DNA of 64,000 nucleotides, taken from positions 2,560,501 to 2,624,500 of the forward strand of contig NZ_CP013659.2 in assembly GCF_001465795.2 (NCBI RefSeq), written 5' to 3'. The translations under genes and the position numbers were made by a program. The notes beneath the pieces were generated by a model. The model was not told the origin of the DNA and did no database searches. It saw nothing but the letters and a program-made list of their open reading frames with translations. This document shows, piece after piece, positions 1 to 64,000 of this stretch. How positions within the stretch are numbered: the stretch's first letter is position 1; every line of letters begins with the position of its first letter. The stretch is from Planococcus rifietoensis. Its GTDB lineage: Bacteria > Bacillota > Bacilli > Bacillales_A > Planococcaceae.

Positions 1-325
1 GGTTGCTATCAGCAATGATTTCATCTCCCGCTTCAGCTACATTCAATACTGAGAATGCAATGGCTGCCATTCCTGATGACAAAGCCACTGCAGCGGTCCC
101 GCCTTCAAGAAGTGCGACGCGCTGTTCGAACACATCAACTGTTGGATTCATGATGCGCGAATAGATATTGCCTGTCTCTTTCAAGCCAAATAGGTTTTGT
201 GCGTGCTCGGTATCTTTGAATACATAAGAAGTCGTTTTATGGACCGGTACGCCGCGAGCGCCAGTCACTGGATCTGGTTCTTGGCCACCGTGTAATAGAA
301 GAGTTTCTGGTTTGAAGTTTGTCAT
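1..325 (-). CDS. metY: O-acetylhomoserine sulfhydrylase family enzyme (partial, C-terminus outside window)
   Basis: About 108 N-terminal residues are visible; the gene continues past the left edge. The protein starts [19 protein letters not shown] and has the Cys/Met-metabolism PLP-enzyme features [14 protein letters not shown] and LSSGMAAIA. The [14 protein letters not shown] opening is typical of O-acetylhomoserine (thiol)-lyases, which make homocysteine from O-acetylhomoserine and sulfide in the cytoplasm. The ATG at 325 follows an AGGAGG at 334-339. It lies behind a SAM riboswitch, which fits methionine synthesis. A cystathionine gamma-synthase is possible but less like the N-terminus. 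The PLP lysine is outside the window. Confidence 0.85.
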
Positions 326-371
326 TGTCAATTCCTCCTGTTTTTTGTAATAGTTTTGTTCGGTATGAGGA

Positions 372-408
372 GGACACAAAAAGACCCTCTTCAGAAAGAA
401 GAGGGCCG
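372..408 (-). terminator. Riboswitch-controlled terminator before metY
   Basis: On the minus strand a stem of seven base pairs (385-391 with 399-405) is followed by a T-rich run. It sits between the SAM riboswitch and the metY ribosome binding site, the usual place for the expression platform of an S-box. Confidence 0.8.
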
Positions 409-426
409 TTATATACGGATTTGCCT

Positions 427-542
427 CCTCTTATCTTTCAGCGACGCAAATGCGCGCTGTAGGATTTAGCACCTTTCCAGACATGAGCCTGTTGGTTGCC
501 GGGCATCGTAGGGCCTATTCCCTCCGCCTCTCGTGATAAGAG
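427..542 (-). ncRNA. SAM (S-box) riboswitch controlling metY
   Basis: Read on the minus strand it opens with CTCTTATCACGAGAGGCGGA, continues through GGGAATAGGCCCTACGATGC and CCGGCAACC, and closes with GAAAGATAAGAG, which pairs with the opening to form P1. These are the conserved S-box core elements. A terminator follows at 372-408, so SAM binding should switch metY off by early termination. Confidence 0.95.
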
Positions 543-570
543 TATTCAGTTATTTTTTTGCTTGTGGAAA

Positions 571-600
571 AGTATAGAGGACAGCCCTGGTTAAAGTCAA
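571..600 (-). promoter_or_regulatory. SigA-type promoter of the metY leader
   Basis: Minus strand: -35 TTGACT (595-600), 18-base spacer, -10 TATACT (571-576). It lies about 30 bases upstream of the S-box, as expected for its transcription start. Confidence 0.75.
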
Positions 601-669
601 GGATATTTTTCTAAAAATTTTAACTACTATAAGTAGCTTATCTCCCGAAAAAAAACTACGTCAAAGCTG

Positions 670-698
670 TTGACTTTTTCGCTATTTCGAAATAGAGT
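670..698 (+). promoter_or_regulatory. SigA-type promoter of the metNIQ leader
   Basis: Plus strand: -35 TTGACT (670-675), 17-base spacer, -10 TAGAGT (693-698; four of six consensus bases). It is placed about 32 bases before the plus-strand S-box and about 70 bases from the divergent metY promoter. Confidence 0.6.
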
Positions 699-729
699 AG
701 GAATCACGAATTGAATAGCTTACATCACT

Positions 730-842
730 TTCTTATCCAGAGAAATCGAGGGACAGGCCCTATGACGTTTCGGCAGCAGATTCGCAAATCAGCGAAAACT
801 GTGCTAATTCCTGCAAATGCTTCGGCATTTGGAAGATGAGAA
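730..842 (+). ncRNA. SAM (S-box) riboswitch controlling metNIQ
   Basis: The plus strand shows TTCTTATCCAGAGAAATCGA, then GGGACAGGCCCTATGACG, CGGCAGC and a closing GATGAGAA that pairs with the opening TTCTTATC. This is a second, independent S-box in opposite orientation to the one at 427-542. It precedes a strong intrinsic terminator and the methionine ABC transporter operon, so uptake is expected only when SAM is low. Confidence 0.93.
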
Positions 843-864
843 TGAGATGGTTTCATATTTTGGA

Positions 865-905
865 GCCCTCTTTTTTCTTGCGTATAAGAAAAAAGAGGGC
901 TTTTT
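865..905 (+). terminator. Riboswitch-controlled terminator before metN
   Basis: A 15-base-pair stem (865-879 with 886-900, gccctctttttt paired with aaaaaagagggc at its base) is followed by TTTTT. It is the expression platform of the plus-strand S-box. Confidence 0.9.
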
Positions 906-974
906 GTTGTTATTTCAAGAAAGTGTTCGTTCGCACTCATTCGAATCGTTATTTGCAGCCACAGGAGGGACACC

Positions 975-2006
975 ATGATTCAATTTGAAGCAGTCAAGAA
1001 AACTTACGTATCCGGCAAGCAAGAAGTCCATGCGCTCAACGGCATTGATTTGACCGTCGAGACCGGGGAAATTTACGGCGTCATCGGATTTAGCGGCGCA
1101 GGGAAAAGCTCGTTGATCCGCACGGTGAATTTGCTCGAGCGCCCATCAACAGGACGCGTGCTCATCCATGGAGAGGACATTTCCACTTTAAGCGCACGCA
1201 AAATCCGCGATACACGAAAAGACATCGGCATGATCTTCCAGCATTTCAATTTGCTGAACTCGAAAACCGTACACCATAATATCGCGATGCCGCTGATTCT
1301 CGCCAAGACACCAAAAGCGGAAATTGACCGAAAAGTGGCGGAACTATTGGAGTTTGTCGGGCTTGCCGACCAAGCGAAAAAATACCCGGATCAATTATCC
1401 GGCGGGCAAAAGCAGCGCATCGGCATTGCAAGAGCACTCGCCACCAACCCGTCCATACTGCTATGCGATGAAGCAACGTCAGCGCTCGACCCGCAGACGA
1501 CCCAGTCCATCCTGGATCTGCTGCGCCGCATCAACCAGGAATACAACATCACCATCTTGCTCATCACCCACGAGATGGGCGTCATCCGGGAAATCTGCGA
1601 CAAAGTGGCCGTTCTCGAAGAAGGACGTGTCATCGAACAAGGCAGCGTATTTGAAGTGTTTACCAATCCCCAGCACGCGACGACGAAACGTTTCGTCCGT
1701 TCTGTCATGAACGATGAATTGCCAGATTCGCTCCTTGAGCAAATCCGCCACAACGACGGGACACGCCCAATCTACCGGGTGCAGTTTACCGGGAATTCAG
1801 TCGGCCAGCCATTCATGTCACGGGTTTCACGCGAATTCCAGCTCGATTTGAATGTTTTGTTCGGCAACATTACAGAACTTCAAGGCATTCCATACGGCAA
1901 CTTGATTGTGGAGTTCGACGGCGCTCATGCAGAAATCGACCGCGCACTCGCCTCGATCCGAAACGATAACATCCAAGTAGAGGAGGTGCAGCAACATGCA
2001 GGTTGA
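975..2006 (+). CDS. metN: Methionine ABC transporter ATP-binding protein MetN
   Basis: This 343-residue protein is the ATPase that powers methionine import through MetI with MetQ as binding protein. Walker A GFSGAGKSS is near residue 37, the signature LSGGQKQR near 140, Walker B LLCDEATSALD near 162 and the switch His in LLITHEMG. The last roughly 100 residues match the NIL regulatory domain that senses intracellular methionine in MetN proteins. The ATG follows ACAGGAGGG. metI starts inside its last codons (overlap 1996-2006). The operon is behind a SAM riboswitch. Confidence 0.95.
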   Translation: MIQFEAVKKTYVSGKQEVHALNGIDLTVETGEIYGVIGFSGAGKSSLIRTVNLLERPSTGRVLIHGEDISTLSARKIRDTRKDIGMIFQHFNLLNSKTVHHNIAMPLILAKTPKAEIDRKVAELLEFVGLADQAKKYPDQLSGGQKQRIGIARALATNPSILLCDEATSALDPQTTQSILDLLRRINQEYNITILLITHEMGVIREICDKVAVLEEGRVIEQGSVFEVFTNPQHATTKRFVRSVMNDELPDSLLEQIRHNDGTRPIYRVQFTGNSVGQPFMSRVSREFQLDLNVLFGNITELQGIPYGNLIVEFDGAHAEIDRALASIRNDNIQVEEVQQHAG

Positions 2007-2646
2007 TCAATCGCAAATTCTAGAAGCTTTATGGGAGACGCTTTACATGACGGGTGCATCATTCGTTTTCTCGCTCTTCATCGGCTTGCCGCTCGGCATC
2101 TTGCTGGTCGTCACACGAAAAGGCCACCTGCTCGAAAATGAAGCCGTATTTAACGTATTGAACATCGTCATCAATATCTTCCGTTCGGTTCCGTTCATCA
2201 TCTTGATGGTCGCCATCATTCCACTAACGCGCATCATTGTCGGCACATCGATCGGCACAGCCGCAGCCATCGTGCCATTGGTATTTTATGCTGGGCCTTA
2301 CATCGCCCGACTCATCGAGAATTCATTGCTCGAAGTCGATAAAGGCGTCATCGAAGCAGCCCAGGCGATGGGCGCTTCTCCCGGCCAGATCATTTTCCGC
2401 TTCCTTATCCCGGAAGCGCTCAGCTCCCTTGTCCTCGCATTGACCATCGCTATCGTCGGCTTGATCGGCGCATCCGCAATGGCTGGCGCGATTGGAGGCG
2501 GCGGACTCGGCGACTTGGCCATCACTTACGGATATCAGCGCTTCGACACGGTGGTCATGCTCTTGACTGTTGCCATTCTGGTCGTCCTTGTCCAAGGCGT
2601 TCAATCACTCGGCAACCTCATGTCCCGCAGAGTACGCCGGAGCTAA
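1996..2646 (+). CDS. metI: Methionine ABC transporter permease MetI
   Basis: This 216-residue integral membrane protein has about five hydrophobic segments. The binding-protein-dependent permease loop (EAAQAMGASPGQIIFRFLIP, around residues 118-137) contacts the ATPase MetN. Length and sequence fit the MetI family, which forms the methionine channel in the cytoplasmic membrane. The ATG overlaps the end of metN by 11 bases, indicating translational coupling. Confidence 0.95.
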   Translation: MQVDQSQILEALWETLYMTGASFVFSLFIGLPLGILLVVTRKGHLLENEAVFNVLNIVINIFRSVPFIILMVAIIPLTRIIVGTSIGTAAAIVPLVFYAGPYIARLIENSLLEVDKGVIEAAQAMGASPGQIIFRFLIPEALSSLVLALTIAIVGLIGASAMAGAIGGGGLGDLAITYGYQRFDTVVMLLTVAILVVLVQGVQSLGNLMSRRVRRS

Positions 2647-2731
2647 GTCCTTTAATTCACGTTAAACAAACTCAATAAGGTGGTTCATTCACCAGCACCA
2701 CTACTTTAAAAACCCATTGGAGGATTTCATC

Positions 2732-3565
2732 ATGAAAAAAATTACAGCTCTTTTAGCAACAGCAGGCATTGCCGCGCTTCTCGGCGCATGTGGAGACGAT
2801 AGCTCAGCCGGCGAAACCACGAAAGTGACACTTGGTATCAGTGGATCGGACACGACCATTTGGGATTATGTCGGCGACAAAGCCGCTGAAGAAGGCATCG
2901 AGCTCGACATCATCACGTTCTCGGATTATGTGGCGCCTAACTTGGCACTCGCTGAAGGCGAACTCGACTTGAATGCCTTCCAGACCATCTCGTATTTCGA
3001 TGAGTTTGTCGAAGAGCATAATGTCGACATCGTGCCGATCGGCTCTACCGTCATTGCGCCGATGGGCTTGTATTCCGATAAATACGAATCGATCGAAGAA
3101 CTTCCAGAAGGCGCCCAAATCGCGATGCCGAATGAAGCAACCAACATGGGCCGTGCACTCCTCTTGCTCGATGAATCCGGGCTCATCACGTTATCCGACG
3201 ATGCCGGGTTGACTGGAACGGAAGAAGACATCATCGACAACCCGAAAAACATTGAAGTTGTCCCGATGACTTCCGCCCATACGCCGCGCGCTATGGCTGA
3301 CGTCGCTGCTTCCATCGTCAACAACGGCATTGCAGTGGATGCAGGATTGAATCCGACAGAAGATCCAATTGCCCGTGAAAGCGATACGGCAAAACCTTAT
3401 ATCAACTTGATCGCCGCGCAAAAAGGCCAGGAAGATAACGAAGCGTATCAGCGCATCGTTGAATTGTACCAGGAAGAAGACACAGCTGAATTTGTCATCG
3501 AGCACACAGAAGGCGCTCAAATCCCGACTTTTGTTTCGGTTGAAGAATTAGTCGATTACCAATAA
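2732..3565 (+). CDS. metQ: Methionine-binding lipoprotein MetQ
   Basis: This 277-residue NlpA/MetQ-type substrate-binding lipoprotein captures methionine outside the membrane for MetN/MetI. The ATG at 2732 is preferred over an in-frame TTG at 2717 because GGAGG lies between them. The start MKKITALLATAGIAALLGAC is a signal peptide with lipobox LGAC. Family features include DYVAPNLALAEGELDLNAFQ and the PNEATNMGRAL region around the binding cleft. It is the third gene of the SAM-riboswitch operon, 85 bases after metI. Confidence 0.94.
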   Translation: MKKITALLATAGIAALLGACGDDSSAGETTKVTLGISGSDTTIWDYVGDKAAEEGIELDIITFSDYVAPNLALAEGELDLNAFQTISYFDEFVEEHNVDIVPIGSTVIAPMGLYSDKYESIEELPEGAQIAMPNEATNMGRALLLLDESGLITLSDDAGLTGTEEDIIDNPKNIEVVPMTSAHTPRAMADVAASIVNNGIAVDAGLNPTEDPIARESDTAKPYINLIAAQKGQEDNEAYQRIVELYQEEDTAEFVIEHTEGAQIPTFVSVEELVDYQ

Positions 3566-3630
3566 GAAAACAAACGATTTGCAATTGCATGCTGTTAAAA
3601 AAAGAAATTTCATTTGAGGGGGACGATTAC

Positions 3631-4836
3631 ATGACCATCATTAGCGAAGCGCGCGAGACGATTACGGAATCGATCGACAAGAACCGTGCACAGTATTTAC
3701 GCATCAGCCATGCCATCCATGAAAATCCGGAAATTGGCAACGAAGAAGTGTTCGCGAGCGGACTGTTGACCGGATTGCTTGAAGAAGCCGGATTCCAGGT
3801 GGAAGACGGTGTCGCTGGCCACCACACTGCCTTTTACGCGGTCCGCGACAGCCAAAAGCCAGGGCCGACCATCGCGTTTCTTGCTGAATACGACGCCTTG
3901 CCGGGCATCGGCCATGCATGCGGACACAATATTATCGGCACGACCAGTGTCGCAGCCGCAATTGCGCTCAGTAAAACCTTGGAATTCACCGGCGGGCGCG
4001 TCGTCGTCCTCGGCACCCCCGCTGAAGAAGGCGGGCCGAATGGCAGCGCGAAAGGAAGTTTCGTCAAACACGGACTTCTTGAAAAAATCGATGCTGCATT
4101 GATGCTTCACCCCTCTGGAAACTCAGCGGTTACAGGCCCATCACTTGCTGTGGATCCCTTAAGTTTTCATTTCTACGGCAAGCCGGCCCATGCTGCCGGG
4201 TCTCCTGAAAAAGGCATCAACGCTCTCGATGCCGTGCTCCAATTGTTTAATGGCATCAATGCCCTTCGCCAGCAATTGCCGGATGATGCACGTGTACACG
4301 GCATCATCACTCATGGCGGCGACGCGCCGAATATCATCCCGGAATATGCCTCTGCCCGCTTCTATATCCGCGGCGATTCTTGGAAAAAAACAGCCGAGAC
4401 GGCGAAAAAAGTACGTGCCATCGCTGAAGGTGCAGCCCTGGCGACAGGCGCCCGTGTCGAAATCGAACGTTTCCAGAATGAAGTAAAAGATCTTGTCGTC
4501 ACGCCTGAACTCGATGAAATTCTTAAAGCCGAACTCGAAACACTAGGCGACAAGGTAGCCGATTCGCGCATTTCCGGGCTCGGTTCGACCGATGCCGGAA
4601 ATATCAGCTATGAAGTGCCGACTGCCCACGGCTATATCAAAATCGGACCCGAAAGCCTCATTGCCCACACCGAAGAATTCCGGGAAGCCGCCCGCTCCAA
4701 AGCTGGTGACGAAGCCTTGGTCAAAGGCGCCAAAGCATTGGCCCAAACCGGTTACCGTTTGCTGACTGAACACGCTTTACTGGCGCAAGTCAAACAAGCC
4801 CATATCCGCTCGCTTGCCGCCAAACAACAAGATTAA
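3631..4836 (+). CDS. M20 family metallopeptidase/amidohydrolase
   Basis: This 401-residue cytosolic enzyme is of the M20D type that cleaves N-acyl or peptide bonds. Metal-site motifs are AEYDALPGIGHACGHN (around residue 90), the catalytic/ligand pair EEGG near 132 and the dimerisation-domain HAAGSPEKG near 184. The ATG follows GAGGGGG (3617-3623). It sits 65 bases after metQ on the same strand with no clear terminator between, so it is probably cotranscribed with the methionine transporter. It may release methionine or cysteine from N-acylated or dipeptide forms imported from outside. The exact substrate cannot be read from the sequence. Confidence 0.8.
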   Translation: MTIISEARETITESIDKNRAQYLRISHAIHENPEIGNEEVFASGLLTGLLEEAGFQVEDGVAGHHTAFYAVRDSQKPGPTIAFLAEYDALPGIGHACGHNIIGTTSVAAAIALSKTLEFTGGRVVVLGTPAEEGGPNGSAKGSFVKHGLLEKIDAALMLHPSGNSAVTGPSLAVDPLSFHFYGKPAHAAGSPEKGINALDAVLQLFNGINALRQQLPDDARVHGIITHGGDAPNIIPEYASARFYIRGDSWKKTAETAKKVRAIAEGAALATGARVEIERFQNEVKDLVVTPELDEILKAELETLGDKVADSRISGLGSTDAGNISYEVPTAHGYIKIGPESLIAHTEEFREAARSKAGDEALVKGAKALAQTGYRLLTEHALLAQVKQAHIRSLAAKQQD

Positions 4837-4838
4837 AA

Positions 4839-4862
4839 ACCAGCGCCCAGGCGCTGTTTTTT
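4839..4862 (+). terminator. Terminator of the met operon (left hairpin of repeat copy 1)
   Basis: The hairpin cagcgcccaggcgctg (4841-4856) is followed by six T. A near-copy of the same hairpin occurs on the far side of the repeat at 5139-5162. Confidence 0.8.
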
Positions 4863-5138
4863 AAAAAGTGTGAAAGAAGTCTGTAATCTACAACGAATCA
4901 AAAAGGCGATCAACTTTTCTACAATAGAAAATCAATGGATTATCTTAGTATTTGGAGAAGCGTTCGCTCGTAAACCCTTCTGCTCAATAATGCTGCGCAT
5001 TACTTTCGCAAAGATAAGCGAGACGACCGAGACCCCGCAAGGCGCACAGCGGCTGAGGAGGCTTGGGCGCGAGCCCACGGAAAGCGAGCGATAAGCTTCG
5101 GAAAATACGACTTCTTACCTTTCTCGACAAGTTGAAAA
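4857..5138 (+). repeat. Dispersed intergenic repeat, copy 1
   Basis: This roughly 280-base non-coding element lies between two near-identical terminator hairpins. Bases 5018-5129 match 23675-23786 (reverse complement) with about four mismatches in 112 bases, counted by eye; the left part (4867-4965) is more diverged but alignable. Landmarks are GTATTTGGAGAAG near the left, ACCGAGACCCCGCAAGGCGC centrally and TTACCTTTCTCGACA at the right end. Open frames inside it look like accidental reading of the repeat. Confidence 0.85.
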
Positions 5139-5162
5139 CCAGCGCCACTGCGCTGGTTTTTC
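5139..5162 (+). terminator. Duplicate terminator hairpin on the right of repeat copy 1
   Basis: ccagcgccactgcgctgg (5139-5156) is followed by TTTTT. It resembles the hairpin at 4841-4856 closely, including the preceding AAAA, suggesting duplication of the terminator. Confidence 0.7.
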
Positions 5163-5219
5163 TATGTATTTCGAATTTCGTGTTAAAATGGAGTCATTAC
5201 ATACATAGGAGGCTCTACC

Positions 5220-6437
5220 ATGATCGAAAAATTGATCGAACGCCTGATTCGCTACGCCAAAATCGACACGCAATCCGATTTTGAAAATGACGCAACCCCT
5301 TCTACCCCGGGGCAATGGGATTTACTCGCTGAACTGGAAAAAGAAATGAAGAACATCGGCTTGGAGGAAGTCGAAGTGGACGACCACGGCTATTTATTCG
5401 GCACTTTGCCGGCGAATACGGAAGAACAGCGCCCTGTCATCGGATTTCTGGCACATGTCGACACGGCGACCGACTTCACCGGAAAAGGCGTCAACCCGCA
5501 GCGCGTCGAAAATTACGACGGGAAAGACATTTCATTAAATGACAAAGTGACGATGAAAACGGCTGATTTCCCGGCCTTGCAAAATTACATTGGCCATACT
5601 TTAATCACGACAGACGGTACGACTTTGCTCGGTGCCGACAATAAAGCAGGAATTGCCGAAATCATGACTGCCATGGAATATTTGATCGAACACCCTGAAA
5701 TCGAGCACGGAAAAATTCGTGTCGGCTTTACGCCCGATGAGGAAATCGGCCGCGGCCCGCATAAATTCGATGTTGCCCGTTTCGGCGCCGATTATGCGTA
5801 TACGATGGACGGCGGGCCGCTTGGCGAGCTTCAATACGAAAGTTTTAATGCCGCGAGCGCAAAATTGACAGTCCACGGAACCAGCGTCCACCCCGGTTCT
5901 GCAAAAAATAAAATGGTCAACGCCATTACGGTCGCGACGCGCTTCCAAGCTGAAATGCCATCTGATGAAGTGCCTGAGAAAACGGAAGGCTACGAAGGCT
6001 TTATCCACTTGAACAACTTCAATGGTTCCGTAGAACAAGCGGTACTTCAGTACATTGTGCGCGATTTCGATAAAGACAAATTCGAAGCGAAAAAACGCCA
6101 TATGGAACAAGTGGCGGCCACATTGCAAAAAGAATTCGGGGAACAAGCGATCGAACTCGAGCTCGAAGACCAATACTATAATATGCGTGAGAAAATCGAA
6201 CCGGTGATGGCAATCGTCGATCAGGCCGAACAAGCGATGAAGACATTGGGGCTTTCCCCAGACATCATCCCTGTACGCGGTGGCACGGACGGATCCCAGT
6301 TATCCTATATGGGCTTGCCGACACCGAACATCTTCACAGGCGGCGAAAACTATCATGGCAAATTCGAGTTCATCTCCGCTGAAAACATGGAAAAAGCGAC
6401 TCAAGTGATTGTGGAGGTCGCAAAGATCGCAAAATAA
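5220..6437 (+). CDS. pepT: Peptidase T (tripeptide aminopeptidase)
   Basis: This 405-residue M20B zinc aminopeptidase removes the N-terminal residue of tripeptides in the cytoplasm. Motifs in order are HVDTATDF (zinc ligand, near residue 79), [11 protein letters not shown] (bridging Asp, near 140), PDEEIGRG (catalytic Glu, near 174), HGTSVHPG and GGTDGSQLS near the C-terminus. The ATG follows AGGAGG. An extended -10 (TGTTAAAAT, 5181-5189) lies upstream. The gene stands alone between a terminator and a bidirectional hairpin. Confidence 0.95.
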
Positions 6438-6487
6438 ACGGTTTCCTCTATCCATTTCCCGGGAAATCTTTTCAGCACAATTCAACA

Positions 6488-6522
6488 TAAAAAAGCAGCG
6501 GCTCAATGCCACTGCTTTTTTT
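6488..6522. terminator. Bidirectional terminator between pepT and the DUF4825 gene
   Basis: The stem AAAAAGCAG/CTGCTTTTT, with inner GGC/GCC pairs, has A and T tracts on both sides and serves the converging genes. Confidence 0.85.
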
Positions 6523-6537
6523 AGGTTTCATGCAGTT

Positions 6538-7035
6538 TCAGGATTGTGTTAACAGTGCGTCAATTTTTTGGTCTTCATCCAAATATTGTTCGAGCAGCTC
6601 TTCCAATTTCTCTTGCTCATCAATTCCGGTCAAATCCACTTCGTACCAAGCTTGCAATTGCTCTCTCGTTAGCCGGTATTGTCCCACACCCGCTCCTGTA
6701 TCGAAGTCAAATTGGACCCAATCCACATTGTCGATCAGCGTAAACAAATACGTTGCATTGCGGACCGCAGTTTCTTTATCCGATGATGCGGCTTGTGTCC
6801 AATCGTAAGAGACGATGATTCCATAAGGCTGTTGTTTCGTCTCCAATTCAAAGCCTGTAAAATGCTCTGCACCCGGCAGCATGTTAAGGGTATTGAAGAC
6901 GGCACTGTTATTCCCAACTACCGCCCCTTCATACTCAAAGAGGTCTGGTTCCTCTGCCGCCAGCAGCGGGCTGCATGCGCCCATAATGAACAATACAGCA
7001 GCTAACAGCATGGCCGCAATAAGTATTTTCCTCAA
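6538..7035 (-). CDS. DUF4825-like putative lipoprotein
   Basis: This 165-residue protein has a signal peptide and lipobox-like GAC at about residue 21 (MRKILIAAMLLAAVLFIMGA then C), so it is probably membrane-anchored outside the cell. The mature part contains YEGAVVGNNSAVFNTLNMLP and KQQPYGIIVSYDW, which resemble the DUF4825 family of unknown function. The only start in register is TTG at 7035, eight bases after GAGGAG. It lies 47 bases after lipA on the same strand and may be cotranscribed, though nothing links it to lipoate. The family call is from memory of the pattern. Confidence 0.7.
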   Translation of the reverse strand: MRKILIAAMLLAAVLFIMGACSPLLAAEEPDLFEYEGAVVGNNSAVFNTLNMLPGAEHFTGFELETKQQPYGIIVSYDWTQAASSDKETAVRNATYLFTLIDNVDWVQFDFDTGAGVGQYRLTREQLQAWYEVDLTGIDEQEKLEELLEQYLDEDQKIDALLTQS

Positions 7036-7082
7036 TTCAAGCTCTCCTCTAAGAAAGGTTTTTATGCACTGGCTCCCTTATT

Positions 7083-8027
7083 TTAAAATTCGATACGTTC
7101 GATTTTTGCGCCAGTCGATTCGACGCCTTTCATGTATTTGATGCGTTTCTGAACAGCGGTTTCGTTCACTTGCTCATCCGCATGGTATGAAGAACGAACC
7201 ATCGGGCCGGCCTCGCAATGCTTGAAACCTTTGGCCAATGCGATTTCCTTCAATTCCTGGAATTCATCGGGGTGGTAATAACGGACGACATCCAAATGCT
7301 TCAATGTCGGCTGCAAATATTGTCCGATCGTCATGATGTCGACTTTGTGCGCCAATAAATCATCCATCGCTTCGATAATCTCTTCTCTCGTTTCACCAAG
7401 TCCGACCATGATGCTCGACTTCGTCGGGACATGCGGCGCGATTTCCTTGACCCGCAATAGCAATTCCAGCGAACGGTCGTAGGTAGCTCTTGCACGGACG
7501 CGCTTTGTCAGGCGGCGCACCGTTTCGATATTGTGGTTGAAAATATCCGGCTCGCTGCTCATTAACATATGCAGGCTTTCGTAATCGCCTTTCATATCGG
7601 ACGGCAAGATTTCAACAGTGGTTTCCGGCATTTTCCGGTGAATGGCACGGACAGTTTCCGCAAAAACTGCAGCTCCGCCGTCTTTCAAATCATCACGGGC
7701 GACCGCTGTGACAACGACATGCTTCAAGTTCATGATCTCCGTCGATTCCGCTACACGCTCCGGCTCGCCCCAATCCAGTTCGTTCGGCAACCCAGTCTTG
7801 ACGGCGCAGAACCGGCACGCTCTTGTACACGTATCCCCCAGGATCATGAAAGTCGCGGTGCGGCGTTCGCTCCAGCATTCATGGATGTTCGGGCATCTGG
7901 CTTCCTCACATACCGTGTTCAAATTTTTCTCCCGCATTAGTTTCTTCAGATCGTTATAAGTTTCATTGGTGTTTAGTTTCACTTTCAGCCATTCGGGTTT
8001 ACGTTCACGCTGCTTTGCTTTTGTCAT
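7083..8027 (-). CDS. lipA: Lipoyl synthase LipA
   Basis: This 314-residue radical-SAM enzyme inserts two sulfurs into octanoyl groups on lipoyl-domain or GcvH proteins. The auxiliary cluster motif [12 protein letters not shown] is near residue 41, the radical-[11 protein letters not shown] near 67, and the C-terminal RSSYHADE supplies the conserved Ser ligand. The start ATG at 8027 overlaps the stop of lipM by four bases (ATGA), so the genes are coupled. A longer in-frame start upstream would lie inside lipM and has no better ribosome site. Confidence 0.96.
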
Positions 8028-8860
8028 CGCATAAGTTCCCCTTTCTCTTCTCGTCGGTGGTTCCATTCTTCGCTCGCGTATTTGGCTTCGAGCACGCGCA
8101 CGTCTTCCAATAGTTCAGCTGGTGGTTCGAATTTTTCCAGGCGGATGCCAAGCCCGGTTTCGAATCCAGACTTGAATGCCTGTTGCACTTCTTCCATGCT
8201 TGCCGGTTCCCCAATCAGCTCGTTGATCGCGACGGCGCGTGTGCGGAAAGCTTGTCGCGCCCTTTCCTTCACCGCTTCGCTCGGGTACACGAACAATTCG
8301 AACAACCGATTTTCATCCAGCTGCAGCGGAATCGAGCCGTGCTGCAAAATGATGCCTTGTTTTCTTGTCTGTGCGCTGCCGGCCGCTTTTCGACCCTCAA
8401 CAGTCAGTTCATGCCAAGACGGTTCTTCAAAGCATACCGCTGAAGATTCTTTCGAAGGCTTCTTCTCCGCAGCTAGTTGTGCTTGAATCCCTAAATTGCG
8501 GTAACCTTCAAGCAAGCCTAGGGAAATGACCAAATACGCTTCTTTAACTGATTTCGGCATGGATGGATGATGTTCCGGAATCACTACGCTATAAGTCAAT
8601 TCCTGATCGTGGAGTACGGCTTTTCCGCCGGTCTGCCTCCTGACCAGGGGGATGCCCATTTGCGCAGCTCGTTCAAGATCGATGCTGCCATTCAGTTTCT
8701 GGAAAAATCCCACTGAAATACCGGCTGGCGACCATCCATAAAATCGGAGCACAGGCTTCATACCCGTTTTGCGCTGCCAGTTCATCAATGCTTCGTCCAT
8801 TGCCATATTGTATGCCGGCGTGCAAAGCCCCGACTCCATATAGCCCCATGTTTCCTCCAA
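8024..8860 (-). CDS. lipM: Octanoyltransferase LipM
   Basis: This 278-residue enzyme of the Bacillus LipM type moves octanoate from acyl carrier protein to GcvH. Family features are ETWGYMESG at the N-terminus, [18 protein letters not shown] near residue 74, the nucleophile Cys in [14 protein letters not shown] (about residue 143) and LQHGSIPL. The start is TTG at 8860: a stop codon lies nine bases upstream in frame, and GAGAGGAG (8871-8878 on the other strand) is correctly spaced. An ATG six bases inside is out of frame. It heads the lipM-lipA pair behind a TPP riboswitch and terminator. Confidence 0.92.
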
Positions 8861-8903
8861 AATGTCTCAACTCCTCTCAGCTTATGCATGACCCTAAAGC
8901 CCA

Positions 8904-8938
8904 TAAAAAAACACCGCTTTCCCATGGGGAAGCGGTGT
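8904..8938 (-). terminator. Terminator between TPP riboswitch and lipM
   Basis: On the minus strand ACACCGCTT (8930-8938) pairs with AAGCGGTGT (8911-8919) and is followed by seven T. It is the likely expression platform of the riboswitch 25 bases upstream. Confidence 0.88.
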
Positions 8939-8962
8939 ATGCAGACAAAAGGAAGCATACGT

Positions 8963-9054
8963 ACCACTTCCCTACGCTGGCATGGTCCAGATCAGGTTCA
9001 AGGGGTCCAAGCATTCGCTCGTCTCAGCCAGTCAATTCCGGCTCCCCCAGTGGT
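8963..9054 (-). ncRNA. TPP (THI-box) riboswitch upstream of lipM-lipA
   Basis: Minus-strand reading: ACCACT ... GGCTGAGACGAGC ... GGACCCCTTGAACCTGATCT ... GGACCATGCCAGCGTAGGGA ... AGTGGT. CTGAGA, CCTTGAACCTGATCTGG and ATGCCAGCGTAGGGAA are the hallmark TPP aptamer elements, and ACCACT/AGTGGT closes P1 exactly. The next gene in this direction is lipM; no thiamine gene intervenes. The neighbouring 8861-9205 stretch holds only this riboswitch, its terminator, and the terminator of the next unit. Confidence 0.95.
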
Positions 9055-9154
9055 CAGCTATGTATAGTTCTTCTCGAGCTTATCATTTCTTTTAAGAAAT
9101 CTCAATATACTAAATAGTATTTTCTTTATATTTTTATCCAATTTATTCAAAAAT

Positions 9155-9203
9155 ATCCAAAAAAAGCTTTCCTTATGCGTTTTGCTGATAGGGAAAGCTT
9201 TAT
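9155..9203 (-). terminator. Terminator of the V4R/STAS gene
   Basis: GGAAAGCTTT (9192-9201) pairs with its complement at 9163-9172, and on the minus strand a T-run follows. It ends the transcript of the gene at 9206-10225, upstream of the TPP leader. Confidence 0.75.
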
Positions 9204-9205
9204 TA

Positions 9206-10225
9206 TTAAATAATCGTCTTGCCGTTCTGTGCCAAAGCAAAGTGGATGCTGTGTTGAAGTGTACGGAAGCATTCATAGCCAGAGAGGTCTACGCCCGCTT
9301 CTGTAATCGTCATGCTGGTGTGCGGCGAAATGCCGGCCAGCACCGTTTTCGTGCCGATCAAATTCGCGGCAGACCCTAATTTTTCGATTAGCATCGCCGC
9401 ATGCTGGTTGAAGCTTTCATTCAGCCCGGTCAAATCGAGGAGCAAGTAACGCGCTTTGTATTTCGGCAAATTCTCAAGCGTTTTGGTCAATAACTCTTCG
9501 GCACGCGCTTCATCATAGCGTCCGAGAAGCGGAACGACTACAATATCTTCGAGCACTGGAATAAGCGGCGAAGAAATTTCCCGGATCATGTCATGGAGAT
9601 CCGCTGTCTTTTCATCCACCAGCTGTTCGAGTTCACGGATTTTCTCCGATTCTTTGCGGCGTGCCAGCGCATGGATGTTCTTGTCAATCGTCTCGTCTGA
9701 CGGGAAATAGCGAATCAGGCATTCGTCATGCCCTTCGATCTGCGAGTGGACTACTTCATACCATATGCTGCGGTCCAGAAGCGAGCTGAAGATCCCTGCA
9801 TAATGGGCCGGCAAAAAACTGCCGCCGGTCTTTTTTCCCTGTGCCAGATTAATCTGGTATTCCCAGCTATTTTTCAGCGTCACTTCCAAGGTGCCTGCTT
9901 CCACATCCAGGTTATGGATAGCAGCCACTCCCCAACCGGCCGATGCGTATGTATTGGTAATGAGGTCGGATGCTTTCATCACCGAAACCCCGCCCATCCC
10001 GTGGAAATAATCCCCGACTACCTGGCCTTGGCGAAACCCTGTCGACTCCAAAACGACAGCTGCCGCTTCTTCTCCAGAAATTTCCTCGATGGAATCAAAG
10101 AACATTTTCATTGCAGTGGAAGTCCAAAACAGTACAGAATTTTGGCCTTCGAACAGGAAGCGCCCTTGCGAGAGGTCCCATTCAAAATCCAGGCCGCCCA
10201 CGTTCACCTTTGTTTGTTGAGTCAT
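9206..10225 (-). CDS. V4R-like and STAS domain protein (RsbR-like)
   Basis: This 339-residue cytosolic protein is likely a sensor or regulator. Residues about 20-170 resemble a V4R (4-vinyl reductase-like) ligand-binding domain (ending LPAHYAGIFSSLLDRSIWYE). A linker helix around KESEKIRELEQLVDEKTADL joins it to a C-terminal STAS domain (VVVPLLGRYDEARAEEL, LLLDLTGLN, GISPHTSMTITEAGVDLSG) as in RsbR-type stressosome proteins. The ATG at 10225 follows AAGGAGG; an upstream in-frame extension lacks a ribosome site. Partners (RsbS, RsbT) are not in the window. The stressosome role is inference. Confidence 0.7.
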   Translation of the reverse strand: MTQQTKVNVGGLDFEWDLSQGRFLFEGQNSVLFWTSTAMKMFFDSIEEISGEEAAAVVLESTGFRQGQVVGDYFHGMGGVSVMKASDLITNTYASAGWGVAAIHNLDVEAGTLEVTLKNSWEYQINLAQGKKTGGSFLPAHYAGIFSSLLDRSIWYEVVHSQIEGHDECLIRYFPSDETIDKNIHALARRKESEKIRELEQLVDEKTADLHDMIREISSPLIPVLEDIVVVPLLGRYDEARAEELLTKTLENLPKYKARYLLLDLTGLNESFNQHAAMLIEKLGSAANLIGTKTVLAGISPHTSMTITEAGVDLSGYECFRTLQHSIHFALAQNGKTII

Positions 10226-10298
10226 TGTATAGCCATCCTCCTTATTTAGCCCTATTAAATAATCATACGCCAGCCCGGTATCACCAGCAAGTTCTAAT

Positions 10299-10325
10299 GT
10301 TTTAAAGCACTCCAATTAAGGAATA
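10299..10325 (+). promoter_or_regulatory. Possible SigB promoter of the 10360 gene
   Basis: GTTTTA (10299-10304) and GGAATA (10320-10325) are separated by 15 bases. It resembles GTTTAA-N13-15-GGGWAW but is weaker than the other SigB-like sites in this window. Confidence 0.35.
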
Positions 10326-10359
10326 GATAGACAAGAACGCTAAAGGAGAGGTGCTAACG

Positions 10360-10590
10360 ATGGCAGAAAAAGACCGTTTCAACGAAAAGGAACGAAAAAC
10401 AAGCGACGGAGCTCCAATGGATAATCCTGAGCAAGTGAAAACAGATAAAGAAACCATGACCGAAATGCACGAAGAAGAAATGAACGTGGATTCCATCCCT
10501 TTGGAAGACTTGAAGCAGGATATGAAAGACGAAAAGAATCCCCGTGGCACAAAAGACGATTCAGCAAGCGAGGAAAAACATCCAGAATGA
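10360..10590 (+). CDS. Small hydrophilic protein, unknown function
   Basis: This 76-residue protein is extremely charged and has no hydrophobic stretch, no Cys and no aromatic cluster: MAEKDRFNEKERKTSDGAPM then a Glu/Lys/Asp-rich tail ending SEEKHPE. Such composition suggests an intrinsically disordered, possibly stress-related protein. The ATG at 10360 is 12 bases after GGAG; an in-frame GTG three codons upstream is too close to it. The general stress protein 26-like gene follows 67 bases downstream on the same strand. I do not recognise a family. Confidence 0.65.
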   Translation: MAEKDRFNEKERKTSDGAPMDNPEQVKTDKETMTEMHEEEMNVDSIPLEDLKQDMKDEKNPRGTKDDSASEEKHPE

Positions 10591-10657
10591 TTTCTTCTGT
10601 GGGCTTCTTGCCCGCAGTTTTTCTGACGGACGATATTACCGCAAAGGAGAGATTTGA

Positions 10658-11080
10658 ATGGCACAAGAAGAACTGAAACAGCAAGCATTGAAAATCTTGG
10701 AAGACAGCATGATCGGGACTTTGGCAACGATCAAAGACGATAAACCGCATTCACGTTATATGACGTTTTTCAATGACGAGTTTACTTTATATACGGCTAC
10801 AAGCAAGCAAACGCAGAAAGTCGACGAACTCGAGAAAAACCCGAATGCCCACATCCTGCTCGGCTACGAAGGAGAAGGCGTCGGCGATAGCTTCCTTGAA
10901 ATTGAAGGGCAAATGTCGCTGCGCGATGACCGCGAAATGATCGACAAAGTATGGAATGAGCACTTGACCGGCTGGTTTGACGGCCCTGAAGACCCGAACT
11001 TGATCATCTTGGCAATAACGCCGACGCGTGTTCGTTTGATGAACCGCAAAGGCAAAGATCCCCAAACAATCGAATTATAA
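10658..11080 (+). CDS. General stress protein 26-like, pyridoxamine 5'-phosphate oxidase fold
   Basis: This 140-residue protein has the split-barrel flavin-binding fold of the PNPOx-like family, close to Bacillus YdaG/GSP26. Visible features are LATIKDDKPHSRYMTFF, LYTATSKQTQKVDELEKNPN and ILLGYEGEG in the order usual for the family. It probably binds a flavin or F420-like cofactor; the reaction is unknown. The ATG follows AAAGGAGAG. It may be cotranscribed with the small gene upstream, and a bidirectional terminator follows at once. Confidence 0.8.
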   Translation: MAQEELKQQALKILEDSMIGTLATIKDDKPHSRYMTFFNDEFTLYTATSKQTQKVDELEKNPNAHILLGYEGEGVGDSFLEIEGQMSLRDDREMIDKVWNEHLTGWFDGPEDPNLIILAITPTRVRLMNRKGKDPQTIEL

Positions 11081-11108
11081 AAAAAGCCTCCGATAGCGGA
11101 GGCTTTTT
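11081..11108. terminator. Bidirectional terminator
   Basis: AAAAAGCCTCCG (11081-11092) pairs with CGGAGGCTTTTT (11097-11108), serving the stress-protein gene and the converging nsrR gene. Confidence 0.92.
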
Positions 11109-11542
11109 TACGTGCGCAATAAATCACGTAATCCTTCTTTATTGAATAGAAGATCTTGCAAATTGTATTCATCCAATACCGACAGATATGCGTGCAGCGC
11201 CTTGCCGAGGACGCCGCGCAGCCCGCAGATCGGGGAAATCGGGCACATATTGGTCTCCGGGTTAAAACATTCCACCAAGTGGAAATCTTCTTCCATCTTA
11301 CGGACAACCTTGCCGACATTAATGTTCTCTGGACGGTCCGCCAATCGAATTCCGCCTCCCCTGCCCCTGACCGTTTCAATGAATCCTGCTTTGCCAAGTT
11401 CGAACGTCACTTTCATCAAATGATTTTTGGATATATGATAAGCATCGGAAATTTCCTGTATGGTTGTCAGTTTGCCGTCTTCTTTTGTTCCCAAATAGAT
11501 GAGTACGCGCAATGAATAATCCGTATACATCGTCAATCTCAT
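11108..11542 (-). CDS. nsrR: Nitric oxide-sensing repressor NsrR (Rrf2 family)
   Basis: This 144-residue Rrf2-family winged-helix protein senses NO through an iron-sulfur cluster. The N-terminus MRLTMYTDYSLRVLIYLG, the helix-turn-helix TIQEISDAYHISKNHLMKV and the three-cysteine cluster loop in ECFNPETNMCPISPICGLRG (around residues 90-107) are typical of NsrR. The ATG at 11542 follows GGGAAGG; a longer in-frame form would overlap its own promoter. It diverges from hmp, whose promoter carries an NsrR-type operator, which supports the assignment. Confidence 0.92.
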   Translation of the reverse strand: MRLTMYTDYSLRVLIYLGTKEDGKLTTIQEISDAYHISKNHLMKVTFELGKAGFIETVRGRGGGIRLADRPENINVGKVVRKMEEDFHLVECFNPETNMCPISPICGLRGVLGKALHAYLSVLDEYNLQDLLFNKEGLRDLLRT

Positions 11543-11566
11543 TGGTTTCACCTTCCCTGCACGTTT

Positions 11567-11595
11567 ATTATACGCGCCGACATAATTTCTGGAAA
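11567..11595 (-). promoter_or_regulatory. Promoter of nsrR
   Basis: Minus strand: -35 TTTCCA (11590-11595), 17-base spacer, -10 TATAAT (11567-11572). It is 25 bases upstream of the nsrR start. Confidence 0.7.
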
Positions 11596-11680
11596 GGAAA
11601 CACATCTGTAGAATCGGGGCTTTTTTAGGCATGTATTCCATGTGTGACTTTTCTGTGAAATGAAATGTGTCTAAATTTTA

Positions 11681-11703
11681 AAGATGTATTTTAAATATAT
11701 CTT
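11681..11703. promoter_or_regulatory. NsrR operator upstream of hmp
   Basis: This 23-base dyad has left arm AAGATGTATTT and right arm AAATATATCTT around a central T, with one mismatch between arms. It fits the Bacillus NsrR consensus (ATGTATTT with its inverted partner). It lies directly upstream of a TATAGT (11721-11726) that could be the hmp -10, so a bound repressor would cover the -35 region. Confidence 0.85.
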
Positions 11704-11758
11704 TAAAATTTCTTTCGGTTTATAGTGGGATTATAGAAAACAAAAGGAGAGATTGACT

Positions 11759-12940
11759 ATGTTATCCGAACAAACAAGAACCATCGTCAAATCCACTGCC
11801 CCTGTATTAGCTGAACACGGAAAAACCATCACCACCGTTTTTTACAGCAATATGTTTGAAGCGCATCCGGAACTCTTAAATATTTTTAACCAAGCCAACC
11901 AAAAACAAGGCCGCCAGCAAACGGCCCTTGCCAATACGGTATATGCCGCTGCTGTGCACATCGATAATCTCGAAGCAATCCTTCCAGCAGTCGTGCAGAT
12001 CGCCAATAAACACGTCAGTCTTGGCGTTAAAGCTGAACATTACCCAATCGTCGGGGAATATTTGCTGAAAGCGATCAAAGAAGTGCTTGGCGACGCCGCG
12101 ACAGATGACGTCATCAACGCTTGGGCAGAAGCATACGGCGTAATTGCCGATGTTTTCATCAGCATCGAAAACGGCATGTACGAAAAATCCGAAACCCAGG
12201 AAAACGGCTGGAGCTTCTTCAAAGACTTCACCATTGCACGCAAAGTGAAAGAAAGTGAAAACATCACTTCCTTCTATTTAAAACCAGCTGATGGCAAGAA
12301 TGTGCCGAGCTACGAAGCGGGTCAATACATCACGGTCCGCCTCGCAATCCCTGGAGAAGAGTTCCTTTTCAACCGTCAATACAGCTTGTCCCAAGCATCA
12401 CGTCCGGATGAGTTCCGCATTTCCGTCAAACGTGAAGCTGACAATGACCCGAACGGCATGGTGTCTGTTTATTTGCATGAACACATGAACGAAGGCGACC
12501 GCATCGAAGTCAGCGCACCTGCCGGCGAATTCGTGCTCGACACAAAACGTGATACGCCTGTCGCTTTCGTCAGCGGCGGCGTGGGCATCACCCCGATGAT
12601 GAGCATGTTCGAAACAGTAGCCACACAAACACCGGAACGCCCGGTTTCCTTCCTTCACGCAGCGCGTAACGAAACTTTGCATGCCTTCGACAAAGACGTC
12701 CAAAAATACGCCGCGGCGATGGACAATGCCAAATACAAAACTTTGTATTCCGATGAACCGCAAGGCTATATCACGCGCGACATCTTAGAAGACATGGTCG
12801 ATGCAAGCGGCGAAGTTTATGTTTGCGGGCCAGTTCCTTTCATGGAGAAAATGATCAGCGAATTGCGCGCACTCGGCATGTCCGATGAGCAAATCCATTA
12901 TGAATTCTTCGGCCCTGCCGTCGCCCTGCAGTCCGTCTAA
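11759..12940 (+). CDS. hmp: Flavohemoglobin (nitric oxide dioxygenase) Hmp
   Basis: This 393-residue cytosolic enzyme oxidises NO to nitrate with NAD(P)H and O2. An N-terminal globin domain (residues 1-140) contains YSNMFEAHPELLNIFNQ and the proximal heme His in NKHVSLGVKAEHYPIVGEYL. The FAD domain shows RQYSLSQAS and the NAD domain GVGITPMMSM and CGPVPFMEKM, ending with YEFFGPA. The ATG at 11759 follows AAAGGAGAG. It stands opposite nsrR with an NsrR operator between, so induction by nitrosative stress is expected. Confidence 0.97.
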   Translation: MLSEQTRTIVKSTAPVLAEHGKTITTVFYSNMFEAHPELLNIFNQANQKQGRQQTALANTVYAAAVHIDNLEAILPAVVQIANKHVSLGVKAEHYPIVGEYLLKAIKEVLGDAATDDVINAWAEAYGVIADVFISIENGMYEKSETQENGWSFFKDFTIARKVKESENITSFYLKPADGKNVPSYEAGQYITVRLAIPGEEFLFNRQYSLSQASRPDEFRISVKREADNDPNGMVSVYLHEHMNEGDRIEVSAPAGEFVLDTKRDTPVAFVSGGVGITPMMSMFETVATQTPERPVSFLHAARNETLHAFDKDVQKYAAAMDNAKYKTLYSDEPQGYITRDILEDMVDASGEVYVCGPVPFMEKMISELRALGMSDEQIHYEFFGPAVALQSV

Positions 12941-12945
12941 ACAGT

Positions 12946-12981
12946 AAAAGCCGCTTTCCTGAATCGGGAAGCGGCTTTTTT
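12946..12981 (+). terminator. Terminator of hmp
   Basis: AAAAGCCGCTTTCC (12946-12959) pairs with the following arm ending GCGGCTTTT, then a T-run to 12981. Confidence 0.9.
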
Positions 12982-13036
12982 GATGCTTGGCAGGCCCACC
13001 CACTTCCGGTAGCATGGAGAAAAAGGGGGAATCGAG

Positions 13037-13717
13037 ATGCACTTGCCTATGGCTGCCAAACAAGCACTTCAAATGCAATCCGTCATCGTCGACCGTAGTC
13101 CTGCCCATCCCTTTTCTTCCAATCCCGAAGTATTGATTGAAGAGTTAAAGGATTGGTGCGGGACGCAAAACAACGGAGTCGCGGTTTCTTATTTTTTTCG
13201 CCAAATTGCCTTGTTCGTGACAGCCCAATTCAGCTTAATCCACCAACACGGCGGCTATTTCGAGACGCCGCCAGAAAAACTGCGCTTTGGCCGGATGCAG
13301 AATTACGGCTTGCCGCTCATGTCATTTCACGTCGAGTCAGCTGACTTCGTTGAAATAGCTGCTGGACAAAGAAGCGAGGCTTTCCATTATGTATTGATCG
13401 GGCAAACAAGCGCACTGCTTGAGCAATTGCGCCGCCATGCAAAAATCTCACCGATCACGTGCTGGGAAAATGTGCTCGGTTCACTTGTTTGGTATTACGC
13501 TACCCTTCAACAGCAACACCCGCGAATCGCCGCTGAAGATATCGATTGGTTGATGGATGACCAGAATTGGGAACCGCTGCGCAAATCCCAGTGGCGAAAT
13601 TTCATCGGCACCACGCAGCTTGAACGGGCAGTTTCCGGGCCGATGCGGAAAACCTGCTGCTTGTATAAAGAATTGCCAGTATTCGGCACCTGCACGTTCT
13701 GTCCTCAGCCCAATTAA
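13037..13717 (+). CDS. FhuF-like 2Fe-2S protein (putative siderophore-iron reductase)
   Basis: The C-terminus of this 226-residue protein carries CCLYKELPVFGTCTFC, that is CC-x10-C-x2-C, the 2Fe-2S binding pattern of FhuF ferric-siderophore reductases. The rest has the loose helical FhuF-type layout (WENVLGSLVWYY, preceding the Fe-S tail by about 70 residues). FhuF-type proteins reduce iron in imported siderophores in the cytoplasm. The ATG follows AAGGGGG. No siderophore uptake genes are nearby and no Fur-like box was seen. The gene is a single unit after the hmp terminator. Confidence 0.75.
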   Translation: MHLPMAAKQALQMQSVIVDRSPAHPFSSNPEVLIEELKDWCGTQNNGVAVSYFFRQIALFVTAQFSLIHQHGGYFETPPEKLRFGRMQNYGLPLMSFHVESADFVEIAAGQRSEAFHYVLIGQTSALLEQLRRHAKISPITCWENVLGSLVWYYATLQQQHPRIAAEDIDWLMDDQNWEPLRKSQWRNFIGTTQLERAVSGPMRKTCCLYKELPVFGTCTFCPQPN

Positions 13718-13746
13718 AAAAGCTCCGGTTAGCCCCGGAGCTTTTT
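13716..13746. terminator. Bidirectional terminator
   Basis: AAAAAGCTCCGG pairs with CCGGAGCTTTTT between the FhuF-like gene and the converging release-factor-like gene. Confidence 0.9.
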
Positions 13747-13747
13747 G

Positions 13748-14611
13748 TTATTTCTCGAATACTTCGTGCAAAATCTTATCTGCACTGTTATTGATCAGGT
13801 TTTTGTGGATGCAGCTATTTGGCTTTTTGTGGAGCACTTTCGAAAATGACTGGGCATGTTCAGCTTCTCCGATGACGTGGATTTCTTCCCAGCGCCGCTC
13901 TTTTTTCAGCTTCTCGATTTTCGAGCCCATGTCTTTATAAAAGCGGTCCAAGTTTTCTTTCAAGCGATGGTCCAGTTCGTCGGTCGGGCTTCCGCCGCCG
14001 CTGCCTCCGATAACTGGGCTGTTTCCACCGGCAGCACCGCCGCCAGTAGAGCCGGCACCGCTGCGCCCTTGGATGCGCCCTGAGCTTCTAACGCCTTTTT
14101 GTTCAGTCCATACTTCCAGGCCTGCGTCGAATTCATAATAGACTTCTTCATTGACGATGCCGACAGAAGTATCCAGCACACGGATGCCTTTAAAGCTCGG
14201 CAGGACCACGCCTGCATATGGGTACGCTTTGTAGATATAGCGCAATTGGTCAAGCGCTGGTTTATTTTCCCATTGGAAATCGGTTTTGACAGAAATCTGC
14301 AAATGCTTCACCCAAAACAAATCGTTTTGAGTCGATGCAAAAATAACGACACCCTTCTGGAGGTCGCCTTGATTATCCGTTATTTCCTTTTCGACTTTCT
14401 TGCGCAATTCCTTGTAGGCTTTCAACTCTTTTTCATCTTTTGAGGCGGTTAAGTATTCGTCGAGGCGCTTCAGCCCATTCTTCAGCTGGATTTTCCAGGC
14501 CCCGTTCTGCGCTTCACGGTCTGCTGGATTCGTATTGAGATAGACACTCAGCACACAGCGGTCCTCACATTCGAATTGTTTCAGTTCTTGGATTTCGTCG
14601 TATAATGTCAT
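13748..14611 (-). CDS. VLRF1/aeRF1-type release factor homologue without a GGQ motif
   Basis: This 287-residue protein resembles the bacterial archaeo-eukaryotic RF1 (BaeRF/VLRF1) family, related to the peptidyl-tRNA hydrolase Vms1. The RNase-H-like core includes VLSVYLNTNP (residues 20-29) and GVVIFASTQNDLFW (87-100). Where eRF1 has its GGQ loop, this protein has a long Gly/Ser-rich loop at about residues 177-208 with no GGQ or GSQ, followed by a helix (DELDHRLKENLDRFYKDMG). Whether it hydrolyses peptidyl-tRNA is therefore open. A strong SigB-type promoter precedes it. The ATG at 14611 follows AAAGGAGG. Confidence 0.72.
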   Translation of the reverse strand: MTLYDEIQELKQFECEDRCVLSVYLNTNPADREAQNGAWKIQLKNGLKRLDEYLTASKDEKELKAYKELRKKVEKEITDNQGDLQKGVVIFASTQNDLFWVKHLQISVKTDFQWENKPALDQLRYIYKAYPYAGVVLPSFKGIRVLDTSVGIVNEEVYYEFDAGLEVWTEQKGVRSSGRIQGRSGAGSTGGGAAGGNSPVIGGSGGGSPTDELDHRLKENLDRFYKDMGSKIEKLKKERRWEEIHVIGEAEHAQSFSKVLHKKPNSCIHKNLINNSADKILHEVFEK

Positions 14612-14650
14612 TCACCCATCATCCTCCTTTAATCCTTACTTGTTATCTGA

Positions 14651-14675
14651 ATACCCCAACCGCCCCTGCTTAAAC
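14651..14675 (-). promoter_or_regulatory. SigB-type promoter of the release-factor-like gene
   Basis: Minus strand: GTTTAA (14670-14675), 13-base spacer, GGGTAT (14651-14656), matching the Bacillus SigB consensus closely. Confidence 0.8.
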
Positions 14676-14774
14676 GGCAGCCAGCTTTTTCTTTTTCAAT
14701 ATTCTAACGTTTAAATTTTCCAGACTGTGGTAAACACTAATTAGCAACAAAAAATGACGAGGAGTGAATTATAC

Positions 14775-15086
14775 ATGGAAAACGTTGATAAAAAAGTAGA
14801 AGAAAAATTGAGCAATACGGATAGTAAAAAGAAAGAACAAATTTTGGCCGAATTCTCGACTTTCATCGATTATTTAGGCGATAAAGTAGCGATGGGCGAG
14901 AAAATGGGCTTAAGCGAAGAGCGCATCGCGCAGCTAGCATCCAAAGTAGCTGACTACCTAGCGAAAAAAGAAGATCCGAAAAATAGCGAAGAGTATCTAT
15001 TGCAGCGCTTGTGGCAAGTAGGCGACAAAGAAGAGCAGCACATGCTTGCACATATGCTAGTGAAATTGGCAAAAGAACAAAACTGA
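14775..15086 (+). CDS. DUF3243 domain protein
   Basis: This 103-residue, mostly helical, charged protein has FIDYLGDKVAMGEKMGLSEE followed by QLASKVADYLAKKEDPKN and LLQRLWQVGDKEEQHMLAHM. This order fits the DUF3243 family (Bacillus YmfJ-like), whose function is not established. The ATG at 14775 follows GAGGAG; an in-frame ATG seven codons upstream overlaps that ribosome site and is rejected. A bidirectional terminator follows. Confidence 0.78.
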   Translation: MENVDKKVEEKLSNTDSKKKEQILAEFSTFIDYLGDKVAMGEKMGLSEERIAQLASKVADYLAKKEDPKNSEEYLLQRLWQVGDKEEQHMLAHMLVKLAKEQN

Positions 15087-15092
15087 CCATGC

Positions 15093-15124
15093 AAAAAGCC
15101 TGAGCTTAACCGCTCAGGCTTTTT
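15093..15124. terminator. Bidirectional terminator
   Basis: AAAAAGCCTGAGC pairs with GCTCAGGCTTTTT between the DUF3243 gene and the converging MFS gene. Confidence 0.92.
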
Positions 15125-15133
15125 TATGTCCAG

Positions 15134-16408
15134 TTATACACTGGCAACCGCTCTTTTTTCATATAAATGGAACATCCACAGGTAAACGAATCCGCTCAAC
15201 ACCGCAAACGTACCAAGGATGATAAAGGTCCAACCGAAACCGAACCAGGCGGTCATCGGGATCGAAATCGGCGCAATCATCCGCCCGATCGTATAGCGCA
15301 GGCTTGCCGCAGCGAAATACTGACCGCGCATCGACTCCGGCGCCAGTTTGGAAATGAAGCTTTGCTGCAGCCCGACAATCATCAATTCAGCGAATGTGAA
15401 AACCCCCATCGCCACAAAGAACATCCAAAACCACGAAGTCATCGGGAAAATCGCCATCGATAAGCCGAACAACATGGCCGAGAAGAAAAATACCCATTTC
15501 TCCGGGAATTTGGTCATCCACCGCGTAATGACTACTGTCAGAAGTGCCACAATCAAGCCGTTTTGCGCCAGTAAGATGCCAAAAGAAGTTTCTCCGGTCA
15601 CGGACCACTCACGCCCCAGAAAATCGAGAATCGTTTGGCGGTCGATTGTCTCTTTCAAATAGACCGGAATGACAAGATCCAATTGCATGAAGGTCTGCGC
15701 CCCCATGACACCTGCTACGACAAACAGCAAAAAGACCCGGTCCTTCAAAATGATGCCGTAATCTTTTACCTGTGTCAGCACTGCGCCTCTCCAGCCAGTT
15801 GCATTTCCCTCTTTCCATTTATCCATCACTGCAGCCGATAAGGTCTCCTCTGTGTAAAGGCGCAGCAATAGTCCAAGCAGCATCGAAATGACGGCAACTG
15901 CCAACAGCAATTCGAAACGGTAAGAGAAAAACAACACCGCGCCGAACAAAGGGCCGATAACGACGGCAATATTCAACGTTGTATAAAACACCGCGAATAC
16001 ATCGCTCCGGTATTTTTCCGGAATGACGTCTGCAATCATCGCCTGGCTCGCCGGCCAGTACAAGGAGCCGCACATGCCGGCCAAAGTGAACGCTACAAAG
16101 CTGAGCTCAGGAGAACTGAGCCACGGCGAGTTTGCCATAGCGAACAGTAAGAACGCAAAACCCTGCGCCACAGCAGCGGACACGAGCATACGCTTGCGTC
16201 CGAAACGGTCAGCAAAATAGCCGCCAAACAAATTGGCAGCCACGGAAAACATTTGGGAGACGATCAATAAGAGGCCCGCCATCCCTTTCCCGAATTCTTC
16301 TGCAAAATAAATCGCTAGAAATGGGAACACCATCCAAAAACTTGTATTCATAAAAAACTCGCCCACTAGCCTGACTTTCAGGCTGCGGTTCCAATCCCTG
16401 ATCTTCAT
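15134..16408 (-). CDS. MFS transporter (drug:proton antiporter type)
   Basis: This 424-residue membrane protein has about 12 hydrophobic segments. The loop GGYFADRFGRKRMLV (around residues 62-76) is the MFS motif A between helices 2 and 3. Length and the N-terminal half fit the DHA1 exporter group, but the substrate cannot be read. It lies 31 bases downstream of the helicase gene on the same strand, so readthrough is possible. The ATG follows GCGAGGC. Confidence 0.82.
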   Translation of the reverse strand: MKIRDWNRSLKVRLVGEFFMNTSFWMVFPFLAIYFAEEFGKGMAGLLLIVSQMFSVAANLFGGYFADRFGRKRMLVSAAVAQGFAFLLFAMANSPWLSSPELSFVAFTLAGMCGSLYWPASQAMIADVIPEKYRSDVFAVFYTTLNIAVVIGPLFGAVLFFSYRFELLLAVAVISMLLGLLLRLYTEETLSAAVMDKWKEGNATGWRGAVLTQVKDYGIILKDRVFLLFVVAGVMGAQTFMQLDLVIPVYLKETIDRQTILDFLGREWSVTGETSFGILLAQNGLIVALLTVVITRWMTKFPEKWVFFFSAMLFGLSMAIFPMTSWFWMFFVAMGVFTFAELMIVGLQQSFISKLAPESMRGQYFAAASLRYTIGRMIAPISIPMTAWFGFGWTFIILGTFAVLSGFVYLWMFHLYEKRAVASV

Positions 16409-16439
16409 CTATACTGCCTCGCTTCTGCGTCTGTCTTTC

Positions 16440-18569
16440 TTATGCCAGTTCGAGCAATTGATATTGCAGGCAAATTTCCAATAGAAACTCTTTATGCTCT
16501 TTGGCAAACTGGATGCCGACTTTCTCGTCATCCAAATCCGTAATCCGCCCATTCCCGAAGACGCGGTGGCGTATATTCGCACCCACCCGCAATTCCTCTA
16601 CAGAACGGACCGCATCGGGATTGTCCGGCACTGTAATTTTTGCTTTCGGGGCTTTCGGCGCTGATTGTTTAACGATTCCCGCGCGCTTCATTTTCGGCAA
16701 GGCGATGCGCCGCACTTCTTCCACGAAGCGCGATTCCTTGTCGTAGCTGAGCAATTCCAGGTGGCGTTTTGCACGTGTCATGCCAACATAGAACAAGCGC
16801 CTTGCTTCCTCCAGCAACGCAGGATCGTCGGCGTCTTCTTCTGTTGGCACAATCCCTTCCACCAAATCAATCAAATAAACCCGGTCAAACTCCAAGCCTT
16901 TTGAGCTATGCAACGTGGACAATGTCAACATATCATCGGTCTTTTCAGTTTTCGCCTGCTTTGTCACGTCTTCCAGCTGTTTCAAGCGTTTCGCGAAATC
17001 CATCATCGTTGGAAGCGGTTCGGCAATTTGTTCGAGCGTGCTGAGAATCTGCTGTAAGTAATCGAGCTTCATGCCGAATTTCTCCGCACGGCTTTTGAGC
17101 ATCTGGTCATAGCCCATATCGCGCCGGATGGACTGAATCACTTTCAAAGGCGGCATATCCTTCAATGCGTCCATCGATTTCCGCTGTTCTGCGATGATCC
17201 GAAGCTGGTAATCCTTCATGGTAATGGCCAAGGTGATTTCTTCAAACGCATGCTGCTTTGTCGGCTGCATCCGCCCTAATTGCTTGAGCTGAGAGGCGGA
17301 CCAGTAGGCGTTGGTCTTTGAAGCGATCTTGGAATATAAATCCACCCGTTCCGGACGCAGGCTGAAACGCATAAAATTTAAAATGTCCTGGACAATCCAA
17401 TGGCTGAAAAAGCGGTTGTCCGCATCTTTCATATAGAAAGGGATGCCGAGGCGATCCAGCTCATCCATCAGCAAGGTCGAAGAGGAATTATTGCGGTACA
17501 AAATCGCAACATTTCCGTATTCCTCAAGAGTGGAAAGTTCTTTTAACAAATACTTCAACTGAGCTTCTTGCGAGGCGAGGCGCCGAATAACGATCGGTCC
17601 GCCTTCTGGCCTGTCGGTGAACATGTTTTTATCATGGCGCAATTTATTCGCTTTGATGAATTGATTGGCCGTGTTGACAATGGTCCCAGATGATCGGTAA
17701 TTGCGTTCCATCTTCATGATATAGGCATCCGGGTACACCTGGCGGAATTTGAGCAAATAGCTCGGCTCCGCCGCCCGCCACGTATAAATGGACTGGTCGT
17801 CATCCGCCACGACGCATAAATTGCGGTGGTTTTCGACCAGCTTCTCAACAATGGCATGCTGGACCATGGACGTGTCTTGGCTTTCATCCGTCATGACATA
17901 GTCCCAGCGTTGCTGATATTTTGACAAGAGCTTACGGTCTGTATTCAGCGCTTCAAAAGCGATTGTCAGCATATCATCGAAATCTACAAGCCTCGGCTCA
18001 TGATGTTCTTTGTACTCTTCGTAGATCGTTAAAATGTCGATGGCGCTTGGGAAAGGTTCATCCAAGGTCTTCCATTTTTTCTTTGGCACCATTTTGTTTT
18101 TCACAAAACTGATGAACGACACCAACTCTTCTAACAGATCATCGGTAATCGGCTCATCGTTTTCACGGGCGTAGATGTCTTTCAGCAGGCGCTTTTTATT
18201 CAGGCGATTCGAATCGCCCCCTTCGATCATGATGTAGTCGTCTGCCGATAGATAGTCGCGCGTGATTTGAAAAGCCAAGCTATGAATCGTGGAAAAATCC
18301 ACCGGAGCAAGTCCTGGGAAAAACCGTGCATAGCGTTCAAGCATATCGGTCGCCGATGCCTTGCTGAAGGTAATCGCTTTGATGCGCTTTGGCTGCACGG
18401 CTCTTTCTTCGATCAAATAGCCGATTCTCATAATCATGGTCGTCGTTTTCCCGGAACCCGGGCATGCGAGAAGCAATAGCGGGCCCTCTGTCTTGGTGAC
18501 CGCTTTTTTCTGTATTTTATTCAGCTCGACACCGAGCTCTTGTTTTTTTCGTTCAAAAAAATCACTCAT
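16440..18569 (-). CDS. UvrD/Rep-type superfamily I DNA helicase (YjcD-like)
   Basis: This 709-residue ATP-dependent 3'-5' helicase has Walker A ACPGSGKTTT (near residue 38), motif Ia TFSKASA, motif II TDESQDTS, motif III VADDDQSIYTWRAAEP, motif IV MERNYRSSGTIV, motif V TLHSSKGLEFDRVYL and motif VI RRLFYVGMTRAKRHL. The C-terminal tail (VGANIRHRVFGNGRI) is a PcrA-like Tudor-type module. It is more like Bacillus YjcD than PcrA, which normally sits next to ligA. The ATG at 18569 follows AAAAGGAG; an upstream in-frame extension lacks such a site. Confidence 0.9.
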   Translation of the reverse strand: MSDFFERKKQELGVELNKIQKKAVTKTEGPLLLLACPGSGKTTTMIMRIGYLIEERAVQPKRIKAITFSKASATDMLERYARFFPGLAPVDFSTIHSLAFQITRDYLSADDYIMIEGGDSNRLNKKRLLKDIYARENDEPITDDLLEELVSFISFVKNKMVPKKKWKTLDEPFPSAIDILTIYEEYKEHHEPRLVDFDDMLTIAFEALNTDRKLLSKYQQRWDYVMTDESQDTSMVQHAIVEKLVENHRNLCVVADDDQSIYTWRAAEPSYLLKFRQVYPDAYIMKMERNYRSSGTIVNTANQFIKANKLRHDKNMFTDRPEGGPIVIRRLASQEAQLKYLLKELSTLEEYGNVAILYRNNSSSTLLMDELDRLGIPFYMKDADNRFFSHWIVQDILNFMRFSLRPERVDLYSKIASKTNAYWSASQLKQLGRMQPTKQHAFEEITLAITMKDYQLRIIAEQRKSMDALKDMPPLKVIQSIRRDMGYDQMLKSRAEKFGMKLDYLQQILSTLEQIAEPLPTMMDFAKRLKQLEDVTKQAKTEKTDDMLTLSTLHSSKGLEFDRVYLIDLVEGIVPTEEDADDPALLEEARRLFYVGMTRAKRHLELLSYDKESRFVEEVRRIALPKMKRAGIVKQSAPKAPKAKITVPDNPDAVRSVEELRVGANIRHRVFGNGRITDLDDEKVGIQFAKEHKEFLLEICLQYQLLELA

Positions 18570-18613
18570 GGTAGACTCCTTTTTGCGTTGGCGATCTCTT
18601 TCATAATAGCACA

Positions 18614-18642
18614 AAAGCAGGCCCATTTAAGCGGCCTGCTTT
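18614..18642 (-). terminator. Weak terminator after the 58-residue gene
   Basis: AAAGCAGGCC (minus strand) pairs with GGCCTGCTTT and is followed by a short T stretch. Confidence 0.5.
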
Positions 18643-18646
18643 CCAT

Positions 18647-18823
18647 TCAAATAAAATTGCGCTCCTGTGGTTTGGCGGGGTCGCCTGTTCGGCGCTTGTC
18701 TTTTCGCGTTGCCAAATCTTCATGAACACGCTCTTGTTCGTCTTGTTCTTTGCTCGTGCGGTTTGCCCCGATCCTTCTCGGGTCAGATGATTGCAAGTCG
18801 TCTTGGTTGTGCTGATCGCTCAT
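18647..18823 (-). CDS. Small hydrophilic protein (58 residues), unknown
   Basis: MSDQHNQDDLQSSDPRRIGA opens a highly charged 58-residue protein that ends PQERNFI. It has no Cys, no membrane segment and no family I recognise. Support for being real: the ATG at 18823 sits after AAAGGACGGG, codon use matches its neighbours, and the gene starts 15 bases after the ywbE stop, so the two probably form an operon. Confidence 0.6.
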   Translation of the reverse strand: MSDQHNQDDLQSSDPRRIGANRTSKEQDEQERVHEDLATRKDKRRTGDPAKPQERNFI

Positions 18824-18838
18824 GCAAATCCCGTCCTT

Positions 18839-19039
18839 TCACTTGCTGTTTAGAATTTCACAGACACGGCCAACTTGCCCGTCCTCCAGGCGCACTTTAA
18901 TGCCGTGAGGATGCGTCGCTGAGTTCGTCAATAAATCTTTGACGACGCCTTTTGTTTTCTTGCCAGTCCGCTGATCTTTTTTCAAGATCACGTTCACTTC
19001 AAGCCCCGGCTTTACATCGCTTCTTTTTTTCCCGTCCAT
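18839..19039 (-). CDS. ywbE: YwbE family protein
   Basis: This 66-residue basic protein starts MDGKKRSDVKPGLEVNVILK and continues with KDQRTGKKTKGVVKDLLTNS and HPHGIKVRLEDGQVGRV, the YwbE family pattern. Its small beta-rich shape suggests RNA or nucleic-acid binding, but no function is proven. The ATG at 19039 is chosen because the ATG two codons upstream touches GGAGGG. A SigA-type promoter lies just upstream. Confidence 0.85.
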   Translation of the reverse strand: MDGKKRSDVKPGLEVNVILKKDQRTGKKTKGVVKDLLTNSATHPHGIKVRLEDGQVGRVCEILNSK

Positions 19040-19063
19040 TTTCATCCCTCCAAGCTTGTCTCC

Positions 19064-19092
19064 ATTATAATCGAATTGCCTCGTGCATACAA
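19064..19092 (-). promoter_or_regulatory. SigA-type promoter of ywbE
   Basis: Minus strand: -35 TTGTAT (19087-19092), 17-base spacer, -10 TATAAT (19064-19069). The -35 overlaps the T-run of the preceding terminator. Confidence 0.75.
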
Positions 19093-19118
19093 AAAAGCGA
19101 AGGGTTTCCCCTCCGCTT
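19093..19118 (-). terminator. Terminator of the YflT/DUF2382 gene
   Basis: On the minus strand AAGCGGAGGGGAAACCCTTC begins a GC-rich hairpin closed by GCTT and followed by TTTTT. Confidence 0.8.
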
Positions 19119-19132
19119 GTCTTTCTTGCTTC

Positions 19133-20257
19133 TTATAGTCTATCGCGGTCTGTACGGTCTTTACGATCAAAGTCGTCTTCTTCGACCAAGTCGCCGTCTG
19201 TGTGGATGTCAGCTTCTTCTTTGCGGACTGTTTCGCTGACATGCTCTGTATCCTGTACTTTGTTTTTGCCGATGGAGATTTCTTCGGAAACAACATCTTT
19301 TTTCGTTACATCGACGCGTTCTTCAGAAACCGGCACATGGATATCTTCGCCTTCTGAATAATTGTGCGTGCCAGTTGTAGTTTCTTCGTTCACCGGGCGG
19401 CGCTCCACATATACTTCTTCGCGCTCAACCGGTACTTCAAGTGTTTGCTCTTCCTCGACGACATGCTTGTCGACGTGGACTTCGCCCGTTTGGACGCGTT
19501 CTTTATTGACTTGCAAACGCTCTTCGTGCAAGCGTAGGCGTTCTTCTTCAGTTCCTGCACGGTCTAGGTCGCGGTCGATATCTTCGACTGTGCGGTTGCG
19601 GTTTGTCACATCATCGTTGAAATCAGAAGTCGCACGATGAGTGCCTGTCGCATTGACATCGTCTGTCGTACGGTCTTCTGCTCCGAGGCCGAATCCAGTA
19701 CCACGTTCTCTGTCGACGCCCGCAGTTTCAGAACCTAAGGAATCGCGCTCTGTATTATACGCTACATCGTTTTCATCATTGGTATCGACAGTCAAGCCAT
19801 CGCGTGCCACAGCCGAGTTGTCGACTTTTCTCTGGCTAGTCGTGCTATCGACAGTCCCTGAGCTTTCCGTGCTGTCGACATTGCCGTAGCTCGTATTGTC
19901 GTATGGCGCTGCTCCTTCATAGTTCGCACCGAATTCACGGTCAACGAACAAGAGAATCTTGCCGTTTTGGACATCATTGTAATAGCGGTCTGCTTCTGCT
20001 TGGTCCACACCCATATTGGAGAAGGCTTCGCGCGTTGGTTCATTGCCGGATAGGAAGCCCATGAATTTATCCATCCAATTGCCTTCAGATGATTTGTAAT
20101 CCACGTCTGTGCGTCCGCGTACCATTGAGATCTGGTCTTCGTTGCGGGCCATCACATACATGTCTTCTTCACGTGAGCCTTGCGCTTTCATGTCTTCGAT
20201 CTTTTTCAATACTTCTGTTTCTGTGTCGAATGTTCCCATGAATTTATTGTTAGCCAT
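19133..20257 (-). CDS. General stress protein with YflT-type N-domain and DUF2382 C-domain
   Basis: This is a 374-residue protein. Residues 1-105 match the heat-induced YflT/GSP17M domain (MGTFDTETEVLKKIEDMKAQ, YVMARNEDQISMV, GVDQAEADRYYNDVQNGKIL). Residues 105-225 are an acidic, Asp/Thr-rich low-complexity linker. From about 225 the DUF2382 (YsnF/AvaK) domain follows (RLRLHEERLQVNKERVQTGE, VEREEVYVERRPV, ISIGKNKVQDTE). Such proteins are general stress proteins of unknown mechanism. It has a textbook SigB promoter at 20308-20332. The ATG at 20257 follows GGAGG. Confidence 0.88.
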   Translation of the reverse strand: MANNKFMGTFDTETEVLKKIEDMKAQGSREEDMYVMARNEDQISMVRGRTDVDYKSSEGNWMDKFMGFLSGNEPTREAFSNMGVDQAEADRYYNDVQNGKILLFVDREFGANYEGAAPYDNTSYGNVDSTESSGTVDSTTSQRKVDNSAVARDGLTVDTNDENDVAYNTERDSLGSETAGVDRERGTGFGLGAEDRTTDDVNATGTHRATSDFNDDVTNRNRTVEDIDRDLDRAGTEEERLRLHEERLQVNKERVQTGEVHVDKHVVEEEQTLEVPVEREEVYVERRPVNEETTTGTHNYSEGEDIHVPVSEERVDVTKKDVVSEEISIGKNKVQDTEHVSETVRKEEADIHTDGDLVEEDDFDRKDRTDRDRL

Positions 20258-20307
20258 TTCAAATTCCTCCATTTTTTTGAGAAGTTTTTTGCTTTCTAGT
20301 CTTGAAA

Positions 20308-20332
20308 TTACCCCTCAGGTATGTTATTAAAC
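20308..20332 (-). promoter_or_regulatory. SigB-type promoter of the YflT/DUF2382 gene
   Basis: Minus strand: GTTTAA (20327-20332), 13-base spacer, GGGTAA (20308-20313). Confidence 0.85.
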
Positions 20333-20380
20333 ATTTTCAGTTTGAAATATGCCAAAATACTACTTTTCCACCATATTTTA

Positions 20381-22429
20381 TCAAACTTCGCGATTCCAAT
20401 GGCGGTGTGCGGCGATTGCGTCGATAAAGCTATCCGCGAAACCTTTCATGGAATCGCCTGTAACGACGCCTGGCTCTCCTGTATAACCATTGGCATCCAG
20501 CCATTTTTTGCCTTCATGCGTAGCGCCGATCGGTTTGAAATGCCCGAATGCTTCCGTTACATAATAGGCAGCGTTACGTGCAAATTTCTTGCTGACATCC
20601 GGCCCGCCGACTGCATAGATGGCATCGAATAATACCGGATCCGCAGTAGTGAACGTGTGGTCGATTTTCAATTGCTTGCCGTTTCCTGCATCCAATTTCC
20701 CTTGCTTTTCGCTGATGATTTCGTACTGCAGCCCTTTGGATTTGAGCTGGTCGAGCACTTCCATGACTTCTTTGCCGTTAAAGTCAGGTGCCACAATAAC
20801 GCCTACTTTGCGCGTCTTCGCGGATTTCACCGTATTTTCCTGGCTCAATGCCGGTGATTTTTTGCTGGTGTCGGTGTTCCCTGTCTCAGGCGCTTTAACG
20901 CCGATATTGTCGGCAATTTCCTGTGCCAGTTTGAGATTGACATTCGCATACATATCCACGACTTGTTGGCGGATATCGATGCTGTCGCATTTACCCAACT
21001 CAAAGCTGAACGCTTCAATGATGTGTTGCTGTTCGGCATCGCTCATGCTGTTCCAGAACATCGTTGCTTGCGAGAAGTGGTCCTTAAAGCTATCGCTGCG
21101 CTTGCGCACTTTGCGCCCTTCCACTTTCTCCTGGTAATGGACATACCCGCCGTCCGCTTCGCTGACAGGTGCCGGCGTATGGTTGGTGAAGGAACTCTTC
21201 TGATAAGATACTTTCCCTTTGTTGATTGTCTGGCGGCCGTAGCCATCGCGCTGGTTGTTATGGAATGGGCAAACGGCGCGGTTGATCGGCAGCTCATGGA
21301 AATTCGGCCCGCCCAAGCGAATCAATTGCGTATCTGTATATGAGAACAGGCGCCCTTGGAGCAACGGATCATTCGAAAAATCGATTCCCGGTACTACGTG
21401 GCCTGGATGAAACGCTACTTGCTCAGCTTCGGCAAAGACATTATCGACATTGCGGTTTAAGGTCATCTTGCCGACGATATGGATCGGGATTTCTTCCTGC
21501 GGCCACATTTTCGTCGCATCGAGCAAATCAAAATCGAATTTATGCTCGTCTTCTTCCGGAACGATCTGGACGCCCAGTTCATATTCCGGATAATCGCCGC
21601 TTTCAATGGCTTCATGCAAATCTGCACGGTGGAAGTCGGGGTTTTTCCCGTTGATTTTCTGGGCTTCATCCCATACGAGAGAGTGCACGCCGAGCGTCGA
21701 TTTCCAGTTGAATTTCACGAAATGGGATTTCCCTTCCGCGTTGACGAAGCGGAATGCGTGGACGCCGAAGCCATCCATTGTGCGCAAGCTTCTCGGAATA
21801 GCGCGGTCGGACATTGTCCACATGACCATATGGGCCGATTCTTGGTTGTTTGCAACAAAATCCCAGAATGTATCATGGGCTGTTGCCGCTTGCGGAATCT
21901 CGTTATGCGGTTCTGGTTTAATCGCATGGACCAAGTCAGGGAATTTGATGGCATCCTGGATGAAAAATACCGGAATGTTGTTACCGACCAAATCGTAATT
22001 GCCTTCTTCTGTATAGAACTTCGTCGAAAAGCCGCGTGCATCGCGTACTGTCTCTGCAGAACCGCGAGAGCCTGCTACTGTAGAAAAGCGGACGAAGACC
22101 GGGGTTTTTTTGCCTTTTTTCGAAAGGAATTTTGCTTTTGTCAAATGTTCAAGCGATTCATAAGCTTCAAATTCACCGTGTGCTGCGAATCCACGTGCAT
22201 GGACTACACGCTCTGGAATGCGCTCATGGTCAAAATGGGTCATTTTTTCACGGAAATGAAAATCTTCCATCAACGTCGGCCCGCGTTCACCCGCTTTTAA
22301 GGAAAACTCGTCCTCTGATAATTTCAAGCCTTGGTTCGTCGTCAAATCCTTGCCGCTGTCATCTGAACGGAATTGTTCCAATTGTTCGTTCTTGCTGTTT
22401 TCATCGAATTTCTTCGGATCATGTGCCAT
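20381..22429 (-). CDS. katE: Large-subunit monofunctional catalase (KatE/HPII type)
   Basis: This 682-residue heme catalase splits hydrogen peroxide. The catalytic His lies in RVVHARGFAAHGEFE (near residue 58), the heme-side Tyr in GRLFSYTDTQLIRLG (near 345). The C-terminal roughly 150 residues (KVGVIVAPDFNGKEVMEVLD onward) form the DJ-1/GATase-like domain that marks clade II large catalases such as Bacillus KatE. The ATG at 22429 follows GAGGAGTGG. A SigB-type promoter lies upstream, as for the SigB-dependent katE of Bacillus subtilis. Confidence 0.96.
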   Translation of the reverse strand: MAHDPKKFDENSKNEQLEQFRSDDSGKDLTTNQGLKLSEDEFSLKAGERGPTLMEDFHFREKMTHFDHERIPERVVHARGFAAHGEFEAYESLEHLTKAKFLSKKGKKTPVFVRFSTVAGSRGSAETVRDARGFSTKFYTEEGNYDLVGNNIPVFFIQDAIKFPDLVHAIKPEPHNEIPQAATAHDTFWDFVANNQESAHMVMWTMSDRAIPRSLRTMDGFGVHAFRFVNAEGKSHFVKFNWKSTLGVHSLVWDEAQKINGKNPDFHRADLHEAIESGDYPEYELGVQIVPEEDEHKFDFDLLDATKMWPQEEIPIHIVGKMTLNRNVDNVFAEAEQVAFHPGHVVPGIDFSNDPLLQGRLFSYTDTQLIRLGGPNFHELPINRAVCPFHNNQRDGYGRQTINKGKVSYQKSSFTNHTPAPVSEADGGYVHYQEKVEGRKVRKRSDSFKDHFSQATMFWNSMSDAEQQHIIEAFSFELGKCDSIDIRQQVVDMYANVNLKLAQEIADNIGVKAPETGNTDTSKKSPALSQENTVKSAKTRKVGVIVAPDFNGKEVMEVLDQLKSKGLQYEIISEKQGKLDAGNGKQLKIDHTFTTADPVLFDAIYAVGGPDVSKKFARNAAYYVTEAFGHFKPIGATHEGKKWLDANGYTGEPGVVTGDSMKGFADSFIDAIAAHRHWNREV

Positions 22430-22470
22430 TTTTCCACTCCTCATCTATTTATGTACTGCCTAGTCTTTCA

Positions 22471-22495
22471 GTACCCCCTCACCATATCCGGAAAC
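22471..22495 (-). promoter_or_regulatory. SigB-type promoter of katE
   Basis: Minus strand: GTTTCC (22490-22495), 13-base spacer, GGGTAC (22471-22476). Confidence 0.75.
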
Positions 22496-22526
22496 AAATA
22501 AATAGAAAAATCGAAAAAAACTATGA

Positions 22527-22569
22527 AAAAAGGCCTTGCAGTAGAGTAAATTCACTGCAAAGCCCTTCT
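22527..22569 (-). terminator. Terminator of glsA
   Basis: An imperfect stem around GCAGT/ACTGC extends into GGGCTTT/AAGGCC and, on the minus strand, is followed by TTTTTT. Confidence 0.6.
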
Positions 22570-22586
22570 TAATTTTGGCATTTTTA

Positions 22587-23558
22587 TCAAAAAATGCTTA
22601 AATCCCACTCTTTTGAAATTTGACGGAGCATCATCGTTCCAGCAGCGCTGTTTCCTTGCACGTCAATTGCCGGTCCGTAAACGCCGATCCCCGCTCCTGC
22701 CCGGAATTCATAGGTTTGAGAATGGAGCTTCGGCGGGACGGCTGCCATGATGCCGCCTGAAACACCACTTTTTGCCGGAATGCCGACATGTGCCGCGAAA
22801 TTGCCGGAAGAATTATACATGCCGCAAGTGACCATCAACACTTTCGTCACTTGTGCGATTTCTTCGGAAAAATGCTTCACTTTCGTGATTGGGTTATAGC
22901 CGTCATACGCAAGGATCAAGCCGAGAAGCGCCAAATCCTTCACTGATACTTTAATGGAGCATTGGCTGATGTAGATATCGAGCGCTTCTTCCACTTCAAG
23001 TTCCAGGAACTTCGCTTCCTTCAAATAATAAGCGAGCGCCCGGTTGCGGTGTGATGTGGCCCATTCCGAATCGTAAACTTCCTTGTCAATTTCGATTGGG
23101 TGCCCAAGCAGCTCTTCCAGAAAGCCTTTCAAGAACTCAAATTTCTTTTGCGCATTCTGTCCTGGGAGCAGCGATGAGATTGTAATGGCGCCTGCGTTGA
23201 TGAACGGGTTGAACGGCTTATTCGGCCGATGGATTTCAAACGGCACAATGGAGTTGAACGCTTCGCCCGTCGGCTCCACGTCCACCCGCTCCAATACGAA
23301 GTCCAAACCATAATGGCAGCTGAGCGCCACGAATGTCAGTGCTTTGGATATGCTCTGCAACGTGAATTCGGTATCGGTGTCCCCTGCACAATAATAATGA
23401 CCGTCTTCATCTATCATGCAGATCCCGAGTTTGCCCGGGTCGACTTTACCCAGTGCTGGTATGTATTGGGCCGTGGTGCCAAGAACGGCATGCCCTTTGT
23501 TTTCTTTCACCCAAGCCTCAAGCTGCTCGGTGATGCGCGGATTGTTTTGCACCGCCAT
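22587..23558 (-). CDS. glsA: Glutaminase A
   Basis: This 323-residue serine-dependent glutaminase (glutamine to glutamate and ammonia) carries the SxxK nucleophile pair in FTLQSISKALTF (around residue 68), INAGAI near 140 and AKSGVSGGIMA near 260, all conserved in the family. Length is typical. The ATG follows GGAGGG. It is a single gene: the second repeat copy separates it from the upstream esterase gene, and a hairpin follows it. Confidence 0.95.
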   Translation of the reverse strand: MAVQNNPRITEQLEAWVKENKGHAVLGTTAQYIPALGKVDPGKLGICMIDEDGHYYCAGDTDTEFTLQSISKALTFVALSCHYGLDFVLERVDVEPTGEAFNSIVPFEIHRPNKPFNPFINAGAITISSLLPGQNAQKKFEFLKGFLEELLGHPIEIDKEVYDSEWATSHRNRALAYYLKEAKFLELEVEEALDIYISQCSIKVSVKDLALLGLILAYDGYNPITKVKHFSEEIAQVTKVLMVTCGMYNSSGNFAAHVGIPAKSGVSGGIMAAVPPKLHSQTYEFRAGAGIGVYGPAIDVQGNSAAGTMMLRQISKEWDLSIF

Positions 23559-23639
23559 CCCTCCTTCGGTTCGTTTTCATTAATCATGACCGAAGCATAA
23601 CATGATTGTCAAAGCTTGCGGAACGGAATCAAGCGAAAG

Positions 23640-23665
23640 AAAAAACTCCTCCAGAATTGGAGGAG
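23640..23665 (-). terminator. Distal duplicate hairpin of repeat copy 2
   Basis: ctcctccagaattggaggag (23646-23665) with an A-run to its left is a rho-independent terminator on the minus strand. The same hairpin sequence recurs at 23909-23931. Confidence 0.75.
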
Positions 23666-23908
23666 CTTTCAGGCTGTCGAGAAAGGTTAGAAGACGTATT
23701 TTCCGAAGCTTATTGCTCGCTTTCCGTGGGCTCGCGCCCAAGCCTCCTCAGTCGCTGTGCGCCTTGCGGGGTCTCGGTCGTCTCGCTGTTCCACTGGAGT
23801 CGAGCAAACACTTCTCCAAATACTTAGACAGAACATTAATTTTGAATGTAGAATATATGATCTCCTTATTATTCATAGTGGAACACCAACTTCTTCAACA
23901 CTCTGAAA
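23666..23908 (-). repeat. Dispersed intergenic repeat, copy 2
   Basis: In reverse complement this roughly 240-base stretch matches copy 1 (4857-5138). The 23675-23786 core is nearly identical to 5018-5129, while the other half is diverged but alignable and lacks about 33 bases. It lies 3' of the esterase gene in the same relative orientation as copy 1 to its upstream gene. Open frames across it are judged artefacts. The 377-base gap 23559-23935 holds only this repeat, its hairpins and the glsA leader. Confidence 0.85.
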
Positions 23909-23935
23909 ACTCCTCCAGAATTGGAGGAGTTTTGT
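23904..23935 (-). terminator. Terminator of mhqD (proximal hairpin of repeat copy 2)
   Basis: tcctccagaattggagga with AAAAC/GTTTT flanks is followed on the minus strand by the repeat. Its 20-base core is the same as at 23646-23665. Confidence 0.75.
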
Positions 23936-24541
23936 TCACCCTTTTTCATACCAAGCTTTCGCTGCAACCAATTCATCCATCGTTAACTGGTGGCCTTGGT
24001 TTTCCCAATGCAGGTCGACTTCGGCGCCGGCTCCGCTTAGCAGTTTTTCCAGATCTTCCGATTCTTCTTTCGGGCAGATCGGGTCGTTGGTGCCAGCAGC
24101 GATGAAAACGCGCGTGCCTTCCGAGTTCGGCAATTGCTTATTGCGGTCTGGTACCATTGGGTGATGCAAAATTGCCGCTTTCAATGAATCTTCGTACGAG
24201 AACAACAGATTTGCAGCAATATTTGCACCGTTTGAATAGCCTAGTGCAATGACATTATTGCGGTCAAAGCCGTACTCATCAGCCGCCTGGCCAATAAATG
24301 CATGCAGCTCTTCTGTTCGTTCACGCAAGTCTTCCATATCAAAGACGCCTTCAGACAAGCGTTTGAAAAAGCGCGGCATGCCGTTTTCCGATACATTTCC
24401 GCGAACGCTCAGCACGCCCGCTTCCGGGTCGATATGACCTGCTGCCGGCAGCAAGTCCGTTTCTGTCCCGCCGGTTCCGTGCAACAACAGGAATGTCGGC
24501 TTAGCCGCATCCGCGGGTGGGTTGTAAATATGCTTCATCAT
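23936..24541 (-). CDS. mhqD: MhqD-like carboxylesterase/phospholipase (alpha/beta hydrolase)
   Basis: This 201-residue cytosolic serine hydrolase has the oxyanion loop LLLHGTGGTETDLLP (residues 18-32), the nucleophile in GYSNGAN (near 101), an Asp in TNDPICP and a His in NQGHQLT, a complete triad. It closely resembles Bacillus MhqD, an esterase of the quinone-stress regulon. The upstream dyad at 24563-24580 fits the MhqR operator, which supports the name. The ATG follows AGGAGG. Natural substrate unknown. Confidence 0.8.
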   Translation of the reverse strand: MMKHIYNPPADAAKPTFLLLHGTGGTETDLLPAAGHIDPEAGVLSVRGNVSENGMPRFFKRLSEGVFDMEDLRERTEELHAFIGQAADEYGFDRNNVIALGYSNGANIAANLLFSYEDSLKAAILHHPMVPDRNKQLPNSEGTRVFIAAGTNDPICPKEESEDLEKLLSGAGAEVDLHWENQGHQLTMDELVAAKAWYEKG

Positions 24542-24562
24542 GTAAAAACCTCCTGTTTATAA

Positions 24563-24580
24563 TATCTTTAATTCGAGATA
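24563..24580. promoter_or_regulatory. MhqR-type operator upstream of mhqD
   Basis: TATCTTTAATTCGAGATA is an 18-base dyad with two mismatches between arms. It matches the MhqR box of Bacillus subtilis (tATCTcgaAtTCgAGATa as I recall it) and lies directly before the mhqD ribosome binding site. Confidence 0.7.
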
Positions 24581-24616
24581 ATAACATCATATCATACCGA
24601 CCTTTAGCTTCCAAAT

Positions 24617-24651
24617 CAAAAAGCCTGCGGAATATTCCACAGGCTTTTTAT
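24617..24651 (-). terminator. Terminator of hslO
   Basis: AAAAGCCTG and CAGGCTTTTT form the outer stem, with an A/T-rich loop; a T-run follows on the minus strand. Confidence 0.85.
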
Positions 24652-24659
24652 AAAGTAAA

Positions 24660-25529
24660 TTAAGACAACATGTCCTGCAATTCATCTTTCGTGAAGACGT
24701 AGGTTTCGTTGCAGAAATGGCATTGCGCTTCCGCCTTGCCTTCTGTCACGATAATATCTTCGATTTCCGCAGATCCAAGGCCCTGGATCGCATTATGGAT
24801 GCGTTCCCGCGAGCACTGGCATTGGAAATTCACTGGCATCGTATCGAGCGCTTTGACATTTTCTTTGCCCAATACTTCGTCTAAGATATCTTCAGGCGTC
24901 AAACCTGCGCGCACCATATTGGAGATGGTCGGGATCTCGGCCAGTCGCTGTTCAAGCTGGCTGATCACTTTTTCATCTGTCCCTGGCATCAACTGGATGA
25001 TGAACCCGCCTGAAGCCAAGATGGTATTGTCAGGATTGACGATAACACCGACGCCGACTGAGGAAGGCGTCTGTTCAGAAGTCACGATGTAATGGGTGAA
25101 ATCATCTCCGAGCTCACCCGAGATGATCGGCACTTGGCCGACATACGGATGCTGCAAACCGATATCTTTGGAGACAGTCAGTGTCCCTTCTGTTCCGACT
25201 GCCCGGCGGACGTCGAGTTTGCCTTGCTCGTTCAAATCAAAATGGGTTTGGGGATTGGACACGTAGCCTCGCACTTCCCCTTTTGCGTTAGCATCTACGA
25301 GAATCGTGCCGAGCGGGCCGCCCCCATTGATTTTGATCGTCAATTTTTCTTCGCCTTTCAGCATCGCGCCGAGCATGACGCTTGCGGTCATCGAACGGCC
25401 CAGCGCCGCGGACGCTGTAGGCCATGTATAATGGCGGCGCTGCGCCTCGTTCACCGTTTCTGTCGTGCGCGTTGCGAAAGCACGGATTTGGCCATCGTAA
25501 GCCAAAGCTCTCACTAAATAATCGTTCAT
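24660..25529 (-). CDS. hslO: Redox-regulated chaperone Hsp33
   Basis: This 289-residue holdase chaperone is switched on by oxidation of its zinc cysteines. The C-terminal redox switch shows CQC (near residue 237) and CHFC (near 269), the CxC-x(n)-CxxC pattern of the family. The N-terminal domain has [20 protein letters not shown] and the GGPLG loop. The length is usual. The start ATG at 25529 follows GAGGAAG. It is close to other oxidative-stress genes. Confidence 0.96.
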
Positions 25530-25568
25530 CTATGTTCTTCCTCTCTGAAACCGCATGGGTTTGTTCGT

Positions 25569-25778
25569 TTATCTTGAGTCTTTGACTTTGCTTGGCGTAA
25601 CATCTGCGCCAAGCGGGTCAATTACCGTCATATTCGTTACCGTTGTCTCGACTTGTCCACGGATTTCCTGGAGATATTCGCGGCGGAGCACTTGCTGCTC
25701 CCGAATTTCCGCGTAGCTCAATCCGTAGCTGCGCTCTTTTTGCGCCAATTCGTTAATGCGCGGCAAGATTTGAATCAT
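25569..25778 (-). CDS. DUF896 family protein (YnzC-like)
   Basis: This 69-residue helical-hairpin protein has RINELAQKERSYGLSYAEIR and EYLQEIRGQVETTVTNMTVI, then DPLGADVTPSKVKDSR, as in DUF896/YnzC proteins of Firmicutes. Members are small and of uncertain role; some are induced with SOS or stress genes. The ATG follows AAAGGAG. An MhqR-like half-conserved dyad (25836-25853) overlaps the likely promoter. The hslO gene follows in the same direction 39 bases downstream. Confidence 0.85.
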   Translation of the reverse strand: MIQILPRINELAQKERSYGLSYAEIREQQVLRREYLQEIRGQVETTVTNMTVIDPLGADVTPSKVKDSR

Positions 25779-25835
25779 CTGAATCGCACTCCTTTCTGTG
25801 CGGACAGGGACATATCCACTTCCCTCATTTTATAT

Positions 25836-25853
25836 TATCTCGAATTAAAAATA
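25836..25853. promoter_or_regulatory. MhqR-like half-conserved site upstream of the DUF896 gene
   Basis: TATCTCGAATTAAAAATA keeps one arm of the mhqD operator exactly, TATCTCGAATTAAA, and loses part of the other. It overlaps a TATAAA-like -10 for the DUF896 gene. Confidence 0.4.
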
Positions 25854-25883
25854 AATAAATGTGCCTGCATCTCCTGAAAGCAT

Positions 25884-25920
25884 AAAAAACCGCCTGCAGC
25901 CCTCAAAAGAACTGCGGCGG
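25884..25920 (-). terminator. Terminator of the patatin-GNAT unit
   Basis: Minus strand CCGCCGCAG pairs with CTGCAGGCGG (one bulged A), followed by TTTTTT. Confidence 0.85.
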
Positions 25921-25927
25921 CAAGCGG

Positions 25928-26374
25928 TCAAACAACCAAGCGAAATTGAGTGCATGTGACACCTGGCGCAACTTCGAAAGTTTCTTCTTCACGGAAGCCG
26001 AATGATTCATATAATTTATGGGCGGGGACATTCGCTGTGCCGGTGCTGACAATAAATTCTGCTGCGTTCTTTTGCTGGAGCAAATGGTCCACTAAACTGC
26101 GGGCGATTCCTTGGCGAAACTGAAGCGGATCCACAACAAGCCGGTAAATATCGACGACGCCATTTTCTTCTTTATAGGAAATAAACCCTTTCAAATAGCC
26201 GTCCTGATAGCCGAGAAAGGTCTCTTCGCTCTGCTGGATTTCATAAATTGTTTCAGAAATGTGGGGAATATCGTGAAACCCCATCAGTTCCGCTTCAATC
26301 CGGTAAGCCGGGCGCTGGATCGACTGGATGTCGCGCGCAATCTTCTCATCGGTCTGGTCTATTTCGGTAATCAT
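25928..26374 (-). CDS. GNAT family N-acetyltransferase
   Basis: This 148-residue acetyl-CoA-dependent acetyltransferase has motif A in IYRLVVDPLQFRQGIARSLV (around residue 75) with the Q-x-x-G-I-A pyrophosphate loop, then a motif B region PAHKLYESFGFREEE. The acceptor is unknown. The ATG at 26374 shares one base with the stop of the patatin gene (TGATG), so translation is coupled. AAGGAG lies seven bases upstream inside that gene. Confidence 0.85.
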   Translation of the reverse strand: MITEIDQTDEKIARDIQSIQRPAYRIEAELMGFHDIPHISETIYEIQQSEETFLGYQDGYLKGFISYKEENGVVDIYRLVVDPLQFRQGIARSLVDHLLQQKNAAEFIVSTGTANVPAHKLYESFGFREEETFEVAPGVTCTQFRLVV

Positions 26375-27255
26375 CACAAGCTCCTTTCCAAACTCAGTGC
26401 ATTTTGTTCGCGAATGAATCTTTTCACACGGGGCACTACCAGTTCTGCATCCCGGTAACCCTGGACATACAAAGCCGCAAGCCGCTCCTGGTCCCGTTCA
26501 ATGCCACGCAGCCTATGCAAATTGCGCGGGCGGACAACAATGGCAGCATCTTGTGCTTCGAGCGCCTCTATCTGCTTCAGCGATTCGTTATAGATGCGCT
26601 GCCGTTCCTCAAGCGCCCGCGCAAGGCCCGGGTACTGCCGGGCAAATGTGGGAGCGAGGCGTATAAGCGGTGTATGGCGCTTCCGATAGCTCTTTTCACG
26701 TGTCATGATGATGATCGGCTTGGTCACACCGTCCGCCAAGGCTTGTTTAATCGGCAGTGGGTCAGCCAGGCTGCCGTCCATGAGCAGCCGTCCGTCATAA
26801 TCCACAGGACGCGACATAAACGGCAGTGAACTCGATGCCTTCACGACTGTCAGCAAATCTTCCGGGGGCAGTGGTTTGCGGTAGTAGATTGCTTCTCCGG
26901 TCATGCAATCCGTCGTTCCGACCACGAATTCTTCCGAAGCTGCACCGAACCCGCCATAGTCAAACGGCACAAGCCGGTTCGGAATATCGTCGAAAATCAA
27001 TTTCATGCCAAACAGTTCCCGTTTCTTCAGCAAGTTCTTCATGGAAATATAATCGGGATGGGTGACATAATCGATCATCACTGTCCGGTTCCTGCCGCTT
27101 TGCCGGGAAAGATAGGACACAGCATTGCAGGCCCCGGCGGATACGCCGATGACATAGTCCGCAAACAGCCCTTCTTCCATGAACTTCTGCAGCACGCCAG
27201 CCGTATAGACGCCCCGCATGCCACCGCCTTCTAAGATCAGTCCGCTTTTCACCAT
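26374..27255 (-). CDS. Patatin-like phospholipase
   Basis: This 293-residue cytosolic lipid acyl hydrolase has the oxyanion motif EGGGMRGVYTAGVL (residue 9 onward), the nucleophile elbow GVSAG (near 38) and the catalytic Asp in MDGSLADPLP (near 158), so the Ser-Asp dyad is intact. It resembles the YjjU/RssA type of bacterial patatins. Substrate unknown. The ATG follows GGGGAGGGG. It is cotranscribed with the acetyltransferase gene. Confidence 0.9.
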   Translation of the reverse strand: MVKSGLILEGGGMRGVYTAGVLQKFMEEGLFADYVIGVSAGACNAVSYLSRQSGRNRTVMIDYVTHPDYISMKNLLKKRELFGMKLIFDDIPNRLVPFDYGGFGAASEEFVVGTTDCMTGEAIYYRKPLPPEDLLTVVKASSSLPFMSRPVDYDGRLLMDGSLADPLPIKQALADGVTKPIIIMTREKSYRKRHTPLIRLAPTFARQYPGLARALEERQRIYNESLKQIEALEAQDAAIVVRPRNLHRLRGIERDQERLAALYVQGYRDAELVVPRVKRFIREQNALSLERSL

Positions 27256-27282
27256 GCCCCTCCCCTTTGCATGAAAGTCTGA

Positions 27283-27960
27283 TTACCCGATTTTCCGAAT
27301 CAATTCCTGCCCAGTGTTTTTTGGTGAGTTGACCGCGGCGGATACTTCATACGCTTCCAACTCTGCCGCTTCGTAAGGCTTGATGAGTTTTTGCAATAGC
27401 TCAGGATCTTGTACATTCGGGTCGAGCCAGGTTTTTTCCGCTTCTTTGTCCAAAATCACCGGCATACGGTCATGGATATCTGCCATCACGGCATTCGGCT
27501 GTGTCGTCAAGATTGTGCAGCTATGGACCACTTCCCCTTCCGGCGATTCCCAAGATTCCCATAGCCCTGCAAACGCAAACAATTCGTCGCCTTCTAAATG
27601 GATAAGCATCGGCGTTTTGCCATCCTGGCCTTTTTTCCATTCGTAAAAAGCATTTGCCGGAATGAGGCAGCGCTTTTTCTTGAAGGCTCTCCGAAAACTC
27701 GGTTTTTCTGCCGCGGTCTCCGCACGGGCATTGATCATCTTGTAGCCGATTTTCTGATCTTTTGCCCATGACGGGATGAGCCCCCAGCGGAATGTCCCAA
27801 GTCGATTTCGCTTGCCGTCATTGATGACCGCAACGATCTGCTGGGAAGGCGCCACATTGTAATTTTCTTCGTAGGAAGCCCGGTCGAGCGCGGCTTGTTC
27901 TATCTCAAAACGCTCAAGCAAGGCTTCGTAATCTGCATATAACGCAAATCTCCCGCACAC
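27283..27960 (-). CDS. SRAP domain protein (HMCES/YedK type)
   Basis: This 225-residue protein shields abasic sites in single-stranded DNA by a thiazolidine crosslink. Cys2 (MCGRFAL) is the crosslinking residue; the conserved Asn and Arg lie in INARAET, the Glu in NAFYEWKK and the His in IHDRMPVIL. All key residues are present. The start codon is GTG at 27960, placing Cys directly after the initiator as the family requires. No LexA box was seen before it. It lies 27 bases upstream of the patatin gene, and the two may be cotranscribed. Confidence 0.93.
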   Translation of the reverse strand: MCGRFALYADYEALLERFEIEQAALDRASYEENYNVAPSQQIVAVINDGKRNRLGTFRWGLIPSWAKDQKIGYKMINARAETAAEKPSFRRAFKKKRCLIPANAFYEWKKGQDGKTPMLIHLEGDELFAFAGLWESWESPEGEVVHSCTILTTQPNAVMADIHDRMPVILDKEAEKTWLDPNVQDPELLQKLIKPYEAAELEAYEVSAAVNSPKNTGQELIRKIG

Positions 27961-28125
27961 TGAAATCCTCTCCTTTTTTCTAAGTGGATTGGCTTACTTC
28001 CAATATAACAGATTTTTCAAACTTCTCTAGCAATCTGCTGTGCATTCCTTTAGGTACGCCCTTTCTGCGTATAAGCCAAAAGAATGTTATAATGGAGAGA
28101 CTATAAGGAAATGAGGAGGAATTGC

Positions 28126-28557
28126 ATGGCTACTGCGCGCGAAATGAATTTGGTCAATAAGGATCTTTTGGTTGAGGAATTGGGCCTCAAGCAATTCGGC
28201 AACTCGAATGTATTTTACAATGAGGACTTTTTTGTCCTTTCTCCGTCTGTGCAACGTTACGAAAAAGGCTTTGATGTAAGTGAATACAATCTCTCGAAAT
28301 ATGACCCAGAGAAACACCAAGGATTTGTCATCGTCCGTTATATGGATACGTTCCTAATGGCGAAACTTGAAAGCTTCACTGACAAGATGATGCCTCCTGA
28401 ACTGCAATTGAAGAAAAAGAACGTGAAGCCGCATTGGAAATTTACGGTTGTCGAAAACCCGGCCTATCATCTCGTGAATACCCAAAACAAAGAATTGCGC
28501 TATCGCCTGCAGGAACCTACCCGCAAACAAATTCTTGCGTATTTCAATAAGCTTTAA
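28126..28557 (+). CDS. Conserved-looking protein of unknown function
   Basis: This is a 143-residue soluble protein that I do not recognise. It has no signal peptide, membrane segment or Cys. Noticeable features are FVIVRYMDTFLMAKLESFTD in the middle, a Lys-rich stretch LKKKNVKPHWKF and a C-terminus RKQILAYFNKL. The ATG at 28126 follows GAGGAGG; TATAAT (28088-28093) is a good -10 with a poor -35. It forms a single-gene unit ended by a hairpin. Confidence 0.75.
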   Translation: MATAREMNLVNKDLLVEELGLKQFGNSNVFYNEDFFVLSPSVQRYEKGFDVSEYNLSKYDPEKHQGFVIVRYMDTFLMAKLESFTDKMMPPELQLKKKNVKPHWKFTVVENPAYHLVNTQNKELRYRLQEPTRKQILAYFNKL

Positions 28558-28562
28558 CGTCC

Positions 28563-28589
28563 AGCCCGCATGTTTCATGCGGGCTTTTT
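28563..28589 (+). terminator. Terminator of the 28126 gene
   Basis: AGCCCGCATG pairs with CATGCGGGCT, followed by TTTT. Confidence 0.88.
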
Positions 28590-28676
28590 CACACCCTTTT
28601 TGCCGCTCCCACTTATTTGCCAATGAGTGATAGAATGGATAGCAGAAGCTTTGACGAAATGGAAGTGATTGCCTTC

Positions 28677-29873
28677 ATGGAAAAACGCACATACACGGTA
28701 CGCGACCGTGAATTCTGGAAAATCATTGCGAGCCTGCTATTGGCTTCGTTATTTATTTTTGCCAATATTTACTCCGTACAGCCTTTGCTGCCGGTATTCG
28801 TCTCGGAATTCGGAGTGTCGGTCTCGACTTCCAGCTTGTCTCTTTCCCTGACGATCATCGGATTGATTGCGGGGCTGGTCATTCTCGGCTTCTTTTCTGA
28901 CCGCAACGGGCGGCGCTCCTATATCATCTGGTCGCTGCTCGGCTCTGCCATCCCGTTTTTCATCCTGCCGTTTGTCGAATCGTTCACGGTATTTCTTGTG
29001 CTGCGCTTGATCCAAGGCTTTGCGCTTGCCGGGGTTCCAGCTGCAGCACTCGCCTACATCAGCGAGGAAATCGACCGCAAAAACATCGCCTATGCCACCG
29101 CTTTATACATATCGAGCAATGCACTCGGAGGCATGCTCGGTCGCGTTTTGACTGGATTTCTCACAGATGCGTTTTCCTGGCAATTGACGTTTTTCGCATT
29201 CGGCGTGACCGGCATCGCTTTGTTTATCGCCGTCTTTTTGCTATTGCCGCCTTCCCATCATTTTGAACCGAGCGAACTGAGCTTTTCAAAAGATATCGAG
29301 GGCTTCCTGTTCCATTTGAAAAATCCCGCGCTGCTCGTTGTGTTTGGCCTCGGCGCGATTCTCCAAATTGCTTTCACCGGCGTCTGGACCTATTTGCCGT
29401 TCCACCTCGAAGCACCGCCATTTTCCATGTCGCTGCAGGCGATCTCCTATCTGTTCTTCGCCTACGGCATCGGGGTCATCGGCTCGCCGCTTGCCGGGCG
29501 CGCTGCTGAAGCATTCGGCTTGAGGCGCGTGCGCATTATCGGCGTGTTCATTTTTTCAGCTGGCGTGTTGATGACGCTTGGGCCTGAACTATGGATGGTA
29601 GCAGTCGGTTTATGCGTGACCTGCCTCGGGTTTTTCACAGCCCATTCACTGACCGCTGCTTCTGTCGGCCAGCAGGCTACGCATCATAAAGGCAGCGCAT
29701 CGAGTCTATATCTTGTATCGTATTATATTGGCGTGGCGGCTGGGAGCTCATTGCTCAGCCCCGTTTGGACACGCTTCGGCTGGAACGTGCTGATCATTCT
29801 TTGCGCAGCGATGCCAGCGATTTATGTAATGATCGTTACTTGGTACAGAAAAAGAGCCGCCTCAATTGCATGA
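28677..29873 (+). CDS. MFS transporter
   Basis: This 398-residue membrane protein has about 12 hydrophobic helices. Motif A is FFSDRNGRRSYI after helix 2, and NIYSVQPLLPVFVSEFG opens the transport domain, as in MFS exporters of the YbcL/YnfM group. The substrate is unknown. The ATG at 28677 is chosen because earlier in-frame starts lack a ribosome site and would add a charged tail; GGAAGTG lies upstream. Its stop codon lies inside the bidirectional terminator. Confidence 0.8.
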   Translation: MEKRTYTVRDREFWKIIASLLLASLFIFANIYSVQPLLPVFVSEFGVSVSTSSLSLSLTIIGLIAGLVILGFFSDRNGRRSYIIWSLLGSAIPFFILPFVESFTVFLVLRLIQGFALAGVPAAALAYISEEIDRKNIAYATALYISSNALGGMLGRVLTGFLTDAFSWQLTFFAFGVTGIALFIAVFLLLPPSHHFEPSELSFSKDIEGFLFHLKNPALLVVFGLGAILQIAFTGVWTYLPFHLEAPPFSMSLQAISYLFFAYGIGVIGSPLAGRAAEAFGLRRVRIIGVFIFSAGVLMTLGPELWMVAVGLCVTCLGFFTAHSLTAASVGQQATHHKGSASSLYLVSYYIGVAAGSSLLSPVWTRFGWNVLIILCAAMPAIYVMIVTWYRKRAASIA

Positions 29874-29885
29874 GGCGGCTCTTTT
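29850..29885. terminator. Bidirectional terminator overlapping the MFS stop codon
   Basis: AAAAGAGCCGCCTCA pairs perfectly with TGAGGCGGCTCTTTT (29871-29885); the TGA stop is the first three bases of the right arm. Confidence 0.93.
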
Positions 29886-29888
29886 AGT

Positions 29889-31532
29889 TTATTCCAGGAA
29901 CTGTGCCGGGGTGCTCAATAAATCGATGCCCCAGACGAGCGGCAGGAAGTAGTAGACAGCGAGGCCGACAAAAACAATCCCGAAAACGTTCAGGATAAAG
30001 CCGGCACGGGCCATATCGATGATTTTCAAATAACCTGAACCGAAGACCACAGCATTCGGCGGTGTCGCAACCGGCAGCATGAATGCACAGGACGCTGTCA
30101 CAGCAGCCGTCACCATCAATGCATACGGATGGATGCCGAGCGCGACTGCCAACGAAGCCATGATCGGGAACATCATCGAAGCTGTCGCGGTATTGGATGT
30201 GATTTCTGTTAAGAACAACACGAATGCCGCAACGACAAGCACAATAATCAAGACATTGATTCCTTGCAGGCCGATCAACTGGCCGCCTACCCATTCGGAA
30301 AGGCCTGATTGAGTAAAGCCAGCGGCGATTGCCAAGCCGCCCCCAAATAGCAGCAGGATGCCCCATGGCAATTTAACGGCTGTTGCCCAGTCCAGCAAAT
30401 TGTCGCCTCTGCGGTTTTTCGAAGGGATGGCGAACAAGATCAAGGCAGCAATCAACCCAACCATCGCGTCGTTCAAGCCAGGCAAAAATTCCACCAGCAA
30501 AAACGAGCGGGTGATCCATGAAAATGCTGCCAAGAGGAAGATCGCGAACACGATCTTTTCCTCGTAGGAAGCCTTACCCAGCTCTGCCTTCTGTTCTTTA
30601 ATGACTGCGCTGCCTCCAGGCAACTCTTTTAGTTTTAAAGGATGCGCCACTTTCACCAGATAGAACCAAGCCACAAAGATAAAAATCCACGCTACTGGCA
30701 CGCCGAACAGCATCCACTCGGCAAACGTGATTTCAATGCCGTAGATTTCATTGACAGCGCCGGCAAGCAATGTATTCGGCGGCGTCCCGATCAAGGTCGC
30801 GATTCCGCCAAGCGAGGCGGAATAGGCGATGCCGAGCATGAGCGCTTTGCCAAATCCGAAGTTTTCTCGTGACGTGTCGATCGAGTCGTCATGTTTCAAC
30901 GCTTCCGACACTTGGTAAATGATGGCCAGCCCGATCGGCACCATCATCATGGCGGTAGCGGTATTGGAAATCCACATCGATAAGAACCCGGTCGCCACCA
31001 TGAACCCCAGGATGATCCGCTCGGTGTTCGTCCCGATCAATGAAATGATAGTTAAGGCAATGCGTTTATGCAGATTCCATTTTTCCATCGTCAAAGCGAT
31101 CATGAAGCCGCCCATGAACAGGAAAATCGTGTCGTTGCCATAAGCGGAAGTGGTCGCCCCAACGTCCAATCCCCCCGTTAAGGGAAAGAGCACAATCGGC
31201 AACAGCGACGTAGCTGGAATCGGGATCGCCTCGGTAATCCACCAAGTCGCGATCCAGATGGTGCTGGCAAGAATCGCCTTCGCTTCCGGCGTCAGCCCTT
31301 CCGGATTCAAGAACAGCATCGTCAAGATGAACAGTAAAGGGCCAAGGATCAGCCCGATCAGCTGCGGCGTATTATAGCTTTTCTTCTTGAAGCGTTCATC
31401 ATATGTACCTGCGTCTTCTGCACGATCGCGGTCGTCCCCTGGTGAAGTCGAGCCGGGCTTTGCGAAAAAGCGCAGCATGTCTTTTGCCTGGTCATGCTTT
31501 TCCCACATCCAGTTCCAAGTTGCTGAAACCAT
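29889..31532 (-). CDS. SLC13/DASS family sodium:anion (dicarboxylate) symporter
   Basis: This 547-residue membrane protein has a cytosolic N-terminal stretch of about 55 residues and then 11 or so hydrophobic segments. The duplicated SNT sodium/carboxylate motifs are both present: WISNTATAMMM near residue 187 and ITSNTATASMM near 448. PIPATSLLP and the pattern GTPPNTLLAG also fit the SdcS/DASS group, which imports succinate, malate or fumarate with Na+. The ATG follows GGAGGG. A promoter with an embedded, fully matching cre site lies upstream, so catabolite repression is likely. Confidence 0.9.
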   Translation of the reverse strand: MVSATWNWMWEKHDQAKDMLRFFAKPGSTSPGDDRDRAEDAGTYDERFKKKSYNTPQLIGLILGPLLFILTMLFLNPEGLTPEAKAILASTIWIATWWITEAIPIPATSLLPIVLFPLTGGLDVGATTSAYGNDTIFLFMGGFMIALTMEKWNLHKRIALTIISLIGTNTERIILGFMVATGFLSMWISNTATAMMMVPIGLAIIYQVSEALKHDDSIDTSRENFGFGKALMLGIAYSASLGGIATLIGTPPNTLLAGAVNEIYGIEITFAEWMLFGVPVAWIFIFVAWFYLVKVAHPLKLKELPGGSAVIKEQKAELGKASYEEKIVFAIFLLAAFSWITRSFLLVEFLPGLNDAMVGLIAALILFAIPSKNRRGDNLLDWATAVKLPWGILLLFGGGLAIAAGFTQSGLSEWVGGQLIGLQGINVLIIVLVVAAFVLFLTEITSNTATASMMFPIMASLAVALGIHPYALMVTAAVTASCAFMLPVATPPNAVVFGSGYLKIIDMARAGFILNVFGIVFVGLAVYYFLPLVWGIDLLSTPAQFLE

Positions 31533-31580
31533 ACTATCCCTCCAAATTTTAAAGAATTGTTTAATTATTCCACCTGTTTT

Positions 31581-31609
31581 AGTGTATCCGTTTTCATTTT
31601 TCAGGACAA
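31581..31609 (-). promoter_or_regulatory. Promoter of the dicarboxylate symporter gene
   Basis: Minus strand: -35 TTGTCC (31604-31609), 17-base spacer, -10 TACACT (31581-31586). Confidence 0.55.
31583..31596 (-). promoter_or_regulatory. cre site (CcpA operator) in the symporter promoter
   Basis: TGAAAACGGATACA on the minus strand agrees with every fixed position of the cre consensus TGNAANCGNWWNCA. It overlaps the -10 and spacer of the promoter, a repressing position. Confidence 0.7.
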
Positions 31610-31721
31610 GGGCTGGATTGCTATCTATTTAGGGAACTAGATCTCTGTTTTTGAACACGTCCTCATGCTCCCTAGTTTTTTCACTGTCCCCCATGCTGCC
31701 ACTAACCCGTTTTTAGCCATT

Positions 31722-31761
31722 AAAAAAGAAGCTGCTGGTTGATTCCCCGCAGCTTCTTTTT
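31722..31761 (-). terminator. Terminator of the 62-residue gene
   Basis: AAAAAGAAGCTGC and GCAGCTTCTTTTT pair across a 13-base loop. The 31620-31721 stretch to its left shows no gene I can support. Confidence 0.85.
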
Positions 31762-31767
31762 ATGTCA

Positions 31768-31956
31768 TTATTTACTTTCTGATTCGCCGATTGGATTTCG
31801 TTCATCGCCGACACCGGTATTGCTGTGGGCGCCTTCTTTTCTCATTTTCTGTCCGTCTTCCCGTGATTCACGGTCGATTCCTTCGAACTCTTCACGTTTT
31901 TTTCGGTCCGTATTCCTCGATGGGTTGGCATCTTTGGAAAATTCGTCTCTAGGCAT
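31768..31956 (-). CDS. Small hydrophilic stress-type protein (62 residues)
   Basis: MPRDEFSKDANPSRNTDRKK starts a very charged, glycine-containing 62-residue protein ending NPIGESESK. It has no hydrophobic core and no family I can name; it is probably disordered. The evidence that it is expressed is good: GAGGAGG at the correct distance, a strong SigB-type promoter 35 bases upstream and a terminator directly after its stop. Confidence 0.72.
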   Translation of the reverse strand: MPRDEFSKDANPSRNTDRKKREEFEGIDRESREDGQKMRKEGAHSNTGVGDERNPIGESESK

Positions 31957-31990
31957 TCTGCTTCCTCCTCTTGGACTGCTTTCCCCTCCT

Positions 31991-32015
31991 ATTCCCTAAG
32001 AACACCGCTTAAAAC
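31991..32015 (-). promoter_or_regulatory. SigB-type promoter of the 62-residue gene
   Basis: Minus strand: GTTTTA (32010-32015), 13-base spacer, GGGAAT (31991-31996). Confidence 0.78.
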
Positions 32016-32018
32016 GTA

Positions 32019-32495
32019 TTAGGAAAAGTTGAACAAGTTGTAGCCAAAATAAACCGATAGGACCGATAAGGCAGCGAACACCAGGTGTTCGGCAAAGCTG
32101 CCCGTTGATGTCGTAAGCGGCAAGCGCACCGTCACGCGCAGCGGAAACAATAGCTTGACGCCTCGTTTCGTCGCCATGTCCAATACGATGTGGCTGATCA
32201 TGCCAACCAATACACCCATTGCCAACGCTTCATTTGGCAACACTGCCTGAAACAGCGCCGTCATGAGTATCAGGAACAAAAGGCTATGGGTGAAAGTCCG
32301 ATGTCCAAACAAAGTACTGATCAGTTTCGATAAGATTGGCAGGCTCCTGCCGATTTTGCTCGAGCCGTGGCAAATATCCGGAATCAACGCCCCTGCCACT
32401 CCGCCAATCAATAAAATGGCAGGCTCGTAATGGGAAACTTGCGCAAATGCCAGACTTGCTGCGATGCCGCCCGTGATGTGTGTTTTTCCTGTCAT
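32019..32495 (-). CDS. YdjM-like membrane-bound metal-dependent hydrolase family protein
   Basis: This 158-residue protein has three to four hydrophobic segments. MTGKTHITGGIAASL, PDICHGSS and FGHRTFTHSLLFL, followed by ISHIVLDMAT, give the conserved His/Asp set of the YdjM (LexA-regulated, DUF457-like) family. It is presumed a membrane hydrolase; the substrate is unknown. No LexA box was seen here. The ATG follows AAGGAG. Confidence 0.83.
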   Translation of the reverse strand: MTGKTHITGGIAASLAFAQVSHYEPAILLIGGVAGALIPDICHGSSKIGRSLPILSKLISTLFGHRTFTHSLLFLILMTALFQAVLPNEALAMGVLVGMISHIVLDMATKRGVKLLFPLRVTVRLPLTTSTGSFAEHLVFAALSVLSVYFGYNLFNFS

Positions 32496-32599
32496 AGCTG
32501 GTTGCGCTCCTTTTCCGGTTGAATCACTCTATAATTTCTATTATACCGTTTTTCGGTTATGCTGAAGACATCGAAATTAGCAAAAAGGAGTCGTTTTTC

Positions 32600-33229
32600 A
32601 TGGGAATTCATCGTTTTTTCACCTCATTAAATGATTTGGAGCGAATCATCCGGGCACCAGGCCGTTTCAAGTTTGAAGAGCATAACGTCGCCGCGCATTC
32701 GTGGAAAGTCAGCCAGTATGCGATGTTCTTTGCGACAATTGAAGAGCGCGAAGGCCGCCCTGTCGACTGGAAATCGCTCTATGAACGGACCATCAACCAT
32801 GACTTTGCCGAAGTGTTTATCGGGGATATCAAAACCCCCGTGAAATATGCATCCCCTGAACTCAAGGAAATTCTTGCGAGAGTTGAAGAGGGGATGATGG
32901 AGAAATTCATCCTGAAAGAAATTCCGGAAGAATTCCAAGAAGTCTTTTTCGACCGCATGAAAGAAGGCAAGGACGAGTCGCTCGAAGGCCGGCTATTGGA
33001 ATTCGCCGATAAGCTCGACCAATTCTACGAAGCGTTTGCAGAACTGAAGCGTGGCAATACCGATAAGGAATTCCTGAAAATGTACCGGATTGCGCTCAGC
33101 AAGATCCTCGATCTTCCGCTTACCGCAAGCGTCGATTATTTCCGCGATGTTATACTCGATGACATCATGACAGAAGACACGGCAATTGATATCCGCAAAA
33201 TCACAAAGCGTGTGCTCGAAGCCCATTGA
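32600..33229 (+). CDS. HD domain phosphohydrolase (YfbR-like)
   Basis: This 209-residue cytosolic protein has the HD metal site in order: H33 in NVAAHSWKVS, H67-D68 in TINHDFAEVF and D137 in EFADKLDQF. This arrangement is that of YfbR-type 5'-deoxynucleotidases. The nucleotide role is an inference from the family. The ATG at 32600 follows AAAAGGAG; an in-frame upstream extension has no ribosome site and would cross the promoter region. Confidence 0.82.
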   Translation: MGIHRFFTSLNDLERIIRAPGRFKFEEHNVAAHSWKVSQYAMFFATIEEREGRPVDWKSLYERTINHDFAEVFIGDIKTPVKYASPELKEILARVEEGMMEKFILKEIPEEFQEVFFDRMKEGKDESLEGRLLEFADKLDQFYEAFAELKRGNTDKEFLKMYRIALSKILDLPLTASVDYFRDVILDDIMTEDTAIDIRKITKRVLEAH

Positions 33230-33283
33230 TTGCTTTGTTGGGCATGACGGGCTGACTTATGATAAATTAGAATAAACTAACTC

Positions 33284-33316
33284 GGAGGTGAATCCCTTAT
33301 TTAAGGGAATTTATTG
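33284..33316 (+). promoter_or_regulatory. Unusual ribosome binding region: hairpin between SD and TTG start
   Basis: GGAGGTG (33284-33290) lies 23 bases before the TTG at 33314. The hairpin TCCCTT-ATTT-AAGGGA (33293-33308) fills most of this gap; if folded, it brings the SD to a normal distance. An in-frame stop at 33302 excludes any earlier start. Confidence 0.6.
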
Positions 33317-34630
33317 GACCCCATACTTTTACTGAATTTAGCTCTTCTCGTCTTACTCATTGCATTAACCGCATTTTTTGTCGGTACGGAATTTGCTGTC
33401 GTCAAAGTCCGCATGTCACGCATCGAACAGCTGATCGAGGAAGGCAATAAACAAGCCGTCACCGTGAAAAAAGTTGTCAGCGACTTGGATTATTATTTAT
33501 CCGCCTGCCAGCTTGGCATCACGGTAACCGCTCTCGGCCTTGGATGGCTCGGGGAGCCGACTGTCGAAACGCTTCTCCACCCGCTATTCGACTTGCTCGG
33601 CGTCCCTTCAGCCGTGTCGACGATTATCTCGTTCGCTCTCGCCTTTGCACTGGTGACATTTTTGCACGTCGTCATCGGCGAATTGGCGCCAAAATCGCTG
33701 GCGTTGCAATTTGCAGAACGCATGACTTTGTCGCTGGCCCCTGCACTTTATATCTTCGGGAAAATCATGTATCCATTCATTTTCGTCTTGAATGGCTCTG
33801 CCCGTTTGCTGCTCCGCATGTTCGGCGTAGAGCCTGCGGGCGAACAGCAAGCTCACTCTGAGGAAGAACTGAAGATCATCATGGCGCAGAGTTTCCAGAG
33901 CGGTGAAATCAACCAGACGGAGCTTTCCTATATGCAGAATATCTTTGCATTCGATGAGCGCAGCGCCAAGGATGTCATGATCCCGCGTACACAGATGGTT
34001 GCTTTTCCGGATGATTTATCCACTGAGGAATTGCTAGCTGAACTTCGGGAACATCGCTTTACGCGTTACCCGATTGCCCGCGACGGCGATAAAGACGATT
34101 TGATCGGCTTCATCAATGCCAAGGAAGTGCTGACTTATTATGCGATCAACAGCAATGTGCAAATGACAGAACTCATTCATGACCTGCCGTATTTCCACGA
34201 GACGACGCCGCTGCAGATGGCGCTCGTGAAAATGCAGAAAGACCGTACCCATATCGCATTAGTCATCGACGAGTACGGCGGTACGTCCGGGCTGATCACG
34301 ATGGAAGACATCCTTGAAGAAATCGTCGGGGAAATCCGGGATGAGTTTGATGAAGAAGAGGAAGCTGAAATCGTGAAAGAAAGCGACACCCGTTATGTAG
34401 TGAATGGCCGCGTCCTGTTGAAAGACCTGGAAGAGCGATTCAGCCTGAAATTCGCAGACAGCGACGAAATCGATACCCTTGCCGGTTGGATGCAGCATCA
34501 GCTCATCGAAGCCGAAGCTGGGGATTCATTCGAAAAGGGCGGCTACCAGTGGGAAATCGTCGCGATGGAAAACCATCACATACTTAAAATCGCTTTCGAG
34601 AAACTTGAAGAACCGGAAATCAACGCATAA
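33314..34630 (+). CDS. CNNM/CorC-type hemolysin family membrane protein
   Basis: This 438-residue protein has an N-terminal DUF21 membrane domain (three to four helices, ALTAFFVGTEFAVVKVRMSR at the start), a CBS pair around residues 205-330 (MIPRTQMVAFPDD, HIALVIDEYGGTSGLITMED) and a C-terminal CorC_HlyC domain. Relatives such as Bacillus YhdP and staphylococcal MpfA act in Mg2+ homeostasis or efflux. The start is TTG; an in-frame stop 12 bases upstream rules out earlier starts and the next Met is inside the first helix region. See the hairpin in its ribosome site. Confidence 0.9.
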   Translation: MDPILLLNLALLVLLIALTAFFVGTEFAVVKVRMSRIEQLIEEGNKQAVTVKKVVSDLDYYLSACQLGITVTALGLGWLGEPTVETLLHPLFDLLGVPSAVSTIISFALAFALVTFLHVVIGELAPKSLALQFAERMTLSLAPALYIFGKIMYPFIFVLNGSARLLLRMFGVEPAGEQQAHSEEELKIIMAQSFQSGEINQTELSYMQNIFAFDERSAKDVMIPRTQMVAFPDDLSTEELLAELREHRFTRYPIARDGDKDDLIGFINAKEVLTYYAINSNVQMTELIHDLPYFHETTPLQMALVKMQKDRTHIALVIDEYGGTSGLITMEDILEEIVGEIRDEFDEEEEAEIVKESDTRYVVNGRVLLKDLEERFSLKFADSDEIDTLAGWMQHQLIEAEAGDSFEKGGYQWEIVAMENHHILKIAFEKLEEPEINA

Positions 34631-34631
34631 A

Positions 34632-34661
34632 CAGGGCTGCCTATAGGCGGTCTTTTTTTTT
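34632..34661 (+). terminator. Terminator of the CNNM gene
   Basis: GGCTGCC pairs with GGCGGTC through two G-U pairs and is followed by nine T. Confidence 0.7.
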
Positions 34662-34702
34662 TAGAAAAGAAGTAATTGACCATTCTCCATTATTTCTTTA
34701 CG

Positions 34703-34722
34703 ATAAGAACAAATGTTCTTAT
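34703..34722. promoter_or_regulatory. LexA (SOS) box upstream of the YolD gene
   Basis: ATAAGAACAAATGTTCTTAT is a 20-base palindrome with a single central mismatch. It contains GAAC-N4-GTTC, the core of the Bacillus SOS box CGAACRNRYGTTCG. Confidence 0.75.
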
Positions 34723-34744
34723 TTTTTAGAAAGGAGAGATGAAG

Positions 34745-35104
34745 ATGAAAAAGAATCAGCATTTGACGGTAAAAGGAGACGTCTTGGACAGAGGGCAATT
34801 GAAATGGGGGGCGCTGATGCTGCCGGAACATGTCCGGATGCTCAGGGAATGGCGGGCCGATGAGCCTTCCATGCATAAGCCCCGGCTCGATGAAGAAGAA
34901 CTCGGTTTATTGCAGGAGGAAATCGGCATTGCCCACCAGCGCCAATGCGTGGCGGAACTCCGCTATTGGGACAATGGGCTCGCAGCCGTGTCCGGAACCA
35001 TCAAGTCAGTCGACTTGCCCAGCCAAATCGTAGAAGTCCTATACGGAACTGAAACTATCCGAATCCCTTTTGATGATCTTGTCGGCATTCGCACGATTGA
35101 TTAA
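34745..35104 (+). CDS. YolD-like protein
   Basis: This 119-residue protein is of the YolD family (DRGQLKWGALMLPEHVRMLR near the start, SGTIKSVDLPSQIVEVLY, IPFDDLVGIRTID at the end). YolD genes commonly lie beside Y-family polymerase genes (UvrX/YqjW) and are SOS-induced; a UmuD-like helper role has been suggested. Here no polymerase gene is adjacent, but a LexA box precedes it. The ATG at 34745 is chosen over one two codons earlier because AAAGGAG is too close to the first. Confidence 0.85.
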   Translation: MKKNQHLTVKGDVLDRGQLKWGALMLPEHVRMLREWRADEPSMHKPRLDEEELGLLQEEIGIAHQRQCVAELRYWDNGLAAVSGTIKSVDLPSQIVEVLYGTETIRIPFDDLVGIRTID

Positions 35105-35148
35105 AACGGCTTGTAGAGGCGCAAAAGTGGATAATTTCCTTTTTTAAG

Positions 35149-35173
35149 GTTTTTTCTTGGCGGCATCGGGCAT
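35149..35173 (+). promoter_or_regulatory. SigB-type promoter of the YihY gene
   Basis: Plus strand: GTTTTT (35149-35154), 13-base spacer, GGGCAT (35168-35173). Confidence 0.65.
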
Positions 35174-35214
35174 ATACTTAATAACTTTACAAAAAAAAAT
35201 GGAGGTATAAAGTT

Positions 35215-36105
35215 ATGAGCAAAGTGACGTCCTATGCCAAAGAACTTGGCCAAGAATTCAAAAAAGACCATGCGACGACACTTGCGGCAGCCCAAGCTTA
35301 TTATTATCTACTGGCAATTGTCCCATTATTGATTTTGCTGCTGGCGATCTTGCCGTATTTGCAGATCGACCCGCAGCGGGCTGTCGATTTTATCGGCACG
35401 ATCCTGCCAGGTGAAGTCGCTAGTACATTCGAAGATACCATCGTCAGTGTCGTGACGACACCATCCGGCGGCCTGCTGACTTTCGGTATCCTCGGTACGC
35501 TTTGGTCCGCGTCGAACGCAATGACTGCATTTATGGAAGCGACCAACCAAGCCTATGACGTGGAAGAGACCCGTTCTTTCTTCGTGAAGAAAGGCTTGGC
35601 GATCATCTTGACGCTGTTCATGCTGATTGCTGTTATCGTTGCACTTGTCTTGCCGATCTTCGGTGGCACAATCATCGATATGATCAATCAGTTCCTGAAT
35701 CTGCCCCAACAAACGGAAATCATTTTCCAAGTGCTTCGTTGGGTCATTTCAATCGTTGTTATGAGCCTAGTGCTGGCAATGCTCTACAAATTTGCGCCGA
35801 ACAAGCATTTCCCGTTCAAGGAAGTCATCATCGGTGCCGTTATCGCTACAGTCTTGTGGCAGCTTGTCTCCCTCGGCTTCTCGTTCTATGTATCGAATTT
35901 CGGAAGCTATTCCGCCACTTACGGCAGTCTCGGTGGCTTGATCGTCTTGATTCTTTGGTTCTTCCTGACAGGTTTGATCCTGGTTGTCGGAGCTGAAATC
36001 AATGCCATCTTGCACCGTCATAAACACGCCAAAAGCGACTCGGAAGAAAGTAAATTGCAAATGGCCGAATCTGGTGAAACAGAGTCATCCATGAATAAGT
36101 ATTAA
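35215..36105 (+). CDS. YihY/BrkB family membrane protein
   Basis: This 296-residue membrane protein has six hydrophobic segments. LAAAQAYYYLLAIVPLLILL near residue 23 and TLWSASNAMTAFMEATNQAY near 97 are diagnostic of the YihY/BrkB family (once called ribonuclease BN in error). The C-terminal 30 residues are charged and cytosolic. The transport or structural role is unknown. The ATG follows TGGAGG. A SigB-type promoter lies 42 bases upstream. Confidence 0.9.
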   Translation: MSKVTSYAKELGQEFKKDHATTLAAAQAYYYLLAIVPLLILLLAILPYLQIDPQRAVDFIGTILPGEVASTFEDTIVSVVTTPSGGLLTFGILGTLWSASNAMTAFMEATNQAYDVEETRSFFVKKGLAIILTLFMLIAVIVALVLPIFGGTIIDMINQFLNLPQQTEIIFQVLRWVISIVVMSLVLAMLYKFAPNKHFPFKEVIIGAVIATVLWQLVSLGFSFYVSNFGSYSATYGSLGGLIVLILWFFLTGLILVVGAEINAILHRHKHAKSDSEESKLQMAESGETESSMNKY

Positions 36106-36108
36106 CGC

Positions 36109-36148
36109 AAAAAAGCCATCCGCTGACTCATTAGCGGATGGCTTTTTT
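36109..36148. terminator. Bidirectional terminator
   Basis: A 16-base-pair stem around AAGCCATCCGCT/AGCGGATGGCTT, with A/T runs on both sides, touches the stop of the converging dipeptidase gene. Confidence 0.93.
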
Positions 36149-37119
36149 TATGTTCTGCTCCGTTCTTCCCCAATACCGGGACGATGCGCCAGGAAATTCC
36201 GAAATGCAAACCCTTCTACTTGGGTTTCCGAATAGCGTTTTTGCAAAGCCTCGATTAAATTCGGGTAAGCCGCAGCATTTTCAAGCCTCGTGACATGATC
36301 GAAAATCCCATCAAAATCCGATCCTAGGCCGATATGACGTTCTCCGCCGAGTGCACAAAGATGGTCGATATGGCGCAGCAAATCCTCAATCGCCGCCTGC
36401 TGGCTTCCCGGGTTGATGAACTCCGGACAGAATACGACATCGATCAAGCCATTGCCCGAGAACATCGCCTGTATTTGCCGATCATCCAAATTGCGTGGAT
36501 GATCGCACAACTCCCGCACATTGGAATGGCTCGCAATCGGATACTTGGCGAGTTCCATCACTTCCCAAAATCCTGCAAGCGACAGATGGGACACGTCCGT
36601 AAACACACAGTGATCATTATTCAGCTGCACTACTTGCTTGCCGAGCAGTGTCAACCCGCCGCCTCTCGGTTCCCCGACGCCGTCTGCGCAGAGATTGGCG
36701 AAATTCCATGTCAGCCCGAGCGACAGCACGCCGAGCCTGTAGAGATGCCGCAGTTTCGCAAGGTCGTTTCCAAAAGCATCTGCCCCTTCGAGCGCGAGCA
36801 CTGCACCGATTTCATCCGGGCCGAGTGTGTCGATGTCTTCCCAACGGCGGATATGTTTCATGAGCGGCTGACTGACCACCTCGCTGTAGAACAAATCGAT
36901 CTGCTCTAATGTATGCTGCCATTTTTCATTGTCCGGCAATTCAGGGTGCACGAACACCGCAAAAAACTGGACTTTGACGCCGCCTTGTTGCAAACGTAGG
37001 AAATTAGTGTCGAGTTCTTCCGCATTGAAAAAATTGACAGGCTTTCCTCGAAACAATTCGTTGCGCTTCGCCACCTGCAGCTTCAGTAGCGCATCGCAAT
37101 GCGTATCAATGATCTGCAC
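36148..37119 (-). CDS. Membrane dipeptidase family enzyme (peptidase M19)
   Basis: This 323-residue zinc dipeptidase (renal dipeptidase family) has IDTHCDALLKL at the N-terminus (first zinc ligands), the bridging Glu in LALEGADAF (near residue 112), the His ligands in TDVSHLS and IASHSNVR, and GSDFDGI near 275. No signal peptide is present, so it should act in the cytoplasm. The start is GTG at 37119, directly after the stop codon of the upstream gene, so the two are translated in tandem. Likely substrates are dipeptides. Confidence 0.9.
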   Translation of the reverse strand: MQIIDTHCDALLKLQVAKRNELFRGKPVNFFNAEELDTNFLRLQQGGVKVQFFAVFVHPELPDNEKWQHTLEQIDLFYSEVVSQPLMKHIRRWEDIDTLGPDEIGAVLALEGADAFGNDLAKLRHLYRLGVLSLGLTWNFANLCADGVGEPRGGGLTLLGKQVVQLNNDHCVFTDVSHLSLAGFWEVMELAKYPIASHSNVRELCDHPRNLDDRQIQAMFSGNGLIDVVFCPEFINPGSQQAAIEDLLRHIDHLCALGGERHIGLGSDFDGIFDHVTRLENAAAYPNLIEALQKRYSETQVEGFAFRNFLAHRPGIGEERSRT

Positions 37120-37842
37120 TCACTCATCCCCTTCTTCTGTACAGGCGCTGACAAAGCCTTCAAAAATGCGCAAAGACGCTGCGTCGCCTGCACGCGCCAT
37201 ATTTTCCGGATGCCATTGCAGCCCAAGCGCGAAACCATGCTCTTTGCTTTCAATCGCCTCTATGACGCCGTCGCTTGCGATGCCAGACACGAGATAATGT
37301 TCAGGCACATGGCGGTTCGACTGGTGGTGGCGGCTATTGACCTTGAGCTTCAGAGAATCCGTCAGCCGGTGCAAAAGCGAACCTTCCGCAACCTCGACAA
37401 AATGCGAGCCATGCTCTTTCGGCGCACGCTGCTGATGCTGCAGCAGGTTGCCCGCCAATTGAGACGGTGTATCCTGATACATGTCCCCTCCGGCTGCGAT
37501 ATTCAAAATCTGGGCGCCTCGGCAAATCGCCAGCACCGGCTTATTTTTCTCCAGCACTTTTTCCAATAGCTCCAGCTCGAAGCGATCGCGTGAGGGAATG
37601 ATGACGCCAAGCCCCGGATGCGGCTCTTCGCCGAATAATGTCGGTTCAATATCCCAGCCGCCCGCAAGGAACAATCCGTCGATGTGCTCAGCGAGTTCTT
37701 CCAGTTCCGCCTGTCCTTCAATATGTGGAAGCATGATCGGCAAGCCGCCCGCTCGCACAATCGCTTCTGTGTCCGCAAGCTCTACATTGTATTCATCTTT
37801 CCCCAATTCCTTTGACGCGGTAATGCCGATGATTGGTCTCAT
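37120..37842 (-). CDS. Gamma-glutamyl-gamma-aminobutyrate hydrolase family protein (class I GATase-like)
   Basis: This 240-residue enzyme of the PuuD/peptidase C26 type has the nucleophile Cys in LAICRGAQILN (near residue 110) and the His-Glu of the triad in LQWHPENM (near 215). PuuD members hydrolyse gamma-glutamyl amides. Start choice: ATG at 37842, eight bases after AGGAG; earlier ATG and GTG codons overlap that site. It pairs with the M19 dipeptidase gene immediately downstream, suggesting use of gamma-glutamyl or dipeptide substrates. Confidence 0.86.
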   Translation of the reverse strand: MRPIIGITASKELGKDEYNVELADTEAIVRAGGLPIMLPHIEGQAELEELAEHIDGLFLAGGWDIEPTLFGEEPHPGLGVIIPSRDRFELELLEKVLEKNKPVLAICRGAQILNIAAGGDMYQDTPSQLAGNLLQHQQRAPKEHGSHFVEVAEGSLLHRLTDSLKLKVNSRHHQSNRHVPEHYLVSGIASDGVIEAIESKEHGFALGLQWHPENMARAGDAASLRIFEGFVSACTEEGDE

Positions 37843-37935
37843 TTCCATCACTCCTAAGTTGTTTGAATACTTGATATATTCACCATACAGAAGTTTTTTC
37901 AGGATGGAAAGAACAATCCAATCTTTCCCATCAAA

Positions 37936-37981
37936 AAGAAACAGCCCGCAAAAGACACGAAGCCTTCCGCCGCTGTTTCTG
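37936..37981 (-). terminator. Terminator of dacB
   Basis: AGAAACAGC and GCTGTTTCT form the stem, and on the minus strand TTTTT follows. Confidence 0.75.
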
Positions 37982-38021
37982 TCAAAACTGATTGTTTATC
38001 GTCCTTCGAAGCTCTCCCTTA

Positions 38022-39521
38022 TCATTCGGCTTGATATCCGGCAATCGCTTCGGCAATCGAGTTTTCGATCGGCGTGACATTCGCCAAATCATTGTTCAGG
38101 ATGATCGCGAAGACCAGCCGTTCGCCGTCTTGTGTCGTTGCATAGCCGGCCAGAGAAGAAACCGAGGACAAGCTGCCGGTTTTAGCCTGGACATTGCCTT
38201 CCGCCGCCGTGCCTTTCATGCGGTTGCGCAAGGTGCCGCCGACCAAGCGTTCCGAAGCCCCTGCTACCGGCAAGGATTCAAAGAACGTATCAAACCATGT
38301 TTCATTCTGAGCACCGGCTAGTAACTGCGAAATCTCATTTGCCGGAATCAAATTGACGTGGGACATTCCGGAAGCATCGCGCAGATGGATGGTGTCGACA
38401 TTGACGCCAAGCTTGCCAGCAGTTTCCTCCATCACGGCGAGGCCCGCTTCCCAGCTGCCTTCCCCGTTCACCACGCGGCCCATTTGTTTCGCCAATGCTT
38501 CGCCGTGGCCATTATTGCTCAGTTTCATGAACGGGATTGATAGTTCCGCAAGCGTCATCGATTGATGCTCTAGCAATATGCGGCTATCCTGCGGCGTAAC
38601 GCCCATCACCGTTTCAGAGTTCCCGATCAGCTCGACGCCTTCCTTATCGAGTGCCTTTTCGAACAAGCTGAGTGCATATCCAGACGGTTCATCGACTGCA
38701 ATCCATTCACGCGTCCGGCTTCCCTGTTCCGGGATATTGCCTTCCACGATGATTTCATTCGTTCCGTGATCTCTCGTGATGCTCAGCGTTTTCGGTTCGC
38801 CAGCTGCCACTGTTTGGGCGTTATTGGTGATCGTCACATAATCCGTTTCCGGTGACAAGCTGACCCGTACCTCATCTCCCGCCGCCTCTCCGGCGTTCGC
38901 TTCCACGATGATCGACCCGGCGTCGTAATCTTTATTCGGTGAGGCGGTCAATGCGGATACTTGGGCTCCGACATAATACACTTCATTTTTCCATGTCATG
39001 TCTTCAGACAAACGTTCATCATCGAACCAGCTATCGTCGCCGATCAAGTCGCCTTTCACTTTATGTATACCTTGTGCTTTTAATTCTTTTGCAAAGCGCT
39101 CGAAATCCTCCTCGAGCAATGTCGGGTCGCCTTTGCCTTTCAAATAAAGATTGCCTTGCAGCACTTTGCCTTTCAATTCCCCGTCGGTATGCAGTTCTGT
39201 CGAGAATCGGTGATCTTCCCCTAAAGTTTCAAGAGCCGCCGCCAGGGTAAACAGCTTCATATTGGATGCCGGCTTCAGCCGGGTGTTGCCAAAATGATCG
39301 TATATTTTTTCCCCGCTATCCGCTTTTCGAATGCTGACGCCTGCTAGGGCGCCGTCCAAGCTTTCATCTTGCAGAATATCATTCACTTGTGCAGTTAACG
39401 CTGCATAGTCACCGTTTGCTCCTGCCATCTCGCTATCACTTCCCATCTGCAGCGGGGATGCCGCCAAAGCCCCTGCCAGCACAAGCAATCCCGCCGCTCT
39501 CCATCGATTCAATTTCGCCAT
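38022..39521 (-). CDS. dacB: D-alanyl-D-alanine carboxypeptidase/endopeptidase (PBP4 type, peptidase S13)
   Basis: This 499-residue secreted penicillin-binding protein trims peptidoglycan stem peptides. It has an N-terminal signal peptide (hydrophobic AAGLLVLAGALAAS), SxxK nucleophile SNMK at about residue 82, SNN near 330 and KTG near 450, in the order and spacing of class C PBPs. The ATG at 39521 follows GGAGGAA; an upstream in-frame extension starts inside the leader. It is a single gene ended by a hairpin. Confidence 0.94.
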   Translation of the reverse strand: MAKLNRWRAAGLLVLAGALAASPLQMGSDSEMAGANGDYAALTAQVNDILQDESLDGALAGVSIRKADSGEKIYDHFGNTRLKPASNMKLFTLAAALETLGEDHRFSTELHTDGELKGKVLQGNLYLKGKGDPTLLEEDFERFAKELKAQGIHKVKGDLIGDDSWFDDERLSEDMTWKNEVYYVGAQVSALTASPNKDYDAGSIIVEANAGEAAGDEVRVSLSPETDYVTITNNAQTVAAGEPKTLSITRDHGTNEIIVEGNIPEQGSRTREWIAVDEPSGYALSLFEKALDKEGVELIGNSETVMGVTPQDSRILLEHQSMTLAELSIPFMKLSNNGHGEALAKQMGRVVNGEGSWEAGLAVMEETAGKLGVNVDTIHLRDASGMSHVNLIPANEISQLLAGAQNETWFDTFFESLPVAGASERLVGGTLRNRMKGTAAEGNVQAKTGSLSSVSSLAGYATTQDGERLVFAIILNNDLANVTPIENSIAEAIAGYQAE

Positions 39522-39704
39522 TTTATTTCCTCCTCCAAGTGGTTTACAAAAAATGTACCACATCGGAAGTAAGAATTTTCTGATACCTGAATAATCAGAA
39601 CTAATGGCTTACTACTATTTTATATTAATAGTAAAAAAATCCAAATAAAATCTATATTTTTATTCACTTCATTTTCGCTAGGTTCTTTCAGCCTAGCTGC
39701 ATTA

Positions 39705-39738
39705 AAAAACCGCATCGGCAAATTGCCGATGCGGTTTC
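39705..39738 (-). terminator. Terminator of the rbs operon
   Basis: AAACCGCATCGGCAA pairs with TTGCCGATGCGGTTT, followed by a T-run on the minus strand. The AT-rich 39522-39704 stretch holds nothing else I can name. Confidence 0.93.
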
Positions 39739-39742
39739 TTCA

Positions 39743-40666
39743 TTACTCTTGGATCAATTCCAATTCTACTGGAATCGATGCTTCCACTTCTTCGCCATCC
39801 AAGTGCTGGATGGCTGTTTCGACAGCCATTTCCCCGATCATTTCCGGTTTTTGGGCAATCGTTCCGGCAAGACGGCCTTCTTCAACTGCTGCAACAGCGT
39901 CATCTGTCGCATCGAATCCGACCACTGTAACGTCTTTACCTGAAGCTTCGATCGCTTCAAGTGCGCCAAGCGCCATTTCGTCGTTGTGTGCAAACACTCC
40001 AGTTACATCAGGGTTTGCTTGCAAGATGTTTTCCATGACCGACAAACCTTCTGCACGGTTGAAATTCGCCGTTTGTTTGGCAACGACATCCATGCTGTCC
40101 GCTGCAATATTATTGAAGCCTTCTCCGCGTTCACGTGCTGCAGAAGATCCTGGAACGCCTTCCAATTCTGCTACTTTCGCGCCATCGCCTACCAATGATA
40201 ATAAATGTTCAGCTGCCATTTCACCGCCAGCTACGTTATCCGAAGCGATGTGGGAAACGACTTCGCCGCTTTCCGCGCTGCGGTCTACAGTGATAACCGG
40301 GATTTCTGCATTGTTGGCAGAAGCGACTGCTGAAGCAACTGCTTCAGAATCGACAGGGTTGATCAGAATCATATCTACCCCTTGCTGGATTAAATCTTCT
40401 ACATCACTTGCCTGCTTCGATGCGTCGTCTTGTGCATCCACTACAGAAAGAGTTGCGCCAAGTTCAGAAGCTTTGGCTTCCGCCCCTTCACTCAATGTCA
40501 CGAAGAACGGGTTGTTCAATGTCGAGATCGAGAAACCGACTGTGTAATCGCCGCTCGCTTCTTCTCCGCCTGTTGTTTCTTCTGAATCCGAACCTGGTGC
40601 TTCCATGGAACATGCGGCCAAAACCATCATTGCCAAAAGGACGAACATCAATAGCATTTTCTTCAT
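39743..40666 (-). CDS. rbsB: Ribose ABC transporter substrate-binding lipoprotein RbsB
   Basis: This 307-residue periplasmic-binding-type lipoprotein (lipobox LAAC near residue 17) collects ribose for RbsA/RbsC. Family features are VGFSISTLNNPFFVTL, the hinge LINPVDSEAV, GVFAHNDEMALGAL and VGFDATDDAV. The ATG at 40666 follows GGGAG. It is the last gene of rbsRKDACB, just before the operon terminator. Confidence 0.95.
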   Translation of the reverse strand: MKKMLLMFVLLAMMVLAACSMEAPGSDSEETTGGEEASGDYTVGFSISTLNNPFFVTLSEGAEAKASELGATLSVVDAQDDASKQASDVEDLIQQGVDMILINPVDSEAVASAVASANNAEIPVITVDRSAESGEVVSHIASDNVAGGEMAAEHLLSLVGDGAKVAELEGVPGSSAARERGEGFNNIAADSMDVVAKQTANFNRAEGLSVMENILQANPDVTGVFAHNDEMALGALEAIEASGKDVTVVGFDATDDAVAAVEEGRLAGTIAQKPEMIGEMAVETAIQHLDGEEVEASIPVELELIQE

Positions 40667-40678
40667 CTCTACCACTCC

Positions 40679-41623
40679 CTATGCTGTTTTTTTACGGTCG
40701 AGCAATACTGCAAGCAATATAACTGCACCCTTCACCACTTGCTGGAAGAAGGAGGACACCCCAATCAAATTCAAACCGTTATTCAAGACACCGATGATCA
40801 AAGCCCCGATCAACGTGCCGACGATCCATCCGCGGCCGCCTGTCAAACTCGTTCCACCGAGCACAACGGCTGCAATGGCATCGAGTTCAAACATCTGGCC
40901 GGCTGTCGGCTGAGCTGAATTCAAACGAGAAGTCAAGATCAGCGACGCCAGTGCGGCAAGCGCACCGACCAAGGAATATACATAAATCTTGATGCGGTCG
41001 GCATTGATTCCGGAAAGCACAGAAGCTTCCTCGTTGCCGCCCACTGCGTAAACACGGCGTCCGAACGTCGTTTTCTTCAAAATGAAGTAAAGGATGCCGA
41101 AACTGATGAGCATCGTCACGACAGGCACCGGGATGCCGAGGAAATAGCCTTTTCCGAGCATCTGGAAGCTCATGCTGTCGCCAAGCCCTGAAATCGGCCG
41201 GCCTTCTGTGTAGACGAGCGTCAAGCCCCGGTAAATGGTCATCGTCGCAAGCGTCGCGATGAATGGCGCCACTTTGCCTTTCGCGATGATGACGCCGTTG
41301 ATGGCTCCGAGAACTGCTCCGAGGAATAGCCCCAGCAGCATTGCCAAGATCGGGTCAATTCCTGAAGCCATCATGCCGGCTGTTACAGCACCCGTAAGCG
41401 CCAAGATCGAGCCGACCGATAAGTCGATTCCGCCGGTCAAGATAACGAAGGTCATGCCGAATGCGATCAAGGCATTGATCGATACTTGCCGGAGGACGTT
41501 CAAAATATTGCTCATGGATAGAAAACTCGGGTTAATTGCGGTGATGATGATGATGATCAAAATCAAACCGATGAACGGCGCGATTTTTTGGAACAAGCTT
41601 GTATTAGCGGATTTCAGCTTCAA
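40679..41623 (-). CDS. rbsC: Ribose ABC transporter permease RbsC
   Basis: This 314-residue membrane permease has eight to ten hydrophobic segments. Landmarks are FVILTGGIDLSVGSILALTG near residue 60 and TSLTGGRGWIVGTLIGALII near 267, both typical of RbsC. The chosen start is TTG at 41623, which stands seven bases after AGGAGGTGGG; the ATG 21 bases earlier precedes that site. It overlaps rbsA by 20 bases. Confidence 0.94.
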   Translation of the reverse strand: MKLKSANTSLFQKIAPFIGLILIIIIITAINPSFLSMSNILNVLRQVSINALIAFGMTFVILTGGIDLSVGSILALTGAVTAGMMASGIDPILAMLLGLFLGAVLGAINGVIIAKGKVAPFIATLATMTIYRGLTLVYTEGRPISGLGDSMSFQMLGKGYFLGIPVPVVTMLISFGILYFILKKTTFGRRVYAVGGNEEASVLSGINADRIKIYVYSLVGALAALASLILTSRLNSAQPTAGQMFELDAIAAVVLGGTSLTGGRGWIVGTLIGALIIGVLNNGLNLIGVSSFFQQVVKGAVILLAVLLDRKKTA

Positions 41624-43115
41624 GTTTCCCACCTCCTGTTGCATAATGCATAATCGTTTCCTGGGTCATTTCCTGCTTCGGCAAATCTGCCGTCAACTTG
41701 CCTTCGTGCATGACGAGCACACGGTCGGCCATGCCGATTACTTCCGGAAGTTCGGAAGAGATCATCAAGATGGCGACGCCGCGAGCGGCTAATTCATTGA
41801 TGATCGAATAAATCTCTTTCTTCGCACCGACATCGACGCCGCGTGTCGGCTCATCGAGAATGAGCACATCTGGTTCGATGCCGAGCCATTTCGCGATGAC
41901 GACTTTTTGCTGGTTGCCTCCGCTGAGCGATTTGGCGGCCTGGTCTGGCCCTGATGTCCGGATGCCAAGGCGTTTCACCATCCGGTCGTACAAGCTGCGT
42001 TCTTTGTCTTTCGACAGCAAACCCTTTTTGGAAATGGATTCAAAGTTCGCCATGCTGATGTTTTCTTCGACTGTAAAATCGACGATCAGCCCTTCGGATT
42101 TGCGGTCTTCGGTCACGTAGCCGATGCCGAGTTCTTTCGCTTTTTGCGGATTGTCGATTTTCGCAGGCTTGCCATCAAGTTCCACGGTTCCTGTATCCGC
42201 TTTCTTATAACCGAATAGAGACTGTGCCACTTCTGTGCGCCCGGCCCCCATGAGCCCGGCAATCGAAACGATTTCCCCCTTATGGATGTCGAAGGAAATA
42301 TCTTCAAAGCAATCTTTCCGTGACAAGCCTTTAACCGACAGCTTCACGTCGCCAATCGCCGAGCTTCGTTCTGGAAAACGGTCGCCGAGTTCACGGCCGA
42401 CCATCAACTGGACAATTTCTTCGAAGCTAGTTTCGCTGATCTTCCGTTCACCGACGAATTCACCGTCGCGCAATATGGTGATGCGGTCACACAGTGAAAA
42501 GATTTCTTCCATGCGATGTGAAATATAGACGAAAGAAACACCGCGCTTTTGAAGGTCGCGGATGGTCACGAATAAAGTTTCGATTTCCCGGTCCGTCAAT
42601 GCTGCTGTCGGTTCGTCCATAATGATCATTTCTGCATCCATTGACAAAGCTTTGCCGATTTCCACCAATTGCTGCTGTCCGACAGACAATGTGCTTGCGG
42701 GAAGCGACGGGTCGATATCAAGCCCTAAATCCCCTAGGATCTTTTTCGTTTTGCGTTCCATGTCTTTTGTCTTCAGGATTCCTGTGCGCCCGACGGTTTC
42801 CTCGCGGCCGAGAAAGAGATTGTCCGCGATCGACAGGTGCGGCAGGATATTCAATTCCTGGTGGATGACGGCGATACCTTCCGCTTCCGCCTGCTTTGGT
42901 GAAGTAAATTCGACTTTTTTACCTTTCACCTCCACCGTTCCGGAGTCACGCGTGTAGATGCCGGACATGATTTTCATCAAGGTCGATTTGCCGGCACCGT
43001 TCTCACCCATCAAGGCGTGAATCTCACCTTTTTGAAGAGAGAAGTGGACATTTTTCAAGACAGCGTTGCCGCTGAACGACTTGCAAATATCAGTCATATT
43101 GATCATTTCGGTCAT
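41604..43115 (-). CDS. rbsA: Ribose ABC transporter ATP-binding protein RbsA
   Basis: This 503-residue protein has two ABC ATPase domains. The first has Walker A GENGAGKST (near residue 38), signature LSVGQQQ and Walker B IIMDEPTAAL. The second has the degenerate Walker A GLMGAGRTE (near 287), signature LSGGNQQK and LILDEPTRGVDVG. This is the pattern of sugar-type ABC ATPases, and it energises ribose import. The ATG at 43115 follows AGGTGA. Confidence 0.95.
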   Translation of the reverse strand: MTEMINMTDICKSFSGNAVLKNVHFSLQKGEIHALMGENGAGKSTLMKIMSGIYTRDSGTVEVKGKKVEFTSPKQAEAEGIAVIHQELNILPHLSIADNLFLGREETVGRTGILKTKDMERKTKKILGDLGLDIDPSLPASTLSVGQQQLVEIGKALSMDAEMIIMDEPTAALTDREIETLFVTIRDLQKRGVSFVYISHRMEEIFSLCDRITILRDGEFVGERKISETSFEEIVQLMVGRELGDRFPERSSAIGDVKLSVKGLSRKDCFEDISFDIHKGEIVSIAGLMGAGRTEVAQSLFGYKKADTGTVELDGKPAKIDNPQKAKELGIGYVTEDRKSEGLIVDFTVEENISMANFESISKKGLLSKDKERSLYDRMVKRLGIRTSGPDQAAKSLSGGNQQKVVIAKWLGIEPDVLILDEPTRGVDVGAKKEIYSIINELAARGVAILMISSELPEVIGMADRVLVMHEGKLTADLPKQEMTQETIMHYATGGGKLEAEIR

Positions 43116-43132
43116 TTCGTTCACCTGCCTCA

Positions 43133-43519
43133 TTAAAAGATGACGCCCGACTGGAGAATGACATTCGCATAAGGGCTTGCTTCCCCTGTGCGGATGATCA
43201 GTTTGGCGTTATGGCTCATCGCCTTTAATTCCTCGTGGCTCAGGTAGCGGCAATCCAATTGCTGTTGCATGCCAGCTTCCAAGCCTTTATTGTGATCGCT
43301 TATTTCCCGGGCAATATAAGCCGCTTCCGCTTCGAAATCCTCAAGCACTGCATCCAGCACCGTCTCAAATGAAGGCTCCCCGATGCGGTATGATAAATCG
43401 ATGCATGGTACATGTTCCGGTACCGGCAGCCCGCAATCGGCAATGACGAGCAAATCCGTATGCCCGAACCGTGCCAAGTGGCCGGCGATATCGCGATTGA
43501 TCATGCCTTGTTTCTTCAT
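43133..43519 (-). CDS. rbsD: D-ribose pyranase RbsD
   Basis: This 128-residue protein interconverts ribose ring forms before phosphorylation by RbsK. It has the family opening GMINRDIAGHLARFGHTDLL with the catalytic His and Asp, ADCGLPVP, and the C-terminal RTGEASPYANVILQSGV. Its ATG overlaps the rbsK stop by four bases (ATGA), so the two are coupled. Confidence 0.95.
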   Translation of the reverse strand: MKKQGMINRDIAGHLARFGHTDLLVIADCGLPVPEHVPCIDLSYRIGEPSFETVLDAVLEDFEAEAAYIAREISDHNKGLEAGMQQQLDCRYLSHEELKAMSHNAKLIIRTGEASPYANVILQSGVIF

Positions 43520-44394
43520 TCTCCTGCCTCCATCCGGGACACGACTTCCATACGGTTCGGCATGCCGCCTTGCGCCCCGAATTTCTCCACCGATAAGGAG
43601 GCAGCGGCATTGGCAAAGCGGACAGCTTCTTTAAACTCACTGCCTTCAGCTAGTGCAACTGCCAAGGCACCGTTAAAAGTATCTCCCGCGCCCGTCGTAT
43701 CGACCGCTTGTGTCGGAAACCCTTCGACAGTTACATGCTTGTCGCCATCGAAATAGCGGGCACCATTTTTTCCAAGTGTCACGACCATTCGATTCGGATA
43801 ACGTTCCAGTTCAAGTTCCCAATTCGTGCCGAACAACTCTTCCGCTTCGGTTTCATTCGGCGTCAAAAAGTCCGCTTGTTTCATCGCCTCCGTGAACCCA
43901 CCGGCTGGCGCTGGATTCAAAATAGCCGGGACCCCGAGTTCTTTGGCAAGTTGCAGCGTATATTCCACCACCGGAATCGGCAGTTCCAACTGGAGAATGA
44001 CCATCGAACTTTTTTCGATTGCCTTTTTCTGTGCATCGATGTCCGATTTCGTCAGTTCGTGGTTGGCACCTGGGACGACGATGATGCGATTGTCGCCTTC
44101 TGACAATAGGATATTGGCGATTCCGCTCGCCCCATCCGTTTTTTTGACGCCTTGCGTATCGATTTGCTCTTTTTCCAGCCCTTCAAGAAGCTGTGTACCG
44201 AATGCGTCGCTGCCGACTGCCCCAACCATATGGACTTGGTCGCCGAGCCTCGCTGCTGCGACTGCCTGATTGGCGCCCTTTCCGCCAGGCACGGTCGTAT
44301 ATAAATTCCCTAGCACCGTTTCACCTTGCTTCGGAAAACGTTCTGTTCCTACCACAAGGTCCATATTGATGCTGCCCACTACTGTAATCATCAT
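43516..44394 (-). CDS. rbsK: Ribokinase RbsK
   Basis: This 292-residue PfkB-family kinase makes ribose 5-phosphate. Substrate-site motif VPGGKGANQAVAAARLG is near residue 35 and the ATP/anion-hole motif DTTGAGDTFNGALA near 243, with Asp as catalytic base. The ATG at 44394 follows AAGGAG and overlaps the rbsR stop by four bases. Confidence 0.96.
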   Translation of the reverse strand: MMITVVGSINMDLVVGTERFPKQGETVLGNLYTTVPGGKGANQAVAAARLGDQVHMVGAVGSDAFGTQLLEGLEKEQIDTQGVKKTDGASGIANILLSEGDNRIIVVPGANHELTKSDIDAQKKAIEKSSMVILQLELPIPVVEYTLQLAKELGVPAILNPAPAGGFTEAMKQADFLTPNETEAEELFGTNWELELERYPNRMVVTLGKNGARYFDGDKHVTVEGFPTQAVDTTGAGDTFNGALAVALAEGSEFKEAVRFANAAASLSVEKFGAQGGMPNRMEVVSRMEAGE

Positions 44395-45371
44395 TCCACA
44401 CTCCTTGTTGTGCCGCGTAAGACAAGCTTGACCGGAATTTCGTAGAAGCTTTCTTCAACGGGCTTGTTCTCGATCCGCTTGATCAAGACGCGGGTGGCGA
44501 TTGCGCCCATTTTGTAAACGTCCTGTGCGACGGTCGAGAGCCCCGGCGACAGCATCTCGCCCATTGCGATGCCATCGAATCCGACAATCTGTAACTCGTC
44601 CGGCACGTTTCTGCCGAGCAGAACAGCCGCTTTCAAAGCCCCTGCTGCCGATACATCACTTGAAGCAAATATGCCGTCGATTCCGGGATCGTTGTGCAAT
44701 TCACGTTCAACGATCTTTTGCGAATCGGCATAATGAAATGGGCAAGTGACGATGCGGTGATCGACATCCGCTTTTCCGATTGCTTCCATAAACCCCTCAT
44801 AACGGTCGTTCGCCGGGTTCAGCGCTTCCGGCCCTCTCAGAAATAGGATGTTTTGGCATCCACGCTCAAGCAGTGCATTCGTCCCAAGCACCGCACCTTC
44901 TTTATTATTCGATGAGACGACCGGAATCTTTTCATTGATCGCCCGGTCAAGCGCCACAATCGGCAGCTTGGTATTTGCGTAATGGGGAGCCTCCAGTTGG
45001 TTGGAGGTGACGATAAAGCCGGCGATGTATTTTTTCTTCAAGGTCTCGATATAATTTTTCTCTTTTTTCGGATCTTCATCGGAGTTGCATAAAATCACCG
45101 TATAGCCGTAGCTCAACGCCACATCTTCCACTGCCCGTGCGAGCTCAGGAAAAAACGGGTTCGTGATGTCAGGCAAAATGAGCCCGATCAAATTGGAGCG
45201 TTTCGTGTTCAAAGAGCGTGCAACCGGATTCAATTCGTATTCGAGTTCCTCGACCGCCTCTGTGACCGCTTTGGCGGCATCTGCGCTGACATAGCCGCTG
45301 CCGTTCAAAAAACGTGAAACCGTCGCAACGGAAACGCCTGCTTTTTTCGCTACATCTCTGATCGTTGTCAT
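44391..45371 (-). CDS. rbsR: LacI-family ribose operon repressor RbsR
   Basis: This 326-residue repressor has an N-terminal helix-turn-helix (TIRDVAKKAGVSVATVSRFL) and a periplasmic-binding-protein-like effector domain (LIGLILPDITNPFFPEL). It heads the rbs operon, so it should repress its own promoter through the palindrome at 45394-45413 and respond to ribose or a phosphate of it. The ATG at 45371 follows GGAGAAG. Confidence 0.93.
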   Translation of the reverse strand: MTTIRDVAKKAGVSVATVSRFLNGSGYVSADAAKAVTEAVEELEYELNPVARSLNTKRSNLIGLILPDITNPFFPELARAVEDVALSYGYTVILCNSDEDPKKEKNYIETLKKKYIAGFIVTSNQLEAPHYANTKLPIVALDRAINEKIPVVSSNNKEGAVLGTNALLERGCQNILFLRGPEALNPANDRYEGFMEAIGKADVDHRIVTCPFHYADSQKIVERELHNDPGIDGIFASSDVSAAGALKAAVLLGRNVPDELQIVGFDGIAMGEMLSPGLSTVAQDVYKMGAIATRVLIKRIENKPVEESFYEIPVKLVLRGTTRSVE

Positions 45372-45393
45372 CGCTCTTCTCCGTTCTCGGGTT

Positions 45394-45413
45394 ATGTGTA
45401 ACCGGTTACACAT
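45394..45413. promoter_or_regulatory. RbsR operator (perfect 20-base palindrome)
   Basis: ATGTGTAACCGGTTACACAT is perfectly symmetric with central CCGG, as LacI-family operators often are. It abuts the -10 and covers the expected transcription start. Its core also partly fits a CcpA cre. Confidence 0.85.
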
Positions 45414-45442
45414 ACTATAAAACTTCCCTTTCTTCTTGTCAA
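45414..45442 (-). promoter_or_regulatory. Promoter of the rbs operon
   Basis: Minus strand: -35 TTGACA (45437-45442), 17-base spacer, -10 TATAGT (45414-45419). Confidence 0.88.
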
Positions 45443-45477
45443 CGCGATTTTTCATTTCACTCTGTGCCGAAGTCCAT

Positions 45478-45508
45478 AAAAAAACACCCCGACAATGGTG
45501 TCAGGGTG
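45478..45508 (-). terminator. Terminator of the cstB-rhodanese unit
   Basis: CACCCTGAC (minus strand) pairs with GTCGGGGTG, then seven T follow. Confidence 0.88.
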
Positions 45509-45515
45509 CTCATAA

Positions 45516-45884
45516 TCAATATACCAGCATTCGCTCGCCGCAATCTTCTTCGGATAAGCTATAGCTGATGACGCTCTTTCCTTTTTTCCGCAGCAAGCGG
45601 ACAGCCATATTCTTTTCCATCGCATCAGAAGCGATAATGTGGATCGGCCGGTTCGGTATTTCATCGTAGCTGCGGATGAAATAAGCCACCGGCAGTTCGA
45701 ATGCGCCTTCGATGGGATCTTTATAAGAAACATTATAGGCTCTCACATCCAGTAAGAGAATATCACCATTTTCTTTCAGGTTGTCTGCACAGTCGTGCTT
45801 GACCCCTTTGGCCGTGACATAGCGTTTATAGAAACCGTTGGAGCCGGCAAGAGCCAGCAGCGCAATCGGGATGCCAATACTCAT
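45516..45884 (-). CDS. Rhodanese-fold protein with N-terminal membrane segment, probably inactive
   Basis: This 122-residue protein opens with a short hydrophobic segment (IGIPIALLALAG) and then a rhodanese-like fold (ILLLDVRAYNVSYKDPIEGA, PIHIIASDAMEKNMAVRLL). The usual catalytic Cys loop is replaced by ASDAMEKN, which lacks Cys, so it probably does not transfer sulfur itself. It follows the CstB-like gene by 78 bases on the same strand and is likely cotranscribed. The ATG at 45884 follows GGGGAAG. Confidence 0.7.
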   Translation of the reverse strand: MSIGIPIALLALAGSNGFYKRYVTAKGVKHDCADNLKENGDILLLDVRAYNVSYKDPIEGAFELPVAYFIRSYDEIPNRPIHIIASDAMEKNMAVRLLRKKGKSVISYSLSEEDCGERMLVY

Positions 45885-45962
45885 TGTTTCGATCTTCCCC
45901 TTCTGGATTATGTTTTTCAAAGGAAAACCGCCGAAGCCAAAGCTTAAGCGGTTGTGTCCCAA

Positions 45963-47375
45963 TTATTGTTTCACGGATGCGACTTCTTGCTGCCATTTGC
46001 TGTAGCCGCCTGTCATATTGACCAGGTTATCGATGCCGTTCGCTTTCAGGACGCTCGCAGCGATAGCGGAACGGGCACCCGCCTGGCATTGCACGATGAT
46101 CGTTTTGTCTGTATCCACTTCATCCAAGCGGTTTTTCAAGGTACCGACCATAATGTGCTCGGCGTTATCGATATGGCCTTCATCGAATTCCGTTTGATTG
46201 CGGACATCGAGCACATACGCTTCGCCTTTTTCAACCATTTCATTCGCTTCGGATGGCGAGACGTTTTCATAAGAAGCCAAGTTGTCCGCTTGTGCCAGGA
46301 CAGTTTCTGCCTCTGCAAAACCGTAGACTTCATCGATTCCGACTGAACGGAGGGCACCCAATGCTTCATCGAGTACTTCCGTGTCGAGAAGCAAGTACAA
46401 AGGTTTGTTGTAATCAACGACCCATCCTGCCCAGTTCGTGAAGGAATTGTTGAACGGAATGTTGATCGTCCCTTGGATATGGCCTTTGCTGTAGGCATCT
46501 GCCGGGCGCATATCAAGCACTTGTTTGCCTTCTGCAAGAAGCGCTTCGACATCTGCGGCTGATGTAATTTCTTTCAGTTCCGGCAAGTCTTTGATCAGTT
46601 TCTGGCCGACTTTATTGACCGATTTCATCACCGCAAAGTAATACGGCGGCTCCGGTTGGCCTTCGAGCAAAGCTTTCTTGAAAGAAGCCTCATCATCAAA
46701 TTGCATCGCCCAGTTAAAGGCTTTTTCGTAACCGACTGTCGTCGATGGAACCGCGCCGAGCGCTTTACCGCAAGCGGATCCGGCACCATGCGCCGGCCAA
46801 ACTTGTAAATAATCCGGAAGCGCCTTGAAGCGTTCAATCGATTTGAACATCGACGCCGCACCTGAATCGGACGTACCTTGGATGCCTGCCGCCTTTTCCA
46901 GAAGATCCGGGCGCCCGACGTCGCCAACAAAGACAAAGTCGCCTGTAAAGATGCCCATCGGCTTATCCGCGGATCCGCCTTTATCCGTCAATAGGAATGA
47001 AATGCTCTCCGGGGTATGGCCTGGCGTGTGCATCACGTCAAATACCAGGTTGCCGATTTTGAACTGGTCGCCGTCTTTCAATAGTTGATGGCTGATTCCA
47101 TCCAGGTTCTGATATTTCCAATCGGCATCGCCTTCATCCGAAACATAGAGCTTCGTGCCGAAACGGTCATTCAGTTCCCGTGAACCGGATACAAAGTCAG
47201 CATGGATATGCGTTTCAAGAGCGCCAACAAAATTCAGTTTCTCTTTTTTCGCCAGTTCTTCGTATGCTGTGATATCGCGCATCGGATCAACGACGACTGC
47301 TTCACCTGTTTTTTGGCACCCTACTACATAAGATGCGTGAGCCAATTTTTCGTCATAGAAATATCGTAGTAACAT
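45963..47375 (-). CDS. cstB: Persulfide dioxygenase-rhodanese fusion (CstB-like)
   Basis: This 470-residue protein has an N-terminal metallo-beta-lactamase persulfide dioxygenase domain (THIHADFVSG at residues 55-64, HTPGH at 116-120, GDVGRPD near 151) and two rhodanese domains. The first (about 275-365) lacks a catalytic Cys; the second has the active loop CQAGARS with Cys430. Cys20 and Cys202 occupy positions close to those important in staphylococcal CstB, which turns persulfides into sulfite/thiosulfate. A CsoR/CstR-type dyad overlaps its promoter. The ATG follows AAAGGAG. Confidence 0.87.
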   Translation of the reverse strand: MLLRYFYDEKLAHASYVVGCQKTGEAVVVDPMRDITAYEELAKKEKLNFVGALETHIHADFVSGSRELNDRFGTKLYVSDEGDADWKYQNLDGISHQLLKDGDQFKIGNLVFDVMHTPGHTPESISFLLTDKGGSADKPMGIFTGDFVFVGDVGRPDLLEKAAGIQGTSDSGAASMFKSIERFKALPDYLQVWPAHGAGSACGKALGAVPSTTVGYEKAFNWAMQFDDEASFKKALLEGQPEPPYYFAVMKSVNKVGQKLIKDLPELKEITSAADVEALLAEGKQVLDMRPADAYSKGHIQGTINIPFNNSFTNWAGWVVDYNKPLYLLLDTEVLDEALGALRSVGIDEVYGFAEAETVLAQADNLASYENVSPSEANEMVEKGEAYVLDVRNQTEFDEGHIDNAEHIMVGTLKNRLDEVDTDKTIIVQCQAGARSAIAASVLKANGIDNLVNMTGGYSKWQQEVASVKQ

Positions 47376-47416
47376 GGAATCAATCTCCTTTTGTTTGTTT
47401 TCGTTTTCTTAAGCTT

Positions 47417-47445
47417 AATATACCCCATAGGGTATAAATTGTAAA
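47417..47445 (-). promoter_or_regulatory. Promoter of cstB
   Basis: Minus strand: -35 TTTACA (47440-47445), 17-base spacer, -10 TATATT (47417-47422). Confidence 0.7.
47419..47436. promoter_or_regulatory. CstR/CsoR-type operator in the cstB promoter
   Basis: TATACCCCATAGGGTATA is an 18-base dyad with ATACCC and GGGTAT arms, the form used by CsoR-family persulfide and copper sensors. It covers the -10 and most of the spacer. Confidence 0.7.
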
Positions 47446-47486
47446 CACATATGCTTCACATTTTTATCGGCTTTCTTTAACACATT

Positions 47487-47528
47487 AAAAAAGCTTCAGG
47501 AGGGCAGCAACTGCACTCTTGAAGCTTA
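47487..47528 (-). terminator. Terminator of the acyl-CoA cluster
   Basis: An imperfect stem around AAGCTTC/GAAGCTT is followed on the minus strand by TTTTTT. It ends the thiolase-monooxygenase-crotonase unit. Confidence 0.75.
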
Positions 47529-47536
47529 AAGGCGTG

Positions 47537-48361
47537 TTATTTTTTTTCATCAAAAAAATCCGGAAGCTCGCTCGCTTTCATTGGAAACTCCGCTTTACGC
47601 TTGTCGACAAAGGATTGAATGCCTTCATCCGCATCAGCATTTTGCCCCGCCCAGTGGAGGAACTTCGATTCCGCAAGATGCGACTCATGCGGATGATCCG
47701 CGCCAAGCATCTTCCATAATAATTGGCGCGTAAAGCTATTGGATGTGGCGGCGGTATTTTCTGCAATGTCCCGTGCGATTTCATATGCTTTTTCAAGCGG
47801 ATCTTCCGATTCATATTGCATGAGCCCCGCCTCCACCGCTTCAGCCGTCGGGATGTAGCGCCCCGTCAGTGTCCATTCGAGTGCTTTTCCGATGCCGACG
47901 ATGCGCGGCAAAAACCAGCCGGAGGAAGCTTCCGGGCCGATGCCGCGGCGTCCGAAGACAAAGCCGATTTTCGCATCTTTTTTGACGATGCGGATATCCA
48001 TCGGCAAAGTCATGGTCATGCCGATGCCGACCGCAGGGCCGTTGATGGCGGCAATGATCGGTTTTTTCACTTCATAAACTTGGTTACTGACCTGCCCGCC
48101 GAGGTCCCGGTATTCTTCCGCACTTTGTTCGGAAGCGAACGTCGAGCCGCCGTCCGATAAGTCCATCCCGGCGCAAAACGCCCGCCCGGCACCGGTCACG
48201 ACAATGACGCGCACTTCGTCGTCGGCATCCACATTGCGGTAGAAATCCAATAATTCTTCGTTCATTTGTTCCGTATAGGCATTCATTTTTTCAGGGCGAT
48301 TCAAGGTCAATGTCAGAATCCCATCCGATAATTCGGTTTTAATGGTTTCGTACAAGCGCAT
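47537..48361 (-). CDS. Enoyl-CoA hydratase/isomerase family protein (crotonase)
   Basis: This 274-residue crotonase-fold protein has LNRPEKMNAYTEQM at the N-terminus, the oxyanion-hole segments GAGRAFCAGMDLSD (near residue 57) and INGPAVGIGMTMTLPMD (near 105), and an active-site Glu candidate in RRGIGPEASSGWFLP. It probably hydrates or isomerises a trans-enoyl-CoA. Its start lies inside the last codons of the monooxygenase gene (23-base overlap), so it is the third gene of a thiolase-led unit. Confidence 0.85.
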   Translation of the reverse strand: MRLYETIKTELSDGILTLTLNRPEKMNAYTEQMNEELLDFYRNVDADDEVRVIVVTGAGRAFCAGMDLSDGGSTFASEQSAEEYRDLGGQVSNQVYEVKKPIIAAINGPAVGIGMTMTLPMDIRIVKKDAKIGFVFGRRGIGPEASSGWFLPRIVGIGKALEWTLTGRYIPTAEAVEAGLMQYESEDPLEKAYEIARDIAENTAATSNSFTRQLLWKMLGADHPHESHLAESKFLHWAGQNADADEGIQSFVDKRKAEFPMKASELPDFFDEKK

Positions 48362-49241
48362 TCACTCCCTCTTCATATTCCCGCTCCAGCTGCTCGACAG
48401 CTTCCTTGACCGTCTCGCGCTTCGTCACCGTCGTCACGCCGTGTCCCGCCGACCAAATATCACGCCATGCCTTGGCATTGACGAGATGAGACAAATCGAC
48501 TTCCTTTTTCGCCTTTAAGGTTTTCGGGTCGATGCCTTGTTTCTCAAGGCTTGGGATGAGGACATTCACCGGAACGCCGCTGAACGAATCGGTATAAAGA
48601 ATGTCTTCGATCGAGGAGTCGATGACCATCTGCTTGTACTCTTCGGGCGCGCTGCTTTCTTCGACCGCCAAAAAGCGCGTACCCATATAGGCATAATCTG
48701 CGCCCATTAATAAAGCAGCTGCCACATCTTGGCCGGTCGACAAAGAACCCGACAGGATGATGGTGCCGTCAAAGAACTTCTTGACCGCCGCAATGAAAGC
48801 GAACGGATTGAGCGTGCCCCCGTGCCCGCCAGCGCCTGCGCACACAAGGATCAATCCATCGACGCCGCTTTGTGCCGCTTTCTTCGCATGCTTCGCATTT
48901 GCTACATCTGAATAGACGAGGCCGCCGTATGCATGGACGATTTCGAGTACTTCTGCAGGCGAGCCAAGCGACGTGATAACAATCGGCGGCTGATGCTCAC
49001 GGATCAATTCGACGTCTTCGTCGTAGCGCTTGTTCGAACCACGGTGGCTGATGAAATTGACAGCCCACGGAATATCGCCAAGCGCTTCTTTCACTTCAAC
49101 GAGCCATTTCGCGCATTCTTCAGCGGGACGCGCATTCAATAGAGGGAACGAGCCGATGACACCGGCACGCCCTGATTCAATGACCATCTGGGGCGTCGAC
49201 ACAAGAAACATCGGCGCCACGATAACCGGCAGTTTAGGCAT
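48339..49241 (-). CDS. Nitronate monooxygenase family flavoprotein
   Basis: This 300-residue FMN TIM-barrel protein of the 2-nitropropane dioxygenase family has VIVAPMFLVSTPQMVIESGR at the N-terminus, CAGAGGHGG with the active-site His (near residue 133) and the phosphate-binding ILSGSLSTGQDVAAALLMGA, then GTRFLAVEES. Members oxidise nitronates or act as enoyl reductases. Within an acyl-CoA unit its true substrate may be an acyl-CoA or a toxic nitro acid such as propionate-3-nitronate. It overlaps thiolase by eight bases. Confidence 0.84.
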   Translation of the reverse strand: MPKLPVIVAPMFLVSTPQMVIESGRAGVIGSFPLLNARPAEECAKWLVEVKEALGDIPWAVNFISHRGSNKRYDEDVELIREHQPPIVITSLGSPAEVLEIVHAYGGLVYSDVANAKHAKKAAQSGVDGLILVCAGAGGHGGTLNPFAFIAAVKKFFDGTIILSGSLSTGQDVAAALLMGADYAYMGTRFLAVEESSAPEEYKQMVIDSSIEDILYTDSFSGVPVNVLIPSLEKQGIDPKTLKAKKEVDLSHLVNAKAWRDIWSAGHGVTTVTKRETVKEAVEQLEREYEEGVNALVRNH

Positions 49242-50415
49242 GTTTAATCACCACCGCAATTCCCTGTCCGCCGCCGATGCATAGGCTCGCGACTGCATAT
49301 TTCCCGCCACGGCGTTTCAATTCATAAGCCGCTGACAGCAAGATACGTGCGCCGCTCGCACCGACCGGATGGCCAAGCGCAATCGCCCCGCCGTTGACGT
49401 TCACTTTCGAACGGTCCAGACCGAGTTCTTTCTCCACCGCCAAATATTGCGCCGCGAACGCTTCATTCACTTCGACCAAATCGATGTCATCAATCGTCAG
49501 TTCCGCTTTTTCCAGCGCACGGCGGATGGCAGGGACCGGGCCAATGCCCATGATTGTCGGATCGACGCCGGCGACATGCCAAGACACGATGCGGGCGACA
49601 GGCGACAAGCCATGCTTTTTGACTGCATCTTCCCCTGCCACAACAAGAGACGCCGCCCCGTCATTGATGCCTGAAGCATTGCCCGCTGTTACGGAGCCGT
49701 CTTTCTTGAACGACGGGCGCAGTTTCGATAAGCCCTCCGTATTGGCATCCGGTTTGATGTGTTCATCTTTGTCGACTACAACCGTGCCTTTACGGGTTTT
49801 CACTTCGACTCCGACGATTTCTTCATCAAACTGTCCGCCAGTTGCCGCTTTAGCTGCCCGCTGGTTCGATTCGACCGCGAATTCATCTTGGGCTTCACGG
49901 GAAATACCGTATTGCTCCGCCAGTTTTTCGGCCGTCATGCCCATGCCGCTGCCGGTAAATTGGTCAGTCAGCGTCGCGAGCAGCATATCTTCAAACTGCA
50001 TCGGCCCCATCTTTGCCTTGCTGAAACGCTGCGTGAAATTCGCATAAGGCGACATCGACATATTCTCCGCACCGCCAGCCAAGACGATATCCGCTTCACC
50101 GAGCAGAATGTGCTGCGCTGCGGAAACGACTGCCTGCGCACCCGATCCGCAAAGCCGGTTTAATGTCAGGGCCGGCACTTCTTGGGGAACACCTGCATTC
50201 AGCCCGATATGGCGCGCCAGGTAAGCTGCATTGACATTCGACTGGATGACATTCCCGTAAATGACGTGATCTACATCTTCCGCTTTGACATTCGCTCTTT
50301 TGAGCGCTTCCACCGCTGTCGCCGTGCCAAGTTCTGTCGCATCGGTATTCGCAAACGACCTACCAAAAGCCCCAAATGCCGTTCTTGCTCCATCTACTAG
50401 ATATACAGGTTTCAT
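49234..50415 (-). CDS. Acetyl-CoA C-acyltransferase (thiolase)
   Basis: This 393-residue thiolase catalyses the last step of beta-oxidation. All catalytic residues are present: Cys in LNRLCGSGAQAV (near 88), His in ALGHPVGASGAR (near 348) and the second Cys in CIGGGQG (near 378). The ATG at 50415 is chosen over one two codons earlier because AAGGAG is too close to the first. It leads a three-gene unit; a TetR-like dyad and a cre-like site lie upstream. Confidence 0.93.
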   Translation of the reverse strand: MKPVYLVDGARTAFGAFGRSFANTDATELGTATAVEALKRANVKAEDVDHVIYGNVIQSNVNAAYLARHIGLNAGVPQEVPALTLNRLCGSGAQAVVSAAQHILLGEADIVLAGGAENMSMSPYANFTQRFSKAKMGPMQFEDMLLATLTDQFTGSGMGMTAEKLAEQYGISREAQDEFAVESNQRAAKAATGGQFDEEIVGVEVKTRKGTVVVDKDEHIKPDANTEGLSKLRPSFKKDGSVTAGNASGINDGAASLVVAGEDAVKKHGLSPVARIVSWHVAGVDPTIMGIGPVPAIRRALEKAELTIDDIDLVEVNEAFAAQYLAVEKELGLDRSKVNVNGGAIALGHPVGASGARILLSAAYELKRRGGKYAVASLCIGGGQGIAVVIKHA

Positions 50416-50441
50416 GTCCATTTCTCCTTTTCACCCTCTAT

Positions 50442-50455
50442 TGAAAGGGCTTACA
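50442..50455 (-). promoter_or_regulatory. Candidate cre site before thiolase
   Basis: TGTAAGCCCTTTCA on the minus strand differs from TGNAANCGNWWNCA only at the central G. It lies between a likely -10 (TATAAC, 50463-50468) and the ribosome binding site, a roadblock position. Confidence 0.45.
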
Positions 50456-50498
50456 TATTTTCGTTATACTTGTCAGAAAATTTAATTTTCCATTCAAT

Positions 50499-50514
50499 CA
50501 TACCGCCCAGTATG
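50499..50514. promoter_or_regulatory. Dyad, possible operator of the TetR regulator
   Basis: CATACCGCCCAGTATG has CATAC/GTATG arms around a CG-rich centre. It resembles operators of TetR proteins that control acyl-CoA genes and lies upstream of the thiolase promoter region. Confidence 0.5.
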
Positions 50515-50585
50515 TGCTTTTGCAAAAATATTTTACCTTCTATTTAAAATTCAACGCTTTGTTTAATTTAATTTGCGGATCACCA

Positions 50586-50613
50586 GAAAAAGAAGACCCA
50601 TGACGAGTCTTCT
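50586..50613 (-). terminator. Terminator after the upstream catabolic operon
   Basis: AGAAGAC pairs with GTCTTCT across a nine-base loop and is followed on the minus strand by TTTTT. Confidence 0.75.
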
Positions 50614-50620
50614 TCTATCG

Positions 50621-51604
50621 TTAAGGAAGCAATACCAGTTTCCCTTTACTTTTCCGGCTTTCCATAAGTGCATGGGCTTGCGCTGCCTGTTCAAGCGGAT
50701 AGCGGCCAGTGATCGACACGTTCAATTGACGCTGTTCAAGCAGTTCGCTGATGGCCGCTTCTGCATTCTTCAAAAACCCTGGACGCTGCTTGCGGTAGGT
50801 GCCAGTGCTGTACCCGAGCACCGCCCGGCAGCTTGAATGGAGTTCGTCTGTTTTGACATTGCCCGGAACAGAGCCTTCGTTGGCATGGCCGAATGACACG
50901 ATGCGGCCGAAAGGAGCCAGAACCTCAAGACTGCGCTCGAAATTTTCACCAGCAATTGTATCCAGGATGACGTCCACACCCTTGCCGCCCGTCAGTTCAG
51001 CGACCACTTCTGCGAAGTTTTGTTCGCGGTAATTGATTGCAATCGCGCCAAGGTCTTCTACCACTTTCTTTTTCTCTTCGCTGCCGACCGTTCCGTAGAT
51101 TTCCGAGATGCCGGCAAGTTTCGCCAATTGGATCGCGGTCGTGCCGATGCCGCCGGCTGCTGCGTGAATCAAAACCGATTCACCTGGCTGTATCCGGGCG
51201 ACTTCGTGCAACACATTATAGGCGGTAATGCCGACAGTCAAAGTCGCTGCCGCTTCCTCAAAGGAGACGCTGTCCGGAATCTTGTAGACAAGCTGGTCAG
51301 AGGCGACGACATATTCCGCGTAGGACCCGGAAGCCGGGAATGCACGCACACGGTCGCCTGCAGACAAGCCGGTCACTGCGCTCCCCGTTTCCTCGACGAT
51401 GCCCGCGCAATCCAGCCCTGGCGTGAAAGGCTCGTTATTTGACACGCCGTGATATTGTCCGAGACGCGCTTTAATATCGGCAAAGTTGACACTGACCGCT
51501 TCGACTTTGATGAGCACTTCGTGGTCTCTCGCTATTGGTTTTGGCACTTCCTGAAGCTTCAATACTTCAGGAGGACCAGTCGTTTCTGCAATGATTGCTT
51601 TCAT
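50621..51604 (-). CDS. NAD(P)H:quinone oxidoreductase family protein (zeta-crystallin type MDR)
   Basis: This 327-residue zinc-free MDR reductase lacks the structural-zinc cysteines. Residues are typical for quinone or enoyl reductases: DIKARLGQYHGV near residue 42, the Rossmann motif AAAGGIGTTAIQLAKL near 149, and ILDTIAGENFERSLEVL. It probably uses NADPH. The ATG follows AAAGGGGCG. It is the last gene before the terminator, 16 bases after atoE. Confidence 0.85.
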   Translation of the reverse strand: MKAIIAETTGPPEVLKLQEVPKPIARDHEVLIKVEAVSVNFADIKARLGQYHGVSNNEPFTPGLDCAGIVEETGSAVTGLSAGDRVRAFPASGSYAEYVVASDQLVYKIPDSVSFEEAAATLTVGITAYNVLHEVARIQPGESVLIHAAAGGIGTTAIQLAKLAGISEIYGTVGSEEKKKVVEDLGAIAINYREQNFAEVVAELTGGKGVDVILDTIAGENFERSLEVLAPFGRIVSFGHANEGSVPGNVKTDELHSSCRAVLGYSTGTYRKQRPGFLKNAEAAISELLEQRQLNVSITGRYPLEQAAQAHALMESRKSKGKLVLLP

Positions 51605-51620
51605 GTGGACGCCCCTTTCC

Positions 51621-53003
51621 TTAGAAAATCAACAGGCAGGCACCGATGACCAGGCCGCCGTAAATCAAGGCGATCATCGTATAGCCCATGATGTCGCGGA
51701 TTTTCAAGCCAGCAATCGCAAGCAGCGGAATCGCCCAGAATGGCTGGATCATATTCGTCCAACTATCGCCCCAAGCGACAGCCATGACGATTTTCGCGGG
51801 ATCGACGCCCATTTCGAGCGCTGCCGGAAGCATGATTGGCGCCTGGACCGCCCATTGGCCGCCGCCTGACGGGATGAAAATGTTCAAGATTCCTGCCGAC
51901 AAGAAGGTGAACAGCGGTAAGGTTGTTTCATTTGAAATATTAATGAAGAAATTCGACATCATGACAGCTAGCCCCGAGGCACCAAGCATGCCCATGATTC
52001 CTGCATAGAACGGATATTGAAGCACGAACTGGCCGACGCTGCTGACGGATTTCAACAAGCCTGCTGCCAATTCCCGGACATTTCCGAACATGAGAAGCGC
52101 AGCCGTCAAGAAGATCAAGTTGACGGTATTCAAATCGAGCGAGAAGCCATTCATATAGAAATGATTGATCAAATAACTTAAGCCAAGGAATCCGCCGATC
52201 AATGGAATGAGGCGGGACTTCTCGATTTTGTCGTTTGGATAATCCTCATGATCTTGCACGGCTTCCTCAGTGACCGTGTCTTCCAGTCGCGCCGGATCTA
52301 CCAAATAGCGATCTTCAGGATTGCGTGGATGGATAAAACGCATGACGAAAGGAAGCGTGAAGAACAGGATAACAACAATTGCAATATTCACTGCTGATAA
52401 CAGTGTTTCCGATATTGGCACGATTCCGATATCGCCTTCAAATACATGCCCTGCGGTCGCGACAAAAAGTGCCGGCGAAGAAGACAAGCCGCCTTCCCAG
52501 ATCAGAAACCCTGAATATCCTGCAGCGACGAGCACACGGTAATCGACGTCGTGCACTTTCTTCGCGACCAGTTTCGCGATGATTCCCGCCACAACGAGGC
52601 CGAAAGCCCAACTGATGAGAGACGCGCCAAGTGCCGTGAAGGTCACCATCAAAATCGCGGAATTCGGCCCTTTAGGGATGCCGGCGATTTTCTCAAGCGC
52701 CTTGGAAACGGTCGGCGTCAAAGCCAGAGCGTAACTCAATACGAAGGTCGTGATGATCTGGGCCGTGAAAGTCAAAAGGCCCCACATGCCGTCTCCCCAG
52801 TGGCGCATCATATCGATCGGCCCGGAATCCGTAAAGAGCACCCCTGCAATAAACGCAATCGCCGTCAGCAATACCGCGAATACGAATGCATCCGGCAGCC
52901 ATTTCTCGGCTATTTTGGCGAACACATTCGCTACTTTGGCGAGCGGATTGTTCTGCTGTTTCTCTAACACTGGATCTCTCTCCGTATTTCTCCCATTTGC
53001 CAT
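51621..53003 (-). CDS. atoE: AtoE-type short-chain fatty acid transporter
   Basis: This 460-residue membrane protein has about 10 hydrophobic segments and AtoE features: KWLPDAFVFAVLLTAIAF near the start, GGLSSSPALFVATAGH, the loop FIPSGGGQWAVQAP near residue 374 and WGDSWTNMIQPFWAIPLL. AtoE proteins import acetoacetate, butyrate and similar acids. The location inside an acyl-CoA operon fits such a role. The start ATG at 53003 lies 19 bases after the SDR gene. Confidence 0.9.
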   Translation of the reverse strand: MANGRNTERDPVLEKQQNNPLAKVANVFAKIAEKWLPDAFVFAVLLTAIAFIAGVLFTDSGPIDMMRHWGDGMWGLLTFTAQIITTFVLSYALALTPTVSKALEKIAGIPKGPNSAILMVTFTALGASLISWAFGLVVAGIIAKLVAKKVHDVDYRVLVAAGYSGFLIWEGGLSSSPALFVATAGHVFEGDIGIVPISETLLSAVNIAIVVILFFTLPFVMRFIHPRNPEDRYLVDPARLEDTVTEEAVQDHEDYPNDKIEKSRLIPLIGGFLGLSYLINHFYMNGFSLDLNTVNLIFLTAALLMFGNVRELAAGLLKSVSSVGQFVLQYPFYAGIMGMLGASGLAVMMSNFFINISNETTLPLFTFLSAGILNIFIPSGGGQWAVQAPIMLPAALEMGVDPAKIVMAVAWGDSWTNMIQPFWAIPLLAIAGLKIRDIMGYTMIALIYGGLVIGACLLIF

Positions 53004-53022
53004 CGTCTTTCCCCCTCAGTAT

Positions 53023-53796
53023 CTAATTGGCGGTCCAGCCGCCATCTACATAAAGAATCTGTCCCGTCACGTAGCTGGATGCTTCCGACGCCAGGAATAA
53101 AGCTGGGCCGATCATCTCGCCTGCTTCACCCATGCGTTTCAGCATGGTTCTGCTGACTAATTTTTCCAGCCGTTCCGGATCCTGTAGAAACGGTTCTGTC
53201 ATCGGTGTTTTAATATAAGCTGGCGCCAAGGCGTTGACGCGGATATTATGTTCAGCGAGTTCCGCTGCCCACACTTTCGTCAATTGATTGATCCCGCCTT
53301 TGCTTGCCGCATAGCTCGTCTGGAGCGGATTGCCGACTTGCCCCATAATGGATGAAATATTGATGATGCAGCCGCTTTGTTGGCTGATCATCCGCTTTGC
53401 TGCTTGTTGGCCAACCAGGAAGATGCCTTTTAAATTGGTACCGAGTACCCGGTCCCAGTCTTCTTCCCCGACTTCCACAAGCGGCTTACGTATATTCATT
53501 CCAGCATTATTAACAAGAATGTCCACTCCCCCGAAATCAGCATCGATGAATTCGAATAACTTAGCGACGGCTTGTTTGGATGTCACGTCCGCAGATTTCC
53601 AGGAAACATCCAGTTTTAGAGCTTTCATTTCATCCGCCGCTTCCTTGAGCACTGTTTCATCGCGCCCGGTAATGAGCACTTTAGCACCGGCATGGGCGAG
53701 CCCCGCTGCAATCGCCAGGCCGATGCCTTTGCTGCCTCCGGTAACGAGTGCTTTTTTTCCAGCCAGACTGAAACTTGGATAAGTAAATTCCTCCAC
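53023..53796 (-). CDS. Short-chain dehydrogenase/reductase
   Basis: This 257-residue classical SDR has the NAD(P) motif TGGSKGIGLAIA (near residue 19), NNAGMNIRKP (near 92), the catalytic Ser in INISSIMGQ and YAASK (near 160), so it is catalytically complete. The C-terminus TGQILYVDGGWTAN is standard. In this cluster it could oxidise a hydroxyacyl or keto intermediate; LvaD of levulinate catabolism is also an SDR. The start codon is GTG. Confidence 0.88.
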   Translation of the reverse strand: MEEFTYPSFSLAGKKALVTGGSKGIGLAIAAGLAHAGAKVLITGRDETVLKEAADEMKALKLDVSWKSADVTSKQAVAKLFEFIDADFGGVDILVNNAGMNIRKPLVEVGEEDWDRVLGTNLKGIFLVGQQAAKRMISQQSGCIINISSIMGQVGNPLQTSYAASKGGINQLTKVWAAELAEHNIRVNALAPAYIKTPMTEPFLQDPERLEKLVSRTMLKRMGEAGEMIGPALFLASEASSYVTGQILYVDGGWTAN

Positions 53797-53836
53797 TCTT
53801 CTCTCCCTCTCTCTATTTGCAGAAATATTCCGTTAA

Positions 53837-54208
53837 TTAAACAGACCACTCTTCCAGTTCAAAGCTTCCAACGAGCTTTCCTATGCCGGATGCGTCTTTG
53901 ATCTGCAGCTCACCGGCATTATCCGTCGTCAATATCCCTTCAATGACGAACGCTTCCCCGGCATGTGCCATGCCGACAAAACGCACGGTGAATTTTGTCA
54001 GCTTCCTGCCCGGAAACCACTCATCCAGTGCATCTGCAGCCCAGCCCATCAATAACATGCCGTGGACGATCGGTTCCTTGAATCCTTTGCTGCGGGCGAC
54101 TTTCGGAACCGTATGGATCTCGTTAAAATCGCCTGAAGCACCTGAATAACGCACCATATCAATCGGCGCGAGTGCTTGTTTTTCGATGTCCGGCAATTTC
54201 TGCGCCAT
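53837..54208 (-). CDS. MaoC-type hotdog dehydratase, catalytic part
   Basis: This 123-residue hotdog protein carries the hydratase motif YSGASGDFNEIHTVPKVARS (Asp and His around residues 27-32), PIVHGMLLMGW and FVGMAHAGEAF. The family hydrates or dehydrates enoyl-CoA. Together with the upstream 157-residue partner it probably forms a heterodimer. Its ATG lies 50 bases inside that gene, in another frame, after AAAGGCGGG. Confidence 0.85.
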   Translation of the reverse strand: MAQKLPDIEKQALAPIDMVRYSGASGDFNEIHTVPKVARSKGFKEPIVHGMLLMGWAADALDEWFPGRKLTKFTVRFVGMAHAGEAFVIEGILTTDNAGELQIKDASGIGKLVGSFELEEWSV

Positions 54209-54632
54209 GCTGTTCCCGCCTTTCGATTAAAGTCGCCCGCCCGATGCAGACCACTTCATGGTCTTGATTGCGGTACGTCGTTTCAATCAAGTAAAAACGC
54301 TTGTCTTTTTTATCGAATCGATCGGTCAGCACGGCTTTGGCGGAAATGACATCTCCGCTGATAATGTCCTGTTCGTATTCGAAACTTTGCTCCCCGTGCA
54401 AAATGTCATTTGGGTCTAGCCCCCAAACCGCGAACAATTGATAGAAATCCCGTTCATTCCAGAAATCGATGACTGTCGTATATGTAGGCGGAGCCGGAAT
54501 ATCTCGATATCCTGCATCCACTGCTGCTTCCTTATTGAAATAAACCGGATTCCTTAAACCGATGGCCAATGCGAACTCCCGAATCTTACCAGCTTCTACA
54601 ACAAACGGCGCATAGTGAAATTCCTGTTCCAT
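54159..54632 (-). CDS. MaoC-like N-terminal (FAS1-like) dehydratase subunit
   Basis: This 157-residue hotdog protein has the opening FVVEAGKIREFALAIGLRNP and PAPPTYTTVIDFW, as in MaoC_dehydrat_N proteins. LHGEQSFEYEQDIISGDVI follows. This half lacks the catalytic Asp-His pair, which the downstream gene supplies. The pair is the split form of a double-hotdog hydratase. The ATG follows GAGGAGGG. Confidence 0.82.
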   Translation of the reverse strand: MEQEFHYAPFVVEAGKIREFALAIGLRNPVYFNKEAAVDAGYRDIPAPPTYTTVIDFWNERDFYQLFAVWGLDPNDILHGEQSFEYEQDIISGDVISAKAVLTDRFDKKDKRFYLIETTYRNQDHEVVCIGRATLIERREQHGAEIAGHRKTSTRAD

Positions 54633-54730
54633 CTCTTTTCCCTCCTCATTCTGGCTAGCCCGCTCAACGACTTGGCCGGCCCAAAGGCATTGTCATCCAA
54701 TCAATCGAGAAGAAGCGCTGCAATTGCTTG

Positions 54731-55783
54731 CTATAACACTTCTCCCCTGCGCGTCCGGTTCGCCATATCGATCAAGTTCGCGACCGCTTTATTCAAATGG
54801 CGGAAACGCTCATCTTCAATTTCACCGTTTTTCCAGCGGTAATAGATTTGCTGCAAAATCCCGGCCAGCTTATAAAACCCGAACGCTAGGTAATAGTTGA
54901 TGTTCGACACATCGCGCCCGCTTTGCTTCGCATATTCGTCCACGAACTCCTTGCGGCTGTAGAAGCCTGGTTGGCTCGAAATGATGTTGATGCCGATATC
55001 TGCGTCTTCCGCCTGCCCCCAATAGGCCAAAGTCGAGCCGACATCGCTCAGCGGATCACCGATTGTCGAAAGTTCCCAATCGAGAACGCCCGTCGCTAGC
55101 CCCGGATTTTCTTCATCAATGACCATATTATTCAATTTAAAATCATTGTGGACGATCGTTGTTTCTTCATTAACGGGGATATTCGCTATGAGCCATTGCT
55201 CCAGCTCTTCAAGCCCTTCGACATCATCGGTTTTGGAGTGGTGATAGCGTTTGATCCAGCCTTTCACTTGGCGCTCCATGAATCCTTCCGGTTTGCCCAT
55301 CTCGGCGAGTCCGGCTTCTTTATAATCGATCGCCTGCAGCTGAACCAATGTCGAGATGACATTTTTCGAAATGACCGGCCCTGCTTGTTCCGTGTTCCCG
55401 TATACTTCCGGAAGTTGTTCATCGATGACAAGCCCCTGTTTTTTCTCCATGACGTAAAAATGCTTGTCCATTACTTCGGGATCTTCACAATATACATAGG
55501 GTTCAGGTGCCAGCGGAAACACTGGATGCACTTTTTCGAGCATTTTGAATTCGCGTTCCATATCGTGCGCTTTGGGCGGAATCTCACCAAACGGCGGACG
55601 CCTCAAAACGCCTTCCCAGTCCCCGATCTGCAGGAGATACGTGAGATTCGAGTAACCTTCCGAAAATTGGCGGACGGCCATGTCGCCTTGTGGCAACTCC
55701 GGCATTGCATTTCTCAGGAAGCGCTCGACTTTCTGCCAATCGACTTCCTGTGTTTTTTTCGTATTCGGTGTTGCCTCGCTCAT
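54731..55783 (-). CDS. APH-type phosphotransferase (ACAD10/11 kinase-domain homologue)
   Basis: This 350-residue kinase of the aminoglycoside-phosphotransferase fold has RQFSEGYSNLTYLLQIGDWE (nucleotide loop, near residue 39), the catalytic HNDFKLNN (near 213) and DWELSTIGDPLSDVG (metal Asp, near 233), so it should be active. The family includes LvaA and the kinase domain of ACAD10/11, which phosphorylate 4-hydroxyacyl-CoA. A separate ACAD of the matching type lies at the right edge. The ATG at 55783 follows GGAGGG. Confidence 0.85.
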   Translation of the reverse strand: MSEATPNTKKTQEVDWQKVERFLRNAMPELPQGDMAVRQFSEGYSNLTYLLQIGDWEGVLRRPPFGEIPPKAHDMEREFKMLEKVHPVFPLAPEPYVYCEDPEVMDKHFYVMEKKQGLVIDEQLPEVYGNTEQAGPVISKNVISTLVQLQAIDYKEAGLAEMGKPEGFMERQVKGWIKRYHHSKTDDVEGLEELEQWLIANIPVNEETTIVHNDFKLNNMVIDEENPGLATGVLDWELSTIGDPLSDVGSTLAYWGQAEDADIGINIISSQPGFYSRKEFVDEYAKQSGRDVSNINYYLAFGFYKLAGILQQIYYRWKNGEIEDERFRHLNKAVANLIDMANRTRRGEVL

Positions 55784-55799
55784 ATTGACGCCCTCCATG

Positions 55800-56645
55800 T
55801 CATTCGTATTTAAAGAATCCTTCTCCCGACTTTCTGCCGAGCTTGCCGGCGCGCACGTATTGTTTCATCAAAGGCGCCGGCCTGTATTTAGAGTCTTTCG
55901 TTTCTTCGTAAAGTGTTTCGGCCACAAACAGCATCGTATCGAGCCCGATTAAATCAGCCAACGCCAGCGGGCCAATCGGATGGTTTGCGCCAAGTTCCAT
56001 GCCTTTATCGATATCCTCCGCTGAAGCGATGCCCTCCATCAACACAAAGACCGCTTCGTTGATCATCGGCGTCAAAATCCGGTTTACCGCAAATAAAGGC
56101 GCTTCCTTCACGGAAATCGCGGTCTTGTTGAAGCGCTGCGCAATTTCATGCGCCCGCTCAAAGGTTTCGTCGCTCGTTTGTTCAGCCCGGATGATTTCGA
56201 CCAGTTTCATGATCGGCACCGGGTTGAAGAAATGCATGCCGACGACTTGTGCGCTGCGGCCCGAGCTTGCAGCCATCTCCGTAATGCTGAGGCCTGATGT
56301 GTTCGTCGCGAAAATCGTTTCCGCTTGGCAGATGCGATCGAGCTTTTCGAATAATTCCTTTTTCGGCTCAAGTTTTTCGATGATCGCTTCGATGACGATA
56401 TCCATCTCTTTTAAATCATTGATTTCCGTGCTGGGGTGTATCCGCTCCCATACGGTCTCACGCTGCTCTTCGGTCATGCGCCCTTTTTCGACGTTGCGGC
56501 GCAGCGTTTTGTCGATACGCTGCATCCCGCGTTCCAGCCCTGCCGGATCGAGATCATATAAAATGACGTCCATGCCGCCTTCTGCACCGACTTGCGCGAT
56601 CCCGTTCCCCATTGTCCCGGCGCCGATTACTGCCAATCGCTCCAT
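55800..56645 (-). CDS. 3-hydroxyacyl-CoA (3-hydroxybutyryl-CoA) dehydrogenase
   Basis: This 281-residue NAD-dependent enzyme oxidises 3-hydroxyacyl-CoA to 3-ketoacyl-CoA. The dinucleotide motif IGAGTMGNGIAQ is at residue 7, the catalytic His in GMHFFNPVPIMKLVEII (near 138) with Glu in that segment, and NHPIGPLALADLIGLD near 230. Length matches the 282-residue family norm. The start is ATG 56645 after AGGGGG; the frame stays open upstream but reads through the preceding gene. Confidence 0.93.
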   Translation of the reverse strand: MERLAVIGAGTMGNGIAQVGAEGGMDVILYDLDPAGLERGMQRIDKTLRRNVEKGRMTEEQRETVWERIHPSTEINDLKEMDIVIEAIIEKLEPKKELFEKLDRICQAETIFATNTSGLSITEMAASSGRSAQVVGMHFFNPVPIMKLVEIIRAEQTSDETFERAHEIAQRFNKTAISVKEAPLFAVNRILTPMINEAVFVLMEGIASAEDIDKGMELGANHPIGPLALADLIGLDTMLFVAETLYEETKDSKYRPAPLMKQYVRAGKLGRKSGEGFFKYE

Positions 56646-56661
56646 TTGTTCATCCCCCTCA

Positions 56662-57444
56662 TCATTTCCCTGTGAAATTCGGTTTGCGTTTTTCAATGAA
56701 GGCTTGAACGCCTTCATCCATGTCTTCCGTGCCGACCAGCTTCGCGAACATCCGCGTTTCCAAAAACTGCGCTTCGGATAGAGGCAAATCCAAGCCTTCA
56801 TCAATCGCTTCTTTTGCGAAGGCGACTGCAAGAGGCCCTTTTCCGGCAATTTGTTCCGCCAATGCATAAGCCGTTTCAAACGCTTGCCCCTCTGGCACCA
56901 GCCGCTCAACGAGTTTCGCTTCGTAAGCTTCCTGTCCGTTGAGCCAAACTCCTGAGAGGACGAGTTCCTTCGCTTTTCCGGGTCCGACCAGACGGGAAAG
57001 CCGCTGTGTTCCGCCGTATCCTGGCAATATGCCAAGACCCGTTTCAGGCAGCCCGAATTTTGCGCTGTGGTCCGCAATGCGTATGTCGCAGGCAAGTGCC
57101 AGTTCCAGCCCTGCACCAAGCGCTAAGCCATGAACTGCGCAGATGACAGGGGCTTTCCCTTCCGTCAGCTTGTCGAAAATCCGTTTTCCCTTTTCCAGCA
57201 ATTCGATGCCACCCATTTTAGTCAGTTCCGGAAATTGGCTGATGTCTGCCCCGGCAGCAAATGCCTTAGCACTTGCCGAGCGCAGCACGACTGCCCGCAC
57301 TTCTGTTTCCTGCAACGCATCGATCGCTTGGTCCAACTGTTCCAACACCGTAGCGTTCAGTACATTGAGCGGCTGGTGATCCAATGTGACCACCGCGATG
57401 GAATCATTTATTTCGAGGTGTACAGCATCCAGCTGATTCGTCAT
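56662..57444 (-). CDS. Enoyl-CoA hydratase
   Basis: This 260-residue crotonase has VVLRSASAKAFAAGADISQF (oxyanion region, near residue 52), VHGLALGAGLELALACDIRI (near 104) and the two catalytic Glu positions in GLPETGLGILPGYGGTQRL (near 130). It should hydrate trans-2-enoyl-CoA to 3-hydroxyacyl-CoA, feeding the dehydrogenase gene 16 bases downstream. The ATG follows AAAGGAGG. Confidence 0.93.
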   Translation of the reverse strand: MTNQLDAVHLEINDSIAVVTLDHQPLNVLNATVLEQLDQAIDALQETEVRAVVLRSASAKAFAAGADISQFPELTKMGGIELLEKGKRIFDKLTEGKAPVICAVHGLALGAGLELALACDIRIADHSAKFGLPETGLGILPGYGGTQRLSRLVGPGKAKELVLSGVWLNGQEAYEAKLVERLVPEGQAFETAYALAEQIAGKGPLAVAFAKEAIDEGLDLPLSEAQFLETRMFAKLVGTEDMDEGVQAFIEKRKPNFTGK

Positions 57445-57456
57445 GGAGTTCCTCCT

Positions 57457-58200
57457 TTACTCAGTACTTCTCACTTGATTGCGTTCGTTGACGATCATGC
57501 CGCCTTCATAGACCGGCACCACATCCAGCTTTTCGTGATGGCGGATGACGAACTCTGCCGCTTCAGGGAACTTAAAGCGTTTGAGCAAATCCGCTGTTTC
57601 GCTGTCCAGCAATTCGTTGAAGCCTTCCGCATAAGAATTGCGGTACGCTTGTTGGGCAAGCTTCGCAGCATCCGACAACTCATAGCCTCCCCACTTGTCC
57701 AGATGCTCGACCAGTTGGCCGGCACCGATAAAATCTTCCATCGAGAAACGATCGTCATTTCCTGAACAGATGAGCACAATCGATGAGCCGTCTTGTTCCT
57801 GATGGATGCGTTCAGCTACACGGTGACCGTTCACCAAGGACGAAATGTACAATCGCTTTGCATTTTTCGCTTTTTCAATGGCGATCGTGCCGTTCGTTGA
57901 ACAAATGATGGCTGCTTGCCGCTCCGGACTGTATTTGAGGGCGCATGGATCAGGGTAATCAAATCCTTCGAGTCCCTCGCCTTTCGACTCGCCCAGCAAC
58001 AGATGCTCGGCCTCCTGCAACTTCGACAATTCGAGCGCCTGTTCGCTTCCGAGAACCGCATGCACCGGCTCATAATTGCGGTCCAATAGAAAAATGATCG
58101 TCGATGTCGCGAGGAACACATCGATCACTGCGGCTGTGCATCCCGCAAGCCGCTCTTCCCTCACTGCTTCTTTCTGCGTAATGACGTGTATTTTTCTCAT
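57457..58200 (-). CDS. ComB-like 2-phosphosulfolactate phosphatase family protein
   Basis: This 247-residue protein matches the ComB family: AAVIDVFLATSTIIFLL near residue 24, ICSTNGTIAIEKA near 99, and ICSGNDDRFSMEDFIGAGQL near 163, all in family order. ComB removes phosphate from 2-phosphosulfolactate with Mg2+ in coenzyme M or sulfolactate synthesis. No other such genes are present here. It lies 12 bases before the hydratase gene and 18 after tetR, so it belongs to the acyl-CoA operon; its real substrate may be different. Confidence 0.8.
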   Translation of the reverse strand: MRKIHVITQKEAVREERLAGCTAAVIDVFLATSTIIFLLDRNYEPVHAVLGSEQALELSKLQEAEHLLLGESKGEGLEGFDYPDPCALKYSPERQAAIICSTNGTIAIEKAKNAKRLYISSLVNGHRVAERIHQEQDGSSIVLICSGNDDRFSMEDFIGAGQLVEHLDKWGGYELSDAAKLAQQAYRNSYAEGFNELLDSETADLLKRFKFPEAAEFVIRHHEKLDVVPVYEGGMIVNERNQVRSTE

Positions 58201-58218
58201 TTCATCAATTCCTTCAAA

Positions 58219-58812
58219 TCAGGATGTTTTCCTCAGCATCTTCAATAACAGATCGGCGTAAATCTCTTCCACATCTTCAGGCGAATACTTGCCATCAGGT
58301 GAATACCATACTTGAATCCAGTTGGTCGCCCCCAAAATGATCATGCGCGACATTTTCTTCTCCGGAACTTCGAATTCTCCGCGCTCGACGCCTTCGTCGA
58401 TGATCCGGTCGAACAGCTTTGCATAATCATCGCGCTTTTCGATAATTTCCGGGATATTATCCTCTGAAAAAGTCGTTTCGGGTTTGACGATCAAATTGAA
58501 CACTTCTTTTTCGCGGATTGCCACTTCAATGTGATGGCGCAAAGCCATGCGCATCTTCTCAACAGACGCTACTTCCGCCCGGACAATCTCTTCCATCTTT
58601 TCTTTCGCTTCCGTCAAGATCAAGTCGTGGCAGCGATACAACAATTCTTCTTTGTTCTTGAAGTAATAATAGAGAGCACCTTTTGTCATCAACAATTCTG
58701 CAGCAATGTCTTCCATCGTTGCATTATGATAGCCCTGCCGTGAAATGACCAAACTGGCTGAGCGAAGGATATCCTCCCGTTTTTTCGCGGCTTTCCGTTC
58801 CCGTAGATTCAT
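58219..58812 (-). CDS. TetR/AcrR family regulator
   Basis: This 197-residue repressor has an N-terminal helix-turn-helix (GYHNATMEDIAAELLMTKGA, then LYYYFKNKEELL) and a helical ligand domain like those of acyl-CoA-sensing TetR proteins. It lies inside the catabolic operon, between the TRAP genes and comB-like gene, and likely controls the cluster, perhaps at 50499-50514, with an acyl-CoA as inducer. Operator and inducer are inference. Confidence 0.85.
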   Translation of the reverse strand: MNLRERKAAKKREDILRSASLVISRQGYHNATMEDIAAELLMTKGALYYYFKNKEELLYRCHDLILTEAKEKMEEIVRAEVASVEKMRMALRHHIEVAIREKEVFNLIVKPETTFSEDNIPEIIEKRDDYAKLFDRIIDEGVERGEFEVPEKKMSRMIILGATNWIQVWYSPDGKYSPEDVEEIYADLLLKMLRKTS

Positions 58813-58836
58813 TCCACTCCCTCATTTGCTGGTTTA

Positions 58837-59382
58837 TTAGAGATCTTCCACTGGGCCTTTGGGTTCTTCCATCAATAGGCTCGGTTTCTTCTCCAGTATG
58901 TTTCGGATCAGGATGAACAGGTTTTCAATGACAATCATTCCAAAAGCAATGGGGATCAAGAAGAAAAACGGATACAGCGGATACAATGTTCCTGCCGCCG
59001 GGAACGCAATTTCCCGCTCGAGTCCATCCATGGCATAAGCCCAGCTAAACTGGACAATCAGCACCAAGACGAAAAGCTCCAGCAAAATCATCAGCAGAAT
59101 GATCGCTTTTTGCATGCCTGCCCCGAAACGGTCGAGAAGTAAATCCATCTTCGGCAAAACGCCCGAAGAATAGACATAAGCGAGGCCGGGGAAAACAACC
59201 AGCGGCATCATATAGTTCTGGATGATTTCAAACCCGCCCCGGATCGAGCTCGAGAATAGCGTCCGCATCATCACGTCATAGACGATCAATAACATCATCG
59301 CTACAACGGCGATGCCGCTGATCCAAATACCGATAAGCTTTAAATAGTGAAAAAGCCGATACGCTTTCCATACACCTTTCAT
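58837..59382 (-). CDS. dctQ: TRAP transporter small permease (DctQ)
   Basis: This 181-residue membrane protein has four hydrophobic segments. YDVMMRTLFSSSIRGGFEII (near residue 30) is the DctQ-type segment, and GLAYVYSSGVLPKMDLLLDR follows. It joins DctM to form the TRAP carrier for an organic acid driven by Na+ or H+. It starts 18 bases after dctM. Confidence 0.88.
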   Translation of the reverse strand: MKGVWKAYRLFHYLKLIGIWISGIAVVAMMLLIVYDVMMRTLFSSSIRGGFEIIQNYMMPLVVFPGLAYVYSSGVLPKMDLLLDRFGAGMQKAIILLMILLELFVLVLIVQFSWAYAMDGLEREIAFPAAGTLYPLYPFFFLIPIAFGMIVIENLFILIRNILEKKPSLLMEEPKGPVEDL

Positions 59383-59400
59383 CTTGCTTCCCTCCTTTTG

Positions 59401-60723
59401 CTACATTGAATTCGGCAGCCAAGTCGCGAGTCCTGGGAATGCGATCATCAATCCTGTCACGACCACCATCGCAACCAAGGCAAAGACCGTCGTCAATCGG
59501 AAAATCGATCCTGAACTGATGCCACTGACACCCGCGACCGCATAGACACTTAGCCCAACCGGCGGTGTAATCAAACCAATGGTACAAATGACTGCCACAA
59601 ATACCCCAAACCATAAGACATCGACTTGCAATTCGACAATGATCGGCAAGAGCACAGGAATCGACATCAAAATAACCGCTGCCCCTTCGATAAACATGAA
59701 CATGATGAACAACACGATGGAAATGGCAATCAATACAAGCGCCGGCGTATCCATGATCGGTTCAATCCATTCAATCAAACGCCTTGGCAATAACGACAGG
59801 GAAACAAAGCGCCCGAAGATTTGCGCGCCGATCATGATGATCATGACCATCCCCGTCAGCTTCACTGTTTCAATTAAAGAGGTTTTAAAGAACGCGAAAT
59901 TGACTTTACCCAATAAAAACGCAGCGATCAAACCGACAAACGCCCCGACAGCACCCGCTTCGGTTGGCGTGAAGACGCCCGAATAAATGCCCCCGAAAAT
60001 GATAAAGACGATTGCCACGGCAATGATGCTCGCGATGATTAAGCGAAGAACCGGCACTTTTTCTTCTGCAGCGGCGTCTTCGGTTACTTCTTCCTGCGTA
60101 GCCTGCTGTTTTTTCTTGCCCAATTGGAAATAGACGAGCATGACAGCGATAAACACCAGCATCGTCAAAATTCCCGGGATGAAAGCGCCGACGAATAGGC
60201 TTCCGACCGGCGTTTCGGTAGCGACCCCGTAAAGGATCAAGATGATGCTCGGTGGGATGATCCCGGAGAGCGAACCGCCGGAAGCTGCGACTGCCCCAGC
60301 AAGCGGTGCACTATAGCCGTGCTTGCGGAGTTCCGGAATGGCGACTTGGCCAAGCGATGCAGAAGTGGCGGTCCCGGATCCTGAAACCGCCCCCAATAAT
60401 CCGCCGATAATCAAGGTCAGGACGCCAAGTAAACTATTTTTGCCTTTCGACACTTTATGAACCATGTAAAAGATGTCCTGGACGAGCCCCGATTGCAGAA
60501 TGAATTGCGCCATCAATACAAACAATGGGATCGTCGTCAAAGTATAACTGGCCACGCGGTTGAACGGTTCGTTGCCGAGAAGACCGGGCAAAATGCCGAA
60601 CCCTTCCAAGAGAATCAGCCCGATAATCCCACTCGCCAGCAAAACGGAGTGGATATACAACCCCGCCAGCAGCAAAACGATCATCATGGCCAAAATGATT
60701 CCAATAACCAGTAAATTGTCCAT
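59401..60723 (-). CDS. dctM: TRAP transporter large permease (DctM)
   Basis: This 440-residue membrane protein has 11-12 hydrophobic segments. GAVSGSGTATSASLGQVAIP (near residue 110) and GGSLSGIIPPSIILILYGVA (near 149), followed by FTPTEAGAVGAFV, are conserved DctM sequences. It is the transport subunit partnered by DctQ and DctP. It is separated from dctP by a terminator-like hairpin. The ATG follows AAGGAGG. Confidence 0.95.
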   Translation of the reverse strand: MDNLLVIGIILAMMIVLLLAGLYIHSVLLASGIIGLILLEGFGILPGLLGNEPFNRVASYTLTTIPLFVLMAQFILQSGLVQDIFYMVHKVSKGKNSLLGVLTLIIGGLLGAVSGSGTATSASLGQVAIPELRKHGYSAPLAGAVAASGGSLSGIIPPSIILILYGVATETPVGSLFVGAFIPGILTMLVFIAVMLVYFQLGKKKQQATQEEVTEDAAAEEKVPVLRLIIASIIAVAIVFIIFGGIYSGVFTPTEAGAVGAFVGLIAAFLLGKVNFAFFKTSLIETVKLTGMVMIIMIGAQIFGRFVSLSLLPRRLIEWIEPIMDTPALVLIAISIVLFIMFMFIEGAAVILMSIPVLLPIIVELQVDVLWFGVFVAVICTIGLITPPVGLSVYAVAGVSGISSGSIFRLTTVFALVAMVVVTGLMIAFPGLATWLPNSM

Positions 60724-60749
60724 TCTCTGGCCTCCTTGCCTCCATTATG

Positions 60750-60788
60750 GAAAAAGAGGATAGCGACACCTCAATGCGCTATCCTCTT
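60750..60788 (-). terminator. Intercistronic terminator-like hairpin between dctP and dctM
   Basis: On the minus strand AAGAGGATAGCG (60777-60788) pairs perfectly with 60754-60765 across an 11-base loop, followed by TTTTT. It should end part of the transcripts after dctP. Confidence 0.8.
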
Positions 60789-60797
60789 CTTGCTTGC

Positions 60798-61910
60798 TTA
60801 TTCCAAATTCATGACCGCTTCCGGCACTTCTCCGCCTTCTTCAATCAAGAGATCTCTCCACATTTTGACCACTTCATTGCCCGGCAATCCATTGTCTTCC
60901 AGGAGTTTCGCGTAATCTGTCCACGTATCTTCAATGCCTGTATTGAAGTGATCTTGCACTTCCTGATCCAATTCACTGAATTCGACAAACTTCCCGCCAT
61001 TTTCTTCATTTTCCGGAATGATCGCTTCCGCACGGTCCATCCATTCCTGGGCACCGGCTTCGAAAATATCTTCATTGGCTTGAGTCATCGCTTCCTGGAC
61101 ATTTTCCGGGAGTTCATCCCATCTGCTTTGGCTCATGCCGATAAATGCATTGAAATGGCCGAAGTTGATGCCTGTGACCGTATAGCGGAACAAATCCTGG
61201 AAGCCGTATCCGGTCCAATCGGCGATGCTGTAGAATGCCCCTTCAAACGTGCCGCGGCTGAGGGCATCGTAGATTTCCACAGCAGGCATGGTCACGCTAT
61301 TGATGCCGGTTTTCGCGGCATACATTTCATGGATGCGGGAAGGCGTGCGAAGGGAAGTGCCTTCGACATCGCTGACCGAATTGAATTCTTTCCCTGTCGT
61401 GGAAATGGAATATTCCTGTGTTGTCGATACCGGGAATACTTTAAAATCGCCGAATTGCATCTCTGTATACGTTTGGCCATCCGCCAGTTCTTCTTCGCTT
61501 TCCAACAGCTTTTTCCAGGCGTTGGAAGCGATCAACGTATCGGAATGGTTGAGCGGCAGCATCGTCACTTCAGCCATCGGAAATTGGTCCGGCTGATAGA
61601 TCGGCAACACCAAAGCAACATCGACCGTCCCGCTTTGAAGGGCGTCGCCTTCATCCGGAACCGAAACCAATTCTCCGCCAGTGAAAGTTTCAAATTGCAC
61701 TTGGCCATCTGTCAATTCTTCAACACGTTCCATCCAAGGAACCATTGAAGCTTCCCACCATGCATGCTGCGCGCTTAATCCCGTAGCTGCGCGAAGCGTG
61801 ATTGTTTCCCCTTCCGAACCGCCGCCTTCAGATTCTCCCCCGCCGCACCCTGCGAGTAGAAGGGTCATTGCTGCACCTGCTGCTAAAAAACGAGAACCGT
61901 GTTTTTTCAT
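60798..61910 (-). CDS. dctP: TRAP transporter substrate-binding lipoprotein (DctP)
   Basis: This 370-residue lipoprotein has a signal peptide with lipobox LLAGC (Cys near residue 22). The mature part shows LRAATGLSAQHAWWEASMVP, the DctP carboxylate-site region RTPSRIHEMYAAKTG (its Arg binds the carboxylate) and VWRDLL-type C-terminus. It delivers an organic acid to DctQM. ATG at 61910 follows GGAGG. A strong cre-like site precedes it. Confidence 0.9.
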   Translation of the reverse strand: MKKHGSRFLAAGAAMTLLLAGCGGGESEGGGSEGETITLRAATGLSAQHAWWEASMVPWMERVEELTDGQVQFETFTGGELVSVPDEGDALQSGTVDVALVLPIYQPDQFPMAEVTMLPLNHSDTLIASNAWKKLLESEEELADGQTYTEMQFGDFKVFPVSTTQEYSISTTGKEFNSVSDVEGTSLRTPSRIHEMYAAKTGINSVTMPAVEIYDALSRGTFEGAFYSIADWTGYGFQDLFRYTVTGINFGHFNAFIGMSQSRWDELPENVQEAMTQANEDIFEAGAQEWMDRAEAIIPENEENGGKFVEFSELDQEVQDHFNTGIEDTWTDYAKLLEDNGLPGNEVVKMWRDLLIEEGGEVPEAVMNLE

Positions 61911-61953
61911 AGAAAATACCTCCATCCGGTTTTTGTGCCGTGGCCGCATATAA

Positions 61954-61967
61954 TGGTAACGCTTACA
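61954..61967 (-). promoter_or_regulatory. Candidate cre site before dctP
   Basis: TGTAAGCGTTACCA on the minus strand fits the cre pattern TGNAARCGNWWNCA at all fixed positions. It lies directly after the stop codon of the hydratase gene, suggesting CcpA control of the TRAP genes. Confidence 0.6.
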
Positions 61968-62744
61968 TTATTTCCCTTGAAATTCAGGTTTGCGTTTCTC
62001 AAAGAAAGCAGCGACGCCTTCTTTATGGTCTTCAGTCTGGAGAAGCAACGTCTGGATGAGATTTTCTTGCATTAATGCCGCTTCCTGCGGCAATTCATCC
62101 AAATGGTTGACCAGGTATTTGACGTATTTATTGCTGACGGCTGGCCCTGCTGCGAGAAATTCAGCAAACTCCACAGCGGCTTGGCCGACATCCCCGCTCG
62201 ATATACGATTGATCAAACCGTGATGTTGCGCTTCTTGCGCGCTGATCACTTTTGCGGAAGCGATCCATTCCTTGGCGAGCGGTGGGCTGATTCGTTTGCG
62301 GAGCCCTTTGATGAGCCCAAGGTCGGGAATGAGGCCGATATTCGAGAAGCTCAAAGCGAATTTTGCGTCTTCGTCTGCCACGATGAAATCCGCGGCGAGC
62401 GCCAAGCTGAAACCTGCTCCTGCGGCATAGCCGTGAACCGCAGCGATAATAGGTTTATCACTGTCCATCAAAGCTTTCGATAAACTGGAGACAAAATCGA
62501 TCCATTCAGCAACTTCGTGCGCGCTACCCAATGACTTCATCGAGGCAATGTCGCCCCCTGCAGAAAATGCTTTTCCTTCCCCTGACAGGACGATGGCTTT
62601 GACAGCCGGATTCCTTTCCAATTGCTCGAGCGCCGCGAGCATTTCTGCGACCATTTCCCGCGATAAGGCGTTGAGTTTATCCGGCCGGTTCATATGGAGC
62701 CTTGCGATGGATCCGTTCACTTCAGTTTGGACAAGATTTCCCAT
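61968..62744 (-). CDS. Enoyl-CoA hydratase/isomerase family protein
   Basis: This 258-residue crotonase has MNRPDKLNALSREMVAEML, the oxyanion-hole segment GKAFSAGGDIASMKSLG (near residue 57), VHGYAAGAGFSLALAADFIV (near 104) and LSFSNIGLIPDLGLIKGLRK. The first catalytic Glu position is Asn and the second Asp, which suggests isomerase-type or altered chemistry. It follows a reductase gene by 13 bases. The ATG follows AAAGGGGG. Confidence 0.85.
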   Translation of the reverse strand: MGNLVQTEVNGSIARLHMNRPDKLNALSREMVAEMLAALEQLERNPAVKAIVLSGEGKAFSAGGDIASMKSLGSAHEVAEWIDFVSSLSKALMDSDKPIIAAVHGYAAGAGFSLALAADFIVADEDAKFALSFSNIGLIPDLGLIKGLRKRISPPLAKEWIASAKVISAQEAQHHGLINRISSGDVGQAAVEFAEFLAAGPAVSNKYVKYLVNHLDELPQEAALMQENLIQTLLLQTEDHKEGVAAFFEKRKPEFQGK

Positions 62745-62757
62745 AGGCTTTCCCCCT

Positions 62758-63744
62758 TTATGGTGTAACGACTAATTTCCCGTATGTTTTTCGGCTGCCG
62801 AGCTGATCGAGTGCGTCGATGACTTCATCGAATGCGAATTCTTTATAGATGAGCGGCTTGATGGCTCCTTCTTTATACAGCGCCATCAACTCGTGATGGG
62901 CTTTCATCACCTGGTCCGGCATCAAATTGCGGAACAAGCCGAAATGCACGCCGACAATCGAATAATTTTTGATCAAGGCATGGTTGGTCGGTGCATCGGC
63001 GATTCGCCCTCCGGCAAAACCGATGACCAATATACGCCCTTCAAAGGCGATGCATTTTCTTGAACGATCGAAGGTATCACCGCCGACAGGATCGAAAATA
63101 ACATCTGCCCCTTTGCCGCCGGTCGCTTCTTTCACTTTCGGGACGAAATCCTCTTCGCGATAATTGATGACGATATCCGCTCCAAGTTCTTTGCATACCG
63201 CAAGCTTATCCGCACTTCCGGCAGTCGCGATGACAGTCGCGCCTGCTGCTTTGCCGAGCTGAACCGCGGCCGAGCCGACACCGCCTGATGCGGCATGGAC
63301 CAGCAATACTTCGCCTTTTTTCAAATGGCCTGAGCGATGCAAGGCAAAGTAGGCTGTTTGGTACGTAATGAATAGCGCTGCCGCTTCTGCATAGGAAAGT
63401 TCATCCGGAATCGGGAAGATCCCTTCCTTCTTGACGATTGCCCATTCGGCAAGGCCGCCGCTTGGCAGCATGGGCGTCGCGAGAACGCGCTGTCCGATGT
63501 CGCCCTGTGTGCCTTCACCGAGTGCTTCGATCGTTCCGGCGATTTCTGCCCCGGGCGTAAACGGGAGCTCTGGTCGTTCCTGGTATTTTCCTTGGCATTG
63601 CAGAATATCAAAGAAATTGAGCGCTGCCGCTTCCACTTTGATGAGCGCTTCGCCCGCGCCTGGGCTTGGCTTCGGTAATTCTGCAACCGCCAAAGCCTGT
63701 TTTGGGTCGCCGAGCTCTGTCACTTGCCACGCTTTCACTGTCAT
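62758..63744 (-). CDS. NADPH:quinone oxidoreductase family protein (MDR)
   Basis: This 328-residue zinc-free MDR enzyme is the second of this kind in the cluster. It has FFDILQCQGKYQERP near residue 43, the Rossmann motif AASGGVGSAAVQLGKAAGAT (near 151) and IFDPVGGDTFDRSRKCI. It is probably an NADPH-dependent reductase of quinones, enals or enoyl-CoA. It starts at ATG 63744 (a GTG one codon earlier is possible) and lies 18 bases after the acyl-CoA dehydrogenase gene. Confidence 0.85.
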   Translation of the reverse strand: MTVKAWQVTELGDPKQALAVAELPKPSPGAGEALIKVEAAALNFFDILQCQGKYQERPELPFTPGAEIAGTIEALGEGTQGDIGQRVLATPMLPSGGLAEWAIVKKEGIFPIPDELSYAEAAALFITYQTAYFALHRSGHLKKGEVLLVHAASGGVGSAAVQLGKAAGATVIATAGSADKLAVCKELGADIVINYREEDFVPKVKEATGGKGADVIFDPVGGDTFDRSRKCIAFEGRILVIGFAGGRIADAPTNHALIKNYSIVGVHFGLFRNLMPDQVMKAHHELMALYKEGAIKPLIYKEFAFDEVIDALDQLGSRKTYGKLVVTP

Positions 63745-63762
63745 CACTCCCCTCTGCTTCTA

Positions 63763-64000
63763 TTATTGACGTGCTTCATTCGCTTTCAATTGTTCACGTA
63801 GTTCTAGGCGCCCGACATCGCGCAAATGGACTTGATCCGGCCCGTCGACAAGACGCAGCGTGCGTGCGTTTGCGTAATGTTCCGCGAGCGGGAAATCCTC
63901 TGTCAGTCCGGCGCCGCCGAATACTTGCATCGCCCGGTCGATAACATTGATCGATACTCGCGGGGTGGCAATCTTGATCATGGCGATTTCTTTGCGCGCA
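63763..64000 (-). CDS. Acyl-CoA dehydrogenase, ACAD10/11 type (partial, N-terminus outside window)
   Basis: The 78 C-terminal residues are visible; the gene enters from the right edge. INVIDRAMQVFGGAGLTEDF and ARTLRLVDGPDQVHLRDVGR are the FAD-binding end of acyl-CoA dehydrogenases, and the DGPDxVHL ending is typical of the ACAD10/11 group. This enzyme would introduce the 2,3-double bond, or act after phosphorylation of 4-hydroxyacyl-CoA with the kinase at 54731-55783. It is the first visible gene of the leftward operon. Confidence 0.85.
   Translation of the reverse strand, partial: ARKEIAMIKIATPRVSINVIDRAMQVFGGAGLTEDFPLAEHYANARTLRLVDGPDQVHLRDVGRLELREQLKANEARQ

Follow-up and report, generated by a model that had tools for sequence, protein, structure and literature searches.

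The window, a 64,000-nucleotide stretch of Planococcus rifietoensis DNA (contig NZ_CP013659.2), contains on its minus strand two overlapping genes of lipoate assembly, lipM and lipA, preceded by a leader with the parts of a TPP riboswitch. The features of this locus are as follows.

7083-8033, minus strand: lipA, lipoyl synthase (TIGR00510), overlapping the end of lipM
8024-8860, minus strand: lipM, predicted octanoyltransferase of 278 aa with a TTG start (Pfam LplA-B_cat; Cys143)
8871-8877, minus strand: ribosome-binding site AGAGGAG, identified by eye
8905-8938, minus strand: intrinsic terminator, with the hairpin at 8911-8938 and a run of seven T at 8905-8911 (dG -18.0 kcal/mol)
8927-8936, minus strand: 5' arm of the terminator, ACCGCUUCCC, common to the antiterminator (pairing and fold computations)
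8963-8972, minus strand: aptamer 3' strand, GGGAAGUGGU, one half of the antiterminator; it contains the 3' side of P1 and pairs with 8927-8936
8952-9058, minus strand: TPP riboswitch aptamer (THI element; Rfam RF00059, 78.6 bits, E 7.9e-14)
9077-9105, minus strand: putative promoter, with a -35 element TTGAGA (9100-9105), a 17 nt spacer and a -10 element TAAGCT (9077-9082), identified by eye

LipA scores above the cut-off of the NCBIfam lipA equivalog model TIGR00510 (402 versus 310 bits), while LipM lies above the cut-offs of the Pfam models PF21948 (129 bits) and PF03099 and above that of no NCBIfam model. Its Cys143, which we take to be the catalytic Cys, is invariant among 11 aligned relatives. 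Two further LplA-B_cat proteins are encoded in the genome, a lipoate--protein ligase of 330 aa (TIGR00545, 467 versus 280 bits) and a LipL-type octanoyl-[GcvH]:protein transferase of 273 aa (NF053589, 408.7 versus 400 bits). The window LipM falls below both the ligase and the LipL-type cut-offs and, as the other two proteins are the ligase and the LipL type, it is left as the candidate LipM of the B. subtilis scheme, a predicted octanoyltransferase. It groups with the lipM genes of other Bacillales in a tree of LipM sequences alone, and the closest named LipM among the best 80 of 560 relatives is that of Planococcus citreus (97% identity). The genome thus resembles the LipM-LipA-LipL assembly of B. 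subtilis and S. aureus, the roles in which follow the relevant parts of PMC5049849 and PMC10332631, in its LipA, LipL-type transferase and lipoate--protein ligase. It differs from this scheme in that lipM adjoins lipA rather than gcvPB and is preceded by a TPP leader.

A complete TPP aptamer with the P1 helix ACCACT/AGTGGT, followed by an intrinsic terminator and with no thiamine gene before lipM-lipA, had been proposed in a first-pass annotation made by reading the DNA, and all three points hold. In a covariance search (cmscan), the aptamer matches RF00059 over model positions 1-105, against a gathering score of 54.3 bits; its P1 is as described, the terminator hairpin and T-run are in place, and no thiamine gene occurs between the aptamer and lipM-lipA. 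The span given in that annotation (8024-9054) left lipA and the putative promoter outside. Promoter-like elements were also seen by eye at the equivalent position in the leaders of close relatives and in L024. A consensus and fixed-pattern scan of 8840-9210 returned neither promoters nor terminators, the terminator probably being missed because of a bulge in its stem. The other four TPP sites in the genome are located upstream of tenA-thiM-thiD-thiE-thiW, a gene for an NMT1/THI5-like binding protein, a gene for a YkoF protein and thiT. The usual though not defining trait of a TPP riboswitch, a thiamine-gene target, is thus absent at this leader, where lipM-lipA is the sole target, whereas the other four sites precede thiamine-related genes. 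The window riboswitch is an ordinary RF00059 member and represents a known class with a new target.

The aptamer 3' strand and the terminator 5' arm are complementary (duplex dG -18.6), and the two possible partners of this arm give rise to alternative structures. The minimum free energy fold of the free leader contains the antiterminator (-61.2 kcal/mol; z -2.74, with an equally stable fold in one of 200 shuffles), while enforcing the aptamer pairs gives the terminator (-58.7). At transcript lengths of 131-143 the antiterminated fold is ahead by 4.9-8.4 kcal/mol, and antiterminator and terminator are mutually exclusive in the computed folds, making up the predicted expression platform. An OFF switch is predicted from this ability of the aptamer 3' strand to sequester the terminator arm, and on these models TPP very probably favours termination and turns lipM-lipA off. 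The tenA leader of this genome shows the same terminator/antiterminator design. Both elements are found in all 32 lipM leaders compared (28 from the family, two from Jeotgalibacillus and two from Peribacillus deserti), the weakest terminator having a dG of -11.3. When the part behind the aptamer was shuffled (n=960), an equally good terminator arose in 95 cases and an antiterminator as well in 34, while such a terminator was found in none of 78 natural stretches of 130 nt upstream of lipM genes without TPP.

The predicted direction bears on the function first suggested for this arrangement. TPP and lipoate both serve the 2-oxoacid dehydrogenases, and the first-pass annotation had accordingly proposed that lipoate synthesis follows the supply of TPP, with E1 and E2 needing both cofactors. 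The shared enzymes speak for such matching, but it would need an ON switch, whereas an OFF switch is what the folds predict, as in the genome's tenA leader. With an OFF architecture, low TPP should raise lipM-lipA, which is opposite in sign to matched supply. Of the TPP-lipoate link, therefore, the tie of the leader to lipoate genes and its retention in relatives, together with the platform, stand, while the matching of supplies falls away and is very unlikely to account for the leader. If most lipM transcription came from a second promoter beyond the terminator, the switch would be marginal; this promoter would find room in the 43-59 nt between the T-run and the start codon of the window-like leaders and in the 104-125 nt of those of P. 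deserti. This distance is, however, just 22-27 nt in 13 of the 32 leaders, and no promoter-like site was returned by the scan of 8840-9210, which also missed the putative upstream promoter; such a promoter is considered highly improbable.

For comparison among genomes, a window-type LipM was defined as one scoring at least 311 bits against the window LipM, the next in the family scoring at most 299, although a few of the latter are 53% identical to it. Window-type LipM (53-100% identity) is encoded in 26 of the 46 genomes of the genus and another LipM (46-52%) in the remaining 20. The aptamer precedes lipM, with lipA next, in all 26 window-type genomes. In one of these loci (L015, G019) lipA is split over two frames (residues 1-66 and 67-316), which points to a frameshift or to an error in the assembly. 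Divergence in the TPP group is much faster for LipM than for LipA, LipM identities being 53-65% where those of LipA are 83-89%. In all 20 other genomes, lipM is located within approximately 3.5 kb of gcvPB, which is never so in the 26, and no TPP aptamer was found in the 6.8-7.0 kb around their lipM genes or at the 19 lipA loci identified in these genomes. Among individual genomes, G045 has a canonical lipM and no lipA match at E 1e-60, a match to a group II intron domain (RF02001, 121.8 bits; L050, 6749-6901) lies close to the canonical lipM of G007, and the gcvPB match of G038 (C1:1578567-1580026) is in two pieces.

At least 256 of the 261 genomes of the family, which also make up the order-level genome set, encode a LipM at E 1e-30. 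Among the matches listed, window-type copies outside the genus occur only in two genomes of a second genus (g5), both with the aptamer. A TPP leader and a neighbouring lipA accompany all 28 window-type lipM loci of the family, and lipM and lipA are each present in single copy in these 28 genomes at the cut-offs used (among the matches listed). Among the 208 family genomes from other genera with a LipM in the matches listed, 21 were checked for TPP and none had it. A survey of lipM leaders in the family, as suggested in the first-pass annotation, thus finds the arrangement in relatives, and its origin as a lone accident is rejected by its presence in 28 of 28 window-type copies. Among the named loci, represented by the best 80 of 560 relatives, an aptamer occurs in 22 of the fetched stretches (24 hits, model R1). 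It lies directly before lipM in 20 of the 80, namely 16 of Planococcus/Planomicrobium, two of Jeotgalibacillus and two of P. deserti, and is not found by the same model in 58, the Halobacillus and Aquibacillus loci included. The lipM-lipA operons of Halobacillus, Sediminibacillus, Aquibacillus and their kin thus have the same gene pair and belong to the same LipM clade but, unlike the window, no TPP aptamer was found in them with model R1. None was found by this model in 68 further lipM loci, of which nine have lipA next. They comprise all 48 hits that a class search at E 1e-100 (57 of 398 drawn genomes) gave beyond the genus and g5, and 20 loci from other genera of the family, which together with L058 account for the 21 family genomes above. 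Two neighbouring arrangements were also observed. In Oceanobacillus massiliensis (L116, 3899-6782), a TPP aptamer is followed by a gene for a 3-oxoacyl-ACP reductase (NF006393, 413.5 versus 292 bits) and then by lipM-lipA, so that an acyl-ACP enzyme and the octanoyltransferase are encoded in one run of genes. In Scopulibacillus, the aptamer precedes a divergent gene, 35-36% identical to tenA, beside lipM.

The core columns of the aptamer are largely invariant among 28 aligned lipM-linked aptamers (26 distinct). Altogether 89.4% of the aptamer cells are paired, against 35.5-57.0% when the alignment is slid, and helices P1-P5 are each 81.5-93.1% paired. Cells changed on both sides of a pair number 16, against 5.5 in shuffles, none of 500 of which reached this value. 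The number of pairs with a change on both sides (five) was matched by 91 of 500 shuffles, and that of further pair types (15) by 478 of 500.

In a LipM tree of 108 rows, 27 with TPP, the TPP label requires three changes, of which at least two are demanded by starred branches; the tree was built by a quick method with SH-aLRT support only and contains several long branches. The TPP-labelled rows fall into a group of Planococcus and Jeotgalibacillus and a group of P. deserti and, because the rows around P. deserti are without TPP, two gains are the simpler reading. The lipM leader thus seems to have been gained separately in P. deserti, although change counts alone cannot separate gain from loss. 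Identities among the leaders point the same way, if only suggestively given such short sequences. When compared with eight other TPP leaders, the window lipM leader is closest to two Jeotgalibacillus tenA leaders (65 and 63%), as against 51% to the tenA leader of its own genome, and the P. deserti lipM leaders share 61-63% identity with the Scopulibacillus tenA leader and 44-48% with the window leader. In Jeotgalibacillus terrae and J. salarius, the gene order is TPP-lipM-lipA-TPP-tenA-thiM-thiD-thiE-thiW, the thi genes being named by similarity to the operon of the window genome in the former and by likeness of protein starts in the latter.

The capture of a leader, raised as an alternative in the first-pass annotation, is therefore partly right, in that the window leader resembles the Jeotgalibacillus tenA leaders more than that of its own genome, and in Jeotgalibacillus lipM-lipA lies directly before TPP-tenA. 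It has been considered whether the leader is simply a relic of this capture, a tenA-type leader that landed before lipM-lipA with little effect or no selective value. Its likeness to the Jeotgalibacillus tenA leaders, the adjacency of lipMA and TPP-tenA in that genus and the TPP-tenA-like gene divergent from lipM in Scopulibacillus are as expected of a relic. However, aptamer core, terminator and antiterminator have been kept while LipM fell to 53% identity, the leader is present in all 10 fetched stretches around the cassette (L161-L170), which represent approximately five neighbourhoods as judged by eye from the neighbouring proteins, and the TPP label changes at least twice on the LipM tree. 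A relic without function is thus unlikely, while capture is compatible with conservation thereafter.

At the gcv locus, gcvPB-yqhL-nrdJ has been kept and lipM is gone in all five genomes examined of the 26 with the window-type LipM (group A). In a tree built from gcvPB of 33 of the 46 genomes, of which 14 have the cassette, the label needs three changes, only one of which is forced by starred branches; none of 200 bootstrap trees (0%) has a single change. The gcv loci without lipM and the change counts together make it most likely that a TPP-lipM-lipA unit displaced separate lipM and lipA genes, by one or several entries. A relocation of the canonical lipM was rejected, as the group A LipM is separated by a branch of support 100 from the 20 canonical ones and gcvPB-yqhL-nrdJ is there without lipM in the five group A genomes. 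Loss of glycine cleavage as the reason was likewise rejected, with gcvPB present in all 46 genomes of the genus.

ThiC was found in none of the 46 genomes of the genus, with 13 of 14 controls positive, and in none of seven further genomes (six with TPP before lipMA and one with TPP before SDR-lipMA), so that none was found in the 33 genomes with TPP before lipM-lipA, one of which has a gene between. Full-length ThiG is encoded in nine of the 46, the genome of the window not among them. Without ThiC, TPP should report the uptake of thiamine or its precursors. ThiC is also absent from the 20 leaderless genomes of the genus and from all five lipMA genomes without TPP that were tested, while it is present in Scopulibacillus. 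Auxotrophy thus does not single out the genomes with TPP-lipMA, and thiamine auxotrophy as the sole cause was rejected, since it extends to genomes without the leader.

The leader is probably best explained as a working TPP OFF riboswitch on lipM-lipA transcription, in which TPP may stand as a proxy for vitamin-rich surroundings. When TPP is scarce, the aptamer 3' strand would pair with the terminator 5' arm, forming the antiterminator, and the polymerase would read into lipM-lipA. When TPP is bound, which we infer to occur in vivo together with termination, P1 would hold the aptamer 3' strand, the terminator would form and lipoate synthesis would fall. A cell without ThiC is expected to be incapable of making the thiamine pyrimidine, so that TPP would then signal uptake of thiamine or its precursors. 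In a vitamin-rich setting lipoate could be salvaged by the ligase encoded in the genome and the cost of LipA saved. That TPP serves as a sign of a setting with salvageable lipoate is a plausible reason for the switch, held at slightly below even chances. A broader reading, in which TPP acts as a general vitamin-supply signal, with a B1 riboswitch governing another cofactor through wiring apparently gained at least twice and a unit that displaced separate, unswitched lipM and lipA, is more tentative.

The same OFF design, giving more lipM-lipA at low TPP, also fits a compensatory role, in which scarcity of TPP would lead to more lipoylation of GcvH or E2, keeping up flux through complexes short of active E1 or feeding glycine cleavage, which depends on lipoate and not on TPP. 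The presence of gcvPB in every genome of the genus is in keeping with this, but the lipM genes beside gcvPB (20 of 20) have no TPP aptamer, and compensation appears rather unlikely.

TPP riboswitches are among the best-studied cofactor riboswitches and normally regulate the supply of their own cofactor. The window leader shares with the terminator-type TPP riboswitch (RF00059) before tenA both the aptamer and the logic of P1, antiterminator and terminator, and differs from known TPP riboswitches in that its target is lipoate assembly rather than thiamine synthesis, salvage or transport. Sun et al. 2013 (PMC3766115), in the sections of their regulon survey concerned, place TPP-regulated genes under thiamin biosynthesis and thiamin or precursor transporters, and the string 'lipo' has no hits in the main text of that survey. 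No report of TPP-riboswitch control of lipoate genes was found in the literature, within a scope that stops short of most subscription papers. If true, the conserved and apparently repeated control of lipoate synthesis by TPP would mean that one vitamin stands in as the signal for another or, alternatively, that the cofactors of E1 and E2 are cross-controlled with a sign unforeseen by simple matching.

Elsewhere in the window, two divergent SAM riboswitches are located at 428-542 on the minus strand and 730-842 on the plus strand (80.1 and 79.9 bits, respectively). As judged by eye, the former precedes a homocysteine-synthase-like gene at the edge of the window and the latter a metNIQ-like ABC transporter (975-3565).
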